This document shows positions 1 to 64,000 of a stretch of DNA of 64,000 nucleotides, piece after piece (the first letter of the stretch is position 1; the number at the start of each line of letters is the position of its first letter). Under the pieces are notes generated by a model, which was given only the letters and a program-made list of their open reading frames with translations, did not search any database and had not been told where the DNA came from. Origin of the DNA: Chthonomonadales bacterium (lineage in GTDB: Bacteria > Armatimonadota > Chthonomonadetes > Chthonomonadales > CAJBBX01); assembly GCA_020849275.1 (NCBI GenBank), contig JADLGO010000065.1, positions 62,001 through 126,000 on the forward strand. The letters run 5' to 3'. Both the position numbers and the translations under genes were made by a program.

Positions 1-594
1 CGCACCCCGGAGTTCCTGGCACTGGTCGAGTCCGAGCGCGTGATGGGGTTCTTTGCCGGGTTGCTCGAGGGCGACGTGCTGACGTTCGACTACAAGTGGC
101 TGCGGGTGGTGGCTTCGGGCGACTTCACCGGAGCGCACTACGACATCGTGTACATGGGCCGCGGCACCACCGATCTCTACACTGTCTGGACGCCGCTTGG
201 CGATGTGCCCTTTGCCCTGGGGCCACTGGCGGTGCTCGCCGGCTCCCATCGCCTCGAGCGGGTGCGCGACACCTACGGGAAGATGGACGTGGACCGCGAC
301 CATGTCACCGGCGCGTTTTCGAACGACCCGGTCGCGCTCGTGGACCGGTACGGCGGCACGTGGCGCACGGCTGAGTTCCGCGCCGGCGATGCGCTCGTTT
401 TCGGCATGTTCACCATGCACGCCTCGATCGCGAACACCTCGGACCGGTACCGCCTGAGCTGCGACACTCGCTACCAGCGCGCCGATGAGCCCGTCGATGA
501 GCGCTGGATCGGCGAGAACCCGATCGCGCACTATGCCTGGACGAAGGGGGAGACGGTTCCGATGGAGGAGAAGCGGCAAGAATGGCGCGTGTGA
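1..594 (+). CDS. Phytanoyl-CoA dioxygenase (PhyH) family protein, C-terminal part
   Basis: The reading frame is open from the first base, so the start lies outside the window; 197 residues and the stop are visible. The fragment has the PhyH layout of Fe(II)/2-oxoglutarate oxygenases: a metal-binding HxD (His-Tyr-Asp, about residues 46-48 of the fragment), a region rich in Pro/Gly with 'AGSHR', a second metal His in 'MFTMHAS' (about residue 140), and an Arg in 'YRLSCDTRYQ' that should hold the 2-oxoglutarate carboxylate. Known family role: hydroxylation of varied small substrates. The substrate here cannot be read from the sequence. The next gene is convergent, with its stop 13 bases away. Confidence 0.85.
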   Translation, partial: RTPEFLALVESERVMGFFAGLLEGDVLTFDYKWLRVVASGDFTGAHYDIVYMGRGTTDLYTVWTPLGDVPFALGPLAVLAGSHRLERVRDTYGKMDVDRDHVTGAFSNDPVALVDRYGGTWRTAEFRAGDALVFGMFTMHASIANTSDRYRLSCDTRYQRADEPVDERWIGENPIAHYAWTKGETVPMEEKRQEWRV

Positions 595-606
595 CGGAAC
601 CCGCGC

Positions 607-1848
607 TCAGCGCGGCCGCGTGTCCGGTGCGTCCGGCTGGCGAGCCGCGGCCGGCCCGTGCGCGGCGGGAAGGCATAGGGTGAACGTGGAACCGCGACCC
701 AACTCGCTCTCCACGCTCACTGCGCCTCCGTGCGACTCGACGATGTGCTTCACGATGGCAAGGCCGAGCCCGGTCCCGCCGGATTTGCGCGAGCGCGCTC
801 GGTCGACGCGGTAGAAGCGCTCGAATATGCGCGGCAGTTGGTCGCGCATCATGCCGATTCCGGTGTCGGCCACGCGCACGACGGGGCCATCGGGCCCGGC
901 CTCGCCGCTCACGCGCACGCTGCCGCCGGCCGGCGTGTACGTGATCGCGTTGTCCACCAGGTTCGCGAACGCCTGCTCGAGCTGCTCGGCGTGGGCGTGC
1001 GCCACCAGGGACCCCGTCGCTTCGCACGTGAGCGCAACACCGGCCTTGGCGGCGGGCCCCCGGAAGCGCTCCACCGTCTGACCGAGCAGGCGAGTCAGAT
1101 CCACGTCGGCTGGCTCCCGCGCGCGCGACTCGGCGTCCGCCAGCACCAGGAGGTTGGCCGAGATGCGCGCCAGGCGTTCGGTCTCCGTGACGATCGTGTC
1201 GAGGAAGCGCTGCGAGACGGCGGGGTCGTCGACCGCGCCGTCTCGCAGCGTCTCGGCCGTCGCCCGGATGGAGGCGAGAGGCGTTCGGAGCTCGTGCGAG
1301 ACGTTTGCGACGAAGTCCCGACGCACCCTCTCCATGTGCCGCCGGTCGGTCCAGTCACGCGCCACGAGAGCCAGCCGAGCCGGGCCGGCGCCGGAAGCCG
1401 GCAGCGGGCGCGCCGAGATGGCGAGGAGGCGCCCGGAAGGCCCGGGTAGCCGCACCTCGGCGTCCCGAGGTTCGCCGCTGTCGAGGGCCTCACGCGCCAG
1501 CGCGCCGAGCTCGTCCGAGAGGGTGCTCAGGAGGAGGCTGTGTCCGACGAGGCCGGCCTGCCCGGCGGGCAGTAGCGCCTCCGCCAGGGGGTTTGCCGAG
1601 GTGACCACCAGGTCCGGCCCGAGCAACACGAGCGCGACACCGCACGCGTCCGCCACTGCGTCGCGCTCGGCCGTGGCGTCGGCGCGCTCGCCCCGCGCGC
1701 CGCCCAGTCGCGCGCTCCCGGCGTCGATCTCGTGTCGGAGGCGCTCCCTCAGGCGCGCCGCTTCGGCACGGGCCACTGCCGCCAGCCGGGCGAGCGCCGC
1801 CGCGGACGCCGCCAGCACCGCGCACACTCCCAGCAGGAGCCAGATCAC
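607..1848 (-). CDS. PhoR-like sensor histidine kinase
   Basis: 413-residue sensor kinase. One membrane segment lies at residues 2-22, followed by a short coiled coil, a PAS-like domain (about 65-165), a HisKA domain with the phospho-acceptor His185 in 'VSHELRTP', and a HATPase domain with an N box near Asn296-Asn300, the 'ADTGIG' G1 box (about 327-332) and 'GGTGLGL' (about 357-363). I chose the GTG at 1848 because it follows the regulator's stop codon by four bases and begins the membrane segment; the frame stays open further upstream, but that part overlaps the regulator gene and looks non-coding. There is no large periplasmic loop, so the signal is probably sensed in the membrane or cytoplasm. 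It pairs with the adjacent response regulator. Confidence 0.92.
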   Translation of the reverse strand: MIWLLLGVCAVLAASAAALARLAAVARAEAARLRERLRHEIDAGSARLGGARGERADATAERDAVADACGVALVLLGPDLVVTSANPLAEALLPAGQAGLVGHSLLLSTLSDELGALAREALDSGEPRDAEVRLPGPSGRLLAISARPLPASGAGPARLALVARDWTDRRHMERVRRDFVANVSHELRTPLASIRATAETLRDGAVDDPAVSQRFLDTIVTETERLARISANLLVLADAESRAREPADVDLTRLLGQTVERFRGPAAKAGVALTCEATGSLVAHAHAEQLEQAFANLVDNAITYTPAGGSVRVSGEAGPDGPVVRVADTGIGMMRDQLPRIFERFYRVDRARSRKSGGTGLGLAIVKHIVESHGGAVSVESELGRGSTFTLCLPAAHGPAAARQPDAPDTRPR

Positions 1849-1852
1849 CCGG

Positions 1853-2530
1853 TTACCCGACAGCGAGCTTGTAGCCGACGCCGCGAACGGTGAGGAGGCA
1901 ACGCGGGCGTGCCGGATCGGCCTCCACCTTCTCGCGCAGCCAGCGAACATGGACGTCCACGGTGCGGTCACCCACGTAGGCGTCGGCACCCCACACACGG
2001 TCCAGGAGCACCTGCCGGGTGAACGCCTGGCCAGGGTGCAGGGCGAGGAACCGCAGCAACTCGAACTCCCGGGGCGAGAGGGAGACCACGCGTCCGCGCA
2101 CCGTCACCTCGCGGCGCTCCGCGTCGACCACGATGTCGCCGGCGGTGGTGACCGCGCCTCCAGAGTCCGGCTCGGCGGCGCGCCGCAGCACGCATTTGAC
2201 GCGCGCCATCAGCTCTCGCATACTGAACGGCTTCACGACGTAGTCGTCGGCCCCGAGCTCGAGCCCCACCACACGGTCCGTTTCGTCGGCTCGCGCGCTG
2301 AGCATGATGACGGGTACCGGGCTGTGGCGTCGCAGGTGACGACAGACATCGAGGCCGCTCGCCGTAGGAAGCATGACGTCCAGAATGACGAGGTCGGGGC
2401 GCTCCGCGCGGACCATCGCGAGGCACTGCTCCGCGTCTCCCGCGATCAGCGGCTGATGGCCTTCCTTGCGCAGGTTGTAGGCCAGGGCCTCGGTGATCGG
2501 CTCCTCATCATCGACCACGAGTACCTTCAC
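1853..2530 (-). CDS. PhoB/OmpR-family response regulator
   Basis: 225-residue two-domain regulator. The receiver domain has acidic residues in 'VVDDEE' (6-10), the phospho-acceptor Asp51 in 'ILDVMLP' and the conserved Lys100 in 'VVKPF'. The C-terminal winged helix ends in 'TVRGVGYKL', typical of OmpR/PhoB members. It is translated just ahead of the histidine kinase, and its first 23 bases overlap the end of the ABC ATPase gene, so all three are probably one transcript. Phosphate or metal response is possible but is not shown by anything in the sequence. Confidence 0.93.
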   Translation of the reverse strand: MKVLVVDDEEPITEALAYNLRKEGHQPLIAGDAEQCLAMVRAERPDLVILDVMLPTASGLDVCRHLRRHSPVPVIMLSARADETDRVVGLELGADDYVVKPFSMRELMARVKCVLRRAAEPDSGGAVTTAGDIVVDAERREVTVRGRVVSLSPREFELLRFLALHPGQAFTRQVLLDRVWGADAYVGDRTVDVHVRWLREKVEADPARPRCLLTVRGVGYKLAVG

Positions 2531-3818
2531 GGCTCTCCTCCCGGGTCTGGACGGCCGGCTGCGCCTGCGTGATGGCGCGCCGCAGCGCGGTTACGGCCTC
2601 GTCTACGTGCTCAACCGCGATGGCGCCAAGCGCGCGCAGGCGGCCAACGAGGGCGGACGCCTCCCCGCCGGTGAAGTCGCGCTCGCCGATGGCGCCCGGA
2701 CGCACGATGAACACGCGCTTGCCCGACCGGGCGGCCTCGGCCGCAAGCTCCAGGTTCGCCAGGTTGCCACGCCCGAAGGCAACCTCGGCGATCACCACGG
2801 CGTCGGCGCGCGCGATCAGGGCGGCGCAGGCCGCGCGAGCTTGCTCGCCGATCGGAGAGAAGGGCGCCTCCGCGACGTGCTCGACACCCAGCACCTCCGC
2901 GGCCTCCTGATCGGAGTCAAGCCGGTTGAGCACGCCGGCGGTGACCACCAGGCCGCGACGTCGTAGAAGCGAGAGGGCTTCCAGGCCGGTCCCGCCCCCA
3001 CACACCAGATGCACGCGCGGCGCTGTCTCCGGCGCCGCGCCGACTTCGGCGGCGCCAGCCAGCACAAGCGGGCGACCGGAAACGGGACTCCGAAGCACCT
3101 GTACCGGCGCCCCATAGGACGCCTCGAGCAGGGCGGGAGTCAGCACCTCTTCGGGCCGCCCGTCGGCGGCAATACGGCCGTGCGCGATCAGCAGGAGCCG
3201 ATCGCAGTAGTCGGCCGCAAGGTTCAGGTCATGCAGTGCGGCGAGGACCGCGGTTCCCTCGGTGTCGACGAGGCGGCGTAGAACGGAGAGCAGGTCCACC
3301 TGGTGGACCAGGTCGAGGTGGGCGGTCGGCTCGTCGAGGAGCACGATGGGCGTGGCCTGCGCGAGCGCTCGCGCGATCAGGACGCGCCGGTGCTCGCCGC
3401 CGGAGAGCGCCGTGACGGGCCGGTCCGCGATGTGCAGGATGTCCGCGGCGGCCAGGGCCCGCGCGACCGCCGCGTAGTCCTCCTCGGTGTCGCCACCTCG
3501 TCGGCGGTGCGGGTTGCGGCCCATCAACACCATCTCGCGCACGGTGAAGTCGAAGAGGCGTGGTTCGGTCTGCGGAACGACGGCGACCAGGCGAGCCACA
3601 TCGCGCGAGCCAAGGGTCTCGATGGGGTGCTCGCCAATGCGGACGGTGCCGGAGGAGGGCCGCAGGGCGCCGGTGAGGGCGCGGAGCAGCGTGGACTTGC
3701 CGGCGCCGTTGGGGCCCACGAGGCCCACCAGCTCGCCGGGCTCGAGGCGAAGCGAGACGCCACCGAGCACGGGCTCGGCTCCATAGCCGGCGACCAACCC
3801 ATGCGCCACGATCCGCAT
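2508..3818 (-). CDS. FecE/BtuD-class ABC ATPase with an extra C-terminal domain
   Basis: 436 residues. Residues 1-250 form an ABC ATPase of the iron-siderophore/heme/cobalamin importer class: Walker A 'GPNGAGKS' (35-42), signature 'LSGGE' (138-142), Walker B 'IVLLDE' (158-163). Residues about 265-430 are a second domain starting 'RVHLVCGGGTG', a Rossmann-like glycine motif, with later 'AGVLNRLDSD' and 'FGRGNLANLE'. Such fusions occur with some iron/cobalamin ATPases, and the role of the extra domain is not known to me. No permease or binding-protein gene is next to it. The gene overlaps the downstream regulator by 23 bases. It has no ribosome binding site; a -10 box sits six bases before the ATG, suggesting a leaderless message. 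Confidence 0.87.
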   Translation of the reverse strand: MRIVAHGLVAGYGAEPVLGGVSLRLEPGELVGLVGPNGAGKSTLLRALTGALRPSSGTVRIGEHPIETLGSRDVARLVAVVPQTEPRLFDFTVREMVLMGRNPHRRRGGDTEEDYAAVARALAAADILHIADRPVTALSGGEHRRVLIARALAQATPIVLLDEPTAHLDLVHQVDLLSVLRRLVDTEGTAVLAALHDLNLAADYCDRLLLIAHGRIAADGRPEEVLTPALLEASYGAPVQVLRSPVSGRPLVLAGAAEVGAAPETAPRVHLVCGGGTGLEALSLLRRRGLVVTAGVLNRLDSDQEAAEVLGVEHVAEAPFSPIGEQARAACAALIARADAVVIAEVAFGRGNLANLELAAEAARSGKRVFIVRPGAIGERDFTGGEASALVGRLRALGAIAVEHVDEAVTALRRAITQAQPAVQTREESREGTRGR

Positions 3819-3824
3819 GGCCCT

Positions 3825-3830
3825 ATGATA
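3825..3830 (-). promoter_or_regulatory. -10 box TATCAT, leaderless position
   Basis: On the minus strand TATCAT matches TATAAT at five of six positions and ends six bases before the ATG at 3818. That places the expected transcription start on or beside the start codon. No good -35 is visible 16-18 bases upstream, so this call rests on the -10 and its position. Confidence 0.45.
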
Positions 3831-3858
3831 CCCGACCTGCTACGAGCACCGGGAGTGC

Positions 3859-3898
3859 GACCGGGCCGCGGACCTCCCCCCAGAGCCGCGGCCCGGTC
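3859..3898. terminator. Perfect 13-bp inverted repeat in intergenic gap
   Basis: The left arm (3859-3871) and right arm (3886-3898) are perfectly complementary over 13 bases, all GC except one pair, with a 14-base loop. It lies in the 303-base gap (3819-4121) between the unknown exported protein and the ATPase gene, both on the minus strand, upstream of the ATPase -10 box. There is no T-run on either side, so it is a hairpin of terminator or regulatory type rather than a classical intrinsic terminator. Nothing else was recognised in this gap. Confidence 0.5.
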
Positions 3899-4121
3899 TA
3901 CCCCCGACAGGGAACGACAGCCTGGCTCGGCCCAGCCCTGGTCACCGTCGGAGGATGCCCTCAGCCTTCTGTGCTCGCCGCCATCACGGCCGTTTGGGGG
4001 CGTCGTGGATCGGCGCGTTGGCGCTCTCTAGGACCCGAACCCGCCGGCGTGCGCGGAGGTTACAGGAGGCCCAGGAACCGAGCCGAGCGAACCGGCCCGC
4101 GAGGTACGGTCGGGGCGGTCG

Positions 4122-5582
4122 CTAAGGGGGGAGGGACGCAGCGGGTACCCACTCGACCGGCGGAAGCACGGCGCGCTGCCCGGGCCGGACCACGACGCCA
4201 TCCGCGAGCGTGTTGCGCCACGATCCGGCCGGGCGGCGGGTTCGCCATGCGGCGTACTGCGCGGCCGTGCCGTCGACGCCGTCGATGGCGGAGCGCATCG
4301 TGCGGGGCACGACCTCAACGCGGTAGCGTCCCGGAGCGAGGTTCGGGAGGATAACCACGCCGTCGGGTGACACGGTTGCCCGCGCCTCGCGTGGAGCGCT
4401 CCAGCCGGCCTGCTCGCGTCTCCAGAGGCGGACCAGCAGCACGGCGGCGCCAACCGGGTCGCCTGCCACCAGGACGCGCGCAGCGATCGATCCCCCTGCC
4501 TCGCCGCGCGCGGCCGGGAACAGCGGCCGCGTCGGGGCCGCGCCGGGCCACAGCGCCATGCTGCGTCCGAAGCGCAGCAGGAGGGCATCGCGGCGGTTGG
4601 CGGCCGATGGCAGCACGACCAGCAGCGGCTCGCCCTCCCACGTCACCGCCTGCCAGTGGCTCGCACCCGCAGAGAGCTTGACCCGTATGGCTCCCATCGG
4701 GCCGGCCGTGGCCGTCACGCGGAGGCGCCGCGCCGCGCCGGGGCGTGGCACGGGGAGGGCGGCCGGCACGCCGGACGCCACCAGCAGGCGCTGGCGCTCG
4801 CCGTAACCGGCGGACGGTCTGAGCGTGGAGCGGTCCAGCACACGGCGGGCGTCGGCTCCTCCAAGCACGGCGAACCTCGCAGGAAGAGGGTCGCCGGGCG
4901 CCTCCAGGGATACCGGGACCATCTCGCCGAACACGCGGGTCGCGCTCGGCAGGGGCACCCCACGGATGCGGAAGGCGAAGTCGCGCGGCTGGCGCCCGGG
5001 CGGCGCGACCGCCAGACGGCCGGCGATGGAGGTCAACAGGCGCGCGTTCGGACCAGCGGCCTCGAGCATCACGCCGTAGAGGCGGCCGCCGGCGATCTCG
5101 CGGCGCGGCCGGCCAGGATCGTCGGGCGACACGGGCCGCAGGCGCCGGCCGGTGTCGTCGATGGCCTCCACGGACGCCGTGTCGATGCTGAACCACTCGG
5201 ACGCGCGGGTGATCGGCTCGATGACCTGGAGGATGATCTGGATGCGGCCGAGGGGTCGCGGATCGCCGGCGGCCGCAACCAAGATGTTACGTGCGCGGTC
5301 CTCGCCGAAGAGGTGACGAACCGAGACCACGTAGCCGTCGACGACGTCGGCGAGCGTCACGAAGAGACGCGGCTCCACCGGGTCGTAGACGCCCCGTCCC
5401 GGCGGGCCGCCCATGCCAAATGGCGGGCGGCCGCCCTGAAGGCCGGGCGCCGGCCAGGCCTCCGTGGGCCGTGGCGCGCCACGCCGGCGACCCGGCCCAT
5501 CGCCGCGGCTCCAGGTCAGGAGGACCGCCGCGCCGAGGCCGAGGAGCGCGAGGATGGCCACCGGCGCAACCGACTTTGGCAT
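4122..5582 (-). CDS. Unknown exported or membrane-anchored protein
   Basis: 486 residues; I do not recognise the family. The N-terminus has a single hydrophobic segment (about 4-22) and then a Gly/Pro/Arg-rich linker (to about 65), as in an N-terminally anchored periplasmic protein. The body looks beta-rich. Residues about 395-450 ('GGSIAARVLVAGDPVGAAV', then 'PDGVVILPNLAPGRYRVEV') resemble a carboxypeptidase-regulatory-like/Ig-fold module, used for surface or polysaccharide contacts. It starts 42 bases after tyrS on the same strand and is probably cotranscribed with it. Function unknown. Confidence 0.75.
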   Translation of the reverse strand: MPKSVAPVAILALLGLGAAVLLTWSRGDGPGRRRGAPRPTEAWPAPGLQGGRPPFGMGGPPGRGVYDPVEPRLFVTLADVVDGYVVSVRHLFGEDRARNILVAAAGDPRPLGRIQIILQVIEPITRASEWFSIDTASVEAIDDTGRRLRPVSPDDPGRPRREIAGGRLYGVMLEAAGPNARLLTSIAGRLAVAPPGRQPRDFAFRIRGVPLPSATRVFGEMVPVSLEAPGDPLPARFAVLGGADARRVLDRSTLRPSAGYGERQRLLVASGVPAALPVPRPGAARRLRVTATAGPMGAIRVKLSAGASHWQAVTWEGEPLLVVLPSAANRRDALLLRFGRSMALWPGAAPTRPLFPAARGEAGGSIAARVLVAGDPVGAAVLLVRLWRREQAGWSAPREARATVSPDGVVILPNLAPGRYRVEVVPRTMRSAIDGVDGTAAQYAAWRTRRPAGSWRNTLADGVVVRPGQRAVLPPVEWVPAASLPP

Positions 5583-5624
5583 GTGCGCTTCCCGTTCGGC
5601 GGCGGCCGCGGATGTGCCCGCCGC

Positions 5625-6857
5625 TCAGTGGGGGCCGAGGCGCAGGCGCACGAACCGTCGGCTCCCCACCTGCAAAGTCGCGCCGTCGAGGGACTCCAGC
5701 GGAAGCTCTGCGTCGGGCGAGGTGACGCGCTCGCCGTCGACGTGGACGCCTCCCTGCTCCACCAGACGGCGCGCGTCGCCCGTGCCCCGCGCCAGGCCGG
5801 CCGCGACGAGCAGTCGGCACACCCAGACGCCACCGCTGCGCGCAAGGTCGGGCGACACCGTGAGCTCTGGCATGTCGGCTGGCATCTCGCCGCGTGCGTG
5901 GATGCGCTCGAACTCGGCATCCGCGAGGGCAGCGGCCTCCTCGCCGTGGTAGGTTGCCACCACGGTACGCGCGAGGCGCCGCTTCACGTCCTTCGGGTTG
6001 CGTCGTCCGGCGGCGGCGTCCTCCAGCAGGCCGCGGACCTCGCCCATCGGGATGGCGGTGGCGAGCTCAAAGTAGGTGGGCATTGCCTCGTCGGAGATCG
6101 ACATCAGCTTGCCGAACATCACGTCGGGCGGCTCCGTTATACCCACGTAGTTACCCAGCGACTTCGACATCTTCTGCACGCCGTCCAGTCCCACGAGGAG
6201 GGGAGTGAACAGGGCCACCTGCGGGTCCTGCCCGAACTGGCCCTGAAGCGCGCGGCCGGCCAGGATGTTGAACATCTGGTCCGTTCCGCCCATCTCGATA
6301 TCGGCCTCAAGCACCACGGAATCGTAGGCCTGGCAGAGCGGGTAGAGGAGCTCGTGGAGACCGATCGGCCGGCCGTCTCGCCAGCGCTTGGTGAAGTCGT
6401 CGCGCTCCATCACCTGAGCCACCGTCATGCGCGAGGCGAGCCGAATCACGTCGGAGAAGCCCATCGCGCCAAGCCACTCGCTGTTGAACCGAATCTCCGT
6501 GCGCGCCGGGTCCAGGATGCGGTGGTACTGCGCCTCGTAGGTTGCGGCGTTGGCGCGCACCTCCTCGGCGGTAAGCTGGCGGCGCGTCTCGTTCCGGCCA
6601 GAGGGGTCGCCGATCGCGGCGGTGAAGTCGCCGATGATCACGACGACGCGGTGCCCAAGGTCCTGGAACTGCCGCAGCTTGCGCAGTACGACGGCGGTGC
6701 CCAGGTGGATGTCGGGCGCGGTCGGGTCCAGGCCGAGCTTGATGACGAGTGGCTTTCCTTCGCGCGCCGAACGGGCGAGCTTCTCTTCCAGCCCGCGCTC
6801 GGGAACGATGCCTCCGGTGCCCCTGCGGAGCGCTTCGGCTTGCTTCTGGATGTCCAC
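5625..6857 (-). CDS. tyrS: Tyrosyl-tRNA synthetase
   Basis: Charges tRNA-Tyr in the cytoplasm. 410 residues, usual for the bacterial enzyme. The class I signature appears as 'HLGT' (51-54) after 'GLDPTAPDIH', and 'KMSKS' (228-232) closes the active site. The C-terminal S4-like RNA-binding domain is present (about 340-405). I chose the GTG at 6857: the frame is open back to a GTG at 6908, but the clear promoter at 6911-6940 puts the transcription start near 6904, downstream of that upstream GTG. Confidence 0.95.
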   Translation of the reverse strand: MDIQKQAEALRRGTGGIVPERGLEEKLARSAREGKPLVIKLGLDPTAPDIHLGTAVVLRKLRQFQDLGHRVVVIIGDFTAAIGDPSGRNETRRQLTAEEVRANAATYEAQYHRILDPARTEIRFNSEWLGAMGFSDVIRLASRMTVAQVMERDDFTKRWRDGRPIGLHELLYPLCQAYDSVVLEADIEMGGTDQMFNILAGRALQGQFGQDPQVALFTPLLVGLDGVQKMSKSLGNYVGITEPPDVMFGKLMSISDEAMPTYFELATAIPMGEVRGLLEDAAAGRRNPKDVKRRLARTVVATYHGEEAAALADAEFERIHARGEMPADMPELTVSPDLARSGGVWVCRLLVAAGLARGTGDARRLVEQGGVHVDGERVTSPDAELPLESLDGATLQVGSRRFVRLRLGPH

Positions 6858-6910
6858 GTACGGTTGGTCCTCGCGCGATGTGGGCGCGTGCGGGCGCGCT
6901 CCGTGCACTC

Positions 6911-6940
6911 AGTATAGCGCGGGCCAGTGGGGGGCGTCAA
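6911..6940 (-). promoter_or_regulatory. tyrS promoter
   Basis: Minus-strand -35 TTGACG (6935-6940), 18-base spacer and -10 TATACT (6911-6916). The predicted start near 6904 gives a leader of about 47 bases. No T-box-like leader is possible in so short a stretch. Confidence 0.8.
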
Positions 6941-6947
6941 ACGACGT

Positions 6948-6975
6948 GGCGGCCTTCTGAAGGCAGGAGGCCGCC
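6948..6975. terminator. Hairpin between broken gene and tyrS promoter
   Basis: Arms 6948-6958 and 6965-6975 pair over 11 bases with one G-U-type mismatch and a six-base loop. It follows the stop of the broken gene at 6998 on the minus strand and precedes the tyrS promoter. No T-run follows, so termination is only suggested. Confidence 0.4.
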
Positions 6976-6997
6976 GCGCCGCGCGATGAGACGCGGG

Positions 6998-7431
6998 CTA
7001 CTGCTTCGTCATCGCGATGGTGACCTCTTTCGCCAGGTCCGGCTCAACGTCAATCGCGGTCGTGCCCTTCCAGGTTCCACCACTGGAGGCGAAGGTCGCC
7101 GCCAGTTCGTAGCGGCCGGGCGCAACGGCGGGCCGGGTGAGCACCCACTTGCCCGTGGGAGCGTCGCGACGGTGACGCCCCACGTGGTCTGCGAGCCGTC
7201 CCTGGTCGCCTTGATGGTGGCGCCCGCGGGAGCCCCCGTGGTGATGATGGTGAGCTTGAGCAGCACCGTCGGGGTACAGCGATCCTCGCCGGAGCTGGCT
7301 GCTCTGCTGGTTCTGCGGGTTGGCCAGTCAGATCGACGGAACGGGCGCGAATCGCTGGGGCGGAGTCGGTGGCACGGGTGGGGCGCGCGAGGAGGGGCGG
7401 TGCCCGGCGGCGACCCTCGGGCGCGGCGCAA
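6998..7431 (-). pseudogene. Frameshifted remnant of a small exported beta-sandwich protein
   Basis: Two minus-strand frames together read like one protein. One frame gives 'VLLKLTIITTGAPAGATIKA' then 'GSQTTWGVTV' (about 7260-7165); the next frame gives 'APTGKWVLTRPAVAPGRYEL' and ends 'EVTIAMTKQ' at the stop at 6998. The switch lies near 7160-7175 and needs a one-base loss or a two-base gain. The upstream part (to about 7430) is Pro/Ala-rich and may need a further shift, so the 5' border is approximate. The pattern fits a PEGA- or Ig-like periplasmic protein, but I cannot name the family. It could also be a sequencing or assembly error rather than a true pseudogene. Confidence 0.5.
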
Positions 7432-7521
7432 GTGGACTTGTCCATGCGCGCGGCGCGGCCCCTGGTACGGATGGCGGGCGGGTCGGGCGGGGGCGGCCGG
7501 TCGCGGTCGATCGCGCGGCCG

Positions 7522-8673
7522 TTAGCCAGCGTCGTCGCGCGGAACGTATTCGCGCACGGAGAAGGAGAGGAGCGATGCCGCCAGGCCGAGCACGATGATG
7601 GATGCGAGCACTGCCCACGCGGCCCGCGCCGACACGACCTCGGGAGTGAGGAGGCTCAGGATCTGCGTGATGTCGACGGAGGCGGTCTCGGGCTTCGGGT
7701 GTGGGGCCAGCACACGCAGGTAGGTCATGATCGATAGGAGCTGGAACTTACCGCGCATCAGGGGGACCCACGATTCCCAGCCGAAGGCGAACAGCAGGCC
7801 GCCGATGAGCGAACGGCTGAAGAGCGTGGCGAGCAGCAGGAACACGGAGCCGTACGCCAGCGCTCCGACCGGCAGGACAAGGATGTCACGCGGCAGTCGA
7901 GAGAGGGCCCCGCGGCTCTGCACGATCTCCTCGGGGTAGGCTGCCTCAAGCAGGAGCCGGTTCAACCGCGCGGCGGCGGGCCCGGTGGGGCGGCGCGCCG
8001 CGAGGGCGCGCACCTCCGGGTCCAGCGTGACCATGCTGAACCGCTCCTCCTTGTAGAGCGGCGCGCCCGAGCGTACCAGGCGGTCCAGCCCCCGCCAGAT
8101 GGCGGCGCGCAGCTCCCGGGAGGGTGGCGTCTCGCCATCGTAGGCGTCAAGGAGGTCGTTGGCCTCCGGCGGTAGCTCGTTGCGGACGTACTCGGAGACG
8201 GGATCGGAGGCGTCGCGGAGCCGGGTCGCGAGCGATCCGTAGTCGCGCACGGTCGCTGCGCGCACGCGGCCGGGCGTGGTCTCGGAGCGTGGGCTGTAGG
8301 TCGCGGCGGCCAGCAGCAGCAGCGCGAGCCAGCCGGTCGCCACGATCAGCAGCGTGGCGGCGGCGAAGCGGGCGAGCAGGATGCGCCAGCGCGGCACTGG
8401 CCGCGTGAGCAGGTAGACGATGGTCTTCTGTTCCATCTCCTGGCCGATGGCGCCGGTGCTGAAGACGACGGAGAGGATGACGAGCAGGAAGCCGAATACC
8501 AGGAGCGAAGCCAGCGCGTTGTAGGCGATCGCGCCGTCGAAGCGGCCGCGCGCCGCCAGCCGGAGGGCGAGCGCCACCGCTGCCGGGAGGGCCACAAGCC
8601 CCGCCGTGATGGCGAGCCGCCGGGCGCGCATCAGGTCGCGCAGGGCGGAGCCAAACAGGTACAGGTCGGTCAT
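7522..8673 (-). CDS. ABC-2 type transporter permease
   Basis: 383-residue membrane protein with about six hydrophobic segments: two near the N-terminus (about 20-40 and 55-75), 'LLIVATGWLALLLLA' near 115, and a C-terminal cluster. Between them is a soluble loop of about 130 residues. 'GQEMEQKTIVYLLTRPVPRWRILLARF' style sequence at about 78-103 is typical of ABC-2 permeases, where a helix contacts the ATPase. It is the last gene of a four-gene operon; its ATG overlaps the stop of the preceding ATPase gene by four bases (ATGA). It should partner that ATPase in export of an unknown substrate. Confidence 0.85.
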   Translation of the reverse strand: MTDLYLFGSALRDLMRARRLAITAGLVALPAAVALALRLAARGRFDGAIAYNALASLLVFGFLLVILSVVFSTGAIGQEMEQKTIVYLLTRPVPRWRILLARFAAATLLIVATGWLALLLLAAATYSPRSETTPGRVRAATVRDYGSLATRLRDASDPVSEYVRNELPPEANDLLDAYDGETPPSRELRAAIWRGLDRLVRSGAPLYKEERFSMVTLDPEVRALAARRPTGPAAARLNRLLLEAAYPEEIVQSRGALSRLPRDILVLPVGALAYGSVFLLLATLFSRSLIGGLLFAFGWESWVPLMRGKFQLLSIMTYLRVLAPHPKPETASVDITQILSLLTPEVVSARAAWAVLASIIVLGLAASLLSFSVREYVPRDDAG

Positions 8674-9617
8674 GGCGCGGCCGCCCGGGCGCCGGAGCCG
8701 TCCGCCACCAGGTAGCGGAAGACGGCCTCCAGGTTGTTGTCGGGCGAGCGAAAGTCCGTGATCACGAACCCGTCCTCGAGGACGAGCGACGGGAACCGGT
8801 CGTAGAAGAGCTCCGGAGCCCGGGTCTCGATCTCAACCATGGTGGCGTGCGGGCTGTCGAGCCGGGCGCTGAGCACGAAGGGCAACTCGAGCAGGCGTCT
8901 GGCCATGTCGCGCGCGCGGTCGGTCGAGATCTGGATGTGGTGCGGGTGCGCGTCGATCAGCGATCGGATGTGCGCGACGTCGCCTTGCGCGCGCAGACGG
9001 CCGCGGTGCATCAGCAGGATGGTGTGGGTGAGTTGCTCCACCTCGTAGAGGATGTGGCTCGAGACGAGCACGCACCGCCCCTCGGCGGCCAGCCGCTGAA
9101 AGAGCGCGGCCATCTCGCGGCGGCCCAGCGGGTCCAGGCCGTTGAGTGGCTCGTCGAGCACGAGCACCTCGGGGTCGTGCACGATCGCCTGGGCGAACTT
9201 AACGCGCTGGCGCATTCCCTTCGAGTAGCCGCCGATCCGGCGGTCGGCGTGCGGGGCCATGCCGACCATCTCCAGCACGTCCGCCACGCGGGAGTCGCGC
9301 CTCGCGGACGGGATGCCCGCGAGCGCGGCGAGCAGGGTCACGAAGCCGCGCCCCGTCATCTCCTCGTAGGCGTTCTCAATCTCCGGGCCGTAGCCCAGGC
9401 GCCCAAACACGCGGGTGTTCGCGAAAGGGTTGGCCCCCAGCACCGTGACCCGGCCCGTGGTGGGCCGAAGCTGGCCGGTGACGAGCTTAATGAGCGTGGA
9501 CTTCCCCGCGCCGTTGGGCCCCAGCAGGGCGGTAATACCCGGCCCGATGGCGCAGGTCACGTCGTTGATGCCTATCACCTGCCCGTACCATCGCGATGCC
9601 CTCTGCAGCGAGATCAT
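8670..9617 (-). CDS. ABC transporter ATP-binding protein (second ATPase of the operon)
   Basis: 315 residues. Walker A 'GPNGAGKST' (about 34-42), signature 'YSKGMRQRV' and Walker B 'VLVLDEPLNGLDP' identify an ABC ATPase of the NatA/CcmA-like export class. The C-terminal 90 residues form the short tail usual in this class. The ATG at 9617 overlaps the previous stop (ATGA), and its own stop overlaps the next start in the same way, indicating translational coupling. It probably energises the permease encoded at 7522-8673. Confidence 0.92.
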   Translation of the reverse strand: MISLQRASRWYGQVIGINDVTCAIGPGITALLGPNGAGKSTLIKLVTGQLRPTTGRVTVLGANPFANTRVFGRLGYGPEIENAYEEMTGRGFVTLLAALAGIPSARRDSRVADVLEMVGMAPHADRRIGGYSKGMRQRVKFAQAIVHDPEVLVLDEPLNGLDPLGRREMAALFQRLAAEGRCVLVSSHILYEVEQLTHTILLMHRGRLRAQGDVAHIRSLIDAHPHHIQISTDRARDMARRLLELPFVLSARLDSPHATMVEIETRAPELFYDRFPSLVLEDGFVITDFRSPDNNLEAVFRYLVADGSGARAAAP

Positions 9618-10621
9618 CCGCGCACCACCTCTACGGCCCGCACGCGTACCCGCGCCGCCACGAACCCACCGACCACGATGAGCGCGACGGCGGCCGCCAT
9701 GACCCACACGTTCGGGGGTACCATCTCGACGATCTCCGGCATGCCGCGACGGCGCTGGAACATCGGGATCCGGAGGGTCACCGCGAACACGTTCCAGGCG
9801 AGCCCGTTGATCACCCCACTGATCGAGGCGTGCTGCACCAGTACGCCCCGGGTCATGGCCGCCCCGCTCCGGATCTCCCCGAAGAAGAGCACGAGCCAGA
9901 GTATGCCCGAGATGATGCTTGTGGCGAAGTAGGCGCCCGCGCTGATCGCTCCGGCAATGAGCCCGGAGCGGCACCACGCCGAGACGCCGACGATCAGGCT
10001 GGTGTAGGCCGCCGCGGCGATGGCGCAGGCGCCCAGGATGCGCAGGATCAGCCACGGCTCCTGCCGCAGGAACCCCTCGCTCATGTAGCTGAGCAAGCAG
10101 AACAGGTAGAGCACGAGCGCCGGTGCGAACGCGGCGGCCAGGATGATCAGGAAGACTCCGGCACACTTGCCGAGCACGTAGTCGCCCTTCGTGATCGGCC
10201 GGGCGAGGTAGACCTGCAGCGCGTTCGTGCGGTTGTCGTTGGCGATGGTCGCGGCGCCGGCGGCGAGGCCGATCAGCATGAGCCAGAAGAGATGCTGGTC
10301 GAACGCCTGGTAGAAGATGCCGGCGTACTGGTGGTCCGCCGCCGCGCCGAGGACCTGCTGGCGTGGCCCCTCCGGCATCTGGCTCTGCACATAGAGCATG
10401 ATGCCAAAGAACAGGTACGGCCACGTGGAGATAATGGCGAGCAGCCAGAACCACCAGCGGCGCGTCGCCAGGCGAATCGTGGCGAGCGACACGATCCACC
10501 AGCGGACGGCGCGCGAGTGCAGCGGGCCGTCGTAGTTGCGGTAGGTGACGTCCAGGATGGGCGGCGCGGCATCGGACGTTCCGGCCGCCGGAGCGCCGGT
10601 CTGGCTCGCTGGCTGCGTCAT
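9614..10621 (-). CDS. ABC-2 type transporter permease
   Basis: 335 residues. A cytoplasmic N-terminus of about 45 residues rich in Ala/Pro precedes six hydrophobic segments: 'WWFWLLAIISTWPYLFFGIM', 'LFWLMLIGLAAGAATIA', 'VFLIILAAAFAPALVLYLF', 'ILGACAIAAAAYTSLIVGV', a segment near 220-240 and 'VWVMAAAVALIVVGGFVAA'. 'ANDNRTNALQVYLARPITKG' is the ABC-2 coupling region. Four-base overlaps join it to the ATPase genes on both sides. It probably pairs with the ATPase at 10618-11532. Confidence 0.85.
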   Translation of the reverse strand: MTQPASQTGAPAAGTSDAAPPILDVTYRNYDGPLHSRAVRWWIVSLATIRLATRRWWFWLLAIISTWPYLFFGIMLYVQSQMPEGPRQQVLGAAADHQYAGIFYQAFDQHLFWLMLIGLAAGAATIANDNRTNALQVYLARPITKGDYVLGKCAGVFLIILAAAFAPALVLYLFCLLSYMSEGFLRQEPWLILRILGACAIAAAAYTSLIVGVSAWCRSGLIAGAISAGAYFATSIISGILWLVLFFGEIRSGAAMTRGVLVQHASISGVINGLAWNVFAVTLRIPMFQRRRGMPEIVEMVPPNVWVMAAAVALIVVGGFVAARVRVRAVEVVRG

Positions 10622-11532
10622 GCCACGACCTCCACGAACACCTCCTCCAGCGAGCGCAGCGCCGGTCGCAGCCCGCGCACTTGTGCGCCGGAATCGCGCG
10701 CCACCTCGAAGATGAGGCGGGCCGGGTCGGCGGCATCCTCGGCGATCTGCACGCGGCAGTGGGCCCCTACCTGGCTGAGCACGCGGCAGCCTGCTGCCTC
10801 CAGCGAGCGCACGAAGGTATCCGACGCGATCTGCAGGTCGATGTCCACCTGCACGCCGGCCGTCTGGCGCAGCTCCGCCACGGAGCCCTGCGCGGCGATG
10901 CGCCCCGAGCGCATCACGACGACCGTGTCCGAAGTGCGCTCGATGTCCGGCAGGAGGTGCGAGGAGACGAGCACGTTGATGCCCTTGGCGTGCGATATGT
11001 CGCGCACAAGCCGGAGCATGTCGTCGCGGCCCTCGGGATCCAGCCCGTTCGTTGGCTCGTCGAGGAAGAGAAGCTTCGGGCCGTGGACGAGCGCCTGGGC
11101 GAGCTTAATGCGCTGCTTCATGCCGGTGGAGTAGGTCTCCACGTTGCGGTAGCGTGCCTCGCCGAGGCCGACGTACTCGAGGACCTCGTGGGCGCGCCGG
11201 AGCGCGTGGTTGCCCGGCATGCCGGAGAGCTCGCCCGCGTAGGCCACGAAGCTGACGGCGTTCATGCCGGGGATGTGGCAGTCAACCTCGGGCATCAGGC
11301 CCACGTGCTTGCGTATCGCCAGCCCATGGGCGCCTACATCGAGGCCGAGGACGCTCCCACGTCCGGCGCTCGGGGGGAGGAAGCCGAGAAGTGTCTTGAG
11401 GAGGGTCGTTTTGCCCGCGCCGTTCGGGCCGAGGAGGCCCACACAGCCCTCCGGCACTTCGAGCGTGAGGTCCGAGATGGCGGCCTTGGCGCCGTAGCGG
11501 ACGGTCAGATGGGTCATCGAGGCGACGGGCAT
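10618..11532 (-). CDS. ABC transporter ATP-binding protein (first gene of the operon)
   Basis: 304 residues with Walker A 'GPNGAGKTT', signature 'YSTGMKQR' and Walker B 'LLFLDEPTNGLDPEG'. The ATG at 11532 is preceded by AAGGAGAG at about 10-bases spacing. It leads a four-gene operon arranged ATPase-permease-ATPase-permease, each junction a four-base ATGA overlap. Such pairs export lipids, antibiotics or polysaccharides in other bacteria; no neighbour here reveals the cargo. I saw no convincing promoter in the 159 bases upstream. Confidence 0.92.
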   Translation of the reverse strand: MPVASMTHLTVRYGAKAAISDLTLEVPEGCVGLLGPNGAGKTTLLKTLLGFLPPSAGRGSVLGLDVGAHGLAIRKHVGLMPEVDCHIPGMNAVSFVAYAGELSGMPGNHALRRAHEVLEYVGLGEARYRNVETYSTGMKQRIKLAQALVHGPKLLFLDEPTNGLDPEGRDDMLRLVRDISHAKGINVLVSSHLLPDIERTSDTVVVMRSGRIAAQGSVAELRQTAGVQVDIDLQIASDTFVRSLEAAGCRVLSQVGAHCRVQIAEDAADPARLIFEVARDSGAQVRGLRPALRSLEEVFVEVVA

Positions 11533-11691
11533 CGGCGGTCGCTCTCCTTGCGGTGGCCGGCGGCTGTCCGTCAGGGTCGGCGCGGGCCGGGCGCTCCAGG
11601 AACACTACTCACCGCGACCATGCACGGTTTCGCGGCCTGGACGCCATTCGACCCCGATCCGTTCGCGCGCCAAGGCCCGGAGTGGGCGGCC

Positions 11692-13473
11692 TCAGCGCAC
11701 GAGTTGCTCAATGAGCGGCGCATAGAGGCGAGCGACCTCGCGGCGGCGCACCTTCAGCGTTGGGGTGAGCTCGCCGCCATCGATGGTGAACGCGTGGTCG
11801 ACGAGCGCGAACCGCCTGACCCGCTCGAAGTCCGCTAGCCCTTCGGAGCACCGGTCGATCTCGGCCTTAATCAGCCTCTTCACGTCCGGGTGCGCGGCCA
11901 GCGCCTCCGCGCTGGCAGCTTCCACGCCGAGCTCCGCGGCCCAGTGGCGGAGCCGATCGAAGGCCGGGACCACGATCGCCACCATCACGCTCTGACGATC
12001 CCCGATCAGGACGGCCTCCTGGATGTAGGGGCTGCGTTTCAGCCGCGCTTCAATGGGCTGGGGCGCCACGTTCTTGCCGTTAGCGAGGACGATGATGTCC
12101 TTCTTGCGGTCGGTGATTCGCAGGAAGCCGCCCGGGCCGATCTCGCCGATGTCGCCGGTGTTGAACCACCCCTCGCCGTCGATGGCCTCGGCGGTCGCCT
12201 CCGGCTTGCCGAAGTAGCCGCGCATCAGGCTCGGACCGCGCGCGTGAATCTCCCCGTCGTCGGCGATGCGTGCCTCGAGGCCGGGCAGCGGCTCCCCCAC
12301 GGTGCCGAGCCGGCTGCGGCCCGGTCGGTTGAGCGCGATGACCGGGCACTCGGTCAGCCCATAGCCTTCGAGGATCGTGACGCCGATGCTCTCGAAGAAC
12401 AACGCGGTCTCGGAGCCCAGCGGCGCGCCGCCTGACACCAGGAACCGAACGCGCCCTCCGGTGGCCTTCCGCCGGACCTGCTCCAACACGATCTGGTCCG
12501 CCGCGCGCCGCTGCAGCGCAAGCGCCGGCCCGATCGTCGCGCCACGGCTCCGGCGCTCGGCGTACTCTCGGCCCACGCGCATCGCCCAGCCGAAGACACG
12601 GCGGCGGCGCGCCGGCAGCCTCGCCGCGTGCTCCATCACCTTCTCCTGAACGTTCTCGTAGAGCCGCGGCACGCACAGGAACACCGTCGGGCGCACGTCG
12701 GCGATCTCGCCGGCCACGGCGAACGGCCCCTCGGAGTAGACGATGAGCGCGCCGACCGAGAGCGGGAGATAGTGGCCCCCCACGCGCTCAACGATGTGGC
12801 AGAGTGGAAGGAAAGAGAGGAACACGTCGGTCTCATCGAGGCGAACGAACTCCCGCGCCGCCGTGCCGGTGTGCAAGAGGGCGCGGTGGCTGAGCATGGC
12901 GCCCTTCGGGTCGCCCGTGGTGCCCGAGGTGTAGATGAGCGTGGCGACCTCGTCGGGCGCGATCTCCTCGGCCTGCCGGTCGAGCTTGTCGTCCATGGGG
13001 CCCTCGGGGCCGCCCCGCGCGAGGACCTCATCGAAGCGGAGCACGTCCTCTGCAGCGGGGCCGCGCATTACGACGACGTGCTCCAGCGTTCGCACGCGGG
13101 GCCGAAGCTCCTGGGCCTTGACGAGCTGCCGCGCGTCCTCCACGATGAGCACGCGCGAGGCGGAGTCACGAACCAGGTATTCCACCTGCTCGACGGGCAG
13201 CGTGTGGTAGATGGGAACGGTGACGACGCCGAGGCTCTGAGCGGTCAGGTCGGCGATGGCCCATTCGACGCGATTGTAGGACAGCAGGGCGATGCGATCA
13301 CCGCGGCGCACGCCAAGCGAGGCCAGTCCCCGCCGGAAGGAGCGCACGCGCCGCCAGACGTCGCCATAGGTCAGGTAGCGGTACGCGCCGTCCTCTTTGT
13401 ACCCGAGCGCGCGCCGGCTCTCGAAGCGCCGCGCGCTCTCGCGGAGCATCTGGTAGATCGTCTGCTCGGCCAT
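11692..13473 (-). CDS. Long-chain acyl-CoA synthetase (AMP-forming)
   Basis: 593 residues, normal for the FadD/FAA1-like branch. Activates fatty acids to acyl-CoA through an acyl-adenylate. The AMP-binding P-loop-like motif 'YTSGTTGDPKG' (about 185-195), 'LEGYGLTE' (A5-type motif), 'GWFNTGDIG' and 'ITDRKKDIIVLANGKNVAP' (hinge and nucleotide-binding) are all intact. The start at 13473 has AAGGAGGG just upstream; the open frame further upstream contains the promoter and is not coding. It appears to be a single-gene unit. Confidence 0.93.
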   Translation of the reverse strand: MAEQTIYQMLRESARRFESRRALGYKEDGAYRYLTYGDVWRRVRSFRRGLASLGVRRGDRIALLSYNRVEWAIADLTAQSLGVVTVPIYHTLPVEQVEYLVRDSASRVLIVEDARQLVKAQELRPRVRTLEHVVVMRGPAAEDVLRFDEVLARGGPEGPMDDKLDRQAEEIAPDEVATLIYTSGTTGDPKGAMLSHRALLHTGTAAREFVRLDETDVFLSFLPLCHIVERVGGHYLPLSVGALIVYSEGPFAVAGEIADVRPTVFLCVPRLYENVQEKVMEHAARLPARRRRVFGWAMRVGREYAERRSRGATIGPALALQRRAADQIVLEQVRRKATGGRVRFLVSGGAPLGSETALFFESIGVTILEGYGLTECPVIALNRPGRSRLGTVGEPLPGLEARIADDGEIHARGPSLMRGYFGKPEATAEAIDGEGWFNTGDIGEIGPGGFLRITDRKKDIIVLANGKNVAPQPIEARLKRSPYIQEAVLIGDRQSVMVAIVVPAFDRLRHWAAELGVEAASAEALAAHPDVKRLIKAEIDRCSEGLADFERVRRFALVDHAFTIDGGELTPTLKVRRREVARLYAPLIEQLVR

Positions 13474-13533
13474 CGTGGGGCCCTCCTTCGGCGACCTGGC
13501 CGCTCGGGGCGTCGGTTCGCCCGCGTCGACATC

Positions 13534-13562
13534 ATTGTACGCCGGGTCGTGCGCGCACGCAA
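13534..13562 (-). promoter_or_regulatory. Acyl-CoA synthetase promoter
   Basis: Minus-strand -35 TTGCGT (13557-13562), 17-base spacer, -10 TACAAT (13534-13539); predicted leader about 54 bases. This sits in the 328-base gap 13474-13801, in which I see nothing else. Confidence 0.7.
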
Positions 13563-13801
13563 CGTGCCAGAAGGCCCATTCCGTGCGCGCGAGGGTCCCA
13601 AACCGTGTGTGACCGTCCTGATAGGCGCCTGAGCGGGAGCAACGGGGGATGAGAGCGCCCACCGGGCGCGTCCGGCCGTTCGCGCGGGCAATGGGGCTCG
13701 CGAGCATCACGGCGCGGGCGATGGTTGGCGTGTCCAGCGCGCGCGGCGCGGCGAGCGCCGCGTCGACGGCATCCTGCGCCCGTCGCCGCGCCGACAACCC
13801 G

Positions 13802-14158
13802 CTAGGCCGGCGCGGCGCGCTCGATGAGCTGCAGAACGTTGCCCTCTGTGTCGCGGAAGGCGGCCGAGATCGCTCCGCCGACCGGCGTCGGCGGGACCAG
13901 GAAGGCCACGCCGCGAGCGGTCAACTCGCGGAAGGCGCCCTCGGCGTCGCCCACGCTCAGCGTCACGGACACGGCGTTCAGCTTGAGGTTGTCCTCCGGC
14001 AGCGGCTTGGGTGACTGCACGAGCCCCACGCCCTCCTCGAACAGGGCCCAGTCCTCCTCCTCCTCTCGCACAGAGAAGCCCAGCACATCGCGGTAGAAGC
14101 CGAGGGCGCGATCCAGGTCGCGCACCAGGACGGTGGTCGTGACGCCCAGAATCCGCAA
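13802..14158 (-). CDS. VOC (glyoxalase/bleomycin-resistance fold) family protein
   Basis: 118 residues forming one complete VOC module: 'TTVLVRDLDRALGFYRDVLG' in the first beta-alpha-beta unit and 'AAFRDTEGNVLQLIE' at the end. The closing Glu and the 'DTEGN' turn are the usual metal-site end of the fold; members include glyoxalase I, dioxygenases and resistance proteins, so the reaction cannot be assigned. The start is probably TTG at 14158, one base after the stop of the upstream membrane protein gene, so the pair is cotranscribed. Confidence 0.85.
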   Translation of the reverse strand: MRILGVTTTVLVRDLDRALGFYRDVLGFSVREEEEDWALFEEGVGLVQSPKPLPEDNLKLNAVSVTLSVGDAEGAFRELTARGVAFLVPPTPVGGAISAAFRDTEGNVLQLIERAAPA

Positions 14159-14159
14159 G

Positions 14160-14639
14160 CTAGTCGCGCCTCGCGACCTGCGCGGCGGCGGGCTTCAGGC
14201 CCGCCCCGGAGAGCCGCGAGAGGTTGAGTTGCGTCGAGATGCCCAGCACTGCAATCGCCAGCACCACGAGCACCGCCAGCCAGGGCAATGGGCCGCGGCC
14301 GGGGCGGGATCCCTGGCGGCCAGGGTGGCCCGCGAAGCCGGAGATGACGACCATCAGGAGCACCAGCACTATCTTCACCCCGACGAGCATGTGGTAGCCG
14401 GCGTTCACCTTCGCCATCAGCAGGTAGTAGTTGATGCCGCCAGTCGCCAGGACGAGGACCCACAGGATGCCGAGCGTGATGCCGAACCGACGCCAGACGC
14501 GGCGGCGGGCCGCGGGGTCTTCACCCTCGGCGGCGCCGATGCCCGGGGCGAGGACGATAGCCGCGAAGAAGATGCCACCCACCACGCCGCAGATGGAGAA
14601 CAGGTGAACCCACTTGTTGAAGAACATGAGGGTCTGCAT
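14160..14639 (-). CDS. Small four-helix membrane protein (unknown; CopD/DUF2269-like appearance)
   Basis: 159 residues with hydrophobic segments at about 10-30, 52-70, 84-100 and 120-138. His11 in 'FFNKWVHLFS' and His81 in 'AGYHMLVGVK' lie in or next to membrane segments, as in cytochrome-b-like or copper-export-like membrane families; that resemblance is only an impression. It has a strong promoter of its own and is followed by the VOC gene after one base. Confidence 0.7.
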   Translation of the reverse strand: MQTLMFFNKWVHLFSICGVVGGIFFAAIVLAPGIGAAEGEDPAARRRVWRRFGITLGILWVLVLATGGINYYLLMAKVNAGYHMLVGVKIVLVLLMVVISGFAGHPGRQGSRPGRGPLPWLAVLVVLAIAVLGISTQLNLSRLSGAGLKPAAAQVARRD

Positions 14640-14659
14640 GTTGCCCGCCTTTCGCGCCG

Positions 14660-14688
14660 ATTGTACTCCGCGGCGCGGGACGTGTCAA
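14660..14688 (-). promoter_or_regulatory. Near-consensus sigma-70 type promoter
   Basis: Minus-strand -35 TTGACA (14683-14688), 17-base spacer, -10 TACAAT (14660-14665). It drives the membrane protein and VOC genes, with a leader of about 14 bases. Confidence 0.85.
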
Positions 14689-14747
14689 CGCCGGGCCCGC
14701 CACGAGGTGTCCCGCCACGAGGGGGTCGCCGCCGCGCACGGCAAGGC

Positions 14748-14753
14748 TATAAT
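14748..14753 (+). promoter_or_regulatory. -10 box TATAAT, leaderless position for the cca gene
   Basis: A perfect TATAAT ends six bases before the ATG at 14760, so transcription should begin at or next to the start codon. The expected -35 position (14725-14730) is weak. Confidence 0.6.
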
Positions 14754-14759
14754 GGGAGT

Positions 14760-16145
14760 ATGTGGGAGGCCCTGGAGCGGATACGCGCGGCGACAGCGCA
14801 CACGCCCTATGAAGGTCGCGTCTACCTGGTCGGCGGGGTGCTGCGCGATCGGGTCCTCGGCTTGCCGCCGGCGCAGGACGTGGATCTCGTAGTGGAGGAG
14901 GACGCCGTCGCGCTAGCGCACCTCCTGCGCTCCAAGGGCGTCGCCGAGCGCCGCCCCACGGTCTACCCGCGCTTCGGAACGGCCATGGTGAGCGTAGCGG
15001 GCGTGCAGGTGGAGTTCGTGACGGCGCGGGCCGAACGCTACGGCGCCGGCAGCCGCAAGCCCACCGTGCGCCGCGCCACGCTGCGCGACGACGTGCTGCG
15101 GCGCGACTTCACCATCAACACGCTGCTCGAGAACCTGCACTCCGCCGAACTGCTCGATCTGACCGGCCGTGCGCTTGCCGACCTACGGGAGGGAGTGATC
15201 CGAACGCCCCTCGCCCCGGAAGAGACCTTCCACGACGACCCGCTCCGGATGTTGCGGGCGGTGCGGTTCGCGGCGCGCCTGGGCTTTCGCGTGGAGGAGA
15301 GGGCCTGGCAGGCGATCGAGCAAATGGCCGGTCGGCTCAACCTGATGGGCCCCGCGTCGCCGGTCGTCTCGGCGGAGCGCATCCGCGACGAGGTGCTCAA
15401 GACCCTGCTCTCGCCGGACCCCGCCGGCGGCATGGAGATGCTGCGCCGGTCGGGCCTGCTGCGTCAGTTCTGGCCAGAGCTGCAGGCGATGGTCGGCGTC
15501 GCGCAGAACGCCTGGCACTCGCATGACGTCTGGGACCACACGATGCTGGCGCTGCGCTCCCTGGCGCTCGACGCCGGGCAGACGGTGCGGCTCGCCGTGC
15601 TGCTCCACGATGTCGGCAAGCCGGCGACGCGGAGCGAGGATCCCCGTGGCGTTCACTTCTATGAGCACCAGTTCGTGGGGGCCGACATGGCGCGGGTGCT
15701 GCTTCAGCGGCTCCGGCTTCCGAACGACGAGGTCCGCGAGGTCACCACGCTCGTGGCGCTGCACATGCGCCTGGGCGAGATGCGTTCGGAATGGTCGGAC
15801 GCGGCCGTGCGCCGGCTGATCCGCGACACCTCGGCGCACCTGGGCGCGCTCTTTCTGGTGGCCAGGGCGGACACGGCCGCGATGAGCCCGGCGGCACCGG
15901 TGACCGACCTGGATGCGGTGCGGGCGCGTATCGAGGCGGTGAACCGCGAGGCGGACGCCGCGCGCATGGCGAGCCCGCTGGACGGCAACGAGATCATGGT
16001 CGCGCTCGGAGTCGCGCCCGGGCCCGTTGTCGGCGAGGCCAAGGAGATGCTCGTCAACGAGGTGATCGAGGGCCGTTTGCGCGACGGCGACAAAGCCGGC
16101 GCGCTCGATCGGCTGAGGGCGTGGAGTGCCGCCCGCGGGGCGTGA
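14760..16145 (+). CDS. CCA-adding enzyme / poly(A) polymerase family with HD domain
   Basis: 461 residues. The N-terminal class II nucleotidyltransferase head has 'YLVGGVLRD' followed by the metal pair in 'DVDLVV', then 'RRDFTINTL' and 'DDPLRMLRAVRFAARLGF', all diagnostic of tRNA CCA-adding/poly(A) polymerase enzymes. The C-terminal part (about 255-400) contains an HD phosphohydrolase motif 'LLHDVGKP' with an upstream His in 'HSHDVWDHT'. It should repair or complete tRNA 3' ends. None of the three tRNA genes in this window encodes CCA, which fits a need for this activity. The start was chosen from the ATG beside the -10 box; the longer upstream frame runs antisense through the divergent gene and is not coding. 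Confidence 0.92.
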   Translation: MWEALERIRAATAHTPYEGRVYLVGGVLRDRVLGLPPAQDVDLVVEEDAVALAHLLRSKGVAERRPTVYPRFGTAMVSVAGVQVEFVTARAERYGAGSRKPTVRRATLRDDVLRRDFTINTLLENLHSAELLDLTGRALADLREGVIRTPLAPEETFHDDPLRMLRAVRFAARLGFRVEERAWQAIEQMAGRLNLMGPASPVVSAERIRDEVLKTLLSPDPAGGMEMLRRSGLLRQFWPELQAMVGVAQNAWHSHDVWDHTMLALRSLALDAGQTVRLAVLLHDVGKPATRSEDPRGVHFYEHQFVGADMARVLLQRLRLPNDEVREVTTLVALHMRLGEMRSEWSDAAVRRLIRDTSAHLGALFLVARADTAAMSPAAPVTDLDAVRARIEAVNREADAARMASPLDGNEIMVALGVAPGPVVGEAKEMLVNEVIEGRLRDGDKAGALDRLRAWSAARGA

Positions 16146-16395
16146 TCGAGCGCGCGCGCGCCCCGTACCGCCGCTCGAGCCGAGCGGCCATGGCCCTGTC
16201 GGGCGCGCCAGGTCGAGACCGGCGGGGACCTGTGCGAACCGACGGCAGCCGGTACCCGTCCTACCTGGCAGACTGCGTGACGCGGCCAGCACGGGCGAGG
16301 CGCTCGGCGTAGCGCACGTACCGGCCGGCGCGTCGGTTGCGCCGGGAACGCCCGGCGGGGCCGCATGGCCGCCTCGCGCCAAATGGGAGACGACG

Positions 16396-16743
16396 ATGGC
16401 GACCGGACTGCTGGATCGGCGGGCGGAGACCCCGGCTCACACGGACGATGCAAAGATCGGGCACGCCCGGGTGGGCGCCGGGGCGGTCGGCGCGGCCTCG
16501 ATCGGCGCCATTGCGGTCGGCGCCTGCGCTGCGGGCGCACTGGCGATCGGCGCACTGGCGATCGGGCGCCTGGCGGTGGGTCGGTTGGTGGCCCGGCGCG
16601 CGCACATCTGCCGCCTCGGGATCGACGAGTTGCGCGTCAAACGCCTCTGGGTGAGAGAGCGCGAGGTGCGGCCCGACGATCTGGCGCGCGAAGCCCAGGC
16701 AAGGGCCAGGCCGGAGGTCCCTACTGGCTCAGCGGGCGCTTGA
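16396..16743 (+). CDS. Small glycine/alanine-periodic protein
   Basis: 115 residues. Residues about 22-60 are a near-regular series of five- to six-residue units built from Gly-Ala and Ile/Val ('GAIAVGA', 'GALAIGA', 'GRLAVGR'), then a charged segment with the same rhythm ('CRLGIDELRVKRLWV'). Such periodicity suggests either a membrane hairpin or a short solenoid of the pentapeptide/hexapeptide kind. I do not know a function. A GGGAGA sequence lies just before the ATG. The end overlaps the convergent sugar isomerase-like gene by 23 bases. Confidence 0.65.
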   Translation: MATGLLDRRAETPAHTDDAKIGHARVGAGAVGAASIGAIAVGACAAGALAIGALAIGRLAVGRLVARRAHICRLGIDELRVKRLWVREREVRPDDLAREAQARARPEVPTGSAGA

Positions 16744-17536
16744 GCGTCGCCAGGCCCGTGGTCGCGATGGTGCGAGGATCCGGCGTGTAGTCGAAGACCT
16801 CGACCGACACCCAGCCATCGTAGCCGGCGTCTCGCAGGGCGGGCATGATGGCGTCGAAGTCGGTCTGGCCGAAGCCCGGACCGCGACGGTTGGCATCATT
16901 GGCGTGCACGTGCGCGAACCGCCCGATGTGGCGGGCTATCAACTCCGGGATCGGCGTCTCGTCGGCGCTCGCGCTCTTGACGTCGAGGATGGTGGCCGCG
17001 GCGGGGTGGTTAAGGCGGTCCAGGAGCTCGGCCGCCTCGCGCAGATTGAGGAGGAAGTCGGCCTCCGGCGGCGGGAGCGGCTCCAGGCATAGCCGCACGC
17101 CGCGCGCAAGCGCGGCGTCCAGGGCGGGTCGCACGCCGGCGAGGAAGCGGTCCTGGGCGACCTCGCGGGTGTCGCCCTCCGGGATCCGCCGCTGCTTCGG
17201 CGAGCCGAGCACCATCACGCCTCCGCCCAGGTCGGCGCATAGCTCGACCAGATCCACCAGATACCGCGCGGTCTGGCCGCGTACGCCGTCGTCGGCGTCG
17301 GTGAGCGAAAGGCCGGCCGGCGCCACGAGGAGCCAGTGAAGGCCGACTATCGATAGGCCGGCCGAGTCGGCGACCGTGCGGATGCGCTGGCGCGCGGTCG
17401 CGTTCAGCGAGCGCACGTCGTCGGCCAGGGTGAAGGGGGCGATCTCGATGCCCTCGTAGCCGGCCTCGGCGACGAACCGGCATGTGGCGTCCCAGCTCCA
17501 GCCCTTGAAGGTCTCGTTGCAGATGGCAAAACGCAT
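16721..17536 (-). CDS. Sugar phosphate isomerase/epimerase-like TIM barrel
   Basis: 271 residues of the AP-endonuclease-2/xylose-isomerase-like TIM barrel fold. Visible metal-site residues include Glu in 'LCLEPLPP', Asp in 'ATILDVKS', His in 'HVHANDANRRGPG', and the closing Glu in 'VSVEVFDY'. Members isomerise or epimerise sugars or inositols; the substrate is not evident. It follows dapF by 36 bases on the same strand and may be the last gene of the miaA-hfq-dapF transcript. Its 3' end overlaps the convergent small gene. Confidence 0.87.
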   Translation of the reverse strand: MRFAICNETFKGWSWDATCRFVAEAGYEGIEIAPFTLADDVRSLNATARQRIRTVADSAGLSIVGLHWLLVAPAGLSLTDADDGVRGQTARYLVDLVELCADLGGGVMVLGSPKQRRIPEGDTREVAQDRFLAGVRPALDAALARGVRLCLEPLPPPEADFLLNLREAAELLDRLNHPAAATILDVKSASADETPIPELIARHIGRFAHVHANDANRRGPGFGQTDFDAIMPALRDAGYDGWVSVEVFDYTPDPRTIATTGLATLKRPLSQ

Positions 17537-17572
17537 GGCAGGCGCGCCTCCCGGGCGCGGGCCGCGGCAACG

Positions 17573-18439
17573 CTAGAGCGGCACCGACCCCTCGAACACC
17601 TCCTCGGCGGGACCGGTCATCGTCACGCGGTTGTCGCCGGTCCACTCCACCAGAAGGTCGCCTCCGAGCAGGTGCACATTGACGCGCTTGGTCGTCTTGC
17701 CGTTCAGCACCCCGGCCACGACCGCCGCGCACGCCCCGGTGCCGCAGGCCAGCGTGATGCCGGCCCCGCGCTCCCAGGTTCGCAGGACGATCTCCGATGT
17801 CGAGATCACCTGCACGAACTGGGCGTTCGTGCGCTGAGGAAAGGCCTTGTGGTTCTCGATCGCCGGGCCGTAGCGCGCCGCGTCGAACGTGTCCAGGTTT
17901 TGCTCGAAGACGACGACGTGCGGGTTCCCCATCGAGACGGCCGTGACCTCGAATCGCCGTCCCGCGACCCTCAGCGGCTCGGCGACCACGCGCTCGCTGT
18001 CCTCGCCGCGCATCGGGATCTCGGAACGGCGCAGGCGCGGCTGGCCCATGTCCACGCGGACGGCGTCCACACGGCCCGCCCGCGTCAGGAGCTTCAGCGG
18101 CTTGACGCCCGCCAGCGTCTCCACCTTCACCTGGGGCTCGGTGATGAACTGACGGTCATAGAGGTAGCGGGCGAAGCAGCGAATGCCGTTGCCGCACATC
18201 TCGGCCTCGCTACCGTCCGGGTTCAGCATCCGCATTCGGAAGTCGGCCACACGGGAGGGGAGCACCATGATGAGCCCGTCTCCGCCGATGCCGAACTTTC
18301 GGTCATTGAGGCGCTGGCTCAGAGCTGGCAGAGCCGCCTCTGGCAACGGGTCGCTCAGACAGTTCACGACGACGAAGTCGTTTCCGATCCCTTGCATCTT
18401 GGTGAAGCGCAGCGTGCGTTCGGTGGTCGTGGTCACCAT
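17573..18439 (-). CDS. dapF: Diaminopimelate epimerase
   Basis: Interconverts LL- and meso-diaminopimelate for lysine and peptidoglycan synthesis. 288 residues, usual size. The two catalytic cysteines are present: Cys82 in 'MCGNGIRCFA' and Cys232 in 'LACGTGACA'. 'GIGNDFVVV' near the N-terminus and 'GNPHVVVF' are family landmarks. It lies 81 bases after hfq on the same strand. The meso-DAP requirement agrees with a diderm wall. Confidence 0.95.
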   Translation of the reverse strand: MVTTTTERTLRFTKMQGIGNDFVVVNCLSDPLPEAALPALSQRLNDRKFGIGGDGLIMVLPSRVADFRMRMLNPDGSEAEMCGNGIRCFARYLYDRQFITEPQVKVETLAGVKPLKLLTRAGRVDAVRVDMGQPRLRRSEIPMRGEDSERVVAEPLRVAGRRFEVTAVSMGNPHVVVFEQNLDTFDAARYGPAIENHKAFPQRTNAQFVQVISTSEIVLRTWERGAGITLACGTGACAAVVAGVLNGKTTKRVNVHLLGGDLLVEWTGDNRVTMTGPAEEVFEGSVPL

Positions 18440-18520
18440 ATACTGCCCCGTGTCGTGTCGTCGCGGCCCTGCGGCTCCGAGCCGGGCTCGAGCGGCTCCA
18501 CGGAAGGTCGGCGCGGGCCG

Positions 18521-18871
18521 CTAGCCCTCCTGGCCATCAGGCTCGACAGGCGGGTCCGGTGTCGGCGCGGGCGTCGCGGGCGCCGATGGGGTGGGGGCCA
18601 CCGGGCGAGGACGTGGAGCGCCGTGACCCTCGCGATGGGCCTCAGCCATGAAGCTGGAGACAGGACGGGCGGGAACGATGGACGTCACCGCGTGCTTGTA
18701 GACGAGCTGCGTGGGCCGACCGGCGGAGTCAAGGAGGATGGTAAAGGCATCGAAGCCCCGCACGATGCCCCGGAGCTGGACGCTGTTGACGAGGTAGATC
18801 GTCACGGCGATGCTCTCTTTCCTCACCTGGTTGAGGAAGATGTCCTGCAGGTTGAGCTGCGTCTTTGTCAT
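18521..18871 (-). CDS. hfq: RNA chaperone Hfq
   Basis: 116 residues. Residues 1-70 are the Sm fold: '[20 protein letters not shown]' (Sm1, distal and lateral faces) and '[13 protein letters not shown]' (Sm2, the uridine-binding proximal rim with the Lys-His pair). The last 45 residues form a Pro/Ala-rich tail rather than the acidic or Gly/Ser tails of many enterobacterial Hfq proteins. It begins seven bases after miaA, the same miaA-hfq order seen in Escherichia coli. It should bind small RNAs and mRNAs. Confidence 0.95.
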
Positions 18872-18878
18872 CGGGGCG

Positions 18879-19907
18879 CTAACCTCCTGGCCGCCAAAAG
18901 CGCGGGCCGAAATGCTCCTGAGCCGGGAGGTTGTCCGCGATGTGCGCGGCCATCTGCTCCGGCGTGAGCGAACTCATGTCGAGCCAAACAACACCGGGCT
19001 CCGCGCGGAACCACGTCATCTGCCGTCGCGCGAAGCGGCGGGTGTCCTTCTTGATCAGCGCGACCGCGTCATCCAGGCGGGTCTCGCCCATCAGACAGGC
19101 GGCGATCTCCCTGTAGCCCAGGCTGCCCATGGCGCGGAGACCGGGGCCGTAACCGCGGCGAAGCAGAGACCGAACCTCGTCGACGAGTCCGGCGGCGACC
19201 ATCGCGTCCACGCGGGCGTCGATCTTTCGGTCAAGCGCCTCGCGCGCCATGGTAAGCCCGAAGAGCCGTGCCGACCGAGAGCGGCGGGCCCCGGCGTCGA
19301 CCGCGTGGCGCGCGGAGAGCGACAGCCCCGTCGCGGCGATCACCTCGAGCGCCCGCACGATGCGCACGCGGTCGTTCGGATGGATGCGCCGGGCGGCCTC
19401 GGCGTCCTTGTCGGCCAGTTGCCGATGGAGCGCCGAAGCTCCGTCTCGGTCGGCTTCGTCCTCCAGTCGGGCACGCAGCGCCGCGTTCGGCGGCACCTCC
19501 GCCAGCCCGAGCCCTCGCGCCAGCGCACGCACGTAGAGGCCCGTGCCGCCGACCAGGAGGGGCCGGCGTCCCCGGGCCTCGATGTCCATCAGAGCCTGCT
19601 CGGCCAGCTCTTTGAAGCGCGCGACGCTGAACGAGTCGTCCGGATCGACGACGTCGATCAGGTGGAAACGCACCCGGGCGCGCTCCTCGAGCGTGGGCTT
19701 GGCAGCGCCGATGTCCAGGCCGCGATAGACGGCCACGGAGTCGGCGCTGATGACCTCCGCCCCGATGCGCTCGGCAAGGCACACGGCGACCGCCGTCTTG
19801 CCGGTAGCTGTCGGCCCAACTATCCCGATCAGCGGTCGATCGCCCGTCGCCTCTGGCTCCCCTTCGGTGTCGGACGGTAGTATAGCACACCGCCCGGCAC
19901 GGCGCAA
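18879..19907 (-). CDS. miaA: tRNA dimethylallyltransferase
   Basis: Transfers a dimethylallyl group to A37 of tRNAs reading UNN codons. The frame has the P-loop 'GPTATGKT', '[15 protein letters not shown]', '[11 protein letters not shown]', 'GGTGLYVRA' and 'RQMTWFR', all typical. The 5' border is uncertain. A TTG at 19907 opens the frame but falls inside the -35 element of a clear promoter, and transcription should start near 19872. No in-frame ATG, GTG or TTG lies between there and the P-loop; a CTG at 19832 would give a protein beginning '[13 protein letters not shown]' (about 317 residues). The coordinates given are the maximal frame. Confidence 0.88.
19879..19907 (-). promoter_or_regulatory. 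miaA-hfq-dapF operon promoter
   Basis: Minus-strand -35 TTGCGC (19902-19907), 17-base spacer, -10 TATACT (19879-19884). Predicted start near 19872. Confidence 0.7.
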
Positions 19908-20001
19908 GCCGCGCCGCGCGCACGAGCCGCCGGGCCGGGCGCAGGCGCCTCCGGCCCCGGCGCCCGCCGACGAGGCCGCGCGCCTATTGCGGCGGGTGGG
20001 C

Positions 20002-20154
20002 TCAGTCCAGCTTGCGCATCGCGGCCTGCACCTTCGGCGCGAGCGCGGCGTTGGCGTGCTGGAACGCCGTCCGCGCCTCGCGGTAGCGCTCGGCCTTCTG
20101 AAGCGCCCGTCCGTAGGCGAGTTGCGCCGGCGCCGACCGGGGGCGAAGGCGCAC
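20002..20154 (-). pseudogene. TPR-like fragment downstream of kdsC
   Basis: A GTG at 20154, just after the kdsC stop, opens 50 residues. The middle part ('AQLAYGRALQKAERYREART') looks like one tetratricopeptide repeat helix pair followed by a Lys-rich end. It is too short for a working TPR domain and has no clear ribosome binding site. It is probably the tail of a decayed gene; a genuine micro-protein is possible. Confidence 0.35.
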
Positions 20155-20171
20155 CGCCGCCAGGGGTACGC

Positions 20172-20726
20172 CTACATGCGAACGGCGTCGGCCAGATAGG
20201 CGGTCAGCGCGTCCAGCCAGCGCCCCTGGATCTTGAGCACCAGATCGCACATCTCGCGGACAGCGCCGTGTCCCCCCTCCTTCTCCAGCAGCAGGTCGGC
20301 CTCGGCCTTCACCTCGGCGGCGGCGTTGGCCGGTGCGAACCGCAGTCCACAGAGGCGCATCGGCGGCAGATCGTTCAGGTCGTCACCCACGTAGGCCACC
20401 TCGTCGACACCAAGGTCGTGCTCCCGCATGTCGGCCCCGAGGGCGGCGGCCTTGTCGGCGGCGCCCTGAATGAGCCGGCTCACCTGGAGCTCGCGTGCTC
20501 GCCGCTCCACGATGGCGCTTTGGCGGCTCGTCAGCCAGACCACGCGCAGGCCCGCGTGACGCGCGAGCTGAATGCCCAGTCCGTCCGCAACGTGGAAGCG
20601 CTTCACCTCGGAGCCGTCGGAGGAGAGCACAATGCCCCCGTCGGTCAGCACTCCGTCGACGTCCATGACGAGTGCCCGAATGGTCTCGAAGCGCCGTGTG
20701 AGCTCGGCAGCGTCCTGTTCGGCCAT
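20172..20726 (-). CDS. kdsC: 3-deoxy-D-manno-octulosonate 8-phosphate phosphatase (HAD family)
   Basis: 184 residues, as in KdsC, a capless HAD phosphatase acting as a tetramer. The nucleophile motif is 'MDVDGVLTDG' (about 21-30); 'WLTSRQS' gives motif II; Lys in 'ADKAAAL' motif III; 'YVGDDLNDL' motif IV. It starts one base after the kdsD stop on the same strand. Together they make and dephosphorylate Kdo precursors, pointing to lipopolysaccharide or a Kdo-type glycan. kdsA and kdsB are not in this window. Confidence 0.9.
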   Translation of the reverse strand: MAEQDAAELTRRFETIRALVMDVDGVLTDGGIVLSSDGSEVKRFHVADGLGIQLARHAGLRVVWLTSRQSAIVERRARELQVSRLIQGAADKAAALGADMREHDLGVDEVAYVGDDLNDLPPMRLCGLRFAPANAAAEVKAEADLLLEKEGGHGAVREMCDLVLKIQGRWLDALTAYLADAVRM

Positions 20727-20727
20727 A

Positions 20728-21702
20728 TCAGACGATCCCGCTGCGCAGCAGGTCCTTGAGCATGATCATGCCCACGGGGCGGCCGTCGGAGTCGACGACC
20801 GGCGCCTCGCCAGGTCGGCGGGGCGACTCCTCCAGGATGGTGAGGGCCTCGACGGCGAGTGGATCGCCCGCGACGACGAGCGGCTCGCGGTTCATTACCT
20901 CGGAGGCGGGCCGGTCGAGTGAGCCGACGTCGCGCAGGAGCGCACGGCGCAGGTCGCCGTCCGTCAGGATGCCGGCGAGCGTGCCGTGCTCGTCCACGAT
21001 GAACGCCGCGCCGGCGCGCGCGCGCGTGATGGCGAAGAGCGTGTCGCGCACCGACGCGCCGCCATCCACGATGGCGAGTTGGTCGCCGACGCGCATCACG
21101 TCCGACACGCGGAGGGTGAGGCGCCGTCCGAGCGCGCCCGCCGGGTGGTAGAGGGCGAACCGCTCGCGCGTGAAGCCTCGCGCCTCCATGGCGGCCAGCG
21201 CGAGCGCGTCTCCCATGGCTAGCATGGCGGCGGCGCTGGTGGTCGGCGCCAGGCCGAGAGGACACGCTTCCCCCTCGACGCCGACATCGAGGACCACGTC
21301 GGCAGCCATCGCCAGGGTGGAGGAGGGGACGCCGCACGCCGCGATCAGCGGCGCGCCGATGCGCCGGAGGGTCGGCAGCAGGCGCACCACCTCGTCGCTC
21401 TCGCCGGAATAAGAGTAGGCGATGACCACGTCGTCCGGCGTAACCACGCCCAGGTCGCCGTGGACGGCCTCGGCGGGATGAAGGAAGAGGGCAGGCGTCC
21501 CGGTGGAGGCCAGCGTGGCGGCGCTCTTGCGGGCGATGGCGCCGGCCTTGCCGACGCCTGTGGTCACGATGCGCCCATGGCAGGTCAGCAGCATCTCCAC
21601 GCCCTGGCAGAAACGCTGGTCGAGCCGCTCGGCGAGGGCGCGGATCGCCGCGGCCTCTGCCTCGAGGACGAGACGCGCGCGCCGCAGGATGTCCGTCTTC
21701 AT
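20728..21702 (-). CDS. kdsD: Arabinose-5-phosphate isomerase
   Basis: 324 residues: a SIS sugar-isomerase domain (about 30-180) with 'ITTGVGKAGAIARKSAATLA' and 'YSYSGESDE', then two CBS domains (about 205-320). This is the KdsD/KpsF/GutQ layout, converting ribulose-5-phosphate to arabinose-5-phosphate, the first committed Kdo step. The adjoining kdsC supports KdsD rather than GutQ. The ATG at 21702 sits nine bases after a perfect -10 box, so the leader is only about two bases. Confidence 0.92.
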   Translation of the reverse strand: MKTDILRRARLVLEAEAAAIRALAERLDQRFCQGVEMLLTCHGRIVTTGVGKAGAIARKSAATLASTGTPALFLHPAEAVHGDLGVVTPDDVVIAYSYSGESDEVVRLLPTLRRIGAPLIAACGVPSSTLAMAADVVLDVGVEGEACPLGLAPTTSAAAMLAMGDALALAAMEARGFTRERFALYHPAGALGRRLTLRVSDVMRVGDQLAIVDGGASVRDTLFAITRARAGAAFIVDEHGTLAGILTDGDLRRALLRDVGSLDRPASEVMNREPLVVAGDPLAVEALTILEESPRRPGEAPVVDSDGRPVGMIMLKDLLRSGIV

Positions 21703-21711
21703 CGCGCCCCA

Positions 21712-21740
21712 ATTATAGCAGACGCGAGGAGGGTCCGCAA
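21712..21740 (-). promoter_or_regulatory. kdsD-kdsC promoter, near-leaderless
   Basis: Minus-strand -35 TTGCGG (21735-21740), 17-base spacer, -10 TATAAT (21712-21717). The predicted start is about two bases before the ATG. Confidence 0.7.
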
Positions 21741-21787
21741 CGGAGGGCCGTTCGGCGAAGGAACCCGCGCGCGGGCGGTTCGCCGTC

Positions 21788-22267
21788 CTATCGCCACGGC
21801 GCAGCCCGAGCGCGCGCCGCGCGCATACGCGCTGCCAGCGCGCACACGGCAGCGGCGGCTGCCGCGCCCGACACGTCGATCAGCACATCCACGGGAGAAG
21901 GGGTGCGAGTCGCGACGAAGGCCTGATGGAGCTCGTCGGAGGCCGCGTAGAGCGCGGCGAGCGTGAGGGTTCGCCGCGCGCAGCGCTGCGGGTCGCGCAT
22001 GCCCGACACGCGGAGCGCCAACCAGACAAGACAAGCGAGGACGAAGTAGACGGTGAAGTGGGCGGCCTTGCGTACGACGAAGTTGGCCGCATCGAGCTGC
22101 GTCGGCGAAAGGGACTCCAGCCATCGCGGCGCCATAAGGCCCAGCGTGGTCCGCAGGAGCCATTGGGAGTTCGGGCTGCTTCCAGCGTCCGATGAGAGGA
22201 TGAAGATGACCGCTGCCCAGAGGGCGGCCGGGAGCGAGGCGACGAGCGTGCGCGCGCGCGAGCTCAC
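21788..22267 (-). CDS. VanZ-like membrane protein
   Basis: 159 residues with four hydrophobic segments (about 10-24, 70-88, 98-112 and 128-148). The signature 'KAAHFTVYFVLACLVW' followed by 'ALYAASDELHQAFVATRTPS' and 'DVLIDVSGA' is that of the VanZ family; the first member is linked to teicoplanin resistance, but most are of unknown function. The start overlaps the M61 peptidase stop by four bases (ATGA). Confidence 0.88.
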   Translation of the reverse strand: MSSRARTLVASLPAALWAAVIFILSSDAGSSPNSQWLLRTTLGLMAPRWLESLSPTQLDAANFVVRKAAHFTVYFVLACLVWLALRVSGMRDPQRCARRTLTLAALYAASDELHQAFVATRTPSPVDVLIDVSGAAAAAAVCALAARMRAARARAAPWR

Positions 22268-24069
22268 GGGCGGGGCGCGGCCGCTCTCGCCTCGTCATCC
22301 GCGCGAAGAAGGCCGCGCCGCACGGCCGCCGCCAGCGGGCTCGCCTCGGGCAGCGGGGCGAGCCGCGCGAACCCCGAGGCGCGCGAGCCGACCGTTACGC
22401 GCAGCCTCTCGGTTCCGCCGCCGCGCCGCACCCCGAAGGTGAGCTCCTGACCGATGCGGAGCGCGGCGACGCGCGCCTCCCACGCCTCGGGCGTCACGAT
22501 CTCGTCGTTCGCGGACACGATCCGATCGCCAGCCTGAAGGCCCGCCGCGTGCGCGGGCGATTCGTCGTCCACCCAGAGCACGTGGGTGCCGTCGCGAGCG
22601 GGCTCCACCGACATCCCGATGTAGGGCTCCGCCCCCTCGCCGGATGAGTACCGCAGACCGGCCTTCTCCATGACGTCGTCCCAGGGGATCTCGGCTGTCG
22701 AGCGCACGTAGCGGTCGTACAGTCGCCCCAGATTCGCTCCGGCCACCGTGTTGATGGCCTCGCGGATGGCCCGCTCACCGAAGGCCCGGTTTGCCTGTCC
22801 GTAGTGCTGGTCCAGCAAACGCATGACGTCGTCGAGGCCAGCGCGCCCGCGCGTGGCGGCGCGGATCTCCACGTCGAACAGCAGGCCGAGCATGCTCCCC
22901 TTGACGTAGTAGCTCAGGCCGCCGTACCCCATGCTGCCCCCCTCCCAGGTGCGGCGGCTCGCCTCCTCGGCGCTCACGCGCAGGCGGGCCGCGCTGCGCT
23001 GCAGATTGCGGATCCGGCCGGCCATCTCGTCGAGGAACTCCTGCTCGTCCGTGAGGCCGGCCATGCGCAGGAGCACGGAGGCGTAGTAGTCCGTGACGCC
23101 CTCGGAGAACCAGAGCGACGGCGTTCGCACGGCCCGGGTGTAGTCGAACGGCCCGAGCCCTGCCGGGCGGATCCGCTTTACGTTCCAGGCGTGGAAGTAC
23201 TCGTGCGCGGCCAGCTCCTGCCACTGGCGTACATGGGTCGCCGAGCCCGGTCCCAGGTTGAGCACGGTGCTGTTGCGGTGCTCGAGCCCGCCGGAGAAGC
23301 TGCCGCGAGACATGTGCAGGAAGAAGATGTACCGGTCGAATGGGGCTGACCCGAACAGGCGCACGCCGGCCGCGCCGATGCGGCCGAGCATGTCGGCGAG
23401 GCCCTCGCGGTCCACCTGGTCGGCGCCGACCACCACGGCCGAGAACGGCGTCGGGCCCACGCGGAACTCTACGCGCGTGAAGGCGCCGATCTGCAGTGGG
23501 CAGTCCACCAGTTCGTCGTAGCCGGTGGCGGAGAACGCGCGGTCGCCAGCCGGCGCGAGAGAGCAGGCCACCGCCCAGCCCGTCGGCGGGCTGACGCGCA
23601 GCTCGGCCGGGCTCTCCGCCCGCCCAACGATGTACATGAGCGCAGACGGGCCGTTCACGTAGCCGGTGGCGTCGTCCAGGTGGCTCCCAAAGAACCCGAA
23701 GCCAGAGTCGCGCGCGACCACCTGGTAGCTCGCGGTGACCCGAAGCGCGCCATCGGAGCGCACCTCCCAGCTCCGCTCGTCCGGCCGGGTTACCCTGAGC
23801 TCCCGCCCCGTCTCACCCCGCGCCGCGAAGCCCTCGATGTTCTTCTCGAAGTGGAGGATCTGGTAGTAGCCAGGTGTCCATGCGGGGATGGCGAAGCGCA
23901 CCGCCCTCGCCCCACCCGTCTCCGCGGAGACGGTCACCTGGAACCGGCGCTCCGGAAGGCTGGCAACGCTCACCTCGTAGAGGATAGGGCCGGCGAGCGC
24001 CGAGGCGCGGGTGGAGGCGGCTCCGACAAGGAGCACGGCGCACAGCAGAAGCAGGACGCGCAGTTTCAC
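22264..24069 (-). CDS. M61-family glycyl aminopeptidase-like protein with PDZ domain
   Basis: 601 residues with an N-terminal signal peptide (about 1-26). The M61 zinc site is intact: 'HEYFH' (289-293) and the third ligand Glu323 in 'FSEGVTDYY'; 'GGLEHRNS' (260-267) is another family mark. A PDZ domain follows at about 505-580 ('DESPAHAAGLQAGDRIVSAN'). It should act in the periplasm or outside the cell on small peptides. Translationally coupled to the VanZ-like gene. A -10-like TATACT lies at 24107-24112. Confidence 0.92.
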   Translation of the reverse strand: MKLRVLLLLCAVLLVGAASTRASALAGPILYEVSVASLPERRFQVTVSAETGGARAVRFAIPAWTPGYYQILHFEKNIEGFAARGETGRELRVTRPDERSWEVRSDGALRVTASYQVVARDSGFGFFGSHLDDATGYVNGPSALMYIVGRAESPAELRVSPPTGWAVACSLAPAGDRAFSATGYDELVDCPLQIGAFTRVEFRVGPTPFSAVVVGADQVDREGLADMLGRIGAAGVRLFGSAPFDRYIFFLHMSRGSFSGGLEHRNSTVLNLGPGSATHVRQWQELAAHEYFHAWNVKRIRPAGLGPFDYTRAVRTPSLWFSEGVTDYYASVLLRMAGLTDEQEFLDEMAGRIRNLQRSAARLRVSAEEASRRTWEGGSMGYGGLSYYVKGSMLGLLFDVEIRAATRGRAGLDDVMRLLDQHYGQANRAFGERAIREAINTVAGANLGRLYDRYVRSTAEIPWDDVMEKAGLRYSSGEGAEPYIGMSVEPARDGTHVLWVDDESPAHAAGLQAGDRIVSANDEIVTPEAWEARVAALRIGQELTFGVRRGGGTERLRVTVGSRASGFARLAPLPEASPLAAAVRRGLLRADDEARAAAPRP

Positions 24070-24106
24070 GCGGGTCGCTCACCTTTCGGATGGATGGCTC
24101 CGCGTG

Positions 24107-24112
24107 AGTATA
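24107..24112 (-). promoter_or_regulatory. Possible -10 box for the M61-VanZ pair
   Basis: Minus-strand TATACT about 37 bases before the ATG at 24069. No convincing -35 at the right distance, so only moderate support. Confidence 0.4.
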
Positions 24113-24224
24113 CCGTACGCTTCGCGGGGCGCGCGGCCCGCGCCAGGGCGGGGGCGCCGTGACATTGGCGGTGGGTAACGCGGCTATCGAAAGATGGAGG
24201 GCGTGCGGCGAGCGGAGGCCCCGC

Positions 24225-27200
24225 TCAGAACTCGGTCTTGATCTCGAGATTCGCGATCACCGAGTCCGGAGCCCCGTTCATGGAGACCGTGTACGCCGTG
24301 CTCAGCGCGAAGATATGGGTGGCGTCGACCCGACGATCGTAGCCCAGCGAGATCGTATGGCCGTCCGAGCGCTGGCCGTTCTGCGTGGAGAGGTCCACGC
24401 TGTAGCCGACCTGCACGGCGGTCTGCGCGTCGATGTGGCCCTGCAGCATGGCGCCGAGCTTCGACACACAGGTCGCCTTGGCCAGATCCTTGCTGGTGGT
24501 GTAGGCCAGCGAGAAGTCCAGCTTGCCGCCGACCTTTCGGGTGAGAGCAAACGCCGAGGACTTCAGCGGCTGCATGGCGTTGTTGGCGGCCTCGGGCAGC
24601 GACGAGTAGGTGTAGGTCAGGTTGGTCTGCTTGTCAATGCGGAGACCCACGTTGTAGTTTCGGACGAGCTGCAACTCCCCCCGGTTCACGTTGCGCGCCT
24701 TGTAGACGAAGCTGTAGTGCAGCGGCAGCTTGTCGTTCGGGTCGCCGACGATGGAGAGCTCGCGTGACTGGGCGCTGTGGCCCTTCTCGTCCAGGTTGCC
24801 GCTGTACTCGACGGCGACCTTGTTGTTGCCGAGCATGCCCTGCACGCGCCCGGCTACGGCCTGGCTGATCTCCTTGTGCTGGTCGTTGGTTGCGGCGTAG
24901 CGCAGCGTCGCCGTCGTGTCCTTCAGGCCGAGCAGGGTGATGGGCTTGGCGTTCGATATGCTCACGTCCGAGACCGCCTTCACGTTCTTGTCGTGCAGGT
25001 TGTACTCGCTGTAGGAGCCGGCGAAGTTCAAGTTCTTCGTCAGCGCGCCGTTGAGCGCGAACGACTTCACGGTGGCGTCGTTGTCGTTGTTGGTGTGCAC
25101 CTGAGCGTAGCTGCCGGCAAAGCTCAGCGTCGGGCGCGCCTGCCACTTCCATTCGACCGCGTCCGTCGTCGCGGAGGGATCGGATCCGCGATCCACCTCG
25201 AGGCGGTTGAACCGCATCGACAGCGCGCTGGACGCGCGGTAGTTGACGTCGACCTGCGTTGTGTTCTCGAAGTGGCCGTTGCCGAAGTCGACCCGCTTCG
25301 TCTCCGCCATCAGGTTGTTGGGCTTGGAGCGGTCCGTCGCGAAGTGAAGGAAGTTGGTGGTGACCGTCGGGTTCTGCTTGCCGCCAGCGATCGTGCCGAC
25401 GGTATCGCGGTAGAGGCTGAGCTTCATGCCCTTCTGCAGATGGTGGTCGAAGGTGATGGTGTTGTGCGTGACGCCGTCGGTGACCGCGCCCTGGCTGGCC
25501 GACGAGTTGCCCTCGGTCAGGTAGGACACGCGCGTGCCCGCGCTGGGCGCCCAGGCGGCGAAGTGGCGGAACACCTGGCGCTTGAGCGCGTCGGCGGAGT
25601 TGGCGGCGTCGTAGACGTAGGTGTTGAGCGTGAGGCCGCGTACGGCGGTCAGGTTGGCGGAGAAGTCCATCCGCTGGAACCCGCGCTCGGACTCGATGCC
25701 CTTGCGCTCGGCGTCGCTCAGACCGGCCATGTCGCCCGCGCGCGTGAAGGACTGGCCCGTGCTGCCCAGGTTCAAGCGCGCGTCCAGGCCGCGCGTGGTG
25801 TACGCGAAGCTCTGGCGGCTCATGCTGCCGTTGCGGTCGCCGGCGGTGAGTTGCGAGTACGCGAACGAGGTGCCCCGCGAGAGCGCCAGGTTCAGGCCCA
25901 TCGAGGTCCGTCCCATGCCGACCTCGTTGCCGAGTTGCGCGCGCTCGAAGTCGCTCATCGAGCCCAGCCTGGCGAACGACTCCGAGATGCTCTGGCTGAG
26001 ATAGTTGAACGAGTAGCCGCGGCCGTTGAGGCTGAGGGTGCGGCGCTGGACGTCGCCGGCGCCATCCTTCACCGCGAACTGGTTGTAGGCGAGGGCGCCC
26101 TGCTTGCCGAGGGCGGCGCCCATGGCGAGTTGGCTGCGCTCCAGGCCGGCCTCGCGGACGACCTGCTCCTTATCCTTGGCGGTGACGTCGGAGGCCTTGG
26201 CGTTCGGATCGAACATCCGGCGCATGCCGAGGGCGACAGCGGTCTTGTCCGCATCGCTCAGGTCGTTGAGCCTGGCAAAGCCGGCGTCCGTTTTGCGCCC
26301 GGCCATCATCAGGCTGAAGCCCTTGCCGTTCAGCTCGAGGAGCTGGTCGCTCAGGCTGCCGGAGGCGTCACCGATCTGGTTGCGGTTGAAGCCGAGCGCC
26401 GCGCCCTTGACACCGGTGAACCCCAGAGAGAGCTCGCTGCGACGCACGCCCTTCTCTCGTGCCCACTGACCCGCCTCGCCGTCCGTCAGGTTCTTGAACG
26501 CCGCGAAGCCCTGCCCGACCTCCTGCGTCTTGTAGCGCAGGTCCAGGGTGCTGGACTTGAAGCCGAGGCTCTGGCGCATGATCTGGCCCGCGCCGTCGCC
26601 GATGCGGTCCCAGTCCATCGCGAGGTTGGAGCCCTTGCCCATCGCCAGGCCCGCGCCAAACCCGAGGCGCTGGATTCCCCGCTCCTTCTCCAGCGCGGCG
26701 ATCCTGGCCATCGTGTCGGCGTTGGCGGCGTTGGCCTGTCGCATGGACTGGAAGCCGTTGAAGCTGGCGCTCACGTCCTGGAAGCGTGCGCTGAACGTTG
26801 CGTTTCCCGCCTTCAGGGTCAGGTCCTGTGCGATCAGGTGGCCGCTCTTCGCGGAGTTCGGGTCGCCCTTGGCGGGCGTCGCGCCGCCGTTGGCGGCGGT
26901 GGGCGCCACGCGGTTGCCATTGCTGCCGGCAGGCGTGCTCATGTAGAACATGCCCTTCATGCTACCGCCGCTGCCCACCTTGCCGTTGAGCGCGAGGCCA
27001 TAGGTGGTGAAGTCGAGGCCGCCGGCGCTCGAAACCCCGTAGCCGATGCTCAGGGAGGCCCCCTTCAGGTCTAGCGCCATGCCGGGCAGGCTCAGCAGGG
27101 AGCGGCTGCCGTCCTGGCCCTCCACGTAGCTGTAGTTGGCGGTGATGCTCTGGAAGCTGCGGACAGCCTCGGAGAAGAAGACCATTCCGGTGTTGTAGTC

Positions 27201-27521
27201 AACGAAGTAGTCGACGTTGGGTGTGAGCGTGCGCGCACCGACGCTGACCCGAACGCTGGAGGGGATGACGCCGCCGTGGGAGAGCATGTAGCCGGCACGC
27301 GTGCCGTTGCCGCGCAGCACCTCGGCAAACGGCTTGCCCGGCTGCGTGGGGTTTCCGTCCTTGTCCACGTAGGCCAGGGTCTGGCCCTGAAACGCGCTCG
27401 GCCGCTCGGCCTTCCAGTTGAGCTCGAGCGGCTTCTGCGCGGCGCTCCGCGCCCCGGCGCCGGCAACCATCGCGGCGATGACGATGCACTGATTCACGGC
27501 TCTGGCGGCTCTGCGCGTCAT
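24225..27521 (-). CDS. Large outer-membrane-type beta-barrel protein with five internal repeats
   Basis: 1098 residues with a signal peptide (about 1-28). Residues 40-135 form an N-terminal beta module ('VRVSVGARTLTPNVDYFVDY') of the kind found at the start of SprA-like and other large surface proteins. The rest is dominated by alternating-polarity strands rich in Gly, Ser, Asn and aromatic residues, and the chain ends in Phe, the usual barrel-assembly signal. Five repeats begin near residues 254, 339, 415, 516 and 592; each has a 'FxR/A...LSDA' helix segment, then Glu-x-Gly-x-x-Arg and strands. GGAGG lies seven bases before the ATG. It follows the anti-sigma-like gene by 46 bases. Cargo or ligand unknown. 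Confidence 0.82.
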   Translation of the reverse strand: MTRRAARAVNQCIVIAAMVAGAGARSAAQKPLELNWKAERPSAFQGQTLAYVDKDGNPTQPGKPFAEVLRGNGTRAGYMLSHGGVIPSSVRVSVGARTLTPNVDYFVDYNTGMVFFSEAVRSFQSITANYSYVEGQDGSRSLLSLPGMALDLKGASLSIGYGVSSAGGLDFTTYGLALNGKVGSGGSMKGMFYMSTPAGSNGNRVAPTAANGGATPAKGDPNSAKSGHLIAQDLTLKAGNATFSARFQDVSASFNGFQSMRQANAANADTMARIAALEKERGIQRLGFGAGLAMGKGSNLAMDWDRIGDGAGQIMRQSLGFKSSTLDLRYKTQEVGQGFAAFKNLTDGEAGQWAREKGVRRSELSLGFTGVKGAALGFNRNQIGDASGSLSDQLLELNGKGFSLMMAGRKTDAGFARLNDLSDADKTAVALGMRRMFDPNAKASDVTAKDKEQVVREAGLERSQLAMGAALGKQGALAYNQFAVKDGAGDVQRRTLSLNGRGYSFNYLSQSISESFARLGSMSDFERAQLGNEVGMGRTSMGLNLALSRGTSFAYSQLTAGDRNGSMSRQSFAYTTRGLDARLNLGSTGQSFTRAGDMAGLSDAERKGIESERGFQRMDFSANLTAVRGLTLNTYVYDAANSADALKRQVFRHFAAWAPSAGTRVSYLTEGNSSASQGAVTDGVTHNTITFDHHLQKGMKLSLYRDTVGTIAGGKQNPTVTTNFLHFATDRSKPNNLMAETKRVDFGNGHFENTTQVDVNYRASSALSMRFNRLEVDRGSDPSATTDAVEWKWQARPTLSFAGSYAQVHTNNDNDATVKSFALNGALTKNLNFAGSYSEYNLHDKNVKAVSDVSISNAKPITLLGLKDTTATLRYAATNDQHKEISQAVAGRVQGMLGNNKVAVEYSGNLDEKGHSAQSRELSIVGDPNDKLPLHYSFVYKARNVNRGELQLVRNYNVGLRIDKQTNLTYTYSSLPEAANNAMQPLKSSAFALTRKVGGKLDFSLAYTTSKDLAKATCVSKLGAMLQGHIDAQTAVQVGYSVDLSTQNGQRSDGHTISLGYDRRVDATHIFALSTAYTVSMNGAPDSVIANLEIKTEF

Positions 27522-27567
27522 CTCAATCCTCCGGAGATGCTCTCGGCCCCCTGGCGTGCAGGGCTGG

Positions 27568-28581
27568 CTAGAAGCTTCCGCGGATTACGTCAATGCGGAT
27601 CTCGCGTCCATCGGGTGCGGCCGTGATCGGACCGCCATCGCGGTCGGACGCGCGTCGGGAAAGCGTGCGCCGCAAGTCGGCGAGCGAAGCGATCTGGCCG
27701 GCGTCCATGGTGTGGCTTGATGCGGCCAGCACGATGCGGGCGGGCTGACTCGGCGTGGCATCGGCGGGCGCCACCGGCGCCTCCATCGGCGCAGGACCCG
27801 CGCTGGCTGCCTCGGGCTCGGTGCTGCGGGCGTCCGCCATCACCGGGGCGGGGATCGCCGGCGTCGCGGCGGCCGGGTCGACGGTCGGCACCGGCCTCGC
27901 GCGGTAGGTCACGCGAGGCGCAGTGGCCGCGGCCATACGGTGCTCGCGGCTGGCGCTGGCGGTCCGTGAGCGGCCCGCGGACCTCACCACGGCGACGCGC
28001 GGGGCGGCCGGGCGGCCGGGCGCGGAGGCTTCAGGGGCGGAGGCGGCCGAGCGACGGATCGCTTCGCTGACGGCGCCCATGTCCTCTCGGAGCGTCCGGG
28101 GAGTGTCGTGGCGGGGAAGATCGGCGACCGCGCCGGGGCCGGCCGATCGGTACTCGGCCGGGTTGACCAGGTTGCCCGTGCCCTGGTGAAGCGTGGCCAG
28201 GGTGAAGGCCGCGGCGGCGCCGGCGGCGATGAGAGCGCCGTAGCGGGCCGGAGCGGGAGCGAACGCGCGCCGCACCGCGGCCGCGACGCGGTCGGCCAGG
28301 GTCGGACGGTAGATGGTGGCGGCGAAGATCGCCTCGCGCAGGCGGGCGGGCGGCTCCAACTCGGCCACGTCGGCCAGAAGGGTCGAGGTGCCGCGCATGA
28401 ACGCCAGGTCGCGGGCGCACGAAGTGCACTCGGCGACGTGTGCCTCGACCACGGCCGTCTCGCGCGCATCGGCCTCGCCGTCCGCATAGGCAGAGAGCAG
28501 GTCCCATACCGTATCGCAGTGCATGGCCCCCTCCGATCGCCCGGCCTTCGCGTCCGGGTCATGGTTGAACGGCTGGTTCAT
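27568..28581 (-). CDS. Anti-sigma-factor-like membrane protein with zinc-finger N-terminus
   Basis: 337 residues. The N-terminus has the anti-sigma HxxxCxxC zinc motif ('HVAECTSCARDL', about 48-59), then a helical linker, one membrane segment (about 113-130, 'ALIAAGAAAAFTLATL') and a long Pro/Ala-rich periplasmic region ending in a small folded piece. This is the layout of a transmembrane anti-sigma factor, but no sigma gene is adjacent. The start at 28581 has GAGAGGA upstream and follows a plausible promoter. It is the first gene of an operon with the beta-barrel gene. Confidence 0.78.
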   Translation of the reverse strand: MNQPFNHDPDAKAGRSEGAMHCDTVWDLLSAYADGEADARETAVVEAHVAECTSCARDLAFMRGTSTLLADVAELEPPARLREAIFAATIYRPTLADRVAAAVRRAFAPAPARYGALIAAGAAAAFTLATLHQGTGNLVNPAEYRSAGPGAVADLPRHDTPRTLREDMGAVSEAIRRSAASAPEASAPGRPAAPRVAVVRSAGRSRTASASREHRMAAATAPRVTYRARPVPTVDPAAATPAIPAPVMADARSTEPEAASAGPAPMEAPVAPADATPSQPARIVLAASSHTMDAGQIASLADLRRTLSRRASDRDGGPITAAPDGREIRIDVIRGSF

Positions 28582-28595
28582 GGCTACGGTCCTCT

Positions 28596-28607
28596 CGATG
28601 CGCATCG
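28596..28607. promoter_or_regulatory. 12-bp perfect palindrome at the anti-sigma promoter
   Basis: CGATGCGCATCG reads the same on both strands and covers the predicted transcription start of the anti-sigma/barrel operon, a natural place for a repressor. No known binder can be named. Confidence 0.35.
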
Positions 28608-28636
28608 ATGATTGCGGTCTCATTACCCTGTGACAA
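28608..28636 (-). promoter_or_regulatory. Anti-sigma/barrel operon promoter
   Basis: Minus-strand -35 TTGTCA (28631-28636), 17-base spacer, -10 AATCAT (28608-28613). Predicted start near 28601, about 20 bases before the ATG. Confidence 0.5.
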
Positions 28637-28714
28637 CCCGCACGAGCGTTTGTTGCGCCTTTTCCGGGGCGAGTCGGGTAATCCGTCGGGCGAGGGCCCG
28701 GCCGCGCCGACGCC

Positions 28715-28744
28715 TTGACTGGCACGCGAGACGGGTAGTATGAT
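28715..28744 (+). promoter_or_regulatory. purN promoter
   Basis: -35 TTGACT (28715-28720), 18-base spacer, -10 TATGAT (28739-28744). The predicted start near 28751 lies downstream of the ATG codons at 28740 and 28743. Confidence 0.7.
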
Positions 28745-28823
28745 GGGGCGGCGTGGGGGCGCCGACCTGGACGACCAGGCCCGCGCTGAGCGGCGCGCCT
28801 GGCGGCGCGGAAGGAGCGGAGCG

Positions 28824-29504
28824 GTGGCAGCGGCGGCAGCGGGGCCCGGTGGCGCGCGCCTTGGCGTGCTGGTGAGCGGGCACGGGCGCGGCACCAACCT
28901 GCAGGCGATCCTGGACGCGTGCGCGAGCGGGGAGATCCCCGGGAGCGTCGCCGTCGTGATCGGGGTGCGCGACGACGCGCCCGCCCTCGATCGGGCGCGG
29001 GCCGCTGGCGTGCCCGTGCGGTGTGTGCCGCCGCCACCGCGCGGCCAGGGCGACGCGGCCTACGGCCAGGCGCTGCTGGCCGAGTTGCGCGAGCACGGCG
29101 TCACCATCCTCTGTCTGGCCGGCTTCATGCGCATGCTGCCGCGCGCGCTGGTGGAGGCCTATGCCGGGCGGGCGCTGAACGTCCACCCGGGCCTGCTGCC
29201 GATGTTCGGAGGCAAGGGGATGTATGGCCAGCGGGTGCATCGCGCCGTGATCGAGAGCGGGATGAAGGTTTCTGGCTGCACCGTGCACCTCGTGGACGAC
29301 GAGTACGACCACGGCGCGATCCTGCTGCAGTCGGTGGTTCCGGTGCATGATGACGACACGCCGGAGACGCTGGCCGCGCGAGTGCTCCCCGAGGAGCATC
29401 GAACCTACGTCGCGGCGATCCGCCTGCTGGCCGTCGGGCGCGTGCAGATCGAGGGGCGCCGGGCGCGCGTGGTGGTGACCGGCGACGAGGGCGGGACGCG
29501 CTGA
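28824..29504 (+). CDS. purN: Phosphoribosylglycinamide formyltransferase
   Basis: Third step of purine synthesis, formylating GAR with 10-formyl-THF. 226 residues. 'GVLVSGHGRGTNLQAILDA' is the phosphate-binding start; 'LAGFMRMLP' and 'LNVHPGLLP' hold the catalytic Asn-His pair; 'TVHLVDDEYDHGAILLQ' supplies the Asp. I chose GTG at 28824 because AAGGAG (28811-28816) sits seven bases before it and the ATG codons at 28740/28743 are inside the promoter. Confidence 0.93.
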   Translation: MAAAAAGPGGARLGVLVSGHGRGTNLQAILDACASGEIPGSVAVVIGVRDDAPALDRARAAGVPVRCVPPPPRGQGDAAYGQALLAELREHGVTILCLAGFMRMLPRALVEAYAGRALNVHPGLLPMFGGKGMYGQRVHRAVIESGMKVSGCTVHLVDDEYDHGAILLQSVVPVHDDDTPETLAARVLPEEHRTYVAAIRLLAVGRVQIEGRRARVVVTGDEGGTR

Positions 29505-29554
29505 GCGGGCACCGCGGCCGGCGAGTCCGCCGCGCGGCGGAAGGGAGAGATGCG

Positions 29555-30556
29555 ATGCGCCTGGCTATGGCGTGGGTGGCCGTCGCGCTGCTGGGAGCGG
29601 CCCTGTCCTCGGCGCCCGCGCAAGGGGAGGTCAAGGTGGAGAGGATCCCGTACATGGGCCTGCCGAACTGCTACCGGCTGTCGAACGGCACGGCCGAGGT
29701 GGTTGTCACCACCGACGTAGGGCCGCGGATCATCCGGTATGCTTTCGCCGCCGAGGGCGCGGAGAACGTGCTCGCCGAGCTGCCCAACGACGTCGTCACG
29801 ACAGAGTGGGGCGACTGGAAGCCCTGGGGTGGTCATCGGCTGTGGCTCGCCCCCGAGCAGAAGCCGCGCAGCTATGCGCCGGACAACGCGCCCGTCACGA
29901 TAGAACCGGTCGGCGGCAACGCCGTGCGGGTGACGGCGCCGAACGACCCGCGCACCGGCACGCGCAAGGAGATGCTGATTACGCTGGATGCGGCGGGCAC
30001 CGGGCTAACCATCTTGCACCGCGTCACGAACACGGGTGTCTGGGCCATCGAGGCGGCGCCGTGGGCCATCACGATCGTGGCCGGCGGGGGAATGACGATC
30101 CTGCCGCAGGAGCCCTACCGGTCGCACGACGACGATGTCCTACCGGCGCGGCCGATGGTGCTCTGGTCGTACACCGATTTCGAGGACCCGCGCTGGACGG
30201 TGGGCAAGAAGTACATCCGTCTTCGTTCGGACGAGCGGGCCGGCACGGCACAGAAGGCCGGGGCCATGAACAAGCAGGGCTGGGCGGCCTACCTGCGCAA
30301 GGAAATCCTGTTCGTAAAGCGCTTCCCCTATGAGGAGGGAGCGACCTACCCGGACTACGGGTGCAACTGCGAGACCTTCACCAAGGGCTCCTTCATGGAG
30401 ATCGAGACGCTCGCTCCGCTCCGGTCGATCGCGCCGGGCGGCACGGCGGAGCACACGGAGCAGTGGTCACTTGCGCGCAACGTGCGCGTCGGGACCACGG
30501 AGGCGAGCCTGGACGCCGCCATCACGCCGCTGGTGGGCGCGCCCGCCCTCCGCTAA
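29555..30556 (+). CDS. Secreted DUF4380-like protein
   Basis: 333 residues with a clean signal peptide (about 1-24, ending 'SSAPAQG'). The body is a beta-sandwich with 'VVVTTDVGPRIIRYAF', 'WKPWGGHRLWLAPE' and 'ILHRVTNTG', features of DUF4380 and of galactose-mutarotase-like folds that bind sugars. A Cys pair in 'DYGCNCETF' may form a disulfide. AGGGAGAG precedes the ATG. It starts 50 bases after purN and may be transcribed with it, though no metabolic link is evident. Confidence 0.75.
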   Translation: MRLAMAWVAVALLGAALSSAPAQGEVKVERIPYMGLPNCYRLSNGTAEVVVTTDVGPRIIRYAFAAEGAENVLAELPNDVVTTEWGDWKPWGGHRLWLAPEQKPRSYAPDNAPVTIEPVGGNAVRVTAPNDPRTGTRKEMLITLDAAGTGLTILHRVTNTGVWAIEAAPWAITIVAGGGMTILPQEPYRSHDDDVLPARPMVLWSYTDFEDPRWTVGKKYIRLRSDERAGTAQKAGAMNKQGWAAYLRKEILFVKRFPYEEGATYPDYGCNCETFTKGSFMEIETLAPLRSIAPGGTAEHTEQWSLARNVRVGTTEASLDAAITPLVGAPALR

Positions 30557-30574
30557 GAGGGTTCGACGCGTGGA

Positions 30575-30600
30575 GCGGACCCGGCGCCGTTAGGGTCCGC
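30575..30600. terminator. Hairpin after the DUF4380 gene
   Basis: Perfect eight-base arms (30575-30582 and 30593-30600) with a ten-base loop, 19 bases after the stop. A second GC-rich inverted repeat follows at about 30613-30653. There is no T-run. Confidence 0.45.
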
Positions 30601-30719
30601 CGCTGGCGCCAGGCGCCCGGGCTCACTGCGGCCACGCAGCGGCGCCCGGGCGCCGCTGCGTCCTGCGCGAAGACGATTGTACAGATTGGTGGCGGCATCC
30701 GCGCACAGTGCGTGAACGT

Positions 30720-30750
30720 GAGTACAGGTTCAAGCGGAGAACCTGTACTC
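30720..30750 (+). promoter_or_regulatory. 11-bp perfect inverted repeat in the purH leader
   Basis: Arms 30720-30730 and 30740-30750 pair perfectly around a nine-base loop, ending eight bases before the purH ribosome binding site (AAGGGGAG, 30758-30765). It could be an RNA hairpin or a protein operator. Confidence 0.55.
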
Positions 30751-30773
30751 GCAGGCAAGGGGAGCGATGTCTC

Positions 30774-32354
30774 ATGATCGCCGTGCGAAGGGCGCTTCTC
30801 AGCGTATCGGACAAGACGGGCATCGAGGAGCTTGGCCGAGCGCTGGCCGAGATGGGGGTGGAGATCCTCTCGACCGGCGGGACCGCGCGCGCACTCGCCG
30901 GGGCCGGCGTGCCGATCCGTGGCGTCAGCGACGTAACGCGGTTCCCGGAGATGCTGGACGGACGAGTCAAGACGCTGCACCCGGCGATCCACGGCGGCAT
31001 CCTGGCCCGACGCGACAGTGCTGAGCACATGTCGGTGCTCAAGGCGCACGGCATCGGCCCGATCGATCTGGTATGCGTGAACCTGTATCCGTTCGCGCGC
31101 GCGATCGCCAACCCCGACGTCACACCCGAGGACGCCATCGAGAACATCGACATCGGCGGTCCCGCCATGGTCCGGTCGGCGGCCAAGAACCACGACTTTG
31201 TCGCCGTCGTCGTTGACCCGGCCGATTACGCGGCCGTGCTCGATGAGTTGCGCGCGAACCGGGGCTGCACGACGTTGCCCGCGCGACGGCGCCTCGCCGC
31301 GCGCGCGTTCGCCCACACGGCGCGCTACGACTCGATGGTCGCCGCCTACTTCTCCGAGCGCCTGGCGCCAGGCGAGAGCTTCCCGCCGGAGCTCACGCTC
31401 GGTTTCGCGCGGGCGCAGGAATGCCGTTACGGCGAGAACCCCCACCAGATGGCCGCGTTCTACCGCTCGCCGGAGGCGCACGAGCCGAGCGTCAGCACGG
31501 CCCGGCAGATCCATGGCAAGGAGCTCTCCTTCAACAACATCAGCGACATCGATGCCGCTCTCGAGCTCGTGAAGGAACTGGAGGAGGGGCCAGCCGCGGT
31601 CGTCGTGAAGCACGCGAACCCCTGCGGAGCCGCCGTCGGCGGCACGCTGGCCGAGGCTTTCGGCAGGGCCCGGGCCGGCGACCCGGTCTCGGCGTTCGGC
31701 GGCATTCTAGCGCTGAACCGGCCCGTCGACGCGGCAACCGCGGACGCGATCACGGGCAGGAACATGTTCTTCGAGGCCGTGATCGCGCCGGGCTTCCAGT
31801 CGGATGCCCTGCCGATCCTGACGGCGAGGAAGAAGTGGGGCGCCAACCTGAGGCTGCTGGAGGTGGGCCCGCTCGAGGGTTGGCGGGCGCTTGCGTCCGG
31901 TCGAGATGCCAGGACCGTCGTCGGGGGCCTGCTGGTGCAGGATCGCGACCTCCGGGACGTGACGCGCGAGGAGTTGAGGGTCGCAACCGAGCGGGCGCCC
32001 ACCGAGGAGGAGATGGCGCGCCTTCTGTTCGCGTGGCGCGTGGTGCGGCACGTGAAGTCGAACGCCATCGTGCTCGCCCGGAGGCTTCGGCTGGTGGGCG
32101 TCGGCGCCGGGCAGATGAACCGCGTACAGTCGGTGCGCATTGCCGTGGAGCACGCCCGCGACGAGGCGCGCGGCTCCGTGCTGGCCTCCGATGCCTTCTT
32201 CCCGTTCCCGGACGGACCGCGGGTAGCCATCGAGGCGGGGGTGACGGCCATGATCCAGCCGGGCGGGTCCGTCAAGGACGCGGAGACGATCGAGGTGTGC
32301 AACCAGGCCGGAGTGGCGATGGTGTTCACCGGGCTGCGCCACTTCCGGCACTGA
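30774..32354 (+). CDS. purH: Bifunctional AICAR transformylase/IMP cyclohydrolase
   Basis: Last two steps of IMP synthesis. 526 residues, the usual length. The N-terminal cyclohydrolase (about 1-200) has 'ALLSVSDKTGIEELGRAL', 'STGGTARAL' and 'GRVKTLHPAIHGGIL'. The C-terminal transformylase has 'RYGENPHQ', the active-site Lys-His of 'VVKHANPCG', and 'AFGGILALNRPVD'. The ATG at 30774 is preceded by AAGGGGAG; another ATG at 30767 is out of frame. Confidence 0.96.
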   Translation: MIAVRRALLSVSDKTGIEELGRALAEMGVEILSTGGTARALAGAGVPIRGVSDVTRFPEMLDGRVKTLHPAIHGGILARRDSAEHMSVLKAHGIGPIDLVCVNLYPFARAIANPDVTPEDAIENIDIGGPAMVRSAAKNHDFVAVVVDPADYAAVLDELRANRGCTTLPARRRLAARAFAHTARYDSMVAAYFSERLAPGESFPPELTLGFARAQECRYGENPHQMAAFYRSPEAHEPSVSTARQIHGKELSFNNISDIDAALELVKELEEGPAAVVVKHANPCGAAVGGTLAEAFGRARAGDPVSAFGGILALNRPVDAATADAITGRNMFFEAVIAPGFQSDALPILTARKKWGANLRLLEVGPLEGWRALASGRDARTVVGGLLVQDRDLRDVTREELRVATERAPTEEEMARLLFAWRVVRHVKSNAIVLARRLRLVGVGAGQMNRVQSVRIAVEHARDEARGSVLASDAFFPFPDGPRVAIEAGVTAMIQPGGSVKDAETIEVCNQAGVAMVFTGLRHFRH

Positions 32355-32378
32355 CGAGCGGGCGAAAGGGGAACGCGA

Positions 32379-33329
32379 ATGCTCTACCGGCGCCTGGGGG
32401 CCAGCGGACTGAAGGTGAGCGAGGTCTGCCTGGGCTCGTGGCTGACCTATGGGAACGCAACGGAGGAGGTGACGGCGAAGGCCTGCGTTGAGGCGGCGTT
32501 CGAAGCGGGCATCAACTTCTTCGACACCGCGAACGTCTACGCGACGGGCAAGGCCGAGGAGGTGCTCGGCCGCGCGCTCGCCGGGCACGACCGGGACGAC
32601 TACGTGCTGGCGACCAAGGTCTACTTCCCGATGGACGAGGGGCCGAACGACCGCGGCCTCTCGCGCAAGCACATTCGCGAGCAGTGTGACCGCAGTCTGC
32701 GCCGCCTTGGAGTCGACTACATCGACCTGTACCAGTGCCACCGGTTCGACTCGGAGGCGCCGCTCGTGGAGACGCTGCGCGCCCTCGACGATCTGGTGAG
32801 CGCCGGCAAGGTGCTCTACCTGGGCTTCAGCGAGTGGCCGGCGCCGCGCATCGCCGAGGCGGTCGGGCTGCAGGACCGACTGGGCCTCGACCGCTTCGTG
32901 TCGAGCCAGCCCCACTACAACCTGCTGGGCCGCGGACTGGAGCGCGAGGTGATGCCGGTCTGTGCGCGCGAGGGCATTGGCCAGATCGTCTACTCGCCGC
33001 TCGCCCAGGGAGTGCTGACCGGCAAGTACCGGCCGGGCGAGCCGCCGCCGCGCGGCACGCGCGCCGCCGACCCGAAGCAGAACATGTTCATGAACGAGGG
33101 CAAGCTGGACGAAGCCGTCCTCGCGAAGGTGCGCACACTGGCGCCCATCGCCGAGCGCGAGGGTATGAGCCTGCCGCAGATGGCGTTGGCCTGGTGCCTG
33201 AGGCGGCCGGAGGTATCCAGCGTCATCATCGGCGCCAGCCGGCCCGAGCAGGTCAACGAGAACGCGGGGGCCTCGGGCAGGACGCTGAGCCCGGCAGCGC
33301 TCGAGGCGATCGACACGACGCTGGCATAG
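32379..33329 (+). CDS. Aldo/keto reductase
   Basis: 316 residues, NADPH-dependent TIM-barrel oxidoreductase of the potassium-channel-beta/YghZ-like branch. The catalytic tetrad is visible: Asp49 and Tyr54 in 'FFDTANVYATG', Lys80 in 'LATKVYF', and His in 'YQCHRFD'. 'VIIGASRPEQVNEN' near the end binds the 2'-phosphate of NADPH. An AAGGGG precedes the ATG, 24 bases after purH, so it may share the purH transcript. Substrate unknown. Confidence 0.92.
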   Translation: MLYRRLGASGLKVSEVCLGSWLTYGNATEEVTAKACVEAAFEAGINFFDTANVYATGKAEEVLGRALAGHDRDDYVLATKVYFPMDEGPNDRGLSRKHIREQCDRSLRRLGVDYIDLYQCHRFDSEAPLVETLRALDDLVSAGKVLYLGFSEWPAPRIAEAVGLQDRLGLDRFVSSQPHYNLLGRGLEREVMPVCAREGIGQIVYSPLAQGVLTGKYRPGEPPPRGTRAADPKQNMFMNEGKLDEAVLAKVRTLAPIAEREGMSLPQMALAWCLRRPEVSSVIIGASRPEQVNENAGASGRTLSPAALEAIDTTLA

Positions 33330-33334
33330 GCGAG

Positions 33335-33362
33335 GGCCCCGGAGCTCCGCACCCCCGGGGCC
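33335..33362. terminator. Bidirectional hairpin between convergent genes
   Basis: GGCCCCGG (33335-33342) and CCGGGGCC (33355-33362) pair around a 12-base loop, between the stops of the aldo/keto reductase and hspR genes. Confidence 0.5.
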
Positions 33363-33388
33363 GCTCTCGCCTCGTTGCGCCTCGCCGG

Positions 33389-33721
33389 TCACTGTCCGGC
33401 CGCGGGCAGTCGCCGCGCGGACAGGACGGCGGCCCGCTCACGGGCCGTTTCCAGCTCCTCCTGAAGGCGCTCCATCTTCTGCAGCAGGTCGAGAATAATC
33501 TCGACGCCAGCCAGGTTCACACCCATCTCCTGCGTGAACCGGCGGATCTGGCGGAGCCGGTCGATGTCGGTCTCGGAGTAGAGCCGGTTCTTGTTGCTGA
33601 CGCGGTGCGGCGTCACGAGGCCCAGGCGCTCATAGAGACGGACGGTCTGCGGATGCAGGCCGGTGAGCTGCGCCGCGATCCCGATCATGTAGACGGGTTC
33701 GTTCGGGTCGCGCTGTGCCAT
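33389..33721 (-). CDS. hspR: MerR-family heat-shock repressor HspR
   Basis: 110 residues. The MerR helix-turn-helix starts 'YMIGIAAQLTGLHPQTVRLY' and has the wing 'RVSNKNRLYSETDIDRL'; a C-terminal coiled coil (about 70-100) serves dimerisation. There is no metal-binding Cys cluster. As last gene of dnaK-dnaJ-hspR it should repress the operon through the HAIR site at 36859-36879; known HspR uses DnaK as a co-repressor. It starts 11 bases after dnaJ with AGGAGG upstream. Confidence 0.93.
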   Translation of the reverse strand: MAQRDPNEPVYMIGIAAQLTGLHPQTVRLYERLGLVTPHRVSNKNRLYSETDIDRLRQIRRFTQEMGVNLAGVEIILDLLQKMERLQEELETARERAAVLSARRLPAAGQ

Positions 33722-33732
33722 CTTCGCCTCCT

Positions 33733-34749
33733 TTACTGGGAGCGAACGCTATCGCCGCGGATGCGCGCGAGCTGATGAAGCAGCTCCCGCTCTCGCGGCG
33801 ATGGCTCCTTCGGGACCGTGACGCGCACCCGCGCGTACAGGTCGCCCGGGCGACCACCAGGATCGGGCATGCCCTGGCCAGCAATACGGATCCTCTGTCC
33901 GCTCTGCACGCCGGCCGGCACGTTCAGCGTTCTTGGGCCAGTCAGTGTCGCCACGGCGGCCTCGCCTCCCAGGGTGGCCACCGTGAACGGGATGTCCGCG
34001 TCCGTGTAGATGTCGCGTCCGCGTAGCTCGAACCGTGCGTGTGGCTTCATGCGGACGACCAGGTAGAGGTCGCCGCGCGTCCCGTCGGTTCCGGCGCCTC
34101 CCTGGCCCGGCACGCGGAGGCGCCGGCCCTCCTCCGTGCCGGGCGGCACCCTGACCTTCACGCGGCGGGTACGGGTGATGCGCCCGTGCCCGCGGCAGTC
34201 GGGGCAGACGGCGCCGATGTCGAACGCTCCGCGGCCCCGCCGGACGTTGCCGACGCCCCCGCATGCCGGGCAGAGGTCCTCGATAGTGAGGGTCTCCTCG
34301 CGGGAGGCGCCGCGGAACACCTCCTCCAGGGTGAGCTCGATGGCGAACTCCACGTCCTCGCCGGTCGCCGCGGCGCGCTGGGCGCGTCCGCGCCTTCCGC
34401 CGAAGAGCGTCTCAAATAACTCGCCGAGCCGCTCGCCTCCGGCGCCGATATCGAAATCGAAGCTCCCAGCGCCGCCGAACGGCGTCTGCCCGGCTTGCGG
34501 TCGCGCCTGGCTGTACTGGCGCCACTGCTCGCCCAGGCTATCGTACTGGGCCCGCTTGTGCGGGTCGCTCAGCGCCTCGTAGGCCTCGCTGATCTCCTTG
34601 AAGCGCTCCTCCGCCGTCCGGTCGCCCGGGTTCACGTCCGGATGGTACTTGCGGGCGAGCCTGCGGTAGGCGGACTTGATGGACTTCTCGTCCGCCGATC
34701 GGTCGATCCCGAGGATCTTGTAGTAGTCCTTGTACCGGGGCCCGTTCAC
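33733..34749 (-). CDS. dnaJ: DnaJ-family co-chaperone with a reduced zinc region
   Basis: 338 residues. The J domain (about 1-72) has the essential 'HPD' (about 36-38), followed by a Gly/Phe-rich linker and C-terminal substrate-binding domains. Classical DnaJ has four CxxCxGxG motifs; here only two are seen ('CPACGGVGN' and 'CPDCRGHGR', about 160-185), enough for one zinc site. It stimulates DnaK ATPase. The start is a GTG at 34749. It lies 158 bases after dnaK; that gap is GC-rich with hairpins and no gene. Confidence 0.92.
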   Translation of the reverse strand: MNGPRYKDYYKILGIDRSADEKSIKSAYRRLARKYHPDVNPGDRTAEERFKEISEAYEALSDPHKRAQYDSLGEQWRQYSQARPQAGQTPFGGAGSFDFDIGAGGERLGELFETLFGGRRGRAQRAAATGEDVEFAIELTLEEVFRGASREETLTIEDLCPACGGVGNVRRGRGAFDIGAVCPDCRGHGRITRTRRVKVRVPPGTEEGRRLRVPGQGGAGTDGTRGDLYLVVRMKPHARFELRGRDIYTDADIPFTVATLGGEAAVATLTGPRTLNVPAGVQSGQRIRIAGQGMPDPGGRPGDLYARVRVTVPKEPSPRERELLHQLARIRGDSVRSQ

Positions 34750-34907
34750 ATCCGTCCGCCCTGTCCGCCTGCTGGCCCGCCGTGCCGCTCGGCGGGGCGC
34801 GGCGGCGCGGTTGCCGAACGCGCGGCGGCGTTGGCCGCCGGGGAGGTTCGGAAGGCCGGCGCCGAAGGCGCTCGCCGCCGGCCCTCTCCCCCACGTAGCA
34901 TGTGGCC

Positions 34908-36746
34908 CTACGCCTTGAACTCGGCGTCGATCACGTCCTCGTTCGCGTCGGGCGCCGCACCGGCCCCGTCGGAGGCCGGCTGCTCCGCGCCGGGCGCGCC
35001 GGCGTCGGCGCTCTGCTTGTAGAGGCGCTCGCTGAGCGAATAGCTGGCCTGGCGGAGCTCCTCGGTGAGCCGCTTGATGTCCTCGGCGTTGTCGGCCTTC
35101 ACCGCGCTGCGCAGGTTCTCGATCGCCGTCTCGACGCGCCCCTTCTCGTCGGCGGGCACCTTGTCGCCCAGGTCGGCGAGCATCCGCTCGGTCTGGTAGG
35201 CCAGCGCGTCCGCGTTGTTGCGGAGCTCGGCGGCCTCGCGCTGCCGGCGATCCTCGTCAGCGTGCGAGGCGGCCTCGTTCACCATGCGGTCGATGTCGCG
35301 CTTGTCCAGGTTGGAGGAGCCGGTGATCGTGATGCTCTGCTCCTTGCTGGTGGCGCGGTCCTTCGCCGAGACGTTCACGATCCCGTTGGCGTCGATGTCG
35401 AACGTCACCTCGATCTGTGGCACGCCGCGTGGCGCGGGCGGAAGGCCGGTCAGCACGAAGTCGCCCAACGCCTTGTTGTGCGCCGCGATCTCGCGCTCGC
35501 CCTGGAACACCTTCACGTGCACCGTGGTCTGGCCGTCGTCGGCGGTGGAGAAGACTTCCGACTTGCGGGTGGGAATGGTGGTGTTGCGATCGATCAGCCG
35601 GGTCATCACCCCGCCCAGGGTCTCGATACCCAGGCTCAGCGGGGTCACGTCAAGGAGCACCACGTCCTTCACCTCGCCGGCCAGCACCCCCGCCTGGATG
35701 GCGGCGCCGACGGCCACGACCTCGTCGGGATTCACGCCCTTGTTGGGCTCCTTGCCGCCGCCGAGCTTGCGCACGAGCTCCTGGATCATCGGCATACGGG
35801 TGGAGCCGCCGACGAGGACGATCTCGTCTATGTCGCTCGCGCTGACCTTCGCGTCCTGAACCGCCCGGTTGAAGGGCTGCACGCATCGCTCCGTCAGGTC
35901 GCGGGTTAGCTCCTCGAACCTCGCACGAGTGAGGTTCACGTCGAGGTGGACCGGCCCGTCCGCCGTGGCGGAGATGAACGGCAGGTTGATGTTGGTCTGA
36001 ACGACGTTGGACAGCTCGACCTTCGCCTTCTCCGCGGCCTCGCGCAGCCGCTGCATCGCCTGGCGGTCCTTGCTCAGGTCGATGCCGTGCTCCTTGCGGA
36101 ACTCGCCGGCCACGTGGGTTACGATGCGCTCGTCCCAGTCGTCGCCGCCCAGTTGCGTGTCGCCCGCGGTCGACTTCACCTCGAAGACGCCGTCGCCGAC
36201 CTCCAGGATGGAGACGTCGAAGGTGCCTCCTCCAAGGTCGAACACCAGGATCGTCTCGTTCTTCTTCTTGTCGAGGCCGTAGGCGAGCGCGGCGGCCGTG
36301 GGCTCGTTGATGATCCGGTGCACCTTGAGCCCGGCGATCTCGCCGGCGTTTTTGGTAGCCGTCCGCTGCGCGTCGTTGAAGTAGGCGGGCACGGTGATCA
36401 CGGCGGAGTCGACCTTCTCGCCGAGATATGCCTCGGCGTCCGCCCTGAGCTTCTGAAGGACCATGGCGGAGATCTCTTCCGGCGTGTAGCTCTTGTCATC
36501 GATGGTGGTGCGCTCGGACGTGCCCATCCGGCGCTTGATCGACAGGACGGTCCGTTCGGGGTTGACGATGGCCTGGCGCTTGGCGCTGGAGCCCACGAGG
36601 CGCTCGCCGCTCCGGTTGAACCCCACGACAGAGGGGGTCAGGCGGCTGCCCTCAGCATTCGCGATCACGGTGGGCTCGCCGCCCTCCAGCACGGCGACCA
36701 CGGAGTTGGTCGTACCAAGGTCGATCCCAACGGTCTTCGGCATCAC
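34908..36746 (-). CDS. dnaK: Chaperone DnaK (Hsp70)
   Basis: 612 residues. The ATPase domain begins '[20 protein letters not shown]' and includes '[17 protein letters not shown]', '[13 protein letters not shown]' and 'LVGGSTRMP'. The substrate domain (about 385-500) has '[19 protein letters not shown]'; the C-terminus is the usual acidic/Ala-rich tail. GGGAGGTG precedes the ATG. It heads a dnaK-dnaJ-hspR operon without grpE between dnaK and dnaJ. Confidence 0.97.
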
Positions 36747-36847
36747 GACACCTCCCGGTTACGGCGCATGTACGACTTGCCCGGGCCCCGCGCAGCGCGC
36801 GAGGTGGCCCGGCGTACGCCTGCCGCCGCGTAAGAGTTAGCCCGTAC

Positions 36848-36878
36848 AGTGTATCCGACTTGAGCGTGGTCTTGTCAA
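36848..36878 (-). promoter_or_regulatory. dnaK operon promoter
   Basis: Minus-strand -35 TTGACA (36873-36878). The -10 is either TACACT (36848-36853, 19-base spacer) or GATACA (36850-36855, 17-base spacer). The leader is about 100 bases. Confidence 0.65.
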
Positions 36879-36879
36879 G
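36859..36879 (-). promoter_or_regulatory. HAIR operator for HspR
   Basis: Plus-strand CTTGAGC-N7-TGTCAAG matches the HAIR consensus CTTGAGT-N7-ACTCAAG at six and five of seven positions in the two halves, with the exact spacing. It covers the -35 and spacer of the dnaK promoter, where a bound repressor would block polymerase. Otherwise the 405-base gap 36747-37151 holds nothing I recognise. Confidence 0.75.
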
Positions 36880-37151
36880 TTTGTATACGCGGAGGAGCGC
36901 AAGGCGGTTTCACGCTGCGGACTCATTGGCGCCCATTGCGTGGCGGCCGGTCGCCAGGGAGTGGGCGCCTGCCGGATTGGCACGGAACTTGCCGGGGTGC
37001 ACTCGTCAGCGCCCGGCCGATCCGCCCTGCACCGGCCCGAGCGCGACGCGCGCGGCGGCCAGGGGCGCCGCCCGATGGGCGCGAGCCTCCACCGCGTTCC
37101 CGCGCGCAATCGGGCGCCTCATCTCGCTGCGAGCGAAGGAGGGAATGGTTG

Positions 37152-37739
37152 ATGCGACGCATGATGCGAGCGATCACGCTCACGACGGCAATGCTCATGA
37201 TCGCCGCTGCAGGCCATGCGCAGTTGTTCATGGCAGGCCTCGACGGTGCGAGCGAAGCCCCGCCGAACGCCTCTCCCGGCACGGGCGAGGTCTGGGTGAC
37301 GCTTGACTCGATTGCCCACACGATGCGGGTTCAGGTCACGTTCGCCGACCTGCTCGGGATGACGACAGCATCCCACATCCACGCCGCCACCGCCGTCCCG
37401 GGCGTCGGCACGGCCGGCGTGGCGACCCCCACGCCCACGTTCCCCGGTTTCCCGCTCGGCGTGACCGCGGGGAGCTACGACGTGACTCTCGATATGACGC
37501 TGCCCGCCTCGTACAACGCGAGCTACCTGACGGCGCACGGCGGAACGCCCGCAACGGCGGAGGCCGACCTTTTCGCCGCGATCACGGACGGCCGAGCGTA
37601 CCTCAATGTCCATACGGCGTTGTTCCCGGGAGGCGAGATTCGCGGGTTCCTGCAGCCGGTGCCGGAGCCGGGCGCGGTGGGCCTCATCGGTGGGCTCGCC
37701 CTTGCTGGCTGGCTCCTGGCGGCGCGGAGGCGCCGGTAG
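37152..37739 (+). CDS. CHRD-domain protein with PEP-CTERM anchor
   Basis: 195 residues: signal peptide (about 1-24), a CHRD domain (about 25-165) with 'GEVWVTLDSIAHTMRVQVTF', 'ASHIHAAT' and 'GRAYLNVHTALFPGGEIRGF', and a C-terminal PEP-CTERM sorting signal 'PVPEPGAVGLIGGLALAG' followed by four basic residues. PEP-CTERM proteins are processed by exosortase and exported, often with extracellular polysaccharide. No exosortase gene is in the window. AAGGAGGG precedes the ATG. Confidence 0.88.
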   Translation: MRRMMRAITLTTAMLMIAAAGHAQLFMAGLDGASEAPPNASPGTGEVWVTLDSIAHTMRVQVTFADLLGMTTASHIHAATAVPGVGTAGVATPTPTFPGFPLGVTAGSYDVTLDMTLPASYNASYLTAHGGTPATAEADLFAAITDGRAYLNVHTALFPGGEIRGFLQPVPEPGAVGLIGGLALAGWLLAARRRR

Positions 37740-37847
37740 GCGTGTCGTACCATCGGGCGGACGCCGCGCGGCGTCCGCCCGATGCGCGCGCGGCCATGGA
37801 AGGCCTGAATGCGGGATGCTACGTGCGGCGCGGGCGCGTGAGAGGAG

Positions 37848-37931
37848 CGGAGGGGGCGGGATTCGAACCCGCGAGGCTTTTGGCCTACCCGCTTTCGAGG
37901 CGGGCGCACTCGACCACTATGCGACCCCTCC
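37848..37931 (-). tRNA. tRNA-Ser (anticodon CGA)
   Basis: An 84-base tRNA with a seven-base acceptor stem (37925-37931 with 37849-37855), a normal T arm, anticodon loop CTCGAAA in a CCCGC/GCGGG stem, and the long variable arm of class II tRNAs. Discriminator G. No CCA is encoded. It reads UCG. Confidence 0.95.
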
Positions 37932-38009
37932 GGGTCGGAGTCAGAGCGAAAGCTGGGGGCCGCGGTCCGCGGATGGCGCGGAACCCGCCTCCAGCTCCCG
38001 GCCGGCAAG

Positions 38010-38082
38010 CGCCCTCGGAGGGAATCGAACCCCCGACTCAGGGCTTAGGACGCCCCAGCTCTATCCGCTGAGCTACGAGGGC
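38010..38082 (-). tRNA. tRNA-Arg (anticodon CCT)
   Basis: A 73-base cloverleaf with acceptor arms 38076-38082 and 38011-38017, anticodon loop GTCCTAA and the expected A20-type D loop. No CCA is encoded. It reads AGG, a rare codon in so GC-rich a genome. Confidence 0.94.
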
Positions 38083-38149
38083 ACGTGGCGGGAACCGCCC
38101 GCCCAGCGCGCAGCGTGTGGTGCGCGCTGGACGGACAGCCCCCTGGTCG

Positions 38150-38222
38150 CGCGCTCGAAGGGACTCGAACCCCCGGCCTACAGGTCCGCAACCTGTCGCT
38201 CTATCCACTGAGCTACGAGCGC
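38150..38222 (-). tRNA. tRNA-Arg (anticodon GCG)
   Basis: A 73-base cloverleaf with acceptor arms 38216-38222 and 38151-38157; anticodon stem ACAGG/CCTGT and loop TTGCGGA give anticodon GCG. A20 in the D loop and discriminator G support arginine identity. No CCA is encoded. Most bacteria read CGU/CGC/CGA with an ACG (inosine) tRNA instead. Confidence 0.9.
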
Positions 38223-38261
38223 ATCGCGTGTCGCCCGGCGCCTTGGCGCCGAACGCACGCT

Positions 38262-38291
38262 ATTATACGTTGGCGGCGCCGGAGGTGTCAA
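38262..38291 (-). promoter_or_regulatory. Consensus promoter of the three-tRNA operon
   Basis: Minus-strand -35 TTGACA (38286-38291), 18-base spacer, -10 TATAAT (38262-38267): both boxes perfect. Transcription order is tRNA-Arg(GCG), tRNA-Arg(CCT), tRNA-Ser(CGA). A small GC hairpin (38236-38251) lies in the leader. Confidence 0.9.
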
Positions 38292-38309
38292 GGGGTTGGC
38301 CGGCGCGGT

Positions 38310-38344
38310 GAAGGCCACGGCGCTCCTCCGGCGCCGTGGCCTTC
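38310..38344 (-). terminator. 14-bp perfect hairpin after the pseudopilin pair
   Basis: Arms 38310-38323 and 38331-38344 pair perfectly with a seven-base loop, 11 bases after the stop of the 76-residue gene and before the tRNA promoter. It lacks a T-run but its place and stability fit a terminator. Confidence 0.6.
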
Positions 38345-38355
38345 GCGGGCCCGAT

Positions 38356-38586
38356 CTACCGACCGCCGCCGAACCCGCCCGTAACCATCGGGGGCGGGCC
38401 CCCTCCGCTGGTCACCGAGGGGGGGGCGACCGGCGCGCCCATGCCCGCCACGCCGCCCTGGATCGTCTTCTCCACCTCGGCGCTCTGCGCGCCCCCGGCG
38501 CTCCCGCGCCAGAACCACGCGATGACCACGGCCGCCACAACGGCGAAGACCAGCGCCACGACCGCCGGCGGCACCTGCTGCTTCAC
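38356..38586 (-). CDS. Small single-span membrane protein paired with pseudopilin
   Basis: 76 residues. One membrane helix (about 8-26, 'AVVALVFAVVAAVVIAWFW') is followed by a Gly/Pro-rich tail. It begins 28 bases after the pseudopilin stop. Small proteins of this shape often follow DUF1559-type pseudopilins; their role is unknown to me. Confidence 0.7.
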   Translation of the reverse strand: MKQQVPPAVVALVFAVVAAVVIAWFWRGSAGGAQSAEVEKTIQGGVAGMGAPVAPPSVTSGGGPPPMVTGGFGGGR

Positions 38587-38614
38587 GTCTGCACCCTCCT
38601 CCCTCGGGCCGCCG

Positions 38615-39379
38615 TCAGTCCAGGTCCTGGATCGGGTCCCATCCGAGGCGTGGCCAGTGATAGTCGTAGCCCTGGCCGGGCCACCACGAGGCGCGAACGA
38701 TGGCCCGGTCCACCGGGACCGCCTTCGAGTGGCCGTCGAGGAACGCGAAGTTGATCTTCGAGGAGGGCTCGAACCCGGTGTTCGGCGTGCCCTGGATCCA
38801 GGGGAGCACCGCCTTGCGCTGGTCGTGCCAGTTGACCATCTCGTTGAAGACGTAGACCTGCGCCGGCAGCGTGATAGCGGCGAGCTTGTAGGCTGTCAGC
38901 GTGTGGTTTCCGCAGTCCTGCGGCGTGAACGGAGAATACAGGAAGAAGCGGTAGTGGTAGGAGGCCCAGCGCGCTCCGATCGGGAAGCCGGCCTTCGCGC
39001 CGGTGTCGCTCGGGCAGATCCAGATGTCGGCCGCCTTGATGTACGGCGTCAGCTGCGAGCCGATGCTCGACGTCTGCACATAGGCCTGCGCGTTGGCGTC
39101 GCCGATGCCGGCGTGCCCGCCATAGAGCTCACCGCAGCTATCGCCGATGGCCTGGGCGGCCTGCATGTAGACGACGGGCAGTTTCTCGTCGTAGTCCTGG
39201 GCGTACATCTGTATCGCCAGGCCGAGCTGTTTGGTGTTCGAGAGGCACGAGGTCGCGCGTGCTTGCTCGCGCGCCCTTGCGAACACGGGGAACAGAATGG
39301 CTGCGAGGATCGCGATGATCGCGATCACCACAAGCAGCTCGATCAGCGTGAACCCACGCCGGTACGTCCTGCGGAACAT
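38615..39379 (-). CDS. DUF1559-type pseudopilin (H-X9-DG)
   Basis: 254 residues. The type IV prepilin signal '[20 protein letters not shown]' has the peptidase site Gly-Phe and Glu at +5, followed by the long N-terminal helix and '[23 protein letters not shown]'. The C-terminal domain has the late motif '[16 protein letters not shown]'. Such proteins are numerous in Armatimonadota and Planctomycetes and probably form type II-like pseudopili. The ATG at 39379 follows a good promoter. Confidence 0.9.
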
Positions 39380-39476
39380 GGATTGCTCCAGTCGCGCCGG
39401 CTGCGCCCCAGCCGCGCTCGGGAATTGGGCATGCCGTTGCCACGCCGCCGAGGCGCGGACGCGCTGCCACAGGCCC

Positions 39477-39505
39477 ACTATACGCGCATGGGGCGCGCTC
39501 GTCAA
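39477..39505 (-). promoter_or_regulatory. Pseudopilin promoter
   Basis: Minus-strand -35 TTGACG (39500-39505), 17-base spacer, -10 TATAGT (39477-39482). Leader about 90 bases. Confidence 0.75.
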
Positions 39506-39526
39506 GCCGGAGGAGGCGCTATCGCG

Positions 39527-39555
39527 TTGACAGCGCGCCGCCACCGGCCCATAAT
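39527..39555 (+). promoter_or_regulatory. Enolase-superfamily gene promoter
   Basis: -35 TTGACA (39527-39532), 17-base spacer, -10 CATAAT (39550-39555). It is divergent from the pseudopilin promoter, 22 bases away. Confidence 0.8.
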
Positions 39556-39630
39556 AGGGGCGGTGGCGTGTGTGGAGCGTTGCTTCCGAGCCGCGCATGG
39601 CGGACCGGAGCCCTTTCGCGGAGGGAGCCC

Positions 39631-40818
39631 ATGCCACGAATCGAAGGGATCGCCCTCTACGAGATCGTCGGGTCGCGGGAGGCCGTCGTTGCGCCCAACG
39701 CGTACGTCGGCATTCGCCCGCCGCACGCGCGCGAGAACCTGCTTCTTCTGCTGAGCGACGACGGCCGCTGCGGCATCACGAACCTGGTAGATGGGCCTGG
39801 CGAAGGCGTCGAGTTGGACGCGGGCTGGATGGTCGGGTTGGATCCGCGGGAGGCCTTCGCGTGGCAGGGCGGGCACGTGACGGCGCGCGCGCCCGCGCAC
39901 GAGGGAGCGCTGCGGGCCACGCCGGGCCTCGACATTGCGTTGCTCGACCTGTGTGCTCAGTCTGAGAGCGTGCCGCTATGGCGTCTGCTGGGCGACGGGG
40001 CGCGCCCTAACGCGCCGGCCTACGACTCCACGCTCTACTTCGATGACCTGGTTGACGGCGACGGCGGCGTGGACCCCGTCGTCCGCCGCGCGGTGGCCGC
40101 GTTGGCGCGCGGCCACCGCGCGCTCAAGATCAAGGTCGGGCGAGGCCTGAGGTGGATGTCATGGCCGGAGTGCACCGAGCGCGACATCGCCGTGTGTCTG
40201 GCGGTGCGGCGCGCGGTGGGGCCCGAGGTGACGTTGATGGTGGACGCCAACCACGGCTACGGCCGCTACGTCGACGATGCCGTCGACTTCCTCACCGAGA
40301 CGGCTGACTGCGCTTTCGCGTTCGCCGAGGAGATGGTGGACGACGGCGAGGTCGCGGCCCTCCGGGCGGCCTTGCGCACGCGCGGGCTCGAGGTCCCGCT
40401 GGCGGGCGGCGAGGAGGCGCGAGGGCTTGCCTGGTGCCGGGAGCAGTGGTCTGCGTGCCCGCTGGACATCTTCCAGATGGACATGTGCCGTACCGGCTTC
40501 CTGGAGTATCTGGCCATCGCGGAGTTTGCTCGCGACAACGGCCTGCGCCTGGCGCCGCACAACTTCGGCACGCGCATCGGGGTGTGCGCGGCGGCGCACC
40601 TCGCGCGGGCGGTTCCTCAGGCCGTGTGGTGCGAGTGTGACGATAGTGCATTCCCGCAGTACGACTCGAGCGGGGCCACGCTGCGCGACGGCGCGCTCTG
40701 GCTGGACGAGCGGCCCGGCCTGGGAATCCTCGCGTCCGATCCGCGGGTCGCGCCGGGCAGCGACGAAGCGCCTTCGGCAGCCGGGCAGAACGGAACCGCC
40801 CTGCGAGGTGGAGCGTAA
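39631..40818 (+). CDS. Mandelate racemase/enolase-superfamily enzyme
   Basis: 395 residues. The barrel has the KxK motif 'ALKIKVGRG', the first metal ligand in '[10 protein letters not shown]', a second in '[10 protein letters not shown]', a third in '[10 protein letters not shown]', and the late-barrel His in '[11 protein letters not shown]', so both Lys and His acid-base groups are present as in the racemase branch. It abstracts a proton next to a carboxylate; members are sugar-acid dehydratases or racemases. The ATG at 39631 follows CGGAGGGAG. Confidence 0.88.
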
Positions 40819-40925
40819 GACACGATGAACACACGCAGTGACGAAGTGCCGCGCGTCGCCGAGGCCCGCCGAGCGCGACCTACGCCCACCGCCGCGGGGC
40901 GCGATGCCGCGGGGAGCGCCACGAG

Positions 40926-41393
40926 ATGAGCAACCGGGAGCATCGGGACATGGACCTTCTGCGACAGATGGAGAGCGAGATGCAGCGCCTCGCCGACGAG
41001 GCGCTCCGCGGGTTCTTCTCCGACATTCCGGCGCCGAACCGGTTCTGGCAGCCCAGGGTCGACATGCACGAGACGCCAGACGCCGTACTCGTGAAGATGG
41101 AGATCGCGGGCATGAAGGCCGAGCGGTTTCGTGTGTGGCTCTCCAACGACGATCGCATCCTGACCGTGTCGGGTGAGCGAACCGAGTCCGGCGAGGAACG
41201 CGTCGAGCGTGTGCGATGCTATCAACTCGAGATCTACTTCGGTCCATTTGAGCGGCAGATCGTCCTGCCGGGCGATGCGCGTGTCGATCGCGACGGCATC
41301 GTGGCGAGCTACCGGGACGGGATCCTGGTGGTGACGCTGCCCAAGCGCGTCGGGGCGACGCTAGACGCGCGGTCCGTGCCCGTAACGGAGTGA
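40926..41393 (+). CDS. Small heat shock protein (Hsp20/alpha-crystallin)
   Basis: 155 residues with a central alpha-crystallin domain (about 40-140): 'PRVDMHETPDAVLVKMEIAG', 'RILTVSGERTE', 'GPFERQIVLPGDARVDRDGI' and 'YRDGILVVTLPKR'. The usual C-terminal IxI/V anchor appears as the loose 'SVPV'. It holds unfolding proteins. It precedes lon by 99 bases, which fits shared protein-quality duties, but a hairpin between the two genes may separate the transcripts. Confidence 0.92.
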   Translation: MSNREHRDMDLLRQMESEMQRLADEALRGFFSDIPAPNRFWQPRVDMHETPDAVLVKMEIAGMKAERFRVWLSNDDRILTVSGERTESGEERVERVRCYQLEIYFGPFERQIVLPGDARVDRDGIVASYRDGILVVTLPKRVGATLDARSVPVTE

Positions 41394-41407
41394 GTCTGAG
41401 CGCCCGG

Positions 41408-41428
41408 CGTCGCCCTGCCGTGGCGACG
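41408..41428. terminator. Hairpin between hsp20 and lon
   Basis: CGTCGCC (41408-41414) and GGCGACG (41422-41428) pair perfectly with a seven-base loop, 14 bases after the hsp20 stop. No T-run. Confidence 0.4.
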
Positions 41429-41492
41429 GCCTGTCCGAGGGGGATCCGGCCGCCGATCTATGCCGCGCGCGACCACTGGTGAGGGGTCCATC

Positions 41493-43982
41493 ATGGTTGA
41501 CCAGCAAACGCCTCAGATAGGAAGCCCAATCGAGGGGATGGTCGAGGGGACCACCGCCATCCCGGAGGAGCTCAGCCTGCTTCCGCTTCGTGACTGGGTG
41601 ATGTTCCCGGTGCTCGTGACCCCGCTCGCGGTCGGGCGGGAGAGCTCGGTGCGATTGGTCAACGAGTCGCTGGTGGGCGGCAACCGCATCATCGGTGTGG
41701 TCGCCCTCAAGGACCCAAGCATCGAGAACCCGACGCTTGACGACATCTATCGAGTCGGCACGGCGGTTGCCATACGCATCATGGGGCAGCTCCCAGACGG
41801 CATCCGGCTGATCGTGCAGGGCCTCGCCCGAATTGAGATCCTCGAGGCCATCCAGACGACCCCCTATCTGCGGGTGCGCGTGCGGCGCATCGAGGAGCCG
41901 GTGATCGCGCCGGAAGAGGCGCTGGAGGTAGAGGCGCTCAAGCGCAGCATCGCCGACCTCTTCCAGCGGGCGGTGTCCCTCTCGCCAGATCTGCCGGAGG
42001 AGATGCACGCCTTCGCCACCAACGTCACGAACCCGCTCATCCTGACCGACCTAATCGCCGCGCAGATGCCGCGCTTCAGCGCCGCCGAGAAGCAGCGGCT
42101 GCTGGAGACCATTCCGGCGCGCGAGCGCATGCAAGCGCTCCTGGCGCTGCTCTCGCGCGAGGTGCAGGTGCTCGAGTTGGGCACCAAGCTTCAGTCGGAG
42201 GTCTCCAGCGAGCTTGGCAAGTCGCAGCGTGAGTACTACCTTCGCGAGCAGATGAAGGCGATCCAGCGCGAGCTTGGCGAGGGAGATGACCGGACCCGGG
42301 AGGTGCAGGAGCTCCGCGAGAAGATCGAGGGCGCGCACATGCCCGAGGAGGCCCAACGCGAGGCCAACCGGGAGCTCGACCGCCTGGAGCGGATGTCGCC
42401 CGGAGCGCCGGAGTACACGGTGGCGCGCACCTACATCGACTGGCTCGTTGCGCTGCCCTGGGGGGTCAGCACCGAGGACAACCTCGACATCGTCGCCGTC
42501 AAGGCGACGCTCGACACCGACCACTGGGGCCTGGAACGCGTGAAGGAGCGCATCCTCGAGTACCTATCGGTGCGAAAGTTCAAGCGCGACGGCGCCTTGC
42601 GGCAGCCGATCCTCTGCTTCGCGGGCCCTCCCGGGGTCGGCAAGACGTCGCTCGGCAGGTCGATCGCCCGTGCGCTCGGCCGCCGCTTCGTGCGCATCTC
42701 GCTCGGCGGCGTTCGCGATGAAGCCGAGATCCGTGGCCACCGCCGCACCTACATAGGCGCACTGCCAGGCCAGATCATCCAGGGCGTTCGGCGCGCGGGC
42801 TCCAACAACCCGATCTTCATGCTCGACGAGATCGACAAGGTCACCGCCGACTTCCGCGGCGACCCCTCGTCGGCGCTACTGGAGGTGCTGGACCCGGAGC
42901 AGAACAACTCGTTCCGCGACCACTATCTGGAGGTGCCGTTCGATCTGTCGCGCGTGCTCTTCATCACCACCGCGAACATGCTCGACACCATCCTCCCGCC
43001 GCTACGCGATCGCATGGAGATCATCGAGATCGCCGGCTACACGGAGGAGGAGAAGACGGCCATCGCCCAGCAGCACCTGGTGCCCAAGCAGGTGTCGGAG
43101 CACGGAATCGACGGGCGCGTCACCTTCACCACGGGGGCCCTGGCCGCCGTCATTCGCGGCTACACCCGCGAGGCCGGCGTGCGTAGCCTGGAGCGACAGA
43201 TCGCCGCCATCTGTCGCAAGGCGACCCGCTCGTTCGCCGAGGGGCGCGAGGAGCCGCTCACCGTCGAGCCGGAGAGCGTGGAGGAGTTCCTGGGGGCGCC
43301 CCGCTTCGAGCGCGAGGAGCTCGACGAGCGCCTGCGGCTGCCGGGCGTCGCCACGGGCGTCGTCTGGACGCCCGTTGGCGGCGATATCATCTTCATCGAG
43401 GCGACGGCGATGCCCAGCCCCGGGAACCGGCCCTCCCAACTTACGCTCACCGGGCAACTCGGCGACGTCATGCGTGAGTCGGCCCAGGCAGCGCTCTCAT
43501 ATGTTCGGAGCCGCGCGGACGCCATCGGCGCGCCGGCCGACTTCTACGAGCGGCACGACATCCACATCCACGTTCCGGCCGGCGCCATCCCGAAGGACGG
43601 GCCATCGGCGGGCATCACGATCGCCACCGCCCTGGCCTCGCTCTTCTCGGGGCGGCTCGTACGGCCGCGGCTGGCGATGACGGGAGAGATCACGTTGAGC
43701 GGCAAGGTGCTTCCGATCGGCGGGGTGAAGGAGAAGGTCCTCGCCGCGCGACGGGCCGGAATCACCACGATGGTGCTGCCGAAGCGCAATCGCAAGGACT
43801 TCCTGGAGGACATCCCGGACGAGGTCCGCGCCGAGATGCGTTTCGAGTTCGTGGAGGGGGCCGACGAGGTGCTCGATCTGGCGCTGGAGCCGGCGCTCGC
43901 ACGCGGCGAGCACGCCGGAGACGGCAACGGACGGCGCGGCGGCGCGCCGCGCTCACGCTCCGAGCAGCCCGCGTCCGGTTAA
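41493..43982 (+). CDS. lon: ATP-dependent protease Lon
   Basis: 829 residues with the full LonA order: N-terminal substrate domain (about 20-220, 'LPLRDWVMFPVLVTPLAVGR'), coiled linker, AAA+ module with Walker A 'GPPGVGKTS' (about 378-386) and Walker B 'IFMLDEIDK', and the C-terminal protease with Ser705 in 'KDGPSAG' and Lys748 in 'GGVKEKVL'. Degrades misfolded and regulatory proteins. The ATG at 41493 has GAGGGG upstream; an in-frame ATG at 41460 has none. No HAIR site was seen ahead of hsp20 or lon. Confidence 0.96.
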   Translation: MVDQQTPQIGSPIEGMVEGTTAIPEELSLLPLRDWVMFPVLVTPLAVGRESSVRLVNESLVGGNRIIGVVALKDPSIENPTLDDIYRVGTAVAIRIMGQLPDGIRLIVQGLARIEILEAIQTTPYLRVRVRRIEEPVIAPEEALEVEALKRSIADLFQRAVSLSPDLPEEMHAFATNVTNPLILTDLIAAQMPRFSAAEKQRLLETIPARERMQALLALLSREVQVLELGTKLQSEVSSELGKSQREYYLREQMKAIQRELGEGDDRTREVQELREKIEGAHMPEEAQREANRELDRLERMSPGAPEYTVARTYIDWLVALPWGVSTEDNLDIVAVKATLDTDHWGLERVKERILEYLSVRKFKRDGALRQPILCFAGPPGVGKTSLGRSIARALGRRFVRISLGGVRDEAEIRGHRRTYIGALPGQIIQGVRRAGSNNPIFMLDEIDKVTADFRGDPSSALLEVLDPEQNNSFRDHYLEVPFDLSRVLFITTANMLDTILPPLRDRMEIIEIAGYTEEEKTAIAQQHLVPKQVSEHGIDGRVTFTTGALAAVIRGYTREAGVRSLERQIAAICRKATRSFAEGREEPLTVEPESVEEFLGAPRFEREELDERLRLPGVATGVVWTPVGGDIIFIEATAMPSPGNRPSQLTLTGQLGDVMRESAQAALSYVRSRADAIGAPADFYERHDIHIHVPAGAIPKDGPSAGITIATALASLFSGRLVRPRLAMTGEITLSGKVLPIGGVKEKVLAARRAGITTMVLPKRNRKDFLEDIPDEVRAEMRFEFVEGADEVLDLALEPALARGEHAGDGNGRRGGAPRSRSEQPASG

Positions 43983-44120
43983 CACTCGCCGCCCGCCGCA
44001 TTCACCCAGCGCCCGCCCGGCACTCCGTGTCCGGCGGGTGCCGCCGTGCGCGGCTCGCCGTCCGCCGCTCGCGCATTGGAGCCCCCGGATCCCCTGAAGC
44101 GCGCGCCCGTCGGTGCCGAG

Positions 44121-44126
44121 TATAGC
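44121..44126 (+). promoter_or_regulatory. Possible -10 box for the HD-GYP gene
   Basis: TATAGC about 72 bases before the ATG at 44198, in the 215-base gap after lon. The -35 is not convincing. Confidence 0.3.
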
Positions 44127-44197
44127 ATGGGCGCGACGCGCCCGAGCCGCGGCCGACCGCACCGTCTCGCAGGCCGCGGGCGAGGTCATCTCAGCCG

Positions 44198-45250
44198 ATG
44201 CAGAACAGTCTGGCGCGGGTATACGAAACGCAAGCACCGCCGCAGAACGAGCGGAGCCTGGTTCGCACGCTCCTCGTTGACGACGATCCCGTGGTCGAGG
44301 AAGTGTTGACCTCCATCCTCGCGGACGAGGGCTACCGCGTTCAGTCGGTCCGGTCCGCGGCCGGCGCGCTTGCGCTCCTGGCACGTGAGCCGTTCGACGT
44401 GATGCTCGCGGACGTCTGCATGCCGGGAATGTCGGGCCTGGAGTTGCTGGAGCGCGCTCGTTCGATGTGGCCGGACATGCCGATCATCATCATCACCGGT
44501 CACGCCGACATGGAGATGGTGCGTCGGGCACTGGCCGCCGGAGCCAGCGACTTCGTTACGAAGCCGTGCAACGTGATCGAGCTCCCGGTGATCATGGAAC
44601 GCAACCTGACGCGCCACGCCATCAGCCAGCGGCACAACGCCCTGCACCGTCAGCAGCTCTACGTTTCCTATGAGGCCGTCCTCGACGCCCTGCTCTCCGC
44701 CCTGGACACGCGTGATACGGAGACGGAGGGGCACTCCGAGCGGGTCACCGCATACACGATGGTCCTGGCCGATCGCCTCCGGGTGCCATCGAGCGAGCTG
44801 TACCACATCGAGCGCGGCGCTCTACTCCACGACATTGGCAAGATAGGCGTGCCGGATCGCGTGCTGCACAAGCGAGGGCCGCTGGCGCCGGAGGAGTGGA
44901 TCGAGATGAAGAAGCATCCGGTGGTGGGCTACCGGATGTGCTCGCGCATCGACTTCCTCCAGGGCGCCGCGCTCACCGTCCTGCACCACCATGAGCGCTG
45001 GGACGGGAGCGGGTACCCGGACGGCCTGAAGGCCGATGAGATCCCGCTCGGGGCCCGCATCTTCTCGGTGGTCGACGCGTTCGACGCGATGACGACCGAT
45101 CGGCCCTATCGGGCCGCCATGCCCTTCGCCCAGGCCTGCCGGGAGTTGGCGGGCCACAGCGGCACGCAGTTCGACCCGGCGGTGGTCGACTGCTTCCTGC
45201 AGGTAGGCGCCGACTGCTGGAGCAGCCTGTCGGCCCAGATGGCGCGCTGA
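44198..45250 (+). CDS. Response regulator with HD-GYP domain
   Basis: 350 residues. The receiver domain has acidic 'VDDDP' (27-31), phospho-acceptor Asp72 in 'ADVCMPG' and Lys122 in 'TKPCN'. After a helical linker comes an HD-GYP domain with 'HDIGK' (211-215) and 'HHERWDGSGYPDGL' (264-277), the intact signature of active cyclic-di-GMP phosphodiesterases. It should lower cyclic-di-GMP when phosphorylated. No cognate kinase is adjacent. Confidence 0.93.
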   Translation: MQNSLARVYETQAPPQNERSLVRTLLVDDDPVVEEVLTSILADEGYRVQSVRSAAGALALLAREPFDVMLADVCMPGMSGLELLERARSMWPDMPIIIITGHADMEMVRRALAAGASDFVTKPCNVIELPVIMERNLTRHAISQRHNALHRQQLYVSYEAVLDALLSALDTRDTETEGHSERVTAYTMVLADRLRVPSSELYHIERGALLHDIGKIGVPDRVLHKRGPLAPEEWIEMKKHPVVGYRMCSRIDFLQGAALTVLHHHERWDGSGYPDGLKADEIPLGARIFSVVDAFDAMTTDRPYRAAMPFAQACRELAGHSGTQFDPAVVDCFLQVGADCWSSLSAQMAR

Positions 45251-45278
45251 GAGGCGGCGCCCGGGGGCGCCGCCTCTC
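45249..45278. terminator. Bidirectional hairpin, HD-GYP gene/cysK
   Basis: Arms of up to 14 bases (45249-45262 and 45265-45278) pair perfectly, beginning inside the HD-GYP stop codon and ending 18 bases before the convergent cysK stop. No T-run, but position and stability suit termination in both directions. Confidence 0.6.
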
Positions 45279-45295
45279 GCACACGCTCGGAGGCG

Positions 45296-46225
45296 TCAGG
45301 CCAGGTCGGCGTAGGTGGGCGTGGAGAGGTAGCGCTCGCCCGTCGAGGGCAGCACCACCACGATCAGCTTGCCCTCGCTCTCGGGCCGCTTCGCCACCTG
45401 CACCGCCGCCCAGGTCGCCGCGCCGGAGGAGATGCCCGCAAGGATGCCCTCCTCGCGCGCCAGGCGTCGCGTCATGTCGATGGCGTCCTGGTTCTCCACC
45501 GTCACCACCTCGTCGACGACCTCCTGGTGCAGGTTCTTCGGGATGAATCCGGTGCCGATTCCCTGGATGGGATGGGGGCCTTTGGGCTTGCCGGAGAGCA
45601 CGGCCGAAGCCGCCGGCTCCACCGCGACACAGCGAAACCCGGGCTTGCGCGGCTTGATCCCCTCGCCGACTCCGGTGAGCGTGCCGCCTGTGCCGACGCC
45701 GCCGACGAAGATGTCCACCTTTCCGTCCGTGTCGCGCCAGATCTCCTCGGCGGTGGTGAGGCGGTGAATCTCGGGGTTGGCGGGGTTCTCAAACTGCTGC
45801 GGCACGAAGTAGCGCGGGTCCGCCCTGGCCATCTCCTCGGCCTTCCGGATGGCGGTCGGCATCCCCTCGGCGCCAGGCGTCAGCACGAGATCGGCGCCGA
45901 GGGCCTTGAGCAGCGCGCGCCGCTCCAGCGAGGCCGTGTCCGGCATGATCAGGGTGCACCGGTACCCTCTGGCGGCGCACACGAAGGCCAGCGCGATGCC
46001 GGTGTTGCCGCTAGTGGGCTCCAGGATGACCGTGTTCGGCTTGATCTTGCCCTCGCGCTCCGCGGCCTCGATCATCGACACGCCGATCCGGTCCTTGACG
46101 CTTCCAAGGGGGTTGAAGTACTCCAGTTTGGCGGCGACGGTGGCGCGAGCGCCATCCGTCACGCGGTTCAGTCGGACGAGCGGAGTGTTCCCGACCAGTT
46201 TGGTGACATCGTCTGCAATACGCAT
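45296..46225 (-). CDS. cysK: Cysteine synthase
   Basis: 309 residues. Makes cysteine from O-acetylserine and sulfide with PLP. The PLP lysine is Lys44 in '[11 protein letters not shown]'; 'PTSGNTG' binds the substrate carboxylate, '[10 protein letters not shown]' holds the PLP phosphate, and 'GISSGAA' closes the site. The start at 46225 has GGAGAG upstream. It lies 53 bases after an Rrf2-family regulator gene on the same strand, which probably controls it. Confidence 0.95.
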
Positions 46226-46278
46226 CGTGTGGCTCTCCGTCGAAGGTGCTAGATCATGCGCGGCCGCCAGGGGCCGCC

Positions 46279-46728
46279 TCAGATCCCCGGCATGATGCTG
46301 TACGAGTCGTCGAGACGCTGCTTCTGGGTGACGAGGTCCGCGAGCGTGGTTTCTCGCAGAAGGCGGCACAGCTCGGCTTCGGCCCTCTCCGCGTACTGAC
46401 GGACCACGTAGGCGGTGCTGCTGGTCGCCGGGTCCGTCGATCCGATGGAGGGGCTCGCCAGCAGGTCGGTGCCGGCGACGGCGCGCACGACGTCGGCGAC
46501 CGTGATGCGGCTTGCACCGCGCGCCAGCGTGTACCCTCCGCCCGCGCCCCGAATGCTGCGAACGATGCCCTCGCGCTTCAGCACGGCCAGGATCTGGTCC
46601 AGGTAGGGCCCGCGGATGTCCTGCCGGGCGGCGATCTCGCGGCTCTGGCAGGCGATGTGGGCCGGCTGCATGGCCAGGTCCAGCACGGCACGCAGGGCGT
46701 AGTCGAGCTTGGCGCTGAAGAGCGGCAT
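46279..46728 (-). CDS. Rrf2-family transcriptional regulator (CymR-like)
   Basis: 149 residues. The winged helix has '[12 protein letters not shown]', '[20 protein letters not shown]' and '[17 protein letters not shown]', as in Rrf2/IscR/CymR. Only one cysteine lies in the C-terminal half ('AELCRLL'), so the three-Cys Fe-S site of IscR is absent. Linkage with cysK suggests a CymR-like cysteine regulator, which in Bacillus acts together with CysK; the role here is inference. Confidence 0.88.
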
Positions 46729-46779
46729 CGTGTCCTCCGGGCGGCAGCCATGCAGCCGCGGGTCATTGTTGACTATTCC

Positions 46780-46808
46780 AGTTTACTTTTATATCGGCGG
46801 TATGTCAA
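46780..46808 (-). promoter_or_regulatory. rrf2-cysK promoter with AT-rich operator-like region
   Basis: Minus-strand -35 TTGACA (46803-46808), 17-base spacer, -10 TAAACT (46780-46785). The stretch 46766-46796 is strikingly AT-rich for this genome, as expected of Rrf2-family sites. The -35 lies inside the end of the preceding gene. Confidence 0.7.
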
Positions 46809-47595
46809 CGCCATCCATCCGGATCGGGTCCCACTCGTGCGGCCCCTCTCTGGCCGCCGAGGCGTTGTGCGCCCGCAGCAGCGGCATCACGTCCGCGTTG
46901 CCATCCACCGTGATCGCCCCGTCCGCCACGGTGAACGCCGTCACTCGGAGCGGGAACGGGAGGGCGCCGAAGTCGAATCCGGCGTCGAGCCGGCGCGCCA
47001 GCCAGGCCAGCACCCCGGCGGGGAGCGGAACCGGCACACCGGCCACGCTCATGCGCCTCGGGTCGAACTCGAGCCGCGTCGGCCCGGCCAGGCGCGGCGC
47101 CACCGTTGCTCGGAACGGCACGCGGCCGCCAAGAACCGCGTAGGTGGCCGAGATGCGGAGGGCGCCGTTGCGCAGCTCGACGCGCTCCACGCGAGCCGCT
47201 GCGTCGGAGCCATCCTCGGCACTCCGCAGGTAGGCGTTCAGATCGGCCTCCCGCACCACGGCGCGGAACGATGTAGGACCGATCGATCGAACGCGCGAGG
47301 AGCCAACGTCTACGTCGACGTCGCGCATCTCGATCTCCAGGGTGTCGAGGACCAGGTTCTGGCCCATCCCGACGCGCTCGCCCTCGATGCTCACGCGCCC
47401 GATCCGGCCGCGTACCGTGCGTTCCGCCGGGTTGTCGACGTGGGCGCGCCAGGCACGCGCCGGGCCCACGTAGCGCGACAGGGCGTCGCGGATTCGACGC
47501 TCGGCGGCGCGGTTTATGGGGCGCGTGCAGCCAACGGTCAGCATGGCCGCGGCGATCGCGCAGGCCGCGATCGCCGCGGCGGTTCGCCCTCGCAT
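46789..47595 (-). CDS. DUF2993-like lipoprotein
   Basis: 268 residues. A lipoprotein signal ends in 'LTVGC' (Cys23). The body resembles DUF2993 (LmeA-like) proteins, elongated beta structures that bind lipids: 'GRIGRVSIEGERVGMGQNLV', 'READLNAYLR', 'GALRISATY' and the closing 'VTAFTVADGAITVDGNAD'. It may handle envelope lipids. Its 3' end contains the next promoter. The start is divergent from the GH65-like gene. Confidence 0.72.
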   Translation of the reverse strand: MRGRTAAAIAACAIAAAMLTVGCTRPINRAAERRIRDALSRYVGPARAWRAHVDNPAERTVRGRIGRVSIEGERVGMGQNLVLDTLEIEMRDVDVDVGSSRVRSIGPTSFRAVVREADLNAYLRSAEDGSDAAARVERVELRNGALRISATYAVLGGRVPFRATVAPRLAGPTRLEFDPRRMSVAGVPVPLPAGVLAWLARRLDAGFDFGALPFPLRVTAFTVADGAITVDGNADVMPLLRAHNASAAREGPHEWDPIRMDGVDIPPI

Positions 47596-47663
47596 ATCGT
47601 TCCCCCTCGCATGCCTGACCGAGGTCGCAGGAATCGGCGACCGCCCCGGCCAAGGAGTTCAGG

Positions 47664-49916
47664 ATGATACCTCGCCACGCGGTCGCAGGGTTCCGCCGCG
47701 CAGCGCTACCCGCGTGCGCGGCGGCCTGTGTCCTCGTCGCCGCCACCGTAGGGTGCGACTCGCGCTCGCGCGGTCCCGGCAGACCTCGGGCGCCCACGGT
47801 GGCCCGCAATGTGAGTACGGACCCCTGGGTCCTCGCGACAACGGGCACGGCCGGGCACACGGGCGGCTACCTGGGCAATGGCTTCCTGGGCATGCGGTTC
47901 GGACCGTCCGGCACTGCCGAGAGCCCGGATGGGCGCTGCCCGAGCGGCGCGCCGGACCGGTTGAGCCACGCGCTCGAGTGCTACGCCGCCGGACTCTACG
48001 TCTCCGAGCAACTTCAGGCGACCCCCAACTGGGCGCGCCTGCACGTCGCGACGGAGGATGGCCCGCTACTCCCGGGCCGCGCGCCGGTCGCCGCCTACCG
48101 CCAGGAACTGGACCTTGCGCGCTGCGAGCTACGTACCTCGTACCGTTGGCCTCGCGGGCCGTTGCCGTTCGATGTGGCGGTGGTTGCGCGCGTCCATCGC
48201 GACGTGCCGAACCTCGCGACGATCTGGCTGCGGGTGATGCCGCGTGCCGACGGCCTTCTGCGCGTTGAGGGGCCGCTCGAGGGCGCCGCCGAGGGCTGCG
48301 GCGACGGTGGCGCGCTCGAGTGTACGTCGGTGCGGGAGATGGATCTCGCGCCCGGAACGCCCTTTCGCTCTATCGCGGTGGCCCAGCGCATCGAGGTCGC
48401 CGGCGCGAGCCTGGAGCAGGCCGATGCGGTCGCCGGGTCCGTTGCGCTCCGCGTGCGGGCCGGTCGGCCCGTCACCGTGGTGAAGTGGGTGACCGTGACG
48501 CTCGACCGCGGCGCGCCGTCGCAGGCCGCGCGCCGCGCGTGGAGTCGGTTGCGCGCGCTGCGACGGTCGGGGCTGGAGGCCCGCGTCGCGGCGCATCGCG
48601 CGGCGTGGAGCCGGCTGTGGCGCAGCGACGTCCGCATCGAGGGCGACCCGGGCGCGCAGCACGTGGTGCGCGCTGCGCTCTTCTACCTGCTGTGCAGCGT
48701 TCGACAGGGTGCGGCCTGGAGCCTGCCTCCGATGGGTCTCTCCGGCCTTCAGTGGCACGGGCACGTGTTCTGGGACGCCGACACCTGGATGCTGCCACCT
48801 CTCGCGGCGCTCCACCCCGAACTGTCTCTCGCGATCACCGACTATCGTTTCCGCACTCTCCCGGGCGCGCGAGCAAACGCGCGGCGGAGCGGGCACCCGG
48901 GCGCTGACTACGCCTGGGAGAGCGCCGTGACCGGCCGCGAGCTTGCGCCCCCCCAGTTCGCTGCAGGGCGGCACGTGACCGCGGACGTCGGGATCGCGCA
49001 GTGGCAGCAGTACCTCTACTCCGGCGACCTCTCCCGGCTGCGAGACCGCGGCTACCCGGTCCTTCGTGCAACGGCGGAGTTCTGGGCGAGCCGCGTCGCG
49101 CGCGATGCCGCGACCGGGCGGTACGAGGTGCGACGCGTCGGGTCCCCGGACGAGTCGGCCGGTGTCGTGGACAACGATACGTACACGAACGCGGCCGTCC
49201 GGGGCGACCTGCTATGTGCGGCCCGCGCCGCGCGCGCGCTGGGCATCCGGCCGCCGCCGAGCTGGGAGAGGATCGCCGCGCGCATCTGGCTGCCGTACAA
49301 CGCGCGGGCCGGGCGCTTCATGTCGAGTGGGCGGGGCGACCCGCAGCGCCACCGGCCGAAGCAGGCGGCCGCGGAGCTTCTGCTCTTCCCGCTGGAGATC
49401 GACGCCCCGTGGCGCGTGAAGGCGGCGACGCTGGCGTTCCACGGGAGCCGCGTGAGCAAGTTCGGGCCGGCGATGACGGCCTCGGCCTATGCCGTGGCGG
49501 CAGCCGACCTGGCCGCCGGCGCGCGCGCCGCGGGGCGGCCGGCCGGCGAGGCGCGGGCCTGGCGGGCGCGTGCCCTGGCCTACTGGCGCGAGAGCTACGA
49601 ACCGTTCGTGCGTGAGCCGTTCCTGGACTTCTCGGAGAAGCGCACGATGCTCAACACGACGTTCCTGACCGGTTGCGCTGGCGTGCTTTCCGGTGTCATC
49701 CACGGGTTCGGCGGGGTCCGCGTGGACGAGCAGGGGCTAACGGCGCGCCCGGTCCTGCCGGACGGCTGGACGCGCCTTAACATCACGGGACTGCATGGGG
49801 GCGGCCGTGCCTACACGCTCGACGCTCGGCGTGGCATGCCCGTCGTCCTGCGCCGCGTCGGTGGACCCGAGCGGCATGGCGGACGCGGCGGTTCCGTGAG
49901 CGATGGGGTAGACTGA
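47664..49916 (+). CDS. Glycoside hydrolase family 65-like lipoprotein
   Basis: 750 residues. A lipoprotein signal ends 'AATVGC' (Cys31). An N-terminal beta-sandwich (about 50-280) precedes an (alpha/alpha)6 barrel with 'GHVFWDADTWMLPPL', 'YAWESAVTGRE', 'DNDTYTNAAV' and 'KQAAAELLLFPLE', the landmarks of GH65 enzymes and of ATHL1-like glucosidases; the Glu of 'AWESAVTG' is in the usual general-acid position. Cell-surface hydrolysis of alpha-glucosides or disaccharides is likely; hydrolase versus phosphorylase is not settled. AAGGAG precedes the ATG. Confidence 0.85.
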   Translation: MIPRHAVAGFRRAALPACAAACVLVAATVGCDSRSRGPGRPRAPTVARNVSTDPWVLATTGTAGHTGGYLGNGFLGMRFGPSGTAESPDGRCPSGAPDRLSHALECYAAGLYVSEQLQATPNWARLHVATEDGPLLPGRAPVAAYRQELDLARCELRTSYRWPRGPLPFDVAVVARVHRDVPNLATIWLRVMPRADGLLRVEGPLEGAAEGCGDGGALECTSVREMDLAPGTPFRSIAVAQRIEVAGASLEQADAVAGSVALRVRAGRPVTVVKWVTVTLDRGAPSQAARRAWSRLRALRRSGLEARVAAHRAAWSRLWRSDVRIEGDPGAQHVVRAALFYLLCSVRQGAAWSLPPMGLSGLQWHGHVFWDADTWMLPPLAALHPELSLAITDYRFRTLPGARANARRSGHPGADYAWESAVTGRELAPPQFAAGRHVTADVGIAQWQQYLYSGDLSRLRDRGYPVLRATAEFWASRVARDAATGRYEVRRVGSPDESAGVVDNDTYTNAAVRGDLLCAARAARALGIRPPPSWERIAARIWLPYNARAGRFMSSGRGDPQRHRPKQAAAELLLFPLEIDAPWRVKAATLAFHGSRVSKFGPAMTASAYAVAAADLAAGARAAGRPAGEARAWRARALAYWRESYEPFVREPFLDFSEKRTMLNTTFLTGCAGVLSGVIHGFGGVRVDEQGLTARPVLPDGWTRLNITGLHGGGRAYTLDARRGMPVVLRRVGGPERHGGRGGSVSDGVD

Positions 49917-50015
49917 AGTCCGTCGGTAGGCGGTCGGTCGGAAGCGAGGCATGGCTGGCCGCGCGCGCCTCCGGGGACCTCGGTACGCGGCGCTCAGACA
50001 CAGGAGGGTACGCAG

Positions 50016-51206
50016 GTGCTAGTGGGGGTGCCGAAGGAGACATATCCTGGCGAGCGGCGCGTGGCGCTGGTGCCCGCGGCCGTGGGCCAGCTTGCGAAGG
50101 CCGGGCTGCAGGTGGCCCTCGAGCCCGGCGCGGGAGCCGGGGCCGGGTTTGCCGATGCGGAGTACACGGCGGCCGGGGCCGCGCTCATCGAGTCGCGGGC
50201 CGAGTTGTTCCGCGGCGCCCAGGCGATCGCCCAGGTGCGCGGCCTCGGCGCCGACCCCGAGGGCAGCGCGGCGGACCTGGGCTTGATGCGGGCGGGGCAG
50301 ATCGTCGTCGCGACGATGGACCCGCTCGCGCACCCCGAAACGCTCCGCGACGCCGCGCCGCGCGGCATCGCGGCCTTCGCCCTGGAGCTTCTGCCGCGCA
50401 TCACGCGGGCGCAATCGATGGACGTACTCTCGTCGCAGGCCAACCTGGCAGGCTACAAAGCCGTGCTCCTGGCGGCGGACGCGCTGCCCAAGATATTCCC
50501 GATGATGATGACCGCCGCCGGCACCCTCTCGCCGTCGCGAGTGCTCGTGATCGGCGCCGGCGTGGCCGGGCTTCAGGCCATCGCGACGGCCCGCCGGCTC
50601 GGCGCGGTGGTGAGCGCCTACGATGTCCGCCCGGCGGTCAAGGAGCAGGTGGAGAGCCTGGGCGCGCGTTTCGTGGAGCTTGCGCTGGAGGCCGGCGAGT
50701 CGCAGGACACGGGCGGCTACGCTCGCGCCATGGACGAGGCGTTCTACAAGCGACAGGCGGAGCTGATGGGCAAGGTCGTCGCCGAGAGCGACGTGGTGAT
50801 CACGACCGCCGCCGTGCCCGGTCAGGCCGCGCCGAAGCTCGTCGCGCGCGAGCACGTCGAGCGGATGCGGCCGGGGTCGGTCGTGGTCGATATCGCGGCC
50901 GAGCGCGGGGGCAACTGCGAGGTGACGCGGCCGGGCGAAACGGTGGTGCACCGTGGCGTCTCCGTAATCGGTCCTCTGAACCTTCCGTCCACGTTGGCCA
51001 ACCATGCCAGCCAGCTCTACGCCCGCAACGTCGCGACGTTCCTGGCGCACATCCTCAAGGACGGTGCGCTCAGACCGGCCGACGACGACCCGATCGCGCG
51101 CGAGACGCTGGTGGTCGCTGGCGGTGAGGTGGTGCATCCGCGCATCCGTGAACGGCTGGGCCTCGGCCCACTGCCCGAGCCGCCGGCGGCCGCGCCGGCG
51201 TCCTGA
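50016..51206 (+). CDS. pntAA: NAD(P) transhydrogenase alpha subunit, part 1
   Basis: 396 residues, the soluble NAD(H)-binding domain I. It starts 'VGVPKETYPGERRVALVPA'; 'RITRAQSMDVLSSQANLAGY' and the Rossmann 'VLVIGAGVAGLQAIATARRLGA' are diagnostic. The start is GTG at 50016 with CAGGAGGG upstream. With pntAB and pntB it forms the proton-translocating enzyme passing hydride from NADH to NADP+, supplying NADPH. Confidence 0.95.
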   Translation: MLVGVPKETYPGERRVALVPAAVGQLAKAGLQVALEPGAGAGAGFADAEYTAAGAALIESRAELFRGAQAIAQVRGLGADPEGSAADLGLMRAGQIVVATMDPLAHPETLRDAAPRGIAAFALELLPRITRAQSMDVLSSQANLAGYKAVLLAADALPKIFPMMMTAAGTLSPSRVLVIGAGVAGLQAIATARRLGAVVSAYDVRPAVKEQVESLGARFVELALEAGESQDTGGYARAMDEAFYKRQAELMGKVVAESDVVITTAAVPGQAAPKLVAREHVERMRPGSVVVDIAAERGGNCEVTRPGETVVHRGVSVIGPLNLPSTLANHASQLYARNVATFLAHILKDGALRPADDDPIARETLVVAGGEVVHPRIRERLGLGPLPEPPAAAPAS

Positions 51207-51344
51207 CGAGCCGTCGGTCCCTCCTGGATCTTCGCAACCGCGCCCGACGCGCCCGCGGGATTCGCGCCGATCCGCGGTTCGGTCATCATGCAGACGCCTG
51301 GAGGGCCGGCCTCCGCTCGCCGCACCCTCGTGGAGAAGACCGCC

Positions 51345-51638
51345 ATGGATTCCCTCATCACGAGCCTCTACGTGTTTGTGCTTGCCACCTTCCTGGGCTT
51401 CGAAGTGATCCGGCGCGTGTCGCCGCTGCTGCACACGCCGCTCATGTCGCTGACGAACGCCATCTCCGCCATCAGCCTGGTCGGGTCTATCGTCATCCTC
51501 GGCGAGCAGCGCAGCACGCTCAGCACGGTCTTGGGCGCGCTCGCGGTGACGGCCTCCACCATCAACCTGGTGAGCGGCTTCCTGATCACCGACCGAATGC
51601 TGAAGATGTTCCGCAAGCGCGAGAATCGGCCCCAATGA
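51345..51638 (+). CDS. pntAB: NAD(P) transhydrogenase alpha subunit, part 2
   Basis: 97 residues with three hydrophobic segments (about 5-22, 32-52 and 60-80), the membrane part of the alpha subunit as a separate small protein. 'FLGFEVIRRVSPLLHTPLMS' is the family mark. The ATG at 51345 begins the first helix; the frame upstream looks non-coding. Its stop overlaps the pntB ATG by four bases. Confidence 0.92.
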   Translation: MDSLITSLYVFVLATFLGFEVIRRVSPLLHTPLMSLTNAISAISLVGSIVILGEQRSTLSTVLGALAVTASTINLVSGFLITDRMLKMFRKRENRPQ

Positions 51639-53077
51639 ACGAGCACGGGTTGCTGGGACTGGCGCAGACCGGCGCCGAGGGCTGGCGAACCGTGTTCACG
51701 CAGACGAGCTACCTGGTCGCCGCGGCCCTCTTCGTGCTGTCGCTCAAGTGGTTGAGCGCGCCGACGACGGCGCGGCGCGGCGTGTGGGCCGGCGAGGTCG
51801 GGATGGTGCTGGCCATCGCCGGGACGCTCCTGCTGCCGGAGCTCGTAGCCTTCCACTGGATCGTGGTGGCCATCCTGGTCGGCACCGTGATCGGCATCCC
51901 GATCGCCGTGCTGATGCCGATGACCGCCGTGCCGCAGCGAACCGCGCTCTCACACTCGTTCGGCGGCCTCGCCGTTGGCCTGGTTGGCACCGCGAAGTAC
52001 TACCTCTGGCTCGCCGAGGATCCCGAGCGCCTCACGCACTTCACGACCGCCGTGATCGGTTTCGAGGTACTGCTGGGCTTCCTCACGTTCACGGGTAGCC
52101 TGGTCGCCTTTGGCAAGCTCCAGGAGTTGCTGCCGACGCGTCCCATCATCTATCGTGGCCAGAACTATGTCAACCTGGGTCTCCTGGCGGCCGCAGTGGC
52201 GATCGCCGTCGTTCTGGCCATCGACCCGTCGCGGACCGCGCTCTTCCCGGCGTTCGTCGTGCTGTCGCTCCTCTTCGGGCTCCTGCTCGTCCTGCCGATC
52301 GGGGGGGCGGACATGCCCACCGTGATCTCCCTGCTGAATTCCTATGCCGGCCTGTCGGCGGCCGCCATGGGCTTTGTGCTCGACAACAAGCTGCTGATCA
52401 TCGCGGGCGCGCTGGACGGCTCCTCCGGGTTCATCCTCTCGATCATCATGTGCCGGGCGATGAATCGCTCCTTCACGAACGTCCTCTTTGGGGCGTTCGG
52501 GCAGGCGACGCCCCGGCGCGCGGGCGAGGCCGAGGAACGCACGGTTCGCAGCGCGGCGCCCGAGGAGGCCGCGCAGATCCTGGCGGCGGCTTCCTCGGTG
52601 GTCATCGTGCCCGGCTACGGGATGGCGGTCGCACAGGCGCAGCACAAGGTGCGCGAACTGTTCGACCAGCTCACGCGGCGCGGTGTCGACGTGAAGTTCG
52701 GCATCCACCCGGTCGCCGGCCGGATGCCCGGGCACATGAACGTGCTGTTGGCGGAGGCCGACATTCCCTATGACCGGCTGCTGGAGATGGACGAGGTGAA
52801 CCCGGAGCTTCCGCACACCGACGTGGCCCTGGTGATCGGGGCGAACGACGTGACCAACCCGGCGGCTCGCACCGACCGGGGCAGCCCGATCTTCGGCATG
52901 CCGATCATTGACGTAGACAAGGCCCGGACGGTGATGGTGATCAAGCGCAGCATGAGTTCGGGCTTCGCCGGCATCGATAACGAGCTTTACTATATGGAGC
53001 GTACGCTGATGCTCTTCGGCGACGCCAGGGCATTCGTGGGCAGCGTGGTGAAGGAGATGGCGAGCGAGGGCGGGTAG
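51635..53077 (+). CDS. pntB: NAD(P) transhydrogenase beta subunit
   Basis: 480 residues: about eight or nine membrane helices (to about 285) and the NADP(H)-binding domain III (about 300-480) with 'VIVPGYGMAVAQAQ', 'HPVAGRMPGHMNVLLAEADI' and 'GANDVTNPAARTD'. The membrane part includes His in 'ALSHSFGG', implicated in proton transfer. It completes the pntAA-pntAB-pntB operon, and its stop is 12 bases from the convergent reductase gene. Confidence 0.95.
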   Translation: MNEHGLLGLAQTGAEGWRTVFTQTSYLVAAALFVLSLKWLSAPTTARRGVWAGEVGMVLAIAGTLLLPELVAFHWIVVAILVGTVIGIPIAVLMPMTAVPQRTALSHSFGGLAVGLVGTAKYYLWLAEDPERLTHFTTAVIGFEVLLGFLTFTGSLVAFGKLQELLPTRPIIYRGQNYVNLGLLAAAVAIAVVLAIDPSRTALFPAFVVLSLLFGLLLVLPIGGADMPTVISLLNSYAGLSAAAMGFVLDNKLLIIAGALDGSSGFILSIIMCRAMNRSFTNVLFGAFGQATPRRAGEAEERTVRSAAPEEAAQILAAASSVVIVPGYGMAVAQAQHKVRELFDQLTRRGVDVKFGIHPVAGRMPGHMNVLLAEADIPYDRLLEMDEVNPELPHTDVALVIGANDVTNPAARTDRGSPIFGMPIIDVDKARTVMVIKRSMSSGFAGIDNELYYMERTLMLFGDARAFVGSVVKEMASEGG

Positions 53078-53089
53078 GGGAGCGCGGGC

Positions 53090-54082
53090 CTACAGGTCCA
53101 TGGCGCTGCTGTGGCCGGGGAACAGACTCGCCCCGGGGTCAACGCGTATCTTGGCGAAGTTGACGGCGGTGCAGACCTCGCCGACGCCCGTGGCGATCAG
53201 CTTGAGCTTGCCGTCGTACGTGCAGACATCCCCGGCGGCATAGACGCCGGGGATGTTGGTCTCCATGTGCGAGTTAACGATCACCTGGTTACCCTTCAGT
53301 TCCAGTCCCCACTGCTTCACGGGGCCGATGGTGGCCACGAAGCCGATGTTCACCAGGGCGGCGTCCACCGCCAGAGCGTCCTCCTCGCCCGTCACGTTGT
53401 TGAAGATGACGGCGCAGCGGACTCGCTCGTCGCCCTCGATGCGCCGCAGCTCCCAGAACAGGCGCGTGGCGATGCGGGAGCGGTTGAGGAGCCAGTCCAC
53501 GCTCTCCTCGTGGGCGCGGAAGCGATCCCGACGATGGATCACGGTGATCTCCTCGGCGATCGGCTCCAGGTTGTGTGCCCAGTCCAGCGCGGAGTCGCCG
53601 CCGCCCACGATCAGGATGCGCTGGCCGCGCAGCCCCTCCTTGTCGCGCACCGCGTACTGCACGCCCCGCCCCTCGAACTCCACCAGGCCCGGCACGTCGA
53701 GCCGCTTCGGAGCGAAGGCTCCCGCTCCGGCGCAGATGATGACGGTGCGCGTGAGGTGAGTGGCCTTGTCGGTCTGCAGCGCGAAGGTGCCGTCGTCGCG
53801 CTCGACCAGCTGACGTACCTGCTCGCCGAGCGTCACGGCGGGGCCGAAGCGCAGGCCCTGCTCCACCATCGCGTTCACCAGCTCGTTGGCGGTTACGCGC
53901 GGAAAACCGGGCATGTCATAGACGAACTTCTCGGGGTAGAGCGCGGAAAGCTGGCCGCCGAAGTCCGACAGGGAGTCGATCAGCTTCGTCGACATGGACC
54001 GCATACCGGCGTAGAAGGCGCCGAACAGGCCGACGGGCCCGGCGCCGATGATGGTGGTATCGAAGAGCGTCTCGTCGCTCAC
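53090..54082 (-). CDS. Ferredoxin/flavodoxin-NADP+ reductase (thioredoxin-reductase-like)
   Basis: 330 residues of the YumC/TrxR-like FNR class. FAD motif 'IIGAGPVGLFGAFYAGMR' near the N-terminus, NADPH motif 'ILIVGGGDSALDWA', and the closing 'GVYAAGDVCTYDGKLKLI'. It lacks the CxxC redox pair of thioredoxin reductase, which separates it from TrxB. The start is GTG at 54082 with GAGAGGA upstream. Confidence 0.92.
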   Translation of the reverse strand: MSDETLFDTTIIGAGPVGLFGAFYAGMRSMSTKLIDSLSDFGGQLSALYPEKFVYDMPGFPRVTANELVNAMVEQGLRFGPAVTLGEQVRQLVERDDGTFALQTDKATHLTRTVIICAGAGAFAPKRLDVPGLVEFEGRGVQYAVRDKEGLRGQRILIVGGGDSALDWAHNLEPIAEEITVIHRRDRFRAHEESVDWLLNRSRIATRLFWELRRIEGDERVRCAVIFNNVTGEEDALAVDAALVNIGFVATIGPVKQWGLELKGNQVIVNSHMETNIPGVYAAGDVCTYDGKLKLIATGVGEVCTAVNFAKIRVDPGASLFPGHSSAMDL

Positions 54083-54168
54083 GGTCCTCTCGTCCTGTGC
54101 AGGGTCGGCCGGCGCCCGGTCCGTCCGGACCCGCACGCGCGCGAGCTGGAAGCCGCGGCGGCGTCCCG

Positions 54169-54633
54169 TCAGCGCGTGTTGGCCAGCGGCAGGCTCGGAG
54201 TGAGCCCGGGCAGCGCCGGCGCGCCGACGCCGGGCGGCTGGGCCGGCCGCGATCGGCCGGATCGGGCCGCGATGGTCGACGGCGTCGCCCTGCGACCGAA
54301 GTAGCCGACGGCGTAGAGCGCGAAGAGCAGGACGGCGGCTGCCACCGCACCGGCCGCCGCGTACGGGAACCAGGCCCACGGGCGTCGCTGTGGCGCCGGG
54401 GCGGCACGCTCCTCGGCGATCCGATTGCGGATGGCGCGCGCGAGCGCGGGGGAAGGATCGCCCATGCCATCGCGTGCGGCGCACAACTGAAGCTCGATCC
54501 CGTTCCACGTTCGAATATAGACGCGACATTCGCCGCAGTCCTGAAGGTGTCCTGCTACCTCGGCCGGAATCGATCCCGCGCCCCGGTCGTCGAACCACCG
54601 CTGGATGCGGGCCCGGACGGCTTCACATCGCAT
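54169..54633 (-). CDS. Anti-sigma factor with zinc-finger domain
   Basis: 154 residues. An N-terminal 'HLQDCGECRVY' gives the HxxxCxxC zinc motif; one membrane helix lies at about 90-112; the periplasmic tail is Pro/Ala-rich. It starts 54 bases after the ECF sigma gene on the same strand and should hold that sigma factor inactive until an envelope signal arrives. Confidence 0.88.
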   Translation of the reverse strand: MRCEAVRARIQRWFDDRGAGSIPAEVAGHLQDCGECRVYIRTWNGIELQLCAARDGMGDPSPALARAIRNRIAEERAAPAPQRRPWAWFPYAAAGAVAAAVLLFALYAVGYFGRRATPSTIAARSGRSRPAQPPGVGAPALPGLTPSLPLANTR

Positions 54634-54687
54634 CGAGTTCCCCCATCCGCCGTTGCCGGCGGCCGCGCCGCATGGCGCTGGCGTCGC

Positions 54688-55254
54688 CTACCGCACGACC
54701 GGCCCGAGGCGGGTCGCCAGCCGCTCGCGAGCGCGATGCAACCGCACCTTGACCGCCCCGGCGGAGATCGACAGCGTTCTCGCGATCTGCTCGACCGACA
54801 TCTCGTCGAAATAGAACAGCGTCACCACGACGCGGTGGGGCTCGGGCAGGGCGTCCACCGCGCCCCGCACCCGCCGGTGTCGCTCGTCGTCCAGCGCGGC
54901 CTGCTCAGGCGTAGGCCCCTCCGCGCAAGCGCTCACCGTCTCCAGGGCGCCGGTCGGTCGCCGAGATCGCAGCCGCCGTCGGCACTCGTTGAGCGCGATC
55001 CGGTAGATCCAGCTAGCGAAGTAGCCGTCTGGCCGGTACGATCCCAGACCACGGTAGGCCCGGACGAACGTCTCCTGGACTGCGTCCTCGGCCTCGCCAC
55101 GGTTCTGCAGTGCGCGCATGGCAAACCGGTATAGCCGGGCCTGATAGCGGGCGACGAGCTCGTCGAACGCGCTCGGGTCCCCCAGGCGACACCGCACCGC
55201 GAGACGGTCCTCTACTTCGGCCGGCGGCCCCGCCGCGCGCAACTCAAGCGACAT
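54688..55254 (-). CDS. ECF-type RNA polymerase sigma factor
   Basis: 188 residues. Region 2 has 'DAFDELVARYQARLYRFA'-like sequence, then 'AEDAVQETFVRAYRGLGSYR' and 'SWIYRIALNECRRRLR'; region 4 has 'ALPEPHRVVVTLFYFDEMSVEQIA' and 'GAVKVRLHRARERL'. No region 3 or 1.1, as in group 4 sigma factors. Paired with the downstream anti-sigma gene. The 200-base leader contains an inverted repeat. Confidence 0.94.
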   Translation of the reverse strand: MSLELRAAGPPAEVEDRLAVRCRLGDPSAFDELVARYQARLYRFAMRALQNRGEAEDAVQETFVRAYRGLGSYRPDGYFASWIYRIALNECRRRLRSRRPTGALETVSACAEGPTPEQAALDDERHRRVRGAVDALPEPHRVVVTLFYFDEMSVEQIARTLSISAGAVKVRLHRARERLATRLGPVVR

Positions 55255-55385
55255 GGAACGTGCCCCCGGACGCGATATGCGCGTCCCCGAGCCAGTGGCG
55301 GTGCCCGGCGCCCATCTGCCTGACGCCAGGCGGCAGGGGGCGGTTCCGGGCCGCTCAATGCGCGGCCCCGCGCTCGGCGGCGGGA

Positions 55386-55406
55386 GAGTTCCACAGGGTA
55401 GAACTC
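55386..55406 (-). promoter_or_regulatory. Inverted repeat in the sigma-factor leader
   Basis: GAGTTC (55386-55391) and GAACTC (55401-55406) flank a nine-base loop; outer CGGGA/CCCG bases extend the pairing with one bulge. The minus strand reads GGAACTC here, similar to ECF -35 elements (GGAAC), so autoregulation is possible, but I see no matching -10. Confidence 0.35.
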
Positions 55407-55455
55407 CCGGCGCACTCTCAGGTTACCGCATATAACGGACGCACGGGCAGCGAGC

Positions 55456-55484
55456 TTGACCCGGGCCATCCTGGCGGCTACAAT
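55456..55484 (+). promoter_or_regulatory. Strong promoter upstream of the unrecognised region and pgi
   Basis: -35 TTGACC (55456-55461), 17-base spacer, -10 TACAAT (55479-55484). Predicted start near 55491. It would drive the frame-broken region and then pgi. Confidence 0.75.
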
Positions 55485-55596
55485 GGATGCGAGTTGCTCC
55501 GCCGATGCGCGACCGCGGCACGCGCGGCCGGGTCCTCGGTGTAGGGTCCCGATCGCCCCATGCGAACCCGACAACCTGCGTCAGAGGGACCACGCG

Positions 55597-56429
55597 ATGG
55601 CCCCCATCGGATCAAGGTCTGGCGGGTGGCCTGCCGCCCCTGCGAGCTCGGTATGCCCTCCAGGCGCATCGGGAACGGTATGGGCAAGGGCTCGGTCACC
55701 CTATCGGGCCGCCTGGACGAGGTGCGCCGGACCGGGTGGCTGCGTGACCGCTCCAATACTCACGCCGCCTTTCGACACATGGCTGGAGCCGCGGCACCGT
55801 TCGCCGCCGCCGGGCGCGCCGCGCTACCTTCGCCTGAACGGCCTTGCATACATTCCGCGACGGACTCTTGCGATTCCTGCCGACCCGCGCGGCCTCCGCG
55901 GCTTCATCGAGGGCTGCTCGTCGGACGGGGGCGACGTCGTCGGCCACACCGAGCACGGGGGGACCCGCCGGAATGCTCTGATGGCCGAGCTCGGCACTGT
56001 CCTTACGGGGCGGACCTGGCTCGACGCGCAGACGCGGCCGGCTCACCGGCTCAGCCGCATCGCCCCGGAGCAGGTCGCCGCGCTCGAGGGCACGGGCGCT
56101 GTGGGCGACCGGAGTCTCGACCCGATGGCGGGTCCCGAGCGGCAAGCAGCGGGCGCGCGCGCGGGACCGGGCACTGGTGGGGATCATCGGCCGTCTTATC
56201 GTGGGTGCCACGCCGCAAGACGCACGGGCCGAGCGCGCTCGCGTCGCGGGGGCGCGCGGCCTGGCGATCGTGGTGCCGGCCGTGGGCGCCTGGACGGTGC
56301 CGATCCCGGCGGCGGGGTGTGTCCCCGCGCCGTCAACCGGATCGCGACCGACCCGGGGACGGCGCTCGCCATCGCGCGCCATGCCGGCCGCTTGCGCGGC
56401 GCCCAACCTACCGCGACAGGAGTCAGGAG
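55597..56429 (+). pseudogene. Unrecognised frameshifted coding region
   Basis: An ATG at 55597 follows GAGGGA and opens a frame that looks coding from about 55745 to 56100 ('RYLRLNGLAYIPRRTLAIPA', 'HTEHGGTRRNALMAELGTVL', 'RLSRIAPEQVAALEGTGA'). Coding character then moves to the next frame at about 56100-56325 ('ALVGIIGRLIVGATPQDARA', 'RGLAIVVPAVGAWTVPIP') and returns to the first frame ('VNRIATDPGTALAIARHAGR') before the pgi start. At least two frame changes are needed to join the pieces. I do not recognise the family. Either a decaying gene or sequence errors; the coordinates are approximate. Confidence 0.45.
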
Positions 56430-57863
56430 ATGCCACCGCAAAGCCCGCGAGGGCTCGTACTCGACACCGCGCGCGCCGATGAGATCGTGACCTGCGGCGT
56501 GAACGCCGATCATGTGGCCTGGGTAGACGCCGTTCTGGGCGCGGCCCGCGATGCCTTCGCGGCGGAGCAGCAGGGCGCCGACGCGGAGGCCACGCTCCGC
56601 CGCCATCTGCGCGCGTGGGTTCGCAGCCATCTCGAAAGGGACGATATCGGCGCCGTCGCCGATCTGGCCGCGCGCATCCGGCGCGACTTCGACGTGTTCG
56701 TGCTCGTAGGGATTGGGGGGTCCGACCTGGGAGCGCGGACACTACACGACGCGCTCGATGCTCCGTACCGTCGCCCGATGGAGCGTGGTCCGGGCGGCCC
56801 GCTGGAGCTCTACTTCGTCGGCGACACCTTCGACCCGAAGCGGCTGCACGCCCTGCTAGACCTGCTGGAGTCGCGCGGAGCGTTGGCGCGCACCTGCGTC
56901 AACGTGGTCAGCAAGAGCGGTGAGACCGCCGAGACCATCTCGGCCGCCATGGCGATCCGGGAGCGAATGGAGCGGGCCGGGATCGCCGACTGGCGCCGCC
57001 AGTTCGTGGCAACGACGGGCCGCAGCGAGGGCAGCGTGCTTCACCGCATGAACGAGGACAAGCCCTTCTACGGGATCCTGCCGGTTCCCGAGGGCGTGGG
57101 AGGGCGCTTCAGCTTTGCCTCTCCAGTGGGCCTTCTGCCGTTCGCCGTGGCCGCGCGCGAAGAGCCGGCCGAGAGGCTCGAGCGGGCGTTGGCGGGCTAT
57201 GGCGAGGCGCACGAGGCGGGACTGCTGCCCGCCGACGACCCGCGCAACGTGGCGATGCGCCTGGCGCGCTGGTGGCACCTCGGCGAGCGCTACGCCGGCT
57301 ACCGAGCGCTCGTGCTGTGTAACTATGCCGACGATGCGAGGCTCGGTGACTGGTTCACACAGCTGTACTCGGAGAGCGTGCACGAGCGGGGCGAGGGGCT
57401 CGACATCATCGCGACCCGCGGCCCCACCGGCAACCACTCGCTGCTCAACGGCATCCTGCGCGGCCGCCACGACAAGCTCGTCCTGATGATTCGGTGGCAC
57501 GAGCTGGGTCCCGACATCACGATCCCGAGTGGGCCGGGGATCGAGGGCGAGTTGGCCGACTTTGCCGGACTCACGATGTCGGAGGTGCAGGACGCTTCGT
57601 GCCGCGCGACGGTGGCCGACTACCTGGCGCGGGGCGTGCCCACCGCGCTGCTGACCGTCCCGGCGCGCGACGCCCGATGCCTCTTCCTCCTGATGCGAAC
57701 GCTCATGGACGCCGTGGCGGCCAAGGGGCGGCTCCAGGGGCTCGCCTTGCGGCCGGACGGTCATCCCGACGCCGCGGCCGCTCTGACCTACACTCAGGAG
57801 GGTGTGGAGGGCTACAAGGCCGGCACCAGGGCCAACGCAGTGCGAATTCGTAACGGCGACTGA
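56430..57863 (+). CDS. pgi: Glucose-6-phosphate isomerase
   Basis: 477 residues. Interconverts glucose-6- and fructose-6-phosphate. SIS-type sugar-phosphate motifs are visible: 'VLVGIGGSDLGARTLHDAL', 'VVSKSGETAETISAAMAIRE', 'GGRFSFASPVGLLPFAVA' and the His-containing 'GPTGNHSLLNGILRG'; the Lys of 'GVEGYKAGTRAN' is near the C-terminus as in other bacterial forms. AGGAG lies just upstream of the ATG. It heads a run of genes with Trm112-like, aroQ and an M24 peptidase. Confidence 0.92.
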   Translation: MPPQSPRGLVLDTARADEIVTCGVNADHVAWVDAVLGAARDAFAAEQQGADAEATLRRHLRAWVRSHLERDDIGAVADLAARIRRDFDVFVLVGIGGSDLGARTLHDALDAPYRRPMERGPGGPLELYFVGDTFDPKRLHALLDLLESRGALARTCVNVVSKSGETAETISAAMAIRERMERAGIADWRRQFVATTGRSEGSVLHRMNEDKPFYGILPVPEGVGGRFSFASPVGLLPFAVAAREEPAERLERALAGYGEAHEAGLLPADDPRNVAMRLARWWHLGERYAGYRALVLCNYADDARLGDWFTQLYSESVHERGEGLDIIATRGPTGNHSLLNGILRGRHDKLVLMIRWHELGPDITIPSGPGIEGELADFAGLTMSEVQDASCRATVADYLARGVPTALLTVPARDARCLFLLMRTLMDAVAAKGRLQGLALRPDGHPDAAAALTYTQEGVEGYKAGTRANAVRIRNGD

Positions 57864-57900
57864 CCGCGCGGCGCGCGGAAGACACCGAAGGAGACGGCCC

Positions 57901-58107
57901 ATGATCGACGAACAACTCCTGGCGCTGCTCGCCTGCCCCGCGTGCGACGACCGGCCGCCCGTGCGGCAGGAGGGCGAGACGCTCGTCTGCGAGCGGTGCG
58001 GCCGCATCTACCCCATCCGTGAGGGCATTCCGGACATGCTGGTTGAGAGCGCTGTTCTCCCCGGCGAGAGCGTGCCCGACCCCAAGGAGAAGGAGAGCGG
58101 AACATGA
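57901..58107 (+). CDS. Trm112-like zinc-ribbon protein
   Basis: 68 residues with two Cys pairs ('CPACDD' and 'CERCGRIYPIREGIPDML'), the Trm112/YcaR zinc ribbon. In eukaryotes and archaea Trm112 activates methyltransferases; many bacterial homologues sit beside sugar or lipid genes without a known partner. It starts 37 bases after pgi, and its stop overlaps the aroQ ATG by four bases. Confidence 0.88.
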   Translation: MIDEQLLALLACPACDDRPPVRQEGETLVCERCGRIYPIREGIPDMLVESAVLPGESVPDPKEKESGT

Positions 58108-58547
58108 AGGTGTGCGTGCTGCACGGGCCCAACCTGAACCTCCTGGGCATTCGCGAGCCGGATGTCTATGGCCAGCACTCCTTCGACGAGCTCAACCGCA
58201 GGATCAAAGACCGTGCGCGCGAGATCGGCGTGGAGGCGCGCATCTTCCAGTCCAACAGCGAGGGGCAGATCGTCGATGCGATCCACGATGCGCTCAAGTG
58301 GGCGGACGCCATCGTGATCAACCCGGGCGCGTTTACGCACTACTCATATGCCATCCGTGACGCGATCGCCGCCGTCCGGCTACCCACCATCGAGGTCCAC
58401 CTGACCAACGTGCAGGCGCGCGAGGAGTGGCGCCGGCAATCCGTCGTGTCGCCGGTGACCTCCGGACAGATCATCGGCTTCGGAACGCACAGCTACCTGA
58501 TGGCGCTCGACGCCGCCAAGGACCTGGTGGAGGAGAGCCACCGTTGA
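58104..58547 (+). CDS. aroQ: 3-Dehydroquinate dehydratase, type II
   Basis: 147 residues, the dodecameric type II enzyme of the shikimate pathway. 'GPNLNLLGIREPDVYG' contains the catalytic Tyr and nearby Arg on the lid, 'NPGAFTHYSYAIRDAI' and 'EVHLTNVQAREEWRRQSVVS' carry the active-site Asn, His and Arg. Coupled to the upstream gene by ATGA and to the next gene by a one-base TGATG overlap. Confidence 0.95.
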   Translation: MKVCVLHGPNLNLLGIREPDVYGQHSFDELNRRIKDRAREIGVEARIFQSNSEGQIVDAIHDALKWADAIVINPGAFTHYSYAIRDAIAAVRLPTIEVHLTNVQAREEWRRQSVVSPVTSGQIIGFGTHSYLMALDAAKDLVEESHR

Positions 58548-59638
58548 TGCCGCCCGAGGACCTGAAGGGTCGCCTGGCGCGCGCCCGTGCCGCGATGGCC
58601 GAGCGCGACCTGCCTGCGCTGCTGCTTACCCAGATCGACAACGTGCACTGGATCAGCGGCTTCACCGGCTCGTCGGCCCAGGTGCTGCTGACCGCGGAGG
58701 CGGCACTGATCGCTACCGACTCGCGCTACACGGAGCAGGCACGCTCCGAGTGCCCTTCGCTGGAGCTCGTGTCGCTGGCGTCAAGCAGCCCGGACGCGAT
58801 CGTGGCCGTGCTGGGCACGCTGCCGGTCGGCCGGCTCGGCTTCGAGGCGTCGAGCGTGTCGGTGCGGATGCATGGCACGCTGCGCGAGCAGATACCTGGC
58901 GCCATCGAGCTTATTGCTACCGACCGCCTGGTCGAGGGTCTGCGCCTGGTCAAGGGCGTCGACGAGGTAGCGCGGATCGAGGTGGCCTGCGGGGTGGTGG
59001 ACCGCGCGTTCGAGCGGATCGTGCCCGAGATCCGTCCCGGCGCCACGGAGCGCGACGTGATGCTGGCGCTGGAGTGGCACATGCGGCGAGACGAGAGCGC
59101 TGACGTGTCCTTCGACACCATCGTGGCCTCCGGGCCGCGTTCGGCGCTGCCCCACGGCCGCCCCTCTGAGCGCGTGCTGGCCGCCGGCGACATGGTGACG
59201 CTCGACTATGGCGCGCGCGTGGCCGGCTACTGCTCCGACATCACGCGCACCGTCTCCCTCGGCCGGGCTGGCAGGGAGGAGCGCGAGGTCTACCACGTCG
59301 TGCTTGATGCGATGAACCGAGCGATCGCAGCGATGCGCCCGGGCGTGTCGGGTCGCGACGTGGATGCCGTCGCGCGTGACCACATCTCGCAGGCCGGCTA
59401 CGGCGACTTCTTCGGCCACGGCCTGGGGCACAGCCTGGGGCGCGCCGTGCACGACGGGCCCGGACTGGCGCCGCGCAGCGGCATCACGCTCGCGCCCGGC
59501 ATGGTGATGACCGTGGAGCCTGGCATCTACCTCCCCGGCCGCTTCGGCGTTCGGATCGAGCAGGACGTGCTCGTCACCGAGGACGGCGCGCGAGTCTTGA
59601 CCCACAGCCCCAGCCATCTGATGGAGCTGCCCGCCTGA
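58547..59638 (+). CDS. M24-family Xaa-Pro peptidase
   Basis: 363 residues. An N-terminal creatinase-like domain (about 1-130) precedes the pita-bread fold with dinuclear metal ligands: Asp in 'VTLDYGA', Asp in 'YCSDITRT', His in 'FGHGLGHSLG', Glu in 'MTVEPGIYLP' and Glu in 'VRIEQDVLVT'. The length and order fit PepP/PepQ-like aminopeptidases or dipeptidases. The start at 58547 shares one base with the aroQ stop; an efp gene, often next to such peptidases, is not present here. Confidence 0.93.
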   Translation: MPPEDLKGRLARARAAMAERDLPALLLTQIDNVHWISGFTGSSAQVLLTAEAALIATDSRYTEQARSECPSLELVSLASSSPDAIVAVLGTLPVGRLGFEASSVSVRMHGTLREQIPGAIELIATDRLVEGLRLVKGVDEVARIEVACGVVDRAFERIVPEIRPGATERDVMLALEWHMRRDESADVSFDTIVASGPRSALPHGRPSERVLAAGDMVTLDYGARVAGYCSDITRTVSLGRAGREEREVYHVVLDAMNRAIAAMRPGVSGRDVDAVARDHISQAGYGDFFGHGLGHSLGRAVHDGPGLAPRSGITLAPGMVMTVEPGIYLPGRFGVRIEQDVLVTEDGARVLTHSPSHLMELPA

Positions 59639-59725
59639 CGGACGGGCTCCGCTTCTCGCCGAAGGCGGGACCGTGCGGGGGCGAAGATGGGTCCTTCGGC
59701 CCGGGCGCGGCGCGCGCATGGCGGC

Positions 59726-59731
59726 TATACT
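59726..59731 (+). promoter_or_regulatory. -10 box TATACT for the small membrane protein
   Basis: TATACT about 25 bases before the ATG at 59756, with GGGAGGT between. The -35 is weak. Confidence 0.45.
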
Positions 59732-59755
59732 GGCAGCCAGGGAGGTAGCGCAGCC

Positions 59756-60136
59756 ATGAGACATCCATCTCTGGAGGTCGCAGCCCTGACCATCGCCCTA
59801 GTCTGGGCGGGCTGGTGGGTCTTCTTTGGCGTGGCGTCCGGCATCGGCGAGGGGCTCAGTCCCCTTGGCGTCCTGGTCCATGCCGCGGTGCCGGGCCTCG
59901 TCTTCCTGGCGGCAGTGCTTGCCTCGGCAGTCTGGCCCCGCGTCGGCGCATGGGTACTGCTCGCCGAGGGCGCCGTCGTCCTGATCGGTTACCCGATCAT
60001 GGTCCACGGAACGCGGCTCTTCAACGTTGCCACCATCGCCTTCGTCCTCGCTACGATGGCCGGCCCGCCCACGCTGGCGGGCGCGCTTCTGCTGGCATCG
60101 CGACGAGGTGGCCCCGCCGCCGCGGCACCGTCGTAG
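59756..60136 (+). CDS. Small membrane protein of unknown function
   Basis: 126 residues with four hydrophobic segments (about 8-25, 38-56, 62-82 and 90-112) and short polar loops. 'ALVWAGWWVFFGVASGIGEG' near the start is reminiscent of DUF-type four-helix proteins; no known family can be assigned. GGGAGGT precedes the ATG. Single-gene unit ending at a bidirectional hairpin. Confidence 0.72.
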   Translation: MRHPSLEVAALTIALVWAGWWVFFGVASGIGEGLSPLGVLVHAAVPGLVFLAAVLASAVWPRVGAWVLLAEGAVVLIGYPIMVHGTRLFNVATIAFVLATMAGPPTLAGALLLASRRGGPAAAAPS

Positions 60137-60152
60137 GCCAGGCGCAAGGACA

Positions 60153-60185
60153 ACGCGGGACGAGCCGCCCGGGCCCGTCCCGCGT
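60153..60185. terminator. Bidirectional terminator-type hairpin
   Basis: Perfect ten-base arms (60153-60162 and 60176-60185) around a 13-base loop, between the stops of the membrane protein gene and the convergent sugar-binding protein gene. Confidence 0.6.
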
Positions 60186-60198
60186 CCGCGCCCGCCGC

Positions 60199-61203
60199 CT
60201 ACGCCTCTGGCGGGTTGAGCAGCTTCTGGACCTCCGGGCTCTCCAGGTTCTCCCGGGTCACCTTGGTGACGCCCGTGTCGATTACGCGCGGCTCGATCCG
60301 CTCGCCGCGGACGGCGCGCAGTGCCGTCTTGACGCCCTCGTACCCCATCCGGTACGGATCCTGCACGATGAGCGCTTCCACCACGCCGTCCCGTAGCGCC
60401 CTCACCTCGGCGTCGGAGGCGTCGAAGCAGACGAGCTTCACTTTGCCGGCCTTGCCGAGTTGTTTGACCGCCTGGATGGCACCCTCGGCGCCGCCCTGGT
60501 TCGCCGCGAAAATCCCGGCGAGGTCCGGTGTGGCGGTCAGCAGGGAGCGCGTCTTGTCCAGGCCCATCGACACGTCGGCGTTCGAGTAGAGCACCCGGTT
60601 CCCCAGGTCCAGGCCGGGGTGAGCCTTCAGGCCCTGCTTGAAGCCTGCCTCGCGCTCATCGGAGGACCGGGCGCCCTTTATGAAGGGGATGAGCCCCACC
60701 TTGCCCTTGCCGCCGATGGCCCCGGCCAGCGCGATCGCGGCCACCTCGCCGCCCTTCACGTTGTCGGTCGCGAGGAGCGCCGTGCTGATGTCCGGGGTGA
60801 TGCCGGAGTCGATGACGACCACCGGGATGCCCTGCTTCTGGGCCTGCTCCACGTAGGGCACCAGGCTTCTGGCGTCGCACGCCGCCAGCACGATGGCATC
60901 GACCTTGCGCGTGATGGCGTTCTGCAGGATGCGGATCTGCCCGTCGACGTCGGTCTCCTCCGCGGGTCCCTCCCACTGCGAGGTTGCCCCGGCCTCCCTG
61001 CAGGCCGCCACGGCCCCCGCCTGCACCGCGAGCCAGAACGACTGGCTAGTGCCCTTCGGGATGATGGCGACCGTCAGGTGCTTGCCCCCGCCGCCCGCGC
61101 CGGCCGCTCCGCCTCCTCCCGCCACGCTCTCTCGCGCGCAGCCCGCGGCGACCAGTGCTGCCGCGACGCAGAGCACCATCCCTACCGTCGTGTGCCATCT
61201 CAT
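60199..61203 (-). CDS. RbsB-like sugar ABC transporter substrate-binding lipoprotein
   Basis: 334 residues. Lipoprotein signal ending 'AAGC' (Cys22), a Gly-rich linker, then a periplasmic-binding type I fold: 'TVAIIPKGTSQSFWLAVQAG', 'VDAIVLAACDARSL', 'IPVVVIDSGI' and 'GVVEALIVQDPYRMGYEGV', typical of ribose/galactose/arabinose binders. It lies 52 bases after the arabinokinase-like gene. No ABC ATPase or permease for it is in the window. Confidence 0.9.
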   Translation of the reverse strand: MRWHTTVGMVLCVAAALVAAGCARESVAGGGGAAGAGGGGKHLTVAIIPKGTSQSFWLAVQAGAVAACREAGATSQWEGPAEETDVDGQIRILQNAITRKVDAIVLAACDARSLVPYVEQAQKQGIPVVVIDSGITPDISTALLATDNVKGGEVAAIALAGAIGGKGKVGLIPFIKGARSSDEREAGFKQGLKAHPGLDLGNRVLYSNADVSMGLDKTRSLLTATPDLAGIFAANQGGAEGAIQAVKQLGKAGKVKLVCFDASDAEVRALRDGVVEALIVQDPYRMGYEGVKTALRAVRGERIEPRVIDTGVTKVTRENLESPEVQKLLNPPEA

Positions 61204-61255
61204 CCGGCATGCCTCCTTCGCCTCGCTTCACTCGGAATTGGCGCCCGGGGCCCGG

Positions 61256-62665
61256 TCACTCCAGGACGCGCGCGCCGAAGACCTCGGCCCCCGGCGTGCT
61301 GCCCGTCATCAGCCCCGGCGTGATGCCGGTGCGCGCCCGGTAGGCGTCGCGCACCTCCGCGATGGCCGCGTGCGCCTCCGGGCCGGAGCAGAGGATGGCC
61401 ACGGTGCCGCCCGAGCCCCCACCGGTGATCTTGGCGCCGAAGATGCCTCGCTCCGGCCCTCGCTCCATCGCGAGGGCGACCAGGAGATCGGTCTCCGGCG
61501 AGCCGAGACGAAGGCGCTCGTTATAGCTCCCGTGCGCGGCCAGCATGAGCTGCCCGGCCTCGACGAGCACCTGCTCGTCCGGCTCATCGCCCGCCATCTG
61601 CATTAGGGCCAGGAACTCGCGCACACGATCGTTCTCATGAATCGGGTGCTCGGCGCATGCTCGGACGAGGTAGGTCTCGTCCGGGTCCACGCGCGTGACG
61701 GGATCGGGCAGGTCGCCGTACTCCTCGCGGAAGCGCGCGCCGAGCAGCGTCTCAGGGATGCGTTCGCGCCACGGCGCCCACACGTCCGCCGGCACGTTGC
61801 ACAGATAGCCTCCCCAGTCGTCTCGCGAGAGGGTTTGGAGCACCTTCAGGCCCATGAACGCCGCCACGCGCGCCCGCGTGTAGTTTGGGCCGCCAACGCT
61901 GTGCTTCACGTGCGAGTCGATGCCTACGAGGCGCCAGCCGCGGGGAAGCGGTTGGTGGCCGAGCAAATCGTGCGGTTGGCACTTGAGCACAAGTAGATGG
62001 TCGGCCCGGCCAAGGGATGCGGTCACCTGGTCCATGATCCCGCAGGGCGCCCCCACGACGCGGTTCTCCACGACCTGGCAGAGCCGCGCGATCTCGGTTC
62101 CGTGGAGCGTGAGCCCCAGCAGGGCAGAGAGCGCCGTCATCGTGGCGACCTCGAGGGCCGCCGACGAGGAGACTCCGGCGCCGAGGGGAACGGCGCTGTC
62201 GACCAGCAGGTTCAGGCCGGAGACGTCCGCGCGGGCTACGTGCCCCTCCGCGACGAGCACGTAGAGGCACCCCGCGACGTAGCCCGCCCAGCGGCCCGCG
62301 TCGTCTGGTCGGCACGCCTCGCGGGCCTCCGCATAGGATGGCAGCGCGCCGGCGCCAAGGAGCGCGGCCGTTGAGAGGGCCAGGTCCTCACGCAACCCGT
62401 CGTCGGCGGCGCCCACGGAGCGCAGTCGCAGCACGGGATCAGGGCGCCGCTGCGCGGCGGCAAAGGCGGCCTCCGCCAGCGTGGCCTCCAGCACGGTGCC
62501 GCCGGAGTAGTCGGCCACGCCACCGAGCACGTCCATTCGGCCTGGCGCGCGCGCCGTCGCGATCGCCGATCCACCGCCAAAGAAGGCCCGATGACGCTCA
62601 TGGAGCGCTGCGGCGAACGCCTCCCACTGCACCTCGGCGAGACGATCACCGGTCGCCGATCTCAT
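61256..62665 (-). CDS. GHMP sugar kinase, L-arabinokinase-like
   Basis: 469 residues, longer than bacterial galactokinase. The motifs match the kinase half of plant L-arabinokinase rather than GalK: 'RAPGRMDVLGGVADYSGG' (GalK has 'GEHTDY' there), 'GAGVSSSAALEVATMTAL' (ATP loop), 'VGAPCGIMDQVTASLG', 'HSVGGPNYTRARVAAFMG' and 'AKITGGGSGGTVAIL'. The catalytic Asp lies in 'IMDQ'. It should phosphorylate a pentose or galactose at C1. The pairing with an RbsB-like binding protein supports salvage of an imported sugar. Confidence 0.85.
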   Translation of the reverse strand: MRSATGDRLAEVQWEAFAAALHERHRAFFGGGSAIATARAPGRMDVLGGVADYSGGTVLEATLAEAAFAAAQRRPDPVLRLRSVGAADDGLREDLALSTAALLGAGALPSYAEAREACRPDDAGRWAGYVAGCLYVLVAEGHVARADVSGLNLLVDSAVPLGAGVSSSAALEVATMTALSALLGLTLHGTEIARLCQVVENRVVGAPCGIMDQVTASLGRADHLLVLKCQPHDLLGHQPLPRGWRLVGIDSHVKHSVGGPNYTRARVAAFMGLKVLQTLSRDDWGGYLCNVPADVWAPWRERIPETLLGARFREEYGDLPDPVTRVDPDETYLVRACAEHPIHENDRVREFLALMQMAGDEPDEQVLVEAGQLMLAAHGSYNERLRLGSPETDLLVALAMERGPERGIFGAKITGGGSGGTVAILCSGPEAHAAIAEVRDAYRARTGITPGLMTGSTPGAEVFGARVLE

Positions 62666-62701
62666 GCGCGTACCCCCTGTGCGGCCTGGGCCCGGGACGT
62701 T

Positions 62702-62730
62702 TGACACCCCCGACCATAGATGGTAGACTC
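62702..62730 (+). promoter_or_regulatory. queF-queD promoter
   Basis: -35 TTGACA (62702-62707), 17-base spacer, -10 TAGACT (62725-62730). Predicted start near 62737; the 37-base leader has no preQ1-riboswitch-like sequence that I can recognise. Confidence 0.85.
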
Positions 62731-62773
62731 GCGCCATCCCAACATCGCATCGCGAGGAGACCTGCCAGCCGCC

Positions 62774-63133
62774 ATGTCCGAGCGCATCGCCCGCCTCGAA
62801 GTCTTCCCGAACCCACGGCCGGAGCGCGATTACCGCGTTCGGCACGAGTGCCCGGAGTTCACATCGGTCTGCCCGATCACCGGTCTGCCGGACTTCGGCA
62901 CGATCACCGTCGAGTACGTGCCGGAGGCTTTGTGTGTCGAGCTTAAGTCGCTGAAGTACTACCTGTTCGGCTTCCGGCAGGAGGGCATCTTCTACGAAGC
63001 CGTGGTCAACCGCATCCTGGACGACCTCGTGACGGCCTGCAGTCCCCGGCGCATGACCGTCACCGGCGCCTTCTCGGTGCGCGGCGGCATCTCCTCGACC
63101 GTCACCGCCGCGTTCGAGGCGCTGGCGCCGTAG
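62774..63133 (+). CDS. queF: NADPH-dependent preQ0 reductase (unimodular QueF)
   Basis: 119 residues, the short single-domain form. Reduces 7-cyano-7-deazaguanine to preQ1 for queuosine. The catalytic Cys33 is in '[13 protein letters not shown]', with Asp40 nearby, and the QueF signature is '[21 protein letters not shown]'-like (residues 56-75). The ATG at 62774 was chosen because an in-frame ATG at 62720 lies within the promoter spacer. Confidence 0.95.
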
Positions 63134-63151
63134 CCCTGGCAGAGGACACCG

Positions 63152-63508
63152 ATGTACACGCTCATCGTCAAGGCACGCTTCGAGGCCGCCCACGACATCC
63201 CCGGCCACCCCGGCAAATGCGCGCGGCTGCACGGCCATAGCTACCGCGTGGAGGCCGAGTTCGCCGGCGCGACGCTGGACTCGCTCGGAATGGTTCGCGA
63301 CTTTGGCGACCTGAAGTCGGCCCTGAGCGACGTGCTGCCGGACCACACCTACCTGAACGACGAGGTGCCCGCGACGACCACGGCCGAGAACATTTCGCGT
63401 TGGGTGTTCGAGCGCCTGGCCGAGCGTGGCCTGCCCGTGAGCGCCATCACCGTGTGGGAGACGGACCGCTGCGCCTGCCGATACACCCCCGACCCGCCGG
63501 CGGGATGA
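63152..63508 (+). CDS. queD: 6-carboxytetrahydropterin synthase
   Basis: 118 residues, tunnelling fold. Zinc ligands His14, His27 and His29 and the catalytic Cys23 are in 'FEAAHDIPGHPGKCARLHGH'. 'VRDFGDLKSAL' and 'DHTYLND' carry further active-site residues. Second step of queuosine synthesis. It follows queF by 18 bases; queC and queE are not in the window. Confidence 0.93.
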   Translation: MYTLIVKARFEAAHDIPGHPGKCARLHGHSYRVEAEFAGATLDSLGMVRDFGDLKSALSDVLPDHTYLNDEVPATTTAENISRWVFERLAERGLPVSAITVWETDRCACRYTPDPPAG

Positions 63509-63523
63509 GGCCCGGGGCGCGCC

Positions 63524-64000
63524 TCAGAACGCGGTACCGCTCGTGAACGCGAAGCTGCCCACCCGGAGCGGCGGCACCCGCGCCGGCATGTGGCCTCCGA
63601 CCGTGCGCGGCCGGCCCACGGCCTCCAGGTTCGCCAGCATCCGCAGCGGGCTCTCGTTGAAGCGCATGTTGCGTACCCCTCCCACCACCTTGCCGCCGCG
63701 CACGCGGTAGAGCCCGTCGCGCGTCATGCCGGTGAGCAGCAGCTTCATTGGGTCCACGAACCGGATGTACCAGAAGCGCGTCACCAGGATGCCATCCTCG
63801 GTGGAGGCAACCAGATCGTCCACGCTCGCGTCTCCGCCGAGCATCAGCAGGTTGGTGGGCCGGCCGGTGAAGGGTCGGCCGGTCCTGGCAGCCCAGTAGC
63901 GCGTGCGCGCGAGCTCCCGGACCACGCCGTCGCCGATCCAGGTGACGTCGGGCGCCGCGGCGCCGTCGCCGAAGAAGGGCGCGCCGGGGCACTCCATATC
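63524..64000 (-). CDS. TldE/PmbA-family protein, C-terminal part
   Basis: The last 158 or so residues of a protein whose start lies beyond the window. 'TGRPTNLLMLGGDASVDDLV' then 'GILVTRFWYIRFVDPMKLLL', 'LTGMTRDGLYRVRGGKVVGG' and 'NMRFNESPLRMLANLEAVG' match the C-terminal domain of TldD/TldE modifier proteases, which work as a heterodimer on modified peptides. The partner TldD gene probably lies just outside. Confidence 0.85.
   Translation of the reverse strand, partial: DMECPGAPFFGDGAAAPDVTWIGDGVVRELARTRYWAARTGRPFTGRPTNLLMLGGDASVDDLVASTEDGILVTRFWYIRFVDPMKLLLTGMTRDGLYRVRGGKVVGGVRNMRFNESPLRMLANLEAVGRPRTVGGHMPARVPPLRVGSFAFTSGTAF

Follow-up and report, generated by a model that had tools for sequence, protein, structure and literature searches.

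A predicted giant outer-membrane barrel with four-strand repeats and its anti-sigma-like neighbor in Armatimonadota

In the FecA-FecR-FecI system, an ECF sigma factor receives signals from an outer-membrane barrel, relayed by an anti-sigma protein of the inner membrane. In the Dma proteins of Bacteroidota, an anti-sigma domain, a membrane helix, a disordered tether and an outer-membrane barrel are combined in one chain (PMC13088901). The largest outer-membrane barrel, as described in 2020, is that of SprA, with 36 strands and a size of ~7 nm (PMC7463736). Prototypical barrels grew by duplication of hairpins, and double-hairpin, i.e., four-strand, shifts have been described as well (PMC6340704).

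The locus analyzed here lies in a 64,000-nucleotide stretch (the window) of a contig of a Chthonomonadales bacterium (JADLGO010000065.1, positions 62,001 to 126,000) and consists of a gene for a predicted giant barrel protein and a gene for an anti-sigma-like protein of the zf-HC2 family. Like Dma, the zf-HC2 protein has an N-terminal anti-sigma domain, one membrane helix and a long disordered tether, with a barrel at the far end; in Dma, however, this chain itself continues into a C-terminal barrel domain, whereas here it terminates with one predicted strand and the barrel is the product of the next gene. Furthermore, Dma has an adjacent ECF21 sigma gene whereas sigma genes are rarely adjacent here, and both the anti-sigma domain (zf-HC2) and the phylum differ. 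The layout proposed here, in which a barrel would act on an ECF sigma factor via the anti-sigma protein in the inner membrane, is that of FecA-FecR-FecI, but no features of TonB-dependent receptors were matched and the contact would be made via a C-terminal strand. With SprA/Sov, the T9SS translocon, the protein in the window shares a short similar N-terminal stretch and the predicted organization as a very large single-chain outer-membrane barrel, but the SprA model spans 2319 positions compared to 1098 aa, and no helix-plus-four-strand modules were matched. Internal hairpin repeats and growth by duplication are features of the prototypical barrels, too; there, however, strand numbers mark separate subclusters (PMC6340704), whereas here a single orthologous family includes members with 3 to 7 units, each with a conserved helix.

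The barrel protein family and its repeats

The barrel gene and the layout of its product, in window coordinates, are as follows.

24225..27521, minus strand: predicted giant outer-membrane barrel protein, 1098 aa (open reading frame; phylum-wide family; no Pfam or PDB sequence match)
27438..27521, minus strand: probable signal peptide, residues ~1-28 (read from the sequence: hydrophobic stretch, small residues before AQK)
27111..27326, minus strand: N-terminal beta domain, residues ~66-137, with the motif 'DYxVDYxxGxVxF' (SprA-like match, residues 76-115)
26508..26762, minus strand: repeat unit 1, residues 254-338 (profile match; modeled with unit 2)
26280..26507, minus strand: repeat unit 2, residues 339-414 (profile match; modeled with unit 1)
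25977..26279, minus strand: repeat unit 3, residues 415-515, helix loop longer by ~25 residues (profile match)
25749..25976, minus strand: repeat unit 4, residues 516-591 (profile match)
25491..25748, minus strand: repeat unit 5, residues 592-677, third strand degenerate (profile match)
24228..25490, minus strand: C-terminal barrel region, residues 678-1098, with ~25 more strands by inspection (alternation scan, inspection)
24228..24263, minus strand: C-terminal strand with terminal Phe, a BAM-type beta-signal (family C-termini)

At E<=1e-10, the barrel family is represented in 205 of 291 genomes, usually by one full-length copy, and is phylum-wide in the one poorly studied phylum in which it has been seen so far, probably Armatimonadota. 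No member was detected among 247 Acidobacteriota genomes; a search of genome contigs with the single protein yielded just one 53-residue match in Acidobacteria, in a genome that had no match to the family alignment. There were no relatives above the cut-off in Pfam, NCBIfam or PDB, no Pfam family reached its gathering score with 16 family members, no match was detected in plasmids, and nothing on the family was found in the literature.

A sequence-only reading of this gene had suggested an outer-membrane-type barrel with five degenerate units. A repeat profile, derived from these five units and then improved with sequences of relatives, recovers the same starts in the window protein, residues 254, 339, 415, 516 and 592. 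When residues 246-680 are aligned to themselves, the best local score is 272, as against 47±8 (maximum 81) for 200 shuffled sequences, and this comparison, together with the re-pairing control described below, rejects a chance origin of the repeats. The pairwise identity among the units is merely 16-31%, so the repeats are old. The Glu-x-Gly-x-x-Arg step that the same reading had pointed out is real, with Gly in 98%, Arg in 79% and Glu in 68% of 511 aligned units, in which Gly22 and Phe1 are almost invariant; its 'RQ' turn strand is recovered as a weaker feature (Arg 48%, Gln 26%), and its insertion of ~25 residues in unit 3 is located in the helix segment.

The number of units varies between species, a point that the sequence-only reading had proposed to check. 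By profile count, 134 family sequences contain three (4 sequences), four (7), five (59), six (58) or seven (6) units; a few of these sequences are cut by contig ends, and the count may fall short by one if a unit is degenerate. Within the family of the window protein itself, most genera have five units and one genus (g6) has six, the extra unit being inserted before the last one and about equidistant from all units of the window protein. The family thus appears to form a natural series in which related barrels probably differ from one another by complete four-strand units, and barrel growth by duplication could be traced within it.

Strand order and barrel size

Each unit comprises one helix and four amphipathic strands, with hydrophobic alternation in columns 28-34, 40-47, 54-61 and 66-75 of the 511 aligned units. 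Strand pairing was analyzed by mean-field direct coupling over these units. Within a unit, antiparallel ladders connect b1 with b2 (i+j=72, mean z 1.8), b2 with b3 (101, 2.0) and b3 with b4 (129, 2.5), and across units, b4 is connected with b1′ of the next unit (98, 3.5); for the remaining strand pairs, the best register averages at most ~1.1. Recomputed over ten pairs, the b4-b1′ ladder scores 3.15, compared to -0.2 to -1.0 in 20 controls with randomly re-paired units. The loss of this ladder upon re-pairing indicates that the sheet continues through the units and that the helix is an excursion between two paired strands. An AlphaFold model of units 1 and 2, obtained from the window sequence only, contains a helix and four strands, twice, with modest confidence (mean pLDDT 57; ~70-80 over most strands of the first unit), and accordingly only its secondary structure is used here. 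The repeat region is thus an amphipathic antiparallel meander of the kind found in beta-barrel outer-membrane proteins, and the barrel with regularly spaced helical loops proposed in the sequence-only reading agrees with the alternation, the coupling ladders and the two-unit model.

On one side of the sheet, the helix loop contains insertions of up to 26 residues and the b2-b3 loop insertions of up to 38. Nearly all insertions are located in these two loops; the opposite turns are tight and rarely contain any in the 511 units. In known barrels, the C-terminus ends in the periplasm, and a count of strands back from the C-terminus, made by eye, places the helix outside. The helices and variable loops therefore probably sit on the cell-surface side, and nothing places the helices in the lumen as plugs. 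The C-terminal residue is Phe or Tyr in 103 of 134 family members (Phe in 102), within a strand of strict hydrophobic alternation; Phe is found within the last four residues in 122 of the 134 and is invariant as the last residue across a diverse set of 16 members.

Units 1-4 account for 16 strands. A strict alternation scan identifies 21 strands from residue 592 on and four between residues 140 and 253, but in each unit it detects only two of the four known strands; the actual total is therefore probably larger, an estimated ~50 strands by inspection. Closure of the barrel is likewise a prediction, and the same strands could be arranged in two smaller barrels instead of one. The full-length single-sequence AlphaFold model has a pLDDT of 34, and co-variation in the C-terminal region is noisy (132 sequences, effective number 96). 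With 3 to 7 units, the barrels should differ in size by steps of four strands, and the largest known barrel made of a single chain may be among the family members.

The anti-sigma-like neighbor

The gene preceding the barrel gene and the features of its product are as follows.

27568..28581, minus strand: zf-HC2 anti-sigma-like protein, ~337 aa, start codon inferred (PF13490, E 3.6e-12; relatives directly upstream of the barrel gene)
28414..28518, minus strand: zf-HC2 (anti-sigma zinc finger) domain (PF13490 match)
28186..28242, minus strand: predicted single membrane helix, YGALIAAGAAAAFTLATLH (hydropathy maximum)
27607..28185, minus strand: Pro/Ala/Ser-rich tether, ~190 residues, disordered (composition)
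27568..27606, minus strand: C-terminal strand EIRIDVIRGSF, similar to an outer-membrane-protein C-terminus (terminal residue counts; profile score)
28608..28636, minus strand: promoter-like site just before the gene pair (TTGTCA-17-AATCAT, 9 of 12; consensus match only)

In 44 of 92 loci, which represent many divergent families, the gene immediately upstream of the barrel gene encodes a zf-HC2 protein, and the two genes often overlap or are less than 70 bases apart. The layout of the zf-HC2 relatives is constant: a zinc finger, one membrane helix, a tether mostly of 165-275 aa and a C-terminal strand. A terminal Phe is present in 36 of 45 such neighbors with a membrane helix and tether, and the tail ends in Phe or Tyr in 44 of 53 relatives compared to 3 of 191 other genes that end in Phe; some tails of families f28 and f29 have no terminal Phe. 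Scored with a profile of barrel C-termini, the zf-HC2 tails have a median of 6.7, against -8.4 for other genes, -5.6 for shuffled tails and -8.5 for generic zf-HC2 proteins, a comparison set drawn mostly from beside ECF sigma genes. When the last residue is left out of the profile, the respective medians are 2.9, -5.6, -3.3 and -5.6. The tails are related to each other, such that these sequences are not independent and p-values overstate the differences. In our opinion, this conserved upstream gene, which was absent from the list of the sequence-only reading, is the more surprising part of the locus.

Only two zf-HC2 loci have an ECF sigma gene within 100 bases, and there is none beside the pair in the window. 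The large, Fimbriimonas-like family f14 retains the barrel with no adjacent zf-HC2 gene, which implies that the barrel can work without this partner. A gene with a weak match to DUF4380 (window 29555-30556, plus strand) adjoins the barrel gene in 21 of 92 loci, including loci of f14, which have no zf-HC2 neighbor. In family f6, a third gene (L058:13185-15389) is located just upstream of the anti-sigma and barrel pair and encodes a 735-aa porin-like protein (Porin_4, E 5.5e-8) that shares its N-terminal domain with the barrel protein. Just downstream of the barrel gene, the window encodes an M61 aminopeptidase with a PDZ domain (22264-24069, minus strand), which was rejected as a part of the system because it is not found beside the barrel relatives.

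A putative two-membrane signaling pair and its alternatives

The zf-HC2 protein and the barrel are best read as a putative signaling pair that would span the two membranes, which would be an unusual link between the cell surface and gene control. Taken as a whole, a modular outer-membrane barrel with a tail-docking, anti-sigma-like partner that passes its state to a sigma factor is the best explanation of the locus, and we give it an even chance. Under this scheme, the barrel wall would consist largely of tandem modules, each with four antiparallel membrane strands; where one module joins the next, a short helix would exit and re-enter on the loop side, which is most likely that of the cell surface. 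Each module gained or lost would widen or narrow the barrel by four strands in circumference. The zf-HC2 protein would be anchored in the inner membrane and, at the end of its long disordered tether, its C-terminal strand, which imitates an outer-membrane-protein C-terminus, would dock on the barrel, most simply by pairing with the edge strand at the barrel seam. A sigma factor would thereby be informed about the condition of the barrel or the surface, as in Dma but with two chains; both the docking and the control of a sigma factor by the pair are putative. The zf-HC2 tail suggests a second, independent two-membrane-spanning anti-sigma system, a type reported until now only from Bacteroidota (PMC13088901), and in the proposed system, the beta-signal would be used for signaling, not for assembly. 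A complete version of this scheme, in which a single chain would form a barrel of ~50 strands, exceeding all solved outer-membrane barrels in size, and receive the zf-HC2 strand at its seam, with barrel integrity or surface binding read as a pull on, or release of, the sigma factor and with size evolving by four-strand modules, is distinctly unlikely in all its parts.

Docking of the tail on the barrel is favored over its main rival, recognition of the tail by a PDZ protease or BAM. Under the latter explanation, the barrel would be an ordinary large porin or structural barrel, and the tail a degradation or sensing tag for a periplasmic PDZ protease of the DegS/AlgW/Prc kind or for BamA, reporting on outer-membrane-protein assembly in general without binding to this barrel. 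The C-termini of outer-membrane proteins are known ligands of DegS, and the zf-HC2 tail resembles such C-termini generally. The barrel without a partner in f14 is compatible with a tag, as is another zf-HC2 protein of this layout, also with a Phe-ending tail (EPREVMVELIQTRF), in the same genome (L230:5551-6777, contig C45), which stands alone: the next gene encodes an unrelated 689-aa protein, not a barrel. The tight linkage of the gene to this one barrel over many divergent families, however, argues against a general tag, as does the lack of the tail in generic zf-HC2 proteins of the same phylum, and we consider this explanation possible but rather unlikely.

A SprA-like translocon, that is, a wide barrel that exports folded proteins, would account for a barrel that equals or exceeds SprA in size and for the match of residues 76-115 to positions 595-634 of the SprA model TIGR04189 (E 5.5e-5). 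This match, which is also the only support for the 'modular translocator' of the sequence-only reading, covers 40 residues and scores 20.5 bits against a cut-off of 200; none of 31 genomes contains a protein above this cut-off, and true SprA identity is rejected. Moreover, the shared N-terminal stretch is present in other large barrels of the same genomes, the neighborhood clusters contain no secretion partner next to the barrel gene, and the repeats match no SprA model, all of which makes a translocon highly unlikely.

The chance that the repeats form a periplasmic or extracellular beta-sheet rather than a membrane barrel appears remote. There is no solved homologue or full-length model, and a Foldseek search against PDB gave no significant match; however, most of the highest-probability matches were porins, and the strict hydrophobic alternation on four strands per unit, the terminal-Phe beta-signal and the continuous meander across the units all favor the membrane. 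A surface array, as envisaged in the sequence-only reading, or an adhesin, formed by helical loops or plugs, is the least probable explanation: the helices and variable loops do lie on one, likely surface, side and the unit number varies, but nothing indicates self-assembly, and the helices are short, with each end fixed by paired strands.

Most relatives also encode a second conserved family of large barrel-like proteins of ~1000-1200 aa (L231:5511-8645, L241:4699-8028, L247:3638-6829); these proteins match the SprA-type N-terminal domain more than once and have C-termini that end in Phe.

Follow-up and report, generated by a model that had tools for sequence, protein, structure and literature searches.

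Two neighbouring genes of a Chthonomonadales window (the whole stretch of 64,000 nucleotides of DNA that was analysed), one encoding an anti-sigma-like membrane protein and the other a giant outer-membrane barrel, may form one half of a split sigma/anti-sigma circuit that would survey the outer membrane in a sigmaE-like manner from two separate loci, a reading to which we assign a probability of roughly 55%. This reading builds on the conservation of the gene pair, on the barrel-like end of the anti-sigma tail, on an ECF-type promoter motif ahead of the pair, on an unpaired sigma gene linked to bamA and on the joint absence of the sigma and anti-sigma genes in one clade, all of which were read from the sequences.

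The anti-sigma gene and its giant barrel neighbour

The original prediction described an anti-sigma-like gene lying 46 nt ahead of a barrel gene with no sigma gene beside the pair, and both points hold. The anti-sigma gene (27568..28581, minus strand as are all features below; stop at 27568, likely ATG at 28581) precedes the barrel gene with a gap of 46 nt, and no sigma gene adjoins the pair in the window. It encodes a single-pass membrane protein of 337 aa, whose cytoplasmic zf-HC2 or anti-sigma domain (ASD; aa 20-89, 28315..28524) matches PF13490 in Pfam over the cut-off (E 4e-12), contains the HxxxCxxC zinc motif of zf-HC2 anti-sigma factors as HVAECTSC (aa 48-55) and matches RsiW 5wuq (E 3.6e-6) and DdvA 8rlz by sequence profile. 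In an AlphaFold model built with 23 aligned homologues (mean pLDDT 59), the ASD helices are confident (residues 22-106; pLDDT mostly >85 in the ASD) and are followed by one predicted membrane helix (aa 110-133, 28183..28254), by a disordered, Pro/Ala-rich periplasmic tail of ~160 residues (aa 134-293, 27703..28182; pLDDT <50 over most) and by a short amphipathic helix that contains SLADLRRTLSRRA (aa 294-314, 27640..27702). The single-chain model gave no structure after residue 314; conservation and end profiles point to a C-terminal strand there, REIRIDVIRGSF (27571..27606), which ends in Phe and whose last five residues resemble the end of a barrel. Only M1, D34, P78, I85 and the terminal Phe 337 are invariant in an alignment of 17 homologues, and no RseA domain was found among Pfam and NCBIfam matches up to an E value of 1. 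Judged by its domain, the protein is a zf-HC2 anti-sigma factor, which would presumably bind a sigma factor.

The second gene (24225..27521) encodes a protein of 1098 aa that is a barrel by its predicted fold: its AlphaFold model (23 sequences; pLDDT 81, pTM 0.48) has ~50 strands, as counted from the listed elements, whose closure into one barrel is not settled. Foldseek matched it to LptD (E 2e-7) and SprA (E 1e-5) with low TM-scores, and VIA-align comparisons, covering mainly residues 766-1098, related it to ushers and porins (Z ~15 over residues ~720-1098). No Pfam family matched the barrel and a PDB sequence search with its profile gave 0 matches. Its conserved N-terminal domain (aa 60-135, 27117..27344) is marked by invariant columns, by GNGTRAGYxLSHG and by a SprA-like motif (TIGR04189, E 5.5e-5), and we rejected SprA as an identity for the whole protein, as the TIGR04189 match scored 20.5 bits against a cut-off of 200 and spanned residues 76-115 only. 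The barrel might still be the LptD of its phylum: the kdsD/kdsC genes are found downstream of the barrel gene in the window and in relatives of family f1 (f-labels are the families of our genome search), and PF04453 (LptD) was absent from 21/21 genomes, though its model matches just 2/14 control genomes and one LptA-like LptD_N protein is present. An M61 peptidase gene with a PDZ domain also comes after the barrel gene in the window.

The giant barrel was detected in 176/291 Armatimonadota genomes searched (E <= 1e-20), and the two genes stay together in relatives of the window's genome, as the original prediction implied. An anti-sigma homologue lies directly upstream of the giant barrel gene in 63/79 assessable Armatimonadota loci, which are non-redundant and have enough upstream sequence: 52/53 loci of mixed families (outside f4, f14, f28 and f29), 7/7 of f29 and 4/4 of f28. 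It is missing upstream of the barrel gene in 13/13 loci of f14 (Fimbriimonas-like), in 2/2 of f4 and in one f23 locus. One locus (L054), whose barrel frame is split and has the anti-sigma gene 613 nt ahead of it, was counted as paired; the loci left out were three with small barrels (L050, L094, L096), one with 215 nt upstream (L071) and four in which the upstream sequence was cut short or the second barrel was weak (L067, L090, L240 and L074, of 893 aa). Such pairing goes far beyond chance, and four sigma matches in the neighbourhood loci include none directly upstream of the pair. The pair keeps its standing as a conserved and undescribed candidate for envelope signalling.

The Phe-ended tail and the promoter

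No residue of the tail is better conserved than the Phe at its end. Among the barrel-linked anti-sigmas of mixed families, this last residue is Phe in 51/52 and Tyr in the other one; among 353 other predicted genes, 4.2% end in Phe. Of the seven f29 tails, two carry the terminal Phe and one finishes with Phe-Lys, and the remaining four have a similar last strand that lacks the Phe; in f28, the terminal strand and the zinc ligands are both gone. The window's protein shares its ASD profile (RsiW 5wuq, DdvA 8rlz) with zf-HC2 (ZAS) anti-sigmas such as RsiW but differs from most of them, which adjoin a sigma gene (11/14 in the window's genome) and which, when sigma-adjacent, do not end in Phe. When 63 complete homologues from 65 loci were compared, a terminal Phe was found in 0/41 sigma-adjacent relatives and in 9/22 of those without a sigma gene directly upstream; four homologues (L110, L113, L115 and L116) that are sigma-adjacent by coordinates were scored as orphans owing to long ORF starts, and none of the four has a terminal Phe. 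Within the window's genome, two of the 14 zf-HC2 proteins end in Phe, namely the window copy and a full-length paralogue on C45 (36% identity), and neither of their genes adjoins a sigma gene, as opposed to 11/12 others by coordinates.

The E. coli outer-membrane beta-signal is reported to be GxxPhixPhi at the C-terminus (PMC13067283). Across 49 distinct tails, positions -5, -6 and -8 are hydrophobic in 91%, 94% and 89%, respectively, whereas Phe-ended barrel ends have their hydrophobic positions at -5, -7 and -11. When the tails were scored with a barrel-end profile, residues -5..-2 were separated from other proteins with an AUC of 0.91 (0.77 against Phe-ended ones), while residues -9..-6 gave an AUC of 0.29 and are shifted in phase by one residue relative to barrel ends. 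The full -9..-2 profile gave an AUC of 0.70 when the tails were set against other proteins and of 0.52 when the comparison was with 15 other Phe-ended ones, a set that takes in the C45 paralogue and some further barrels. Since residues -5..-2 fit barrel ends and the preceding strand is in another phase, the sequence of the tail end is best described as barrel-like, without reproducing the last strand of a barrel.

A single promoter for both genes, as first proposed, is supported by a predicted ECF-type motif, GNAACA-N15-TGTC (28632..28656; -35 GCAACA, -10 TTGTC), that a motif scan found ahead of the anti-sigma gene. We take its AAC and GTC elements to be those of ECF promoters and its spacing to be the one that the sigmaE promoter of E. 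coli has. The strict motif occurs once in the window, against an expected 0.17, and the same block is common to 11 aligned operon upstream regions, with one variant, GCCACA, in L038. It precedes 19/25 barrel-linked operons of the window's order (f1-f3), and AAC-N17-GTC precedes 24/25 of them, at another spot in L038 (~0.06 expected for each). Over 2.6 Mb of partly redundant sequence there are 26 distinct strict matches, 20 of which lie 29-116 nt before a gene for a Phe-tailed anti-sigma; one more lies 369 nt before such a gene and is probably there by chance. The strict motif also occurs before a barrel-independent f4 copy (L262) and in f37, and f13, f16 and f18 have a relaxed form of it. No match to the motif was seen ahead of the f6, f8, f28, f29 and most f19 operons or in the ~1.3 kb before bamA, and a search for GGAAC upstream of the anti-sigma gene gave nothing useful.

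A candidate partner sigma factor in the bam operon

A search of the genome for a partner sigma factor, which the original prediction had called for, returned a candidate in the bam operon. This ECF sigma gene (L316:8034-8693, minus strand) lies between a gene for a TamB homologue (PF04357) and bamA, with an ompH/skp-like gene after bamA and lpxD one gene further. Among NCBIfam models, its product fits RpoE best (E 8e-40), with a score that stays under the curated cut-off. Among 60 genomes, ten of which were left out (G024, G182, G229, G031, G034, G048, G042, G044, G038 and G052), 50 bamA loci were compared: a sigma gene stands directly upstream of bamA in 40/40 non-f14 loci and in 0/10 f14 loci. 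Thirty-eight of these sigma genes were found by HMM and two by tblastn (L325 and L327, the latter partial at a contig edge). No anti-sigma homologue was found beside the bamA-linked sigma gene in the loci examined.

The f14 genomes are without both the bamA-linked sigma (0/10) and the barrel-linked anti-sigma (0/13), and they retain the barrel. In a BamA tree, f14 is a single clade whose sister, with a support of 1.0, is f28, which carries the decayed anti-sigma; f28 retains the sigma gene and the anti-sigma gene, though the zinc ligands and the tail end of the latter are lost. Because f14 is a single clade, this co-loss counts as one event. The two genes thus appear, from the genomes compared, to have disappeared jointly from one lineage that retained the barrel, and this co-loss is the strongest evidence suggesting that the sigma and anti-sigma factors are partners, without being decisive. 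The bamA-linked sigma and a Phe-tailed anti-sigma are both kept in G002 and G025, in which no giant barrel was detected, and in G045, which has its barrel elsewhere; G055 has the sigma gene and no detected giant barrel. Tree distances add little and discriminate no partner: with BamA accounted for, sigma and anti-sigma show a weak partial distance correlation of 0.19 (5 of 999 permutations), which is lower than the 0.39 between sigma and barrel. Considering that 19 of the 30 Sigma70_r2 matches in the genome are without a zf-HC2 neighbour, other sigma partners are possible.

The proposed circuit, its alternatives and known systems

In the split circuit that we propose, the anti-sigma protein, placed in the inner membrane, would hold the RpoE-like ECF sigma factor from the tamB-sigma-bamA operon with its cytoplasmic ASD and would reach across the periplasm to the outer membrane with its disordered tail. 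The Phe-ended strand would be held there by an outer-membrane partner, either BAM or the giant barrel translated from the shared mRNA, or might alternatively be read by a PDZ protease that recognizes barrel-like ends. A disturbance of barrel assembly would lead to release or cleavage of the tail, a membrane protease (with an M50 protease with a PDZ domain as candidate) would free the sigma factor and the freed sigma factor would then let the ECF promoter drive the anti-sigma-barrel operon. We infer that the sigma factor binds the ASD and reads GNAACA-N15-TGTC, and likewise what the signal and the tail target are, the latter being the least certain part of the circuit. The order and identity of the steps are suggested by analogy with the sigmaE system, as described in PMC6737893. 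The genome encodes four HtrA-type PDZ proteases, one M50 protease with a PDZ domain and three S41 proteases, so the proteases that sigma release would need do exist.

The direct adjacency of the two genes in 63/79 assessable loci, their short gaps and the one ECF-type promoter ahead of both could also mean that they are a dedicated receptor pair, in which the tail end would beta-augment its own giant barrel only and would send a FecA-FecR-like signal to some ECF sigma factor. We consider this unlikely, given that Phe-tailed anti-sigmas persist in G002 and G025, where no giant barrel was detected, and that f14 barrels occur without an anti-sigma, which argues that the anti-sigma is not dependent on the barrel. 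The Phe-tailed paralogues G000:C45, G003, G006, G011, G001 and G045 also have no adjoining barrel gene in the stretches covered. Since Phe tails are kept without an adjoining barrel gene, a common tail target, such as BAM or a protease, is favoured over the neighbouring barrel.

A protease could indeed be the only reader of the tail, the Phe end being then a handle of the PDZ or Tsp type and control being exerted by DegS-, HtrA- or S41-like proteolysis and not by a barrel. The high conservation of the terminal Phe would fit such a handle, as would the presence of HtrA, S41 and M50 proteases with PDZ domains and the binding of unfolded barrel C-termini by the PDZ domain of E. coli DegS, reported in PMC6737893. 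However, the conservation of hydrophobic residues at -6 and -8 (94% and 89% of 49 tails) exceeds what a short handle needs, and the PDZ-bearing M61 peptidase gene, which might count in favour of a protease, is not found after the barrel among the f1 relatives listed. Control by proteolysis has, in our estimate, a similarly small chance of being the right explanation. It is more improbable still that the protein is a structural tether between the inner and outer membranes whose zinc-finger domain has given up sigma binding. In favour of a tether, the zinc ligands are lost from the f3 and f28 copies with the gene itself retained, and no sigma gene adjoins the pair; against it, f3 still has the ECF-type promoter and the bamA-linked sigma, and f14 lacks both the sigma and the anti-sigma. 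Within the split sigma/anti-sigma circuit, we put forward only tentatively that BAM, or a barrel under construction, holds the anti-sigma's own OMP-like C-terminal signal, in which case the occupancy of the assembly machine would be read across the periplasm and would feed the RpoE-like sigma of the bam operon.

The likeness to FecA-FecR surface signalling that had first been noted is not supported: the pair resembles FecA-FecR-FecI in joining a barrel and a transmembrane anti-sigma in one operon, but has no adjoining sigma gene, and membership was rejected with FecR, STN, plug and TonB-receptor domains all absent among Pfam matches up to an E value of 1. SprA (of type 9 secretion) and LptD are alike in being giant barrels, with the weak SprA motif and the Foldseek matches, yet the SprA score is far below its cut-off, the TM-scores are low and no LptD Pfam match was found in 21/21 genomes, with the model that matches just 2/14 controls. 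TamB, which to our knowledge has no anti-sigma domain, is alike in its inner-membrane anchor and in spanning the periplasm. In Borreliella, its C-terminal domain contacts BamA, as reported in PMC11361582. A close parallel in the parts proposed is the E. coli sigmaE-RseA-DegS-RseP system, with its RpoE-like sigma, its single-pass anti-sigma, its link to barrel assembly and its use of a barrel-like C-terminus as cue (DegS reads C-termini; PMC6737893). In contrast with that system, the sigma and anti-sigma genes here lie in two loci, the ASD is a zf-HC2 domain without an RseA domain match and it is the anti-sigma itself that bears the barrel-like end.

Among the open-access papers listed on Armatimonadota and Chthonomonas, on anti-sigma and ECF sigma factors, on beta-signals and on bam/tam, no title or opening abstract described such a circuit. 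The partnership is directly testable, as a candidate for the sigma factor, the anti-sigma factor and a promoter are at hand together with a clade that naturally lacks the two factors (Fimbriimonas-like). Altogether, the gene pair and the bam-operon sigma suggest a novel mechanism by which the condition of the outer membrane would be sensed. If true, a deep-branching and little-studied diderm phylum would have sigmaE-type quality control of its outer membrane, built from parts that differ from those of the enterobacterial circuit and with the sensor end on the anti-sigma factor.

Surroundings of the giant barrel gene

Downstream of the giant barrel gene, which encodes an outer-membrane barrel of 1098 aa (window 24225-27521, minus strand), we found homologues of kdsC and kdsD on the same strand (window 20172-24069), with an M61-PDZ peptidase gene and a VanZ gene lying in between, while kdsD directly follows the giant barrel gene in relatives of family f1 among the loci listed. 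The LptD Pfam model (PF04453), which matches only 2/14 control genomes, gave no match in the 21 genomes searched (0/21), although the genome of the window does carry lipid A genes and KDO genes.

The giant barrel has its N-terminal motif in common with a second barrel family, whose members are about 650 aa long (loci L076:8720-10675, L050:12183-14186, L081 and L082). In L050 the gene for this smaller barrel immediately precedes the anti-sigma gene and the giant barrel gene.

Sigma genes and unpaired anti-sigma copies

An adjacent sigma and zf-HC2 pair of the ordinary type is found at about 54523-55158 of the window (minus strand). In some loci of family f19 (L232-L234), a further ECF sigma gene stands in divergent orientation to the anti-sigma-barrel operon; in L093, also of f19, the divergent ECF sigma gene adjoins a second anti-sigma homologue.

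A full-length, Phe-ended anti-sigma paralogue without an adjacent sigma gene is encoded on contig C45 of the same genome (G000:C45:33778-34770, corresponding to L075:7575-8780), where the neighbouring gene encodes a CBM9 protein and not a barrel. Unpaired copies akin to it are found in other genomes (G002, G003, G006, G011, G001 and G025).

Zinc-ligand loss in family f3

The f3 anti-sigma copies (L049 and L053-L066) lack the zinc ligands in their anti-sigma domain. Despite this loss, the anti-sigma gene and its tail end are kept in these loci, and the ECF-type promoter motif (GNAACA-N15-TGTC) ahead of the operon is mostly kept.
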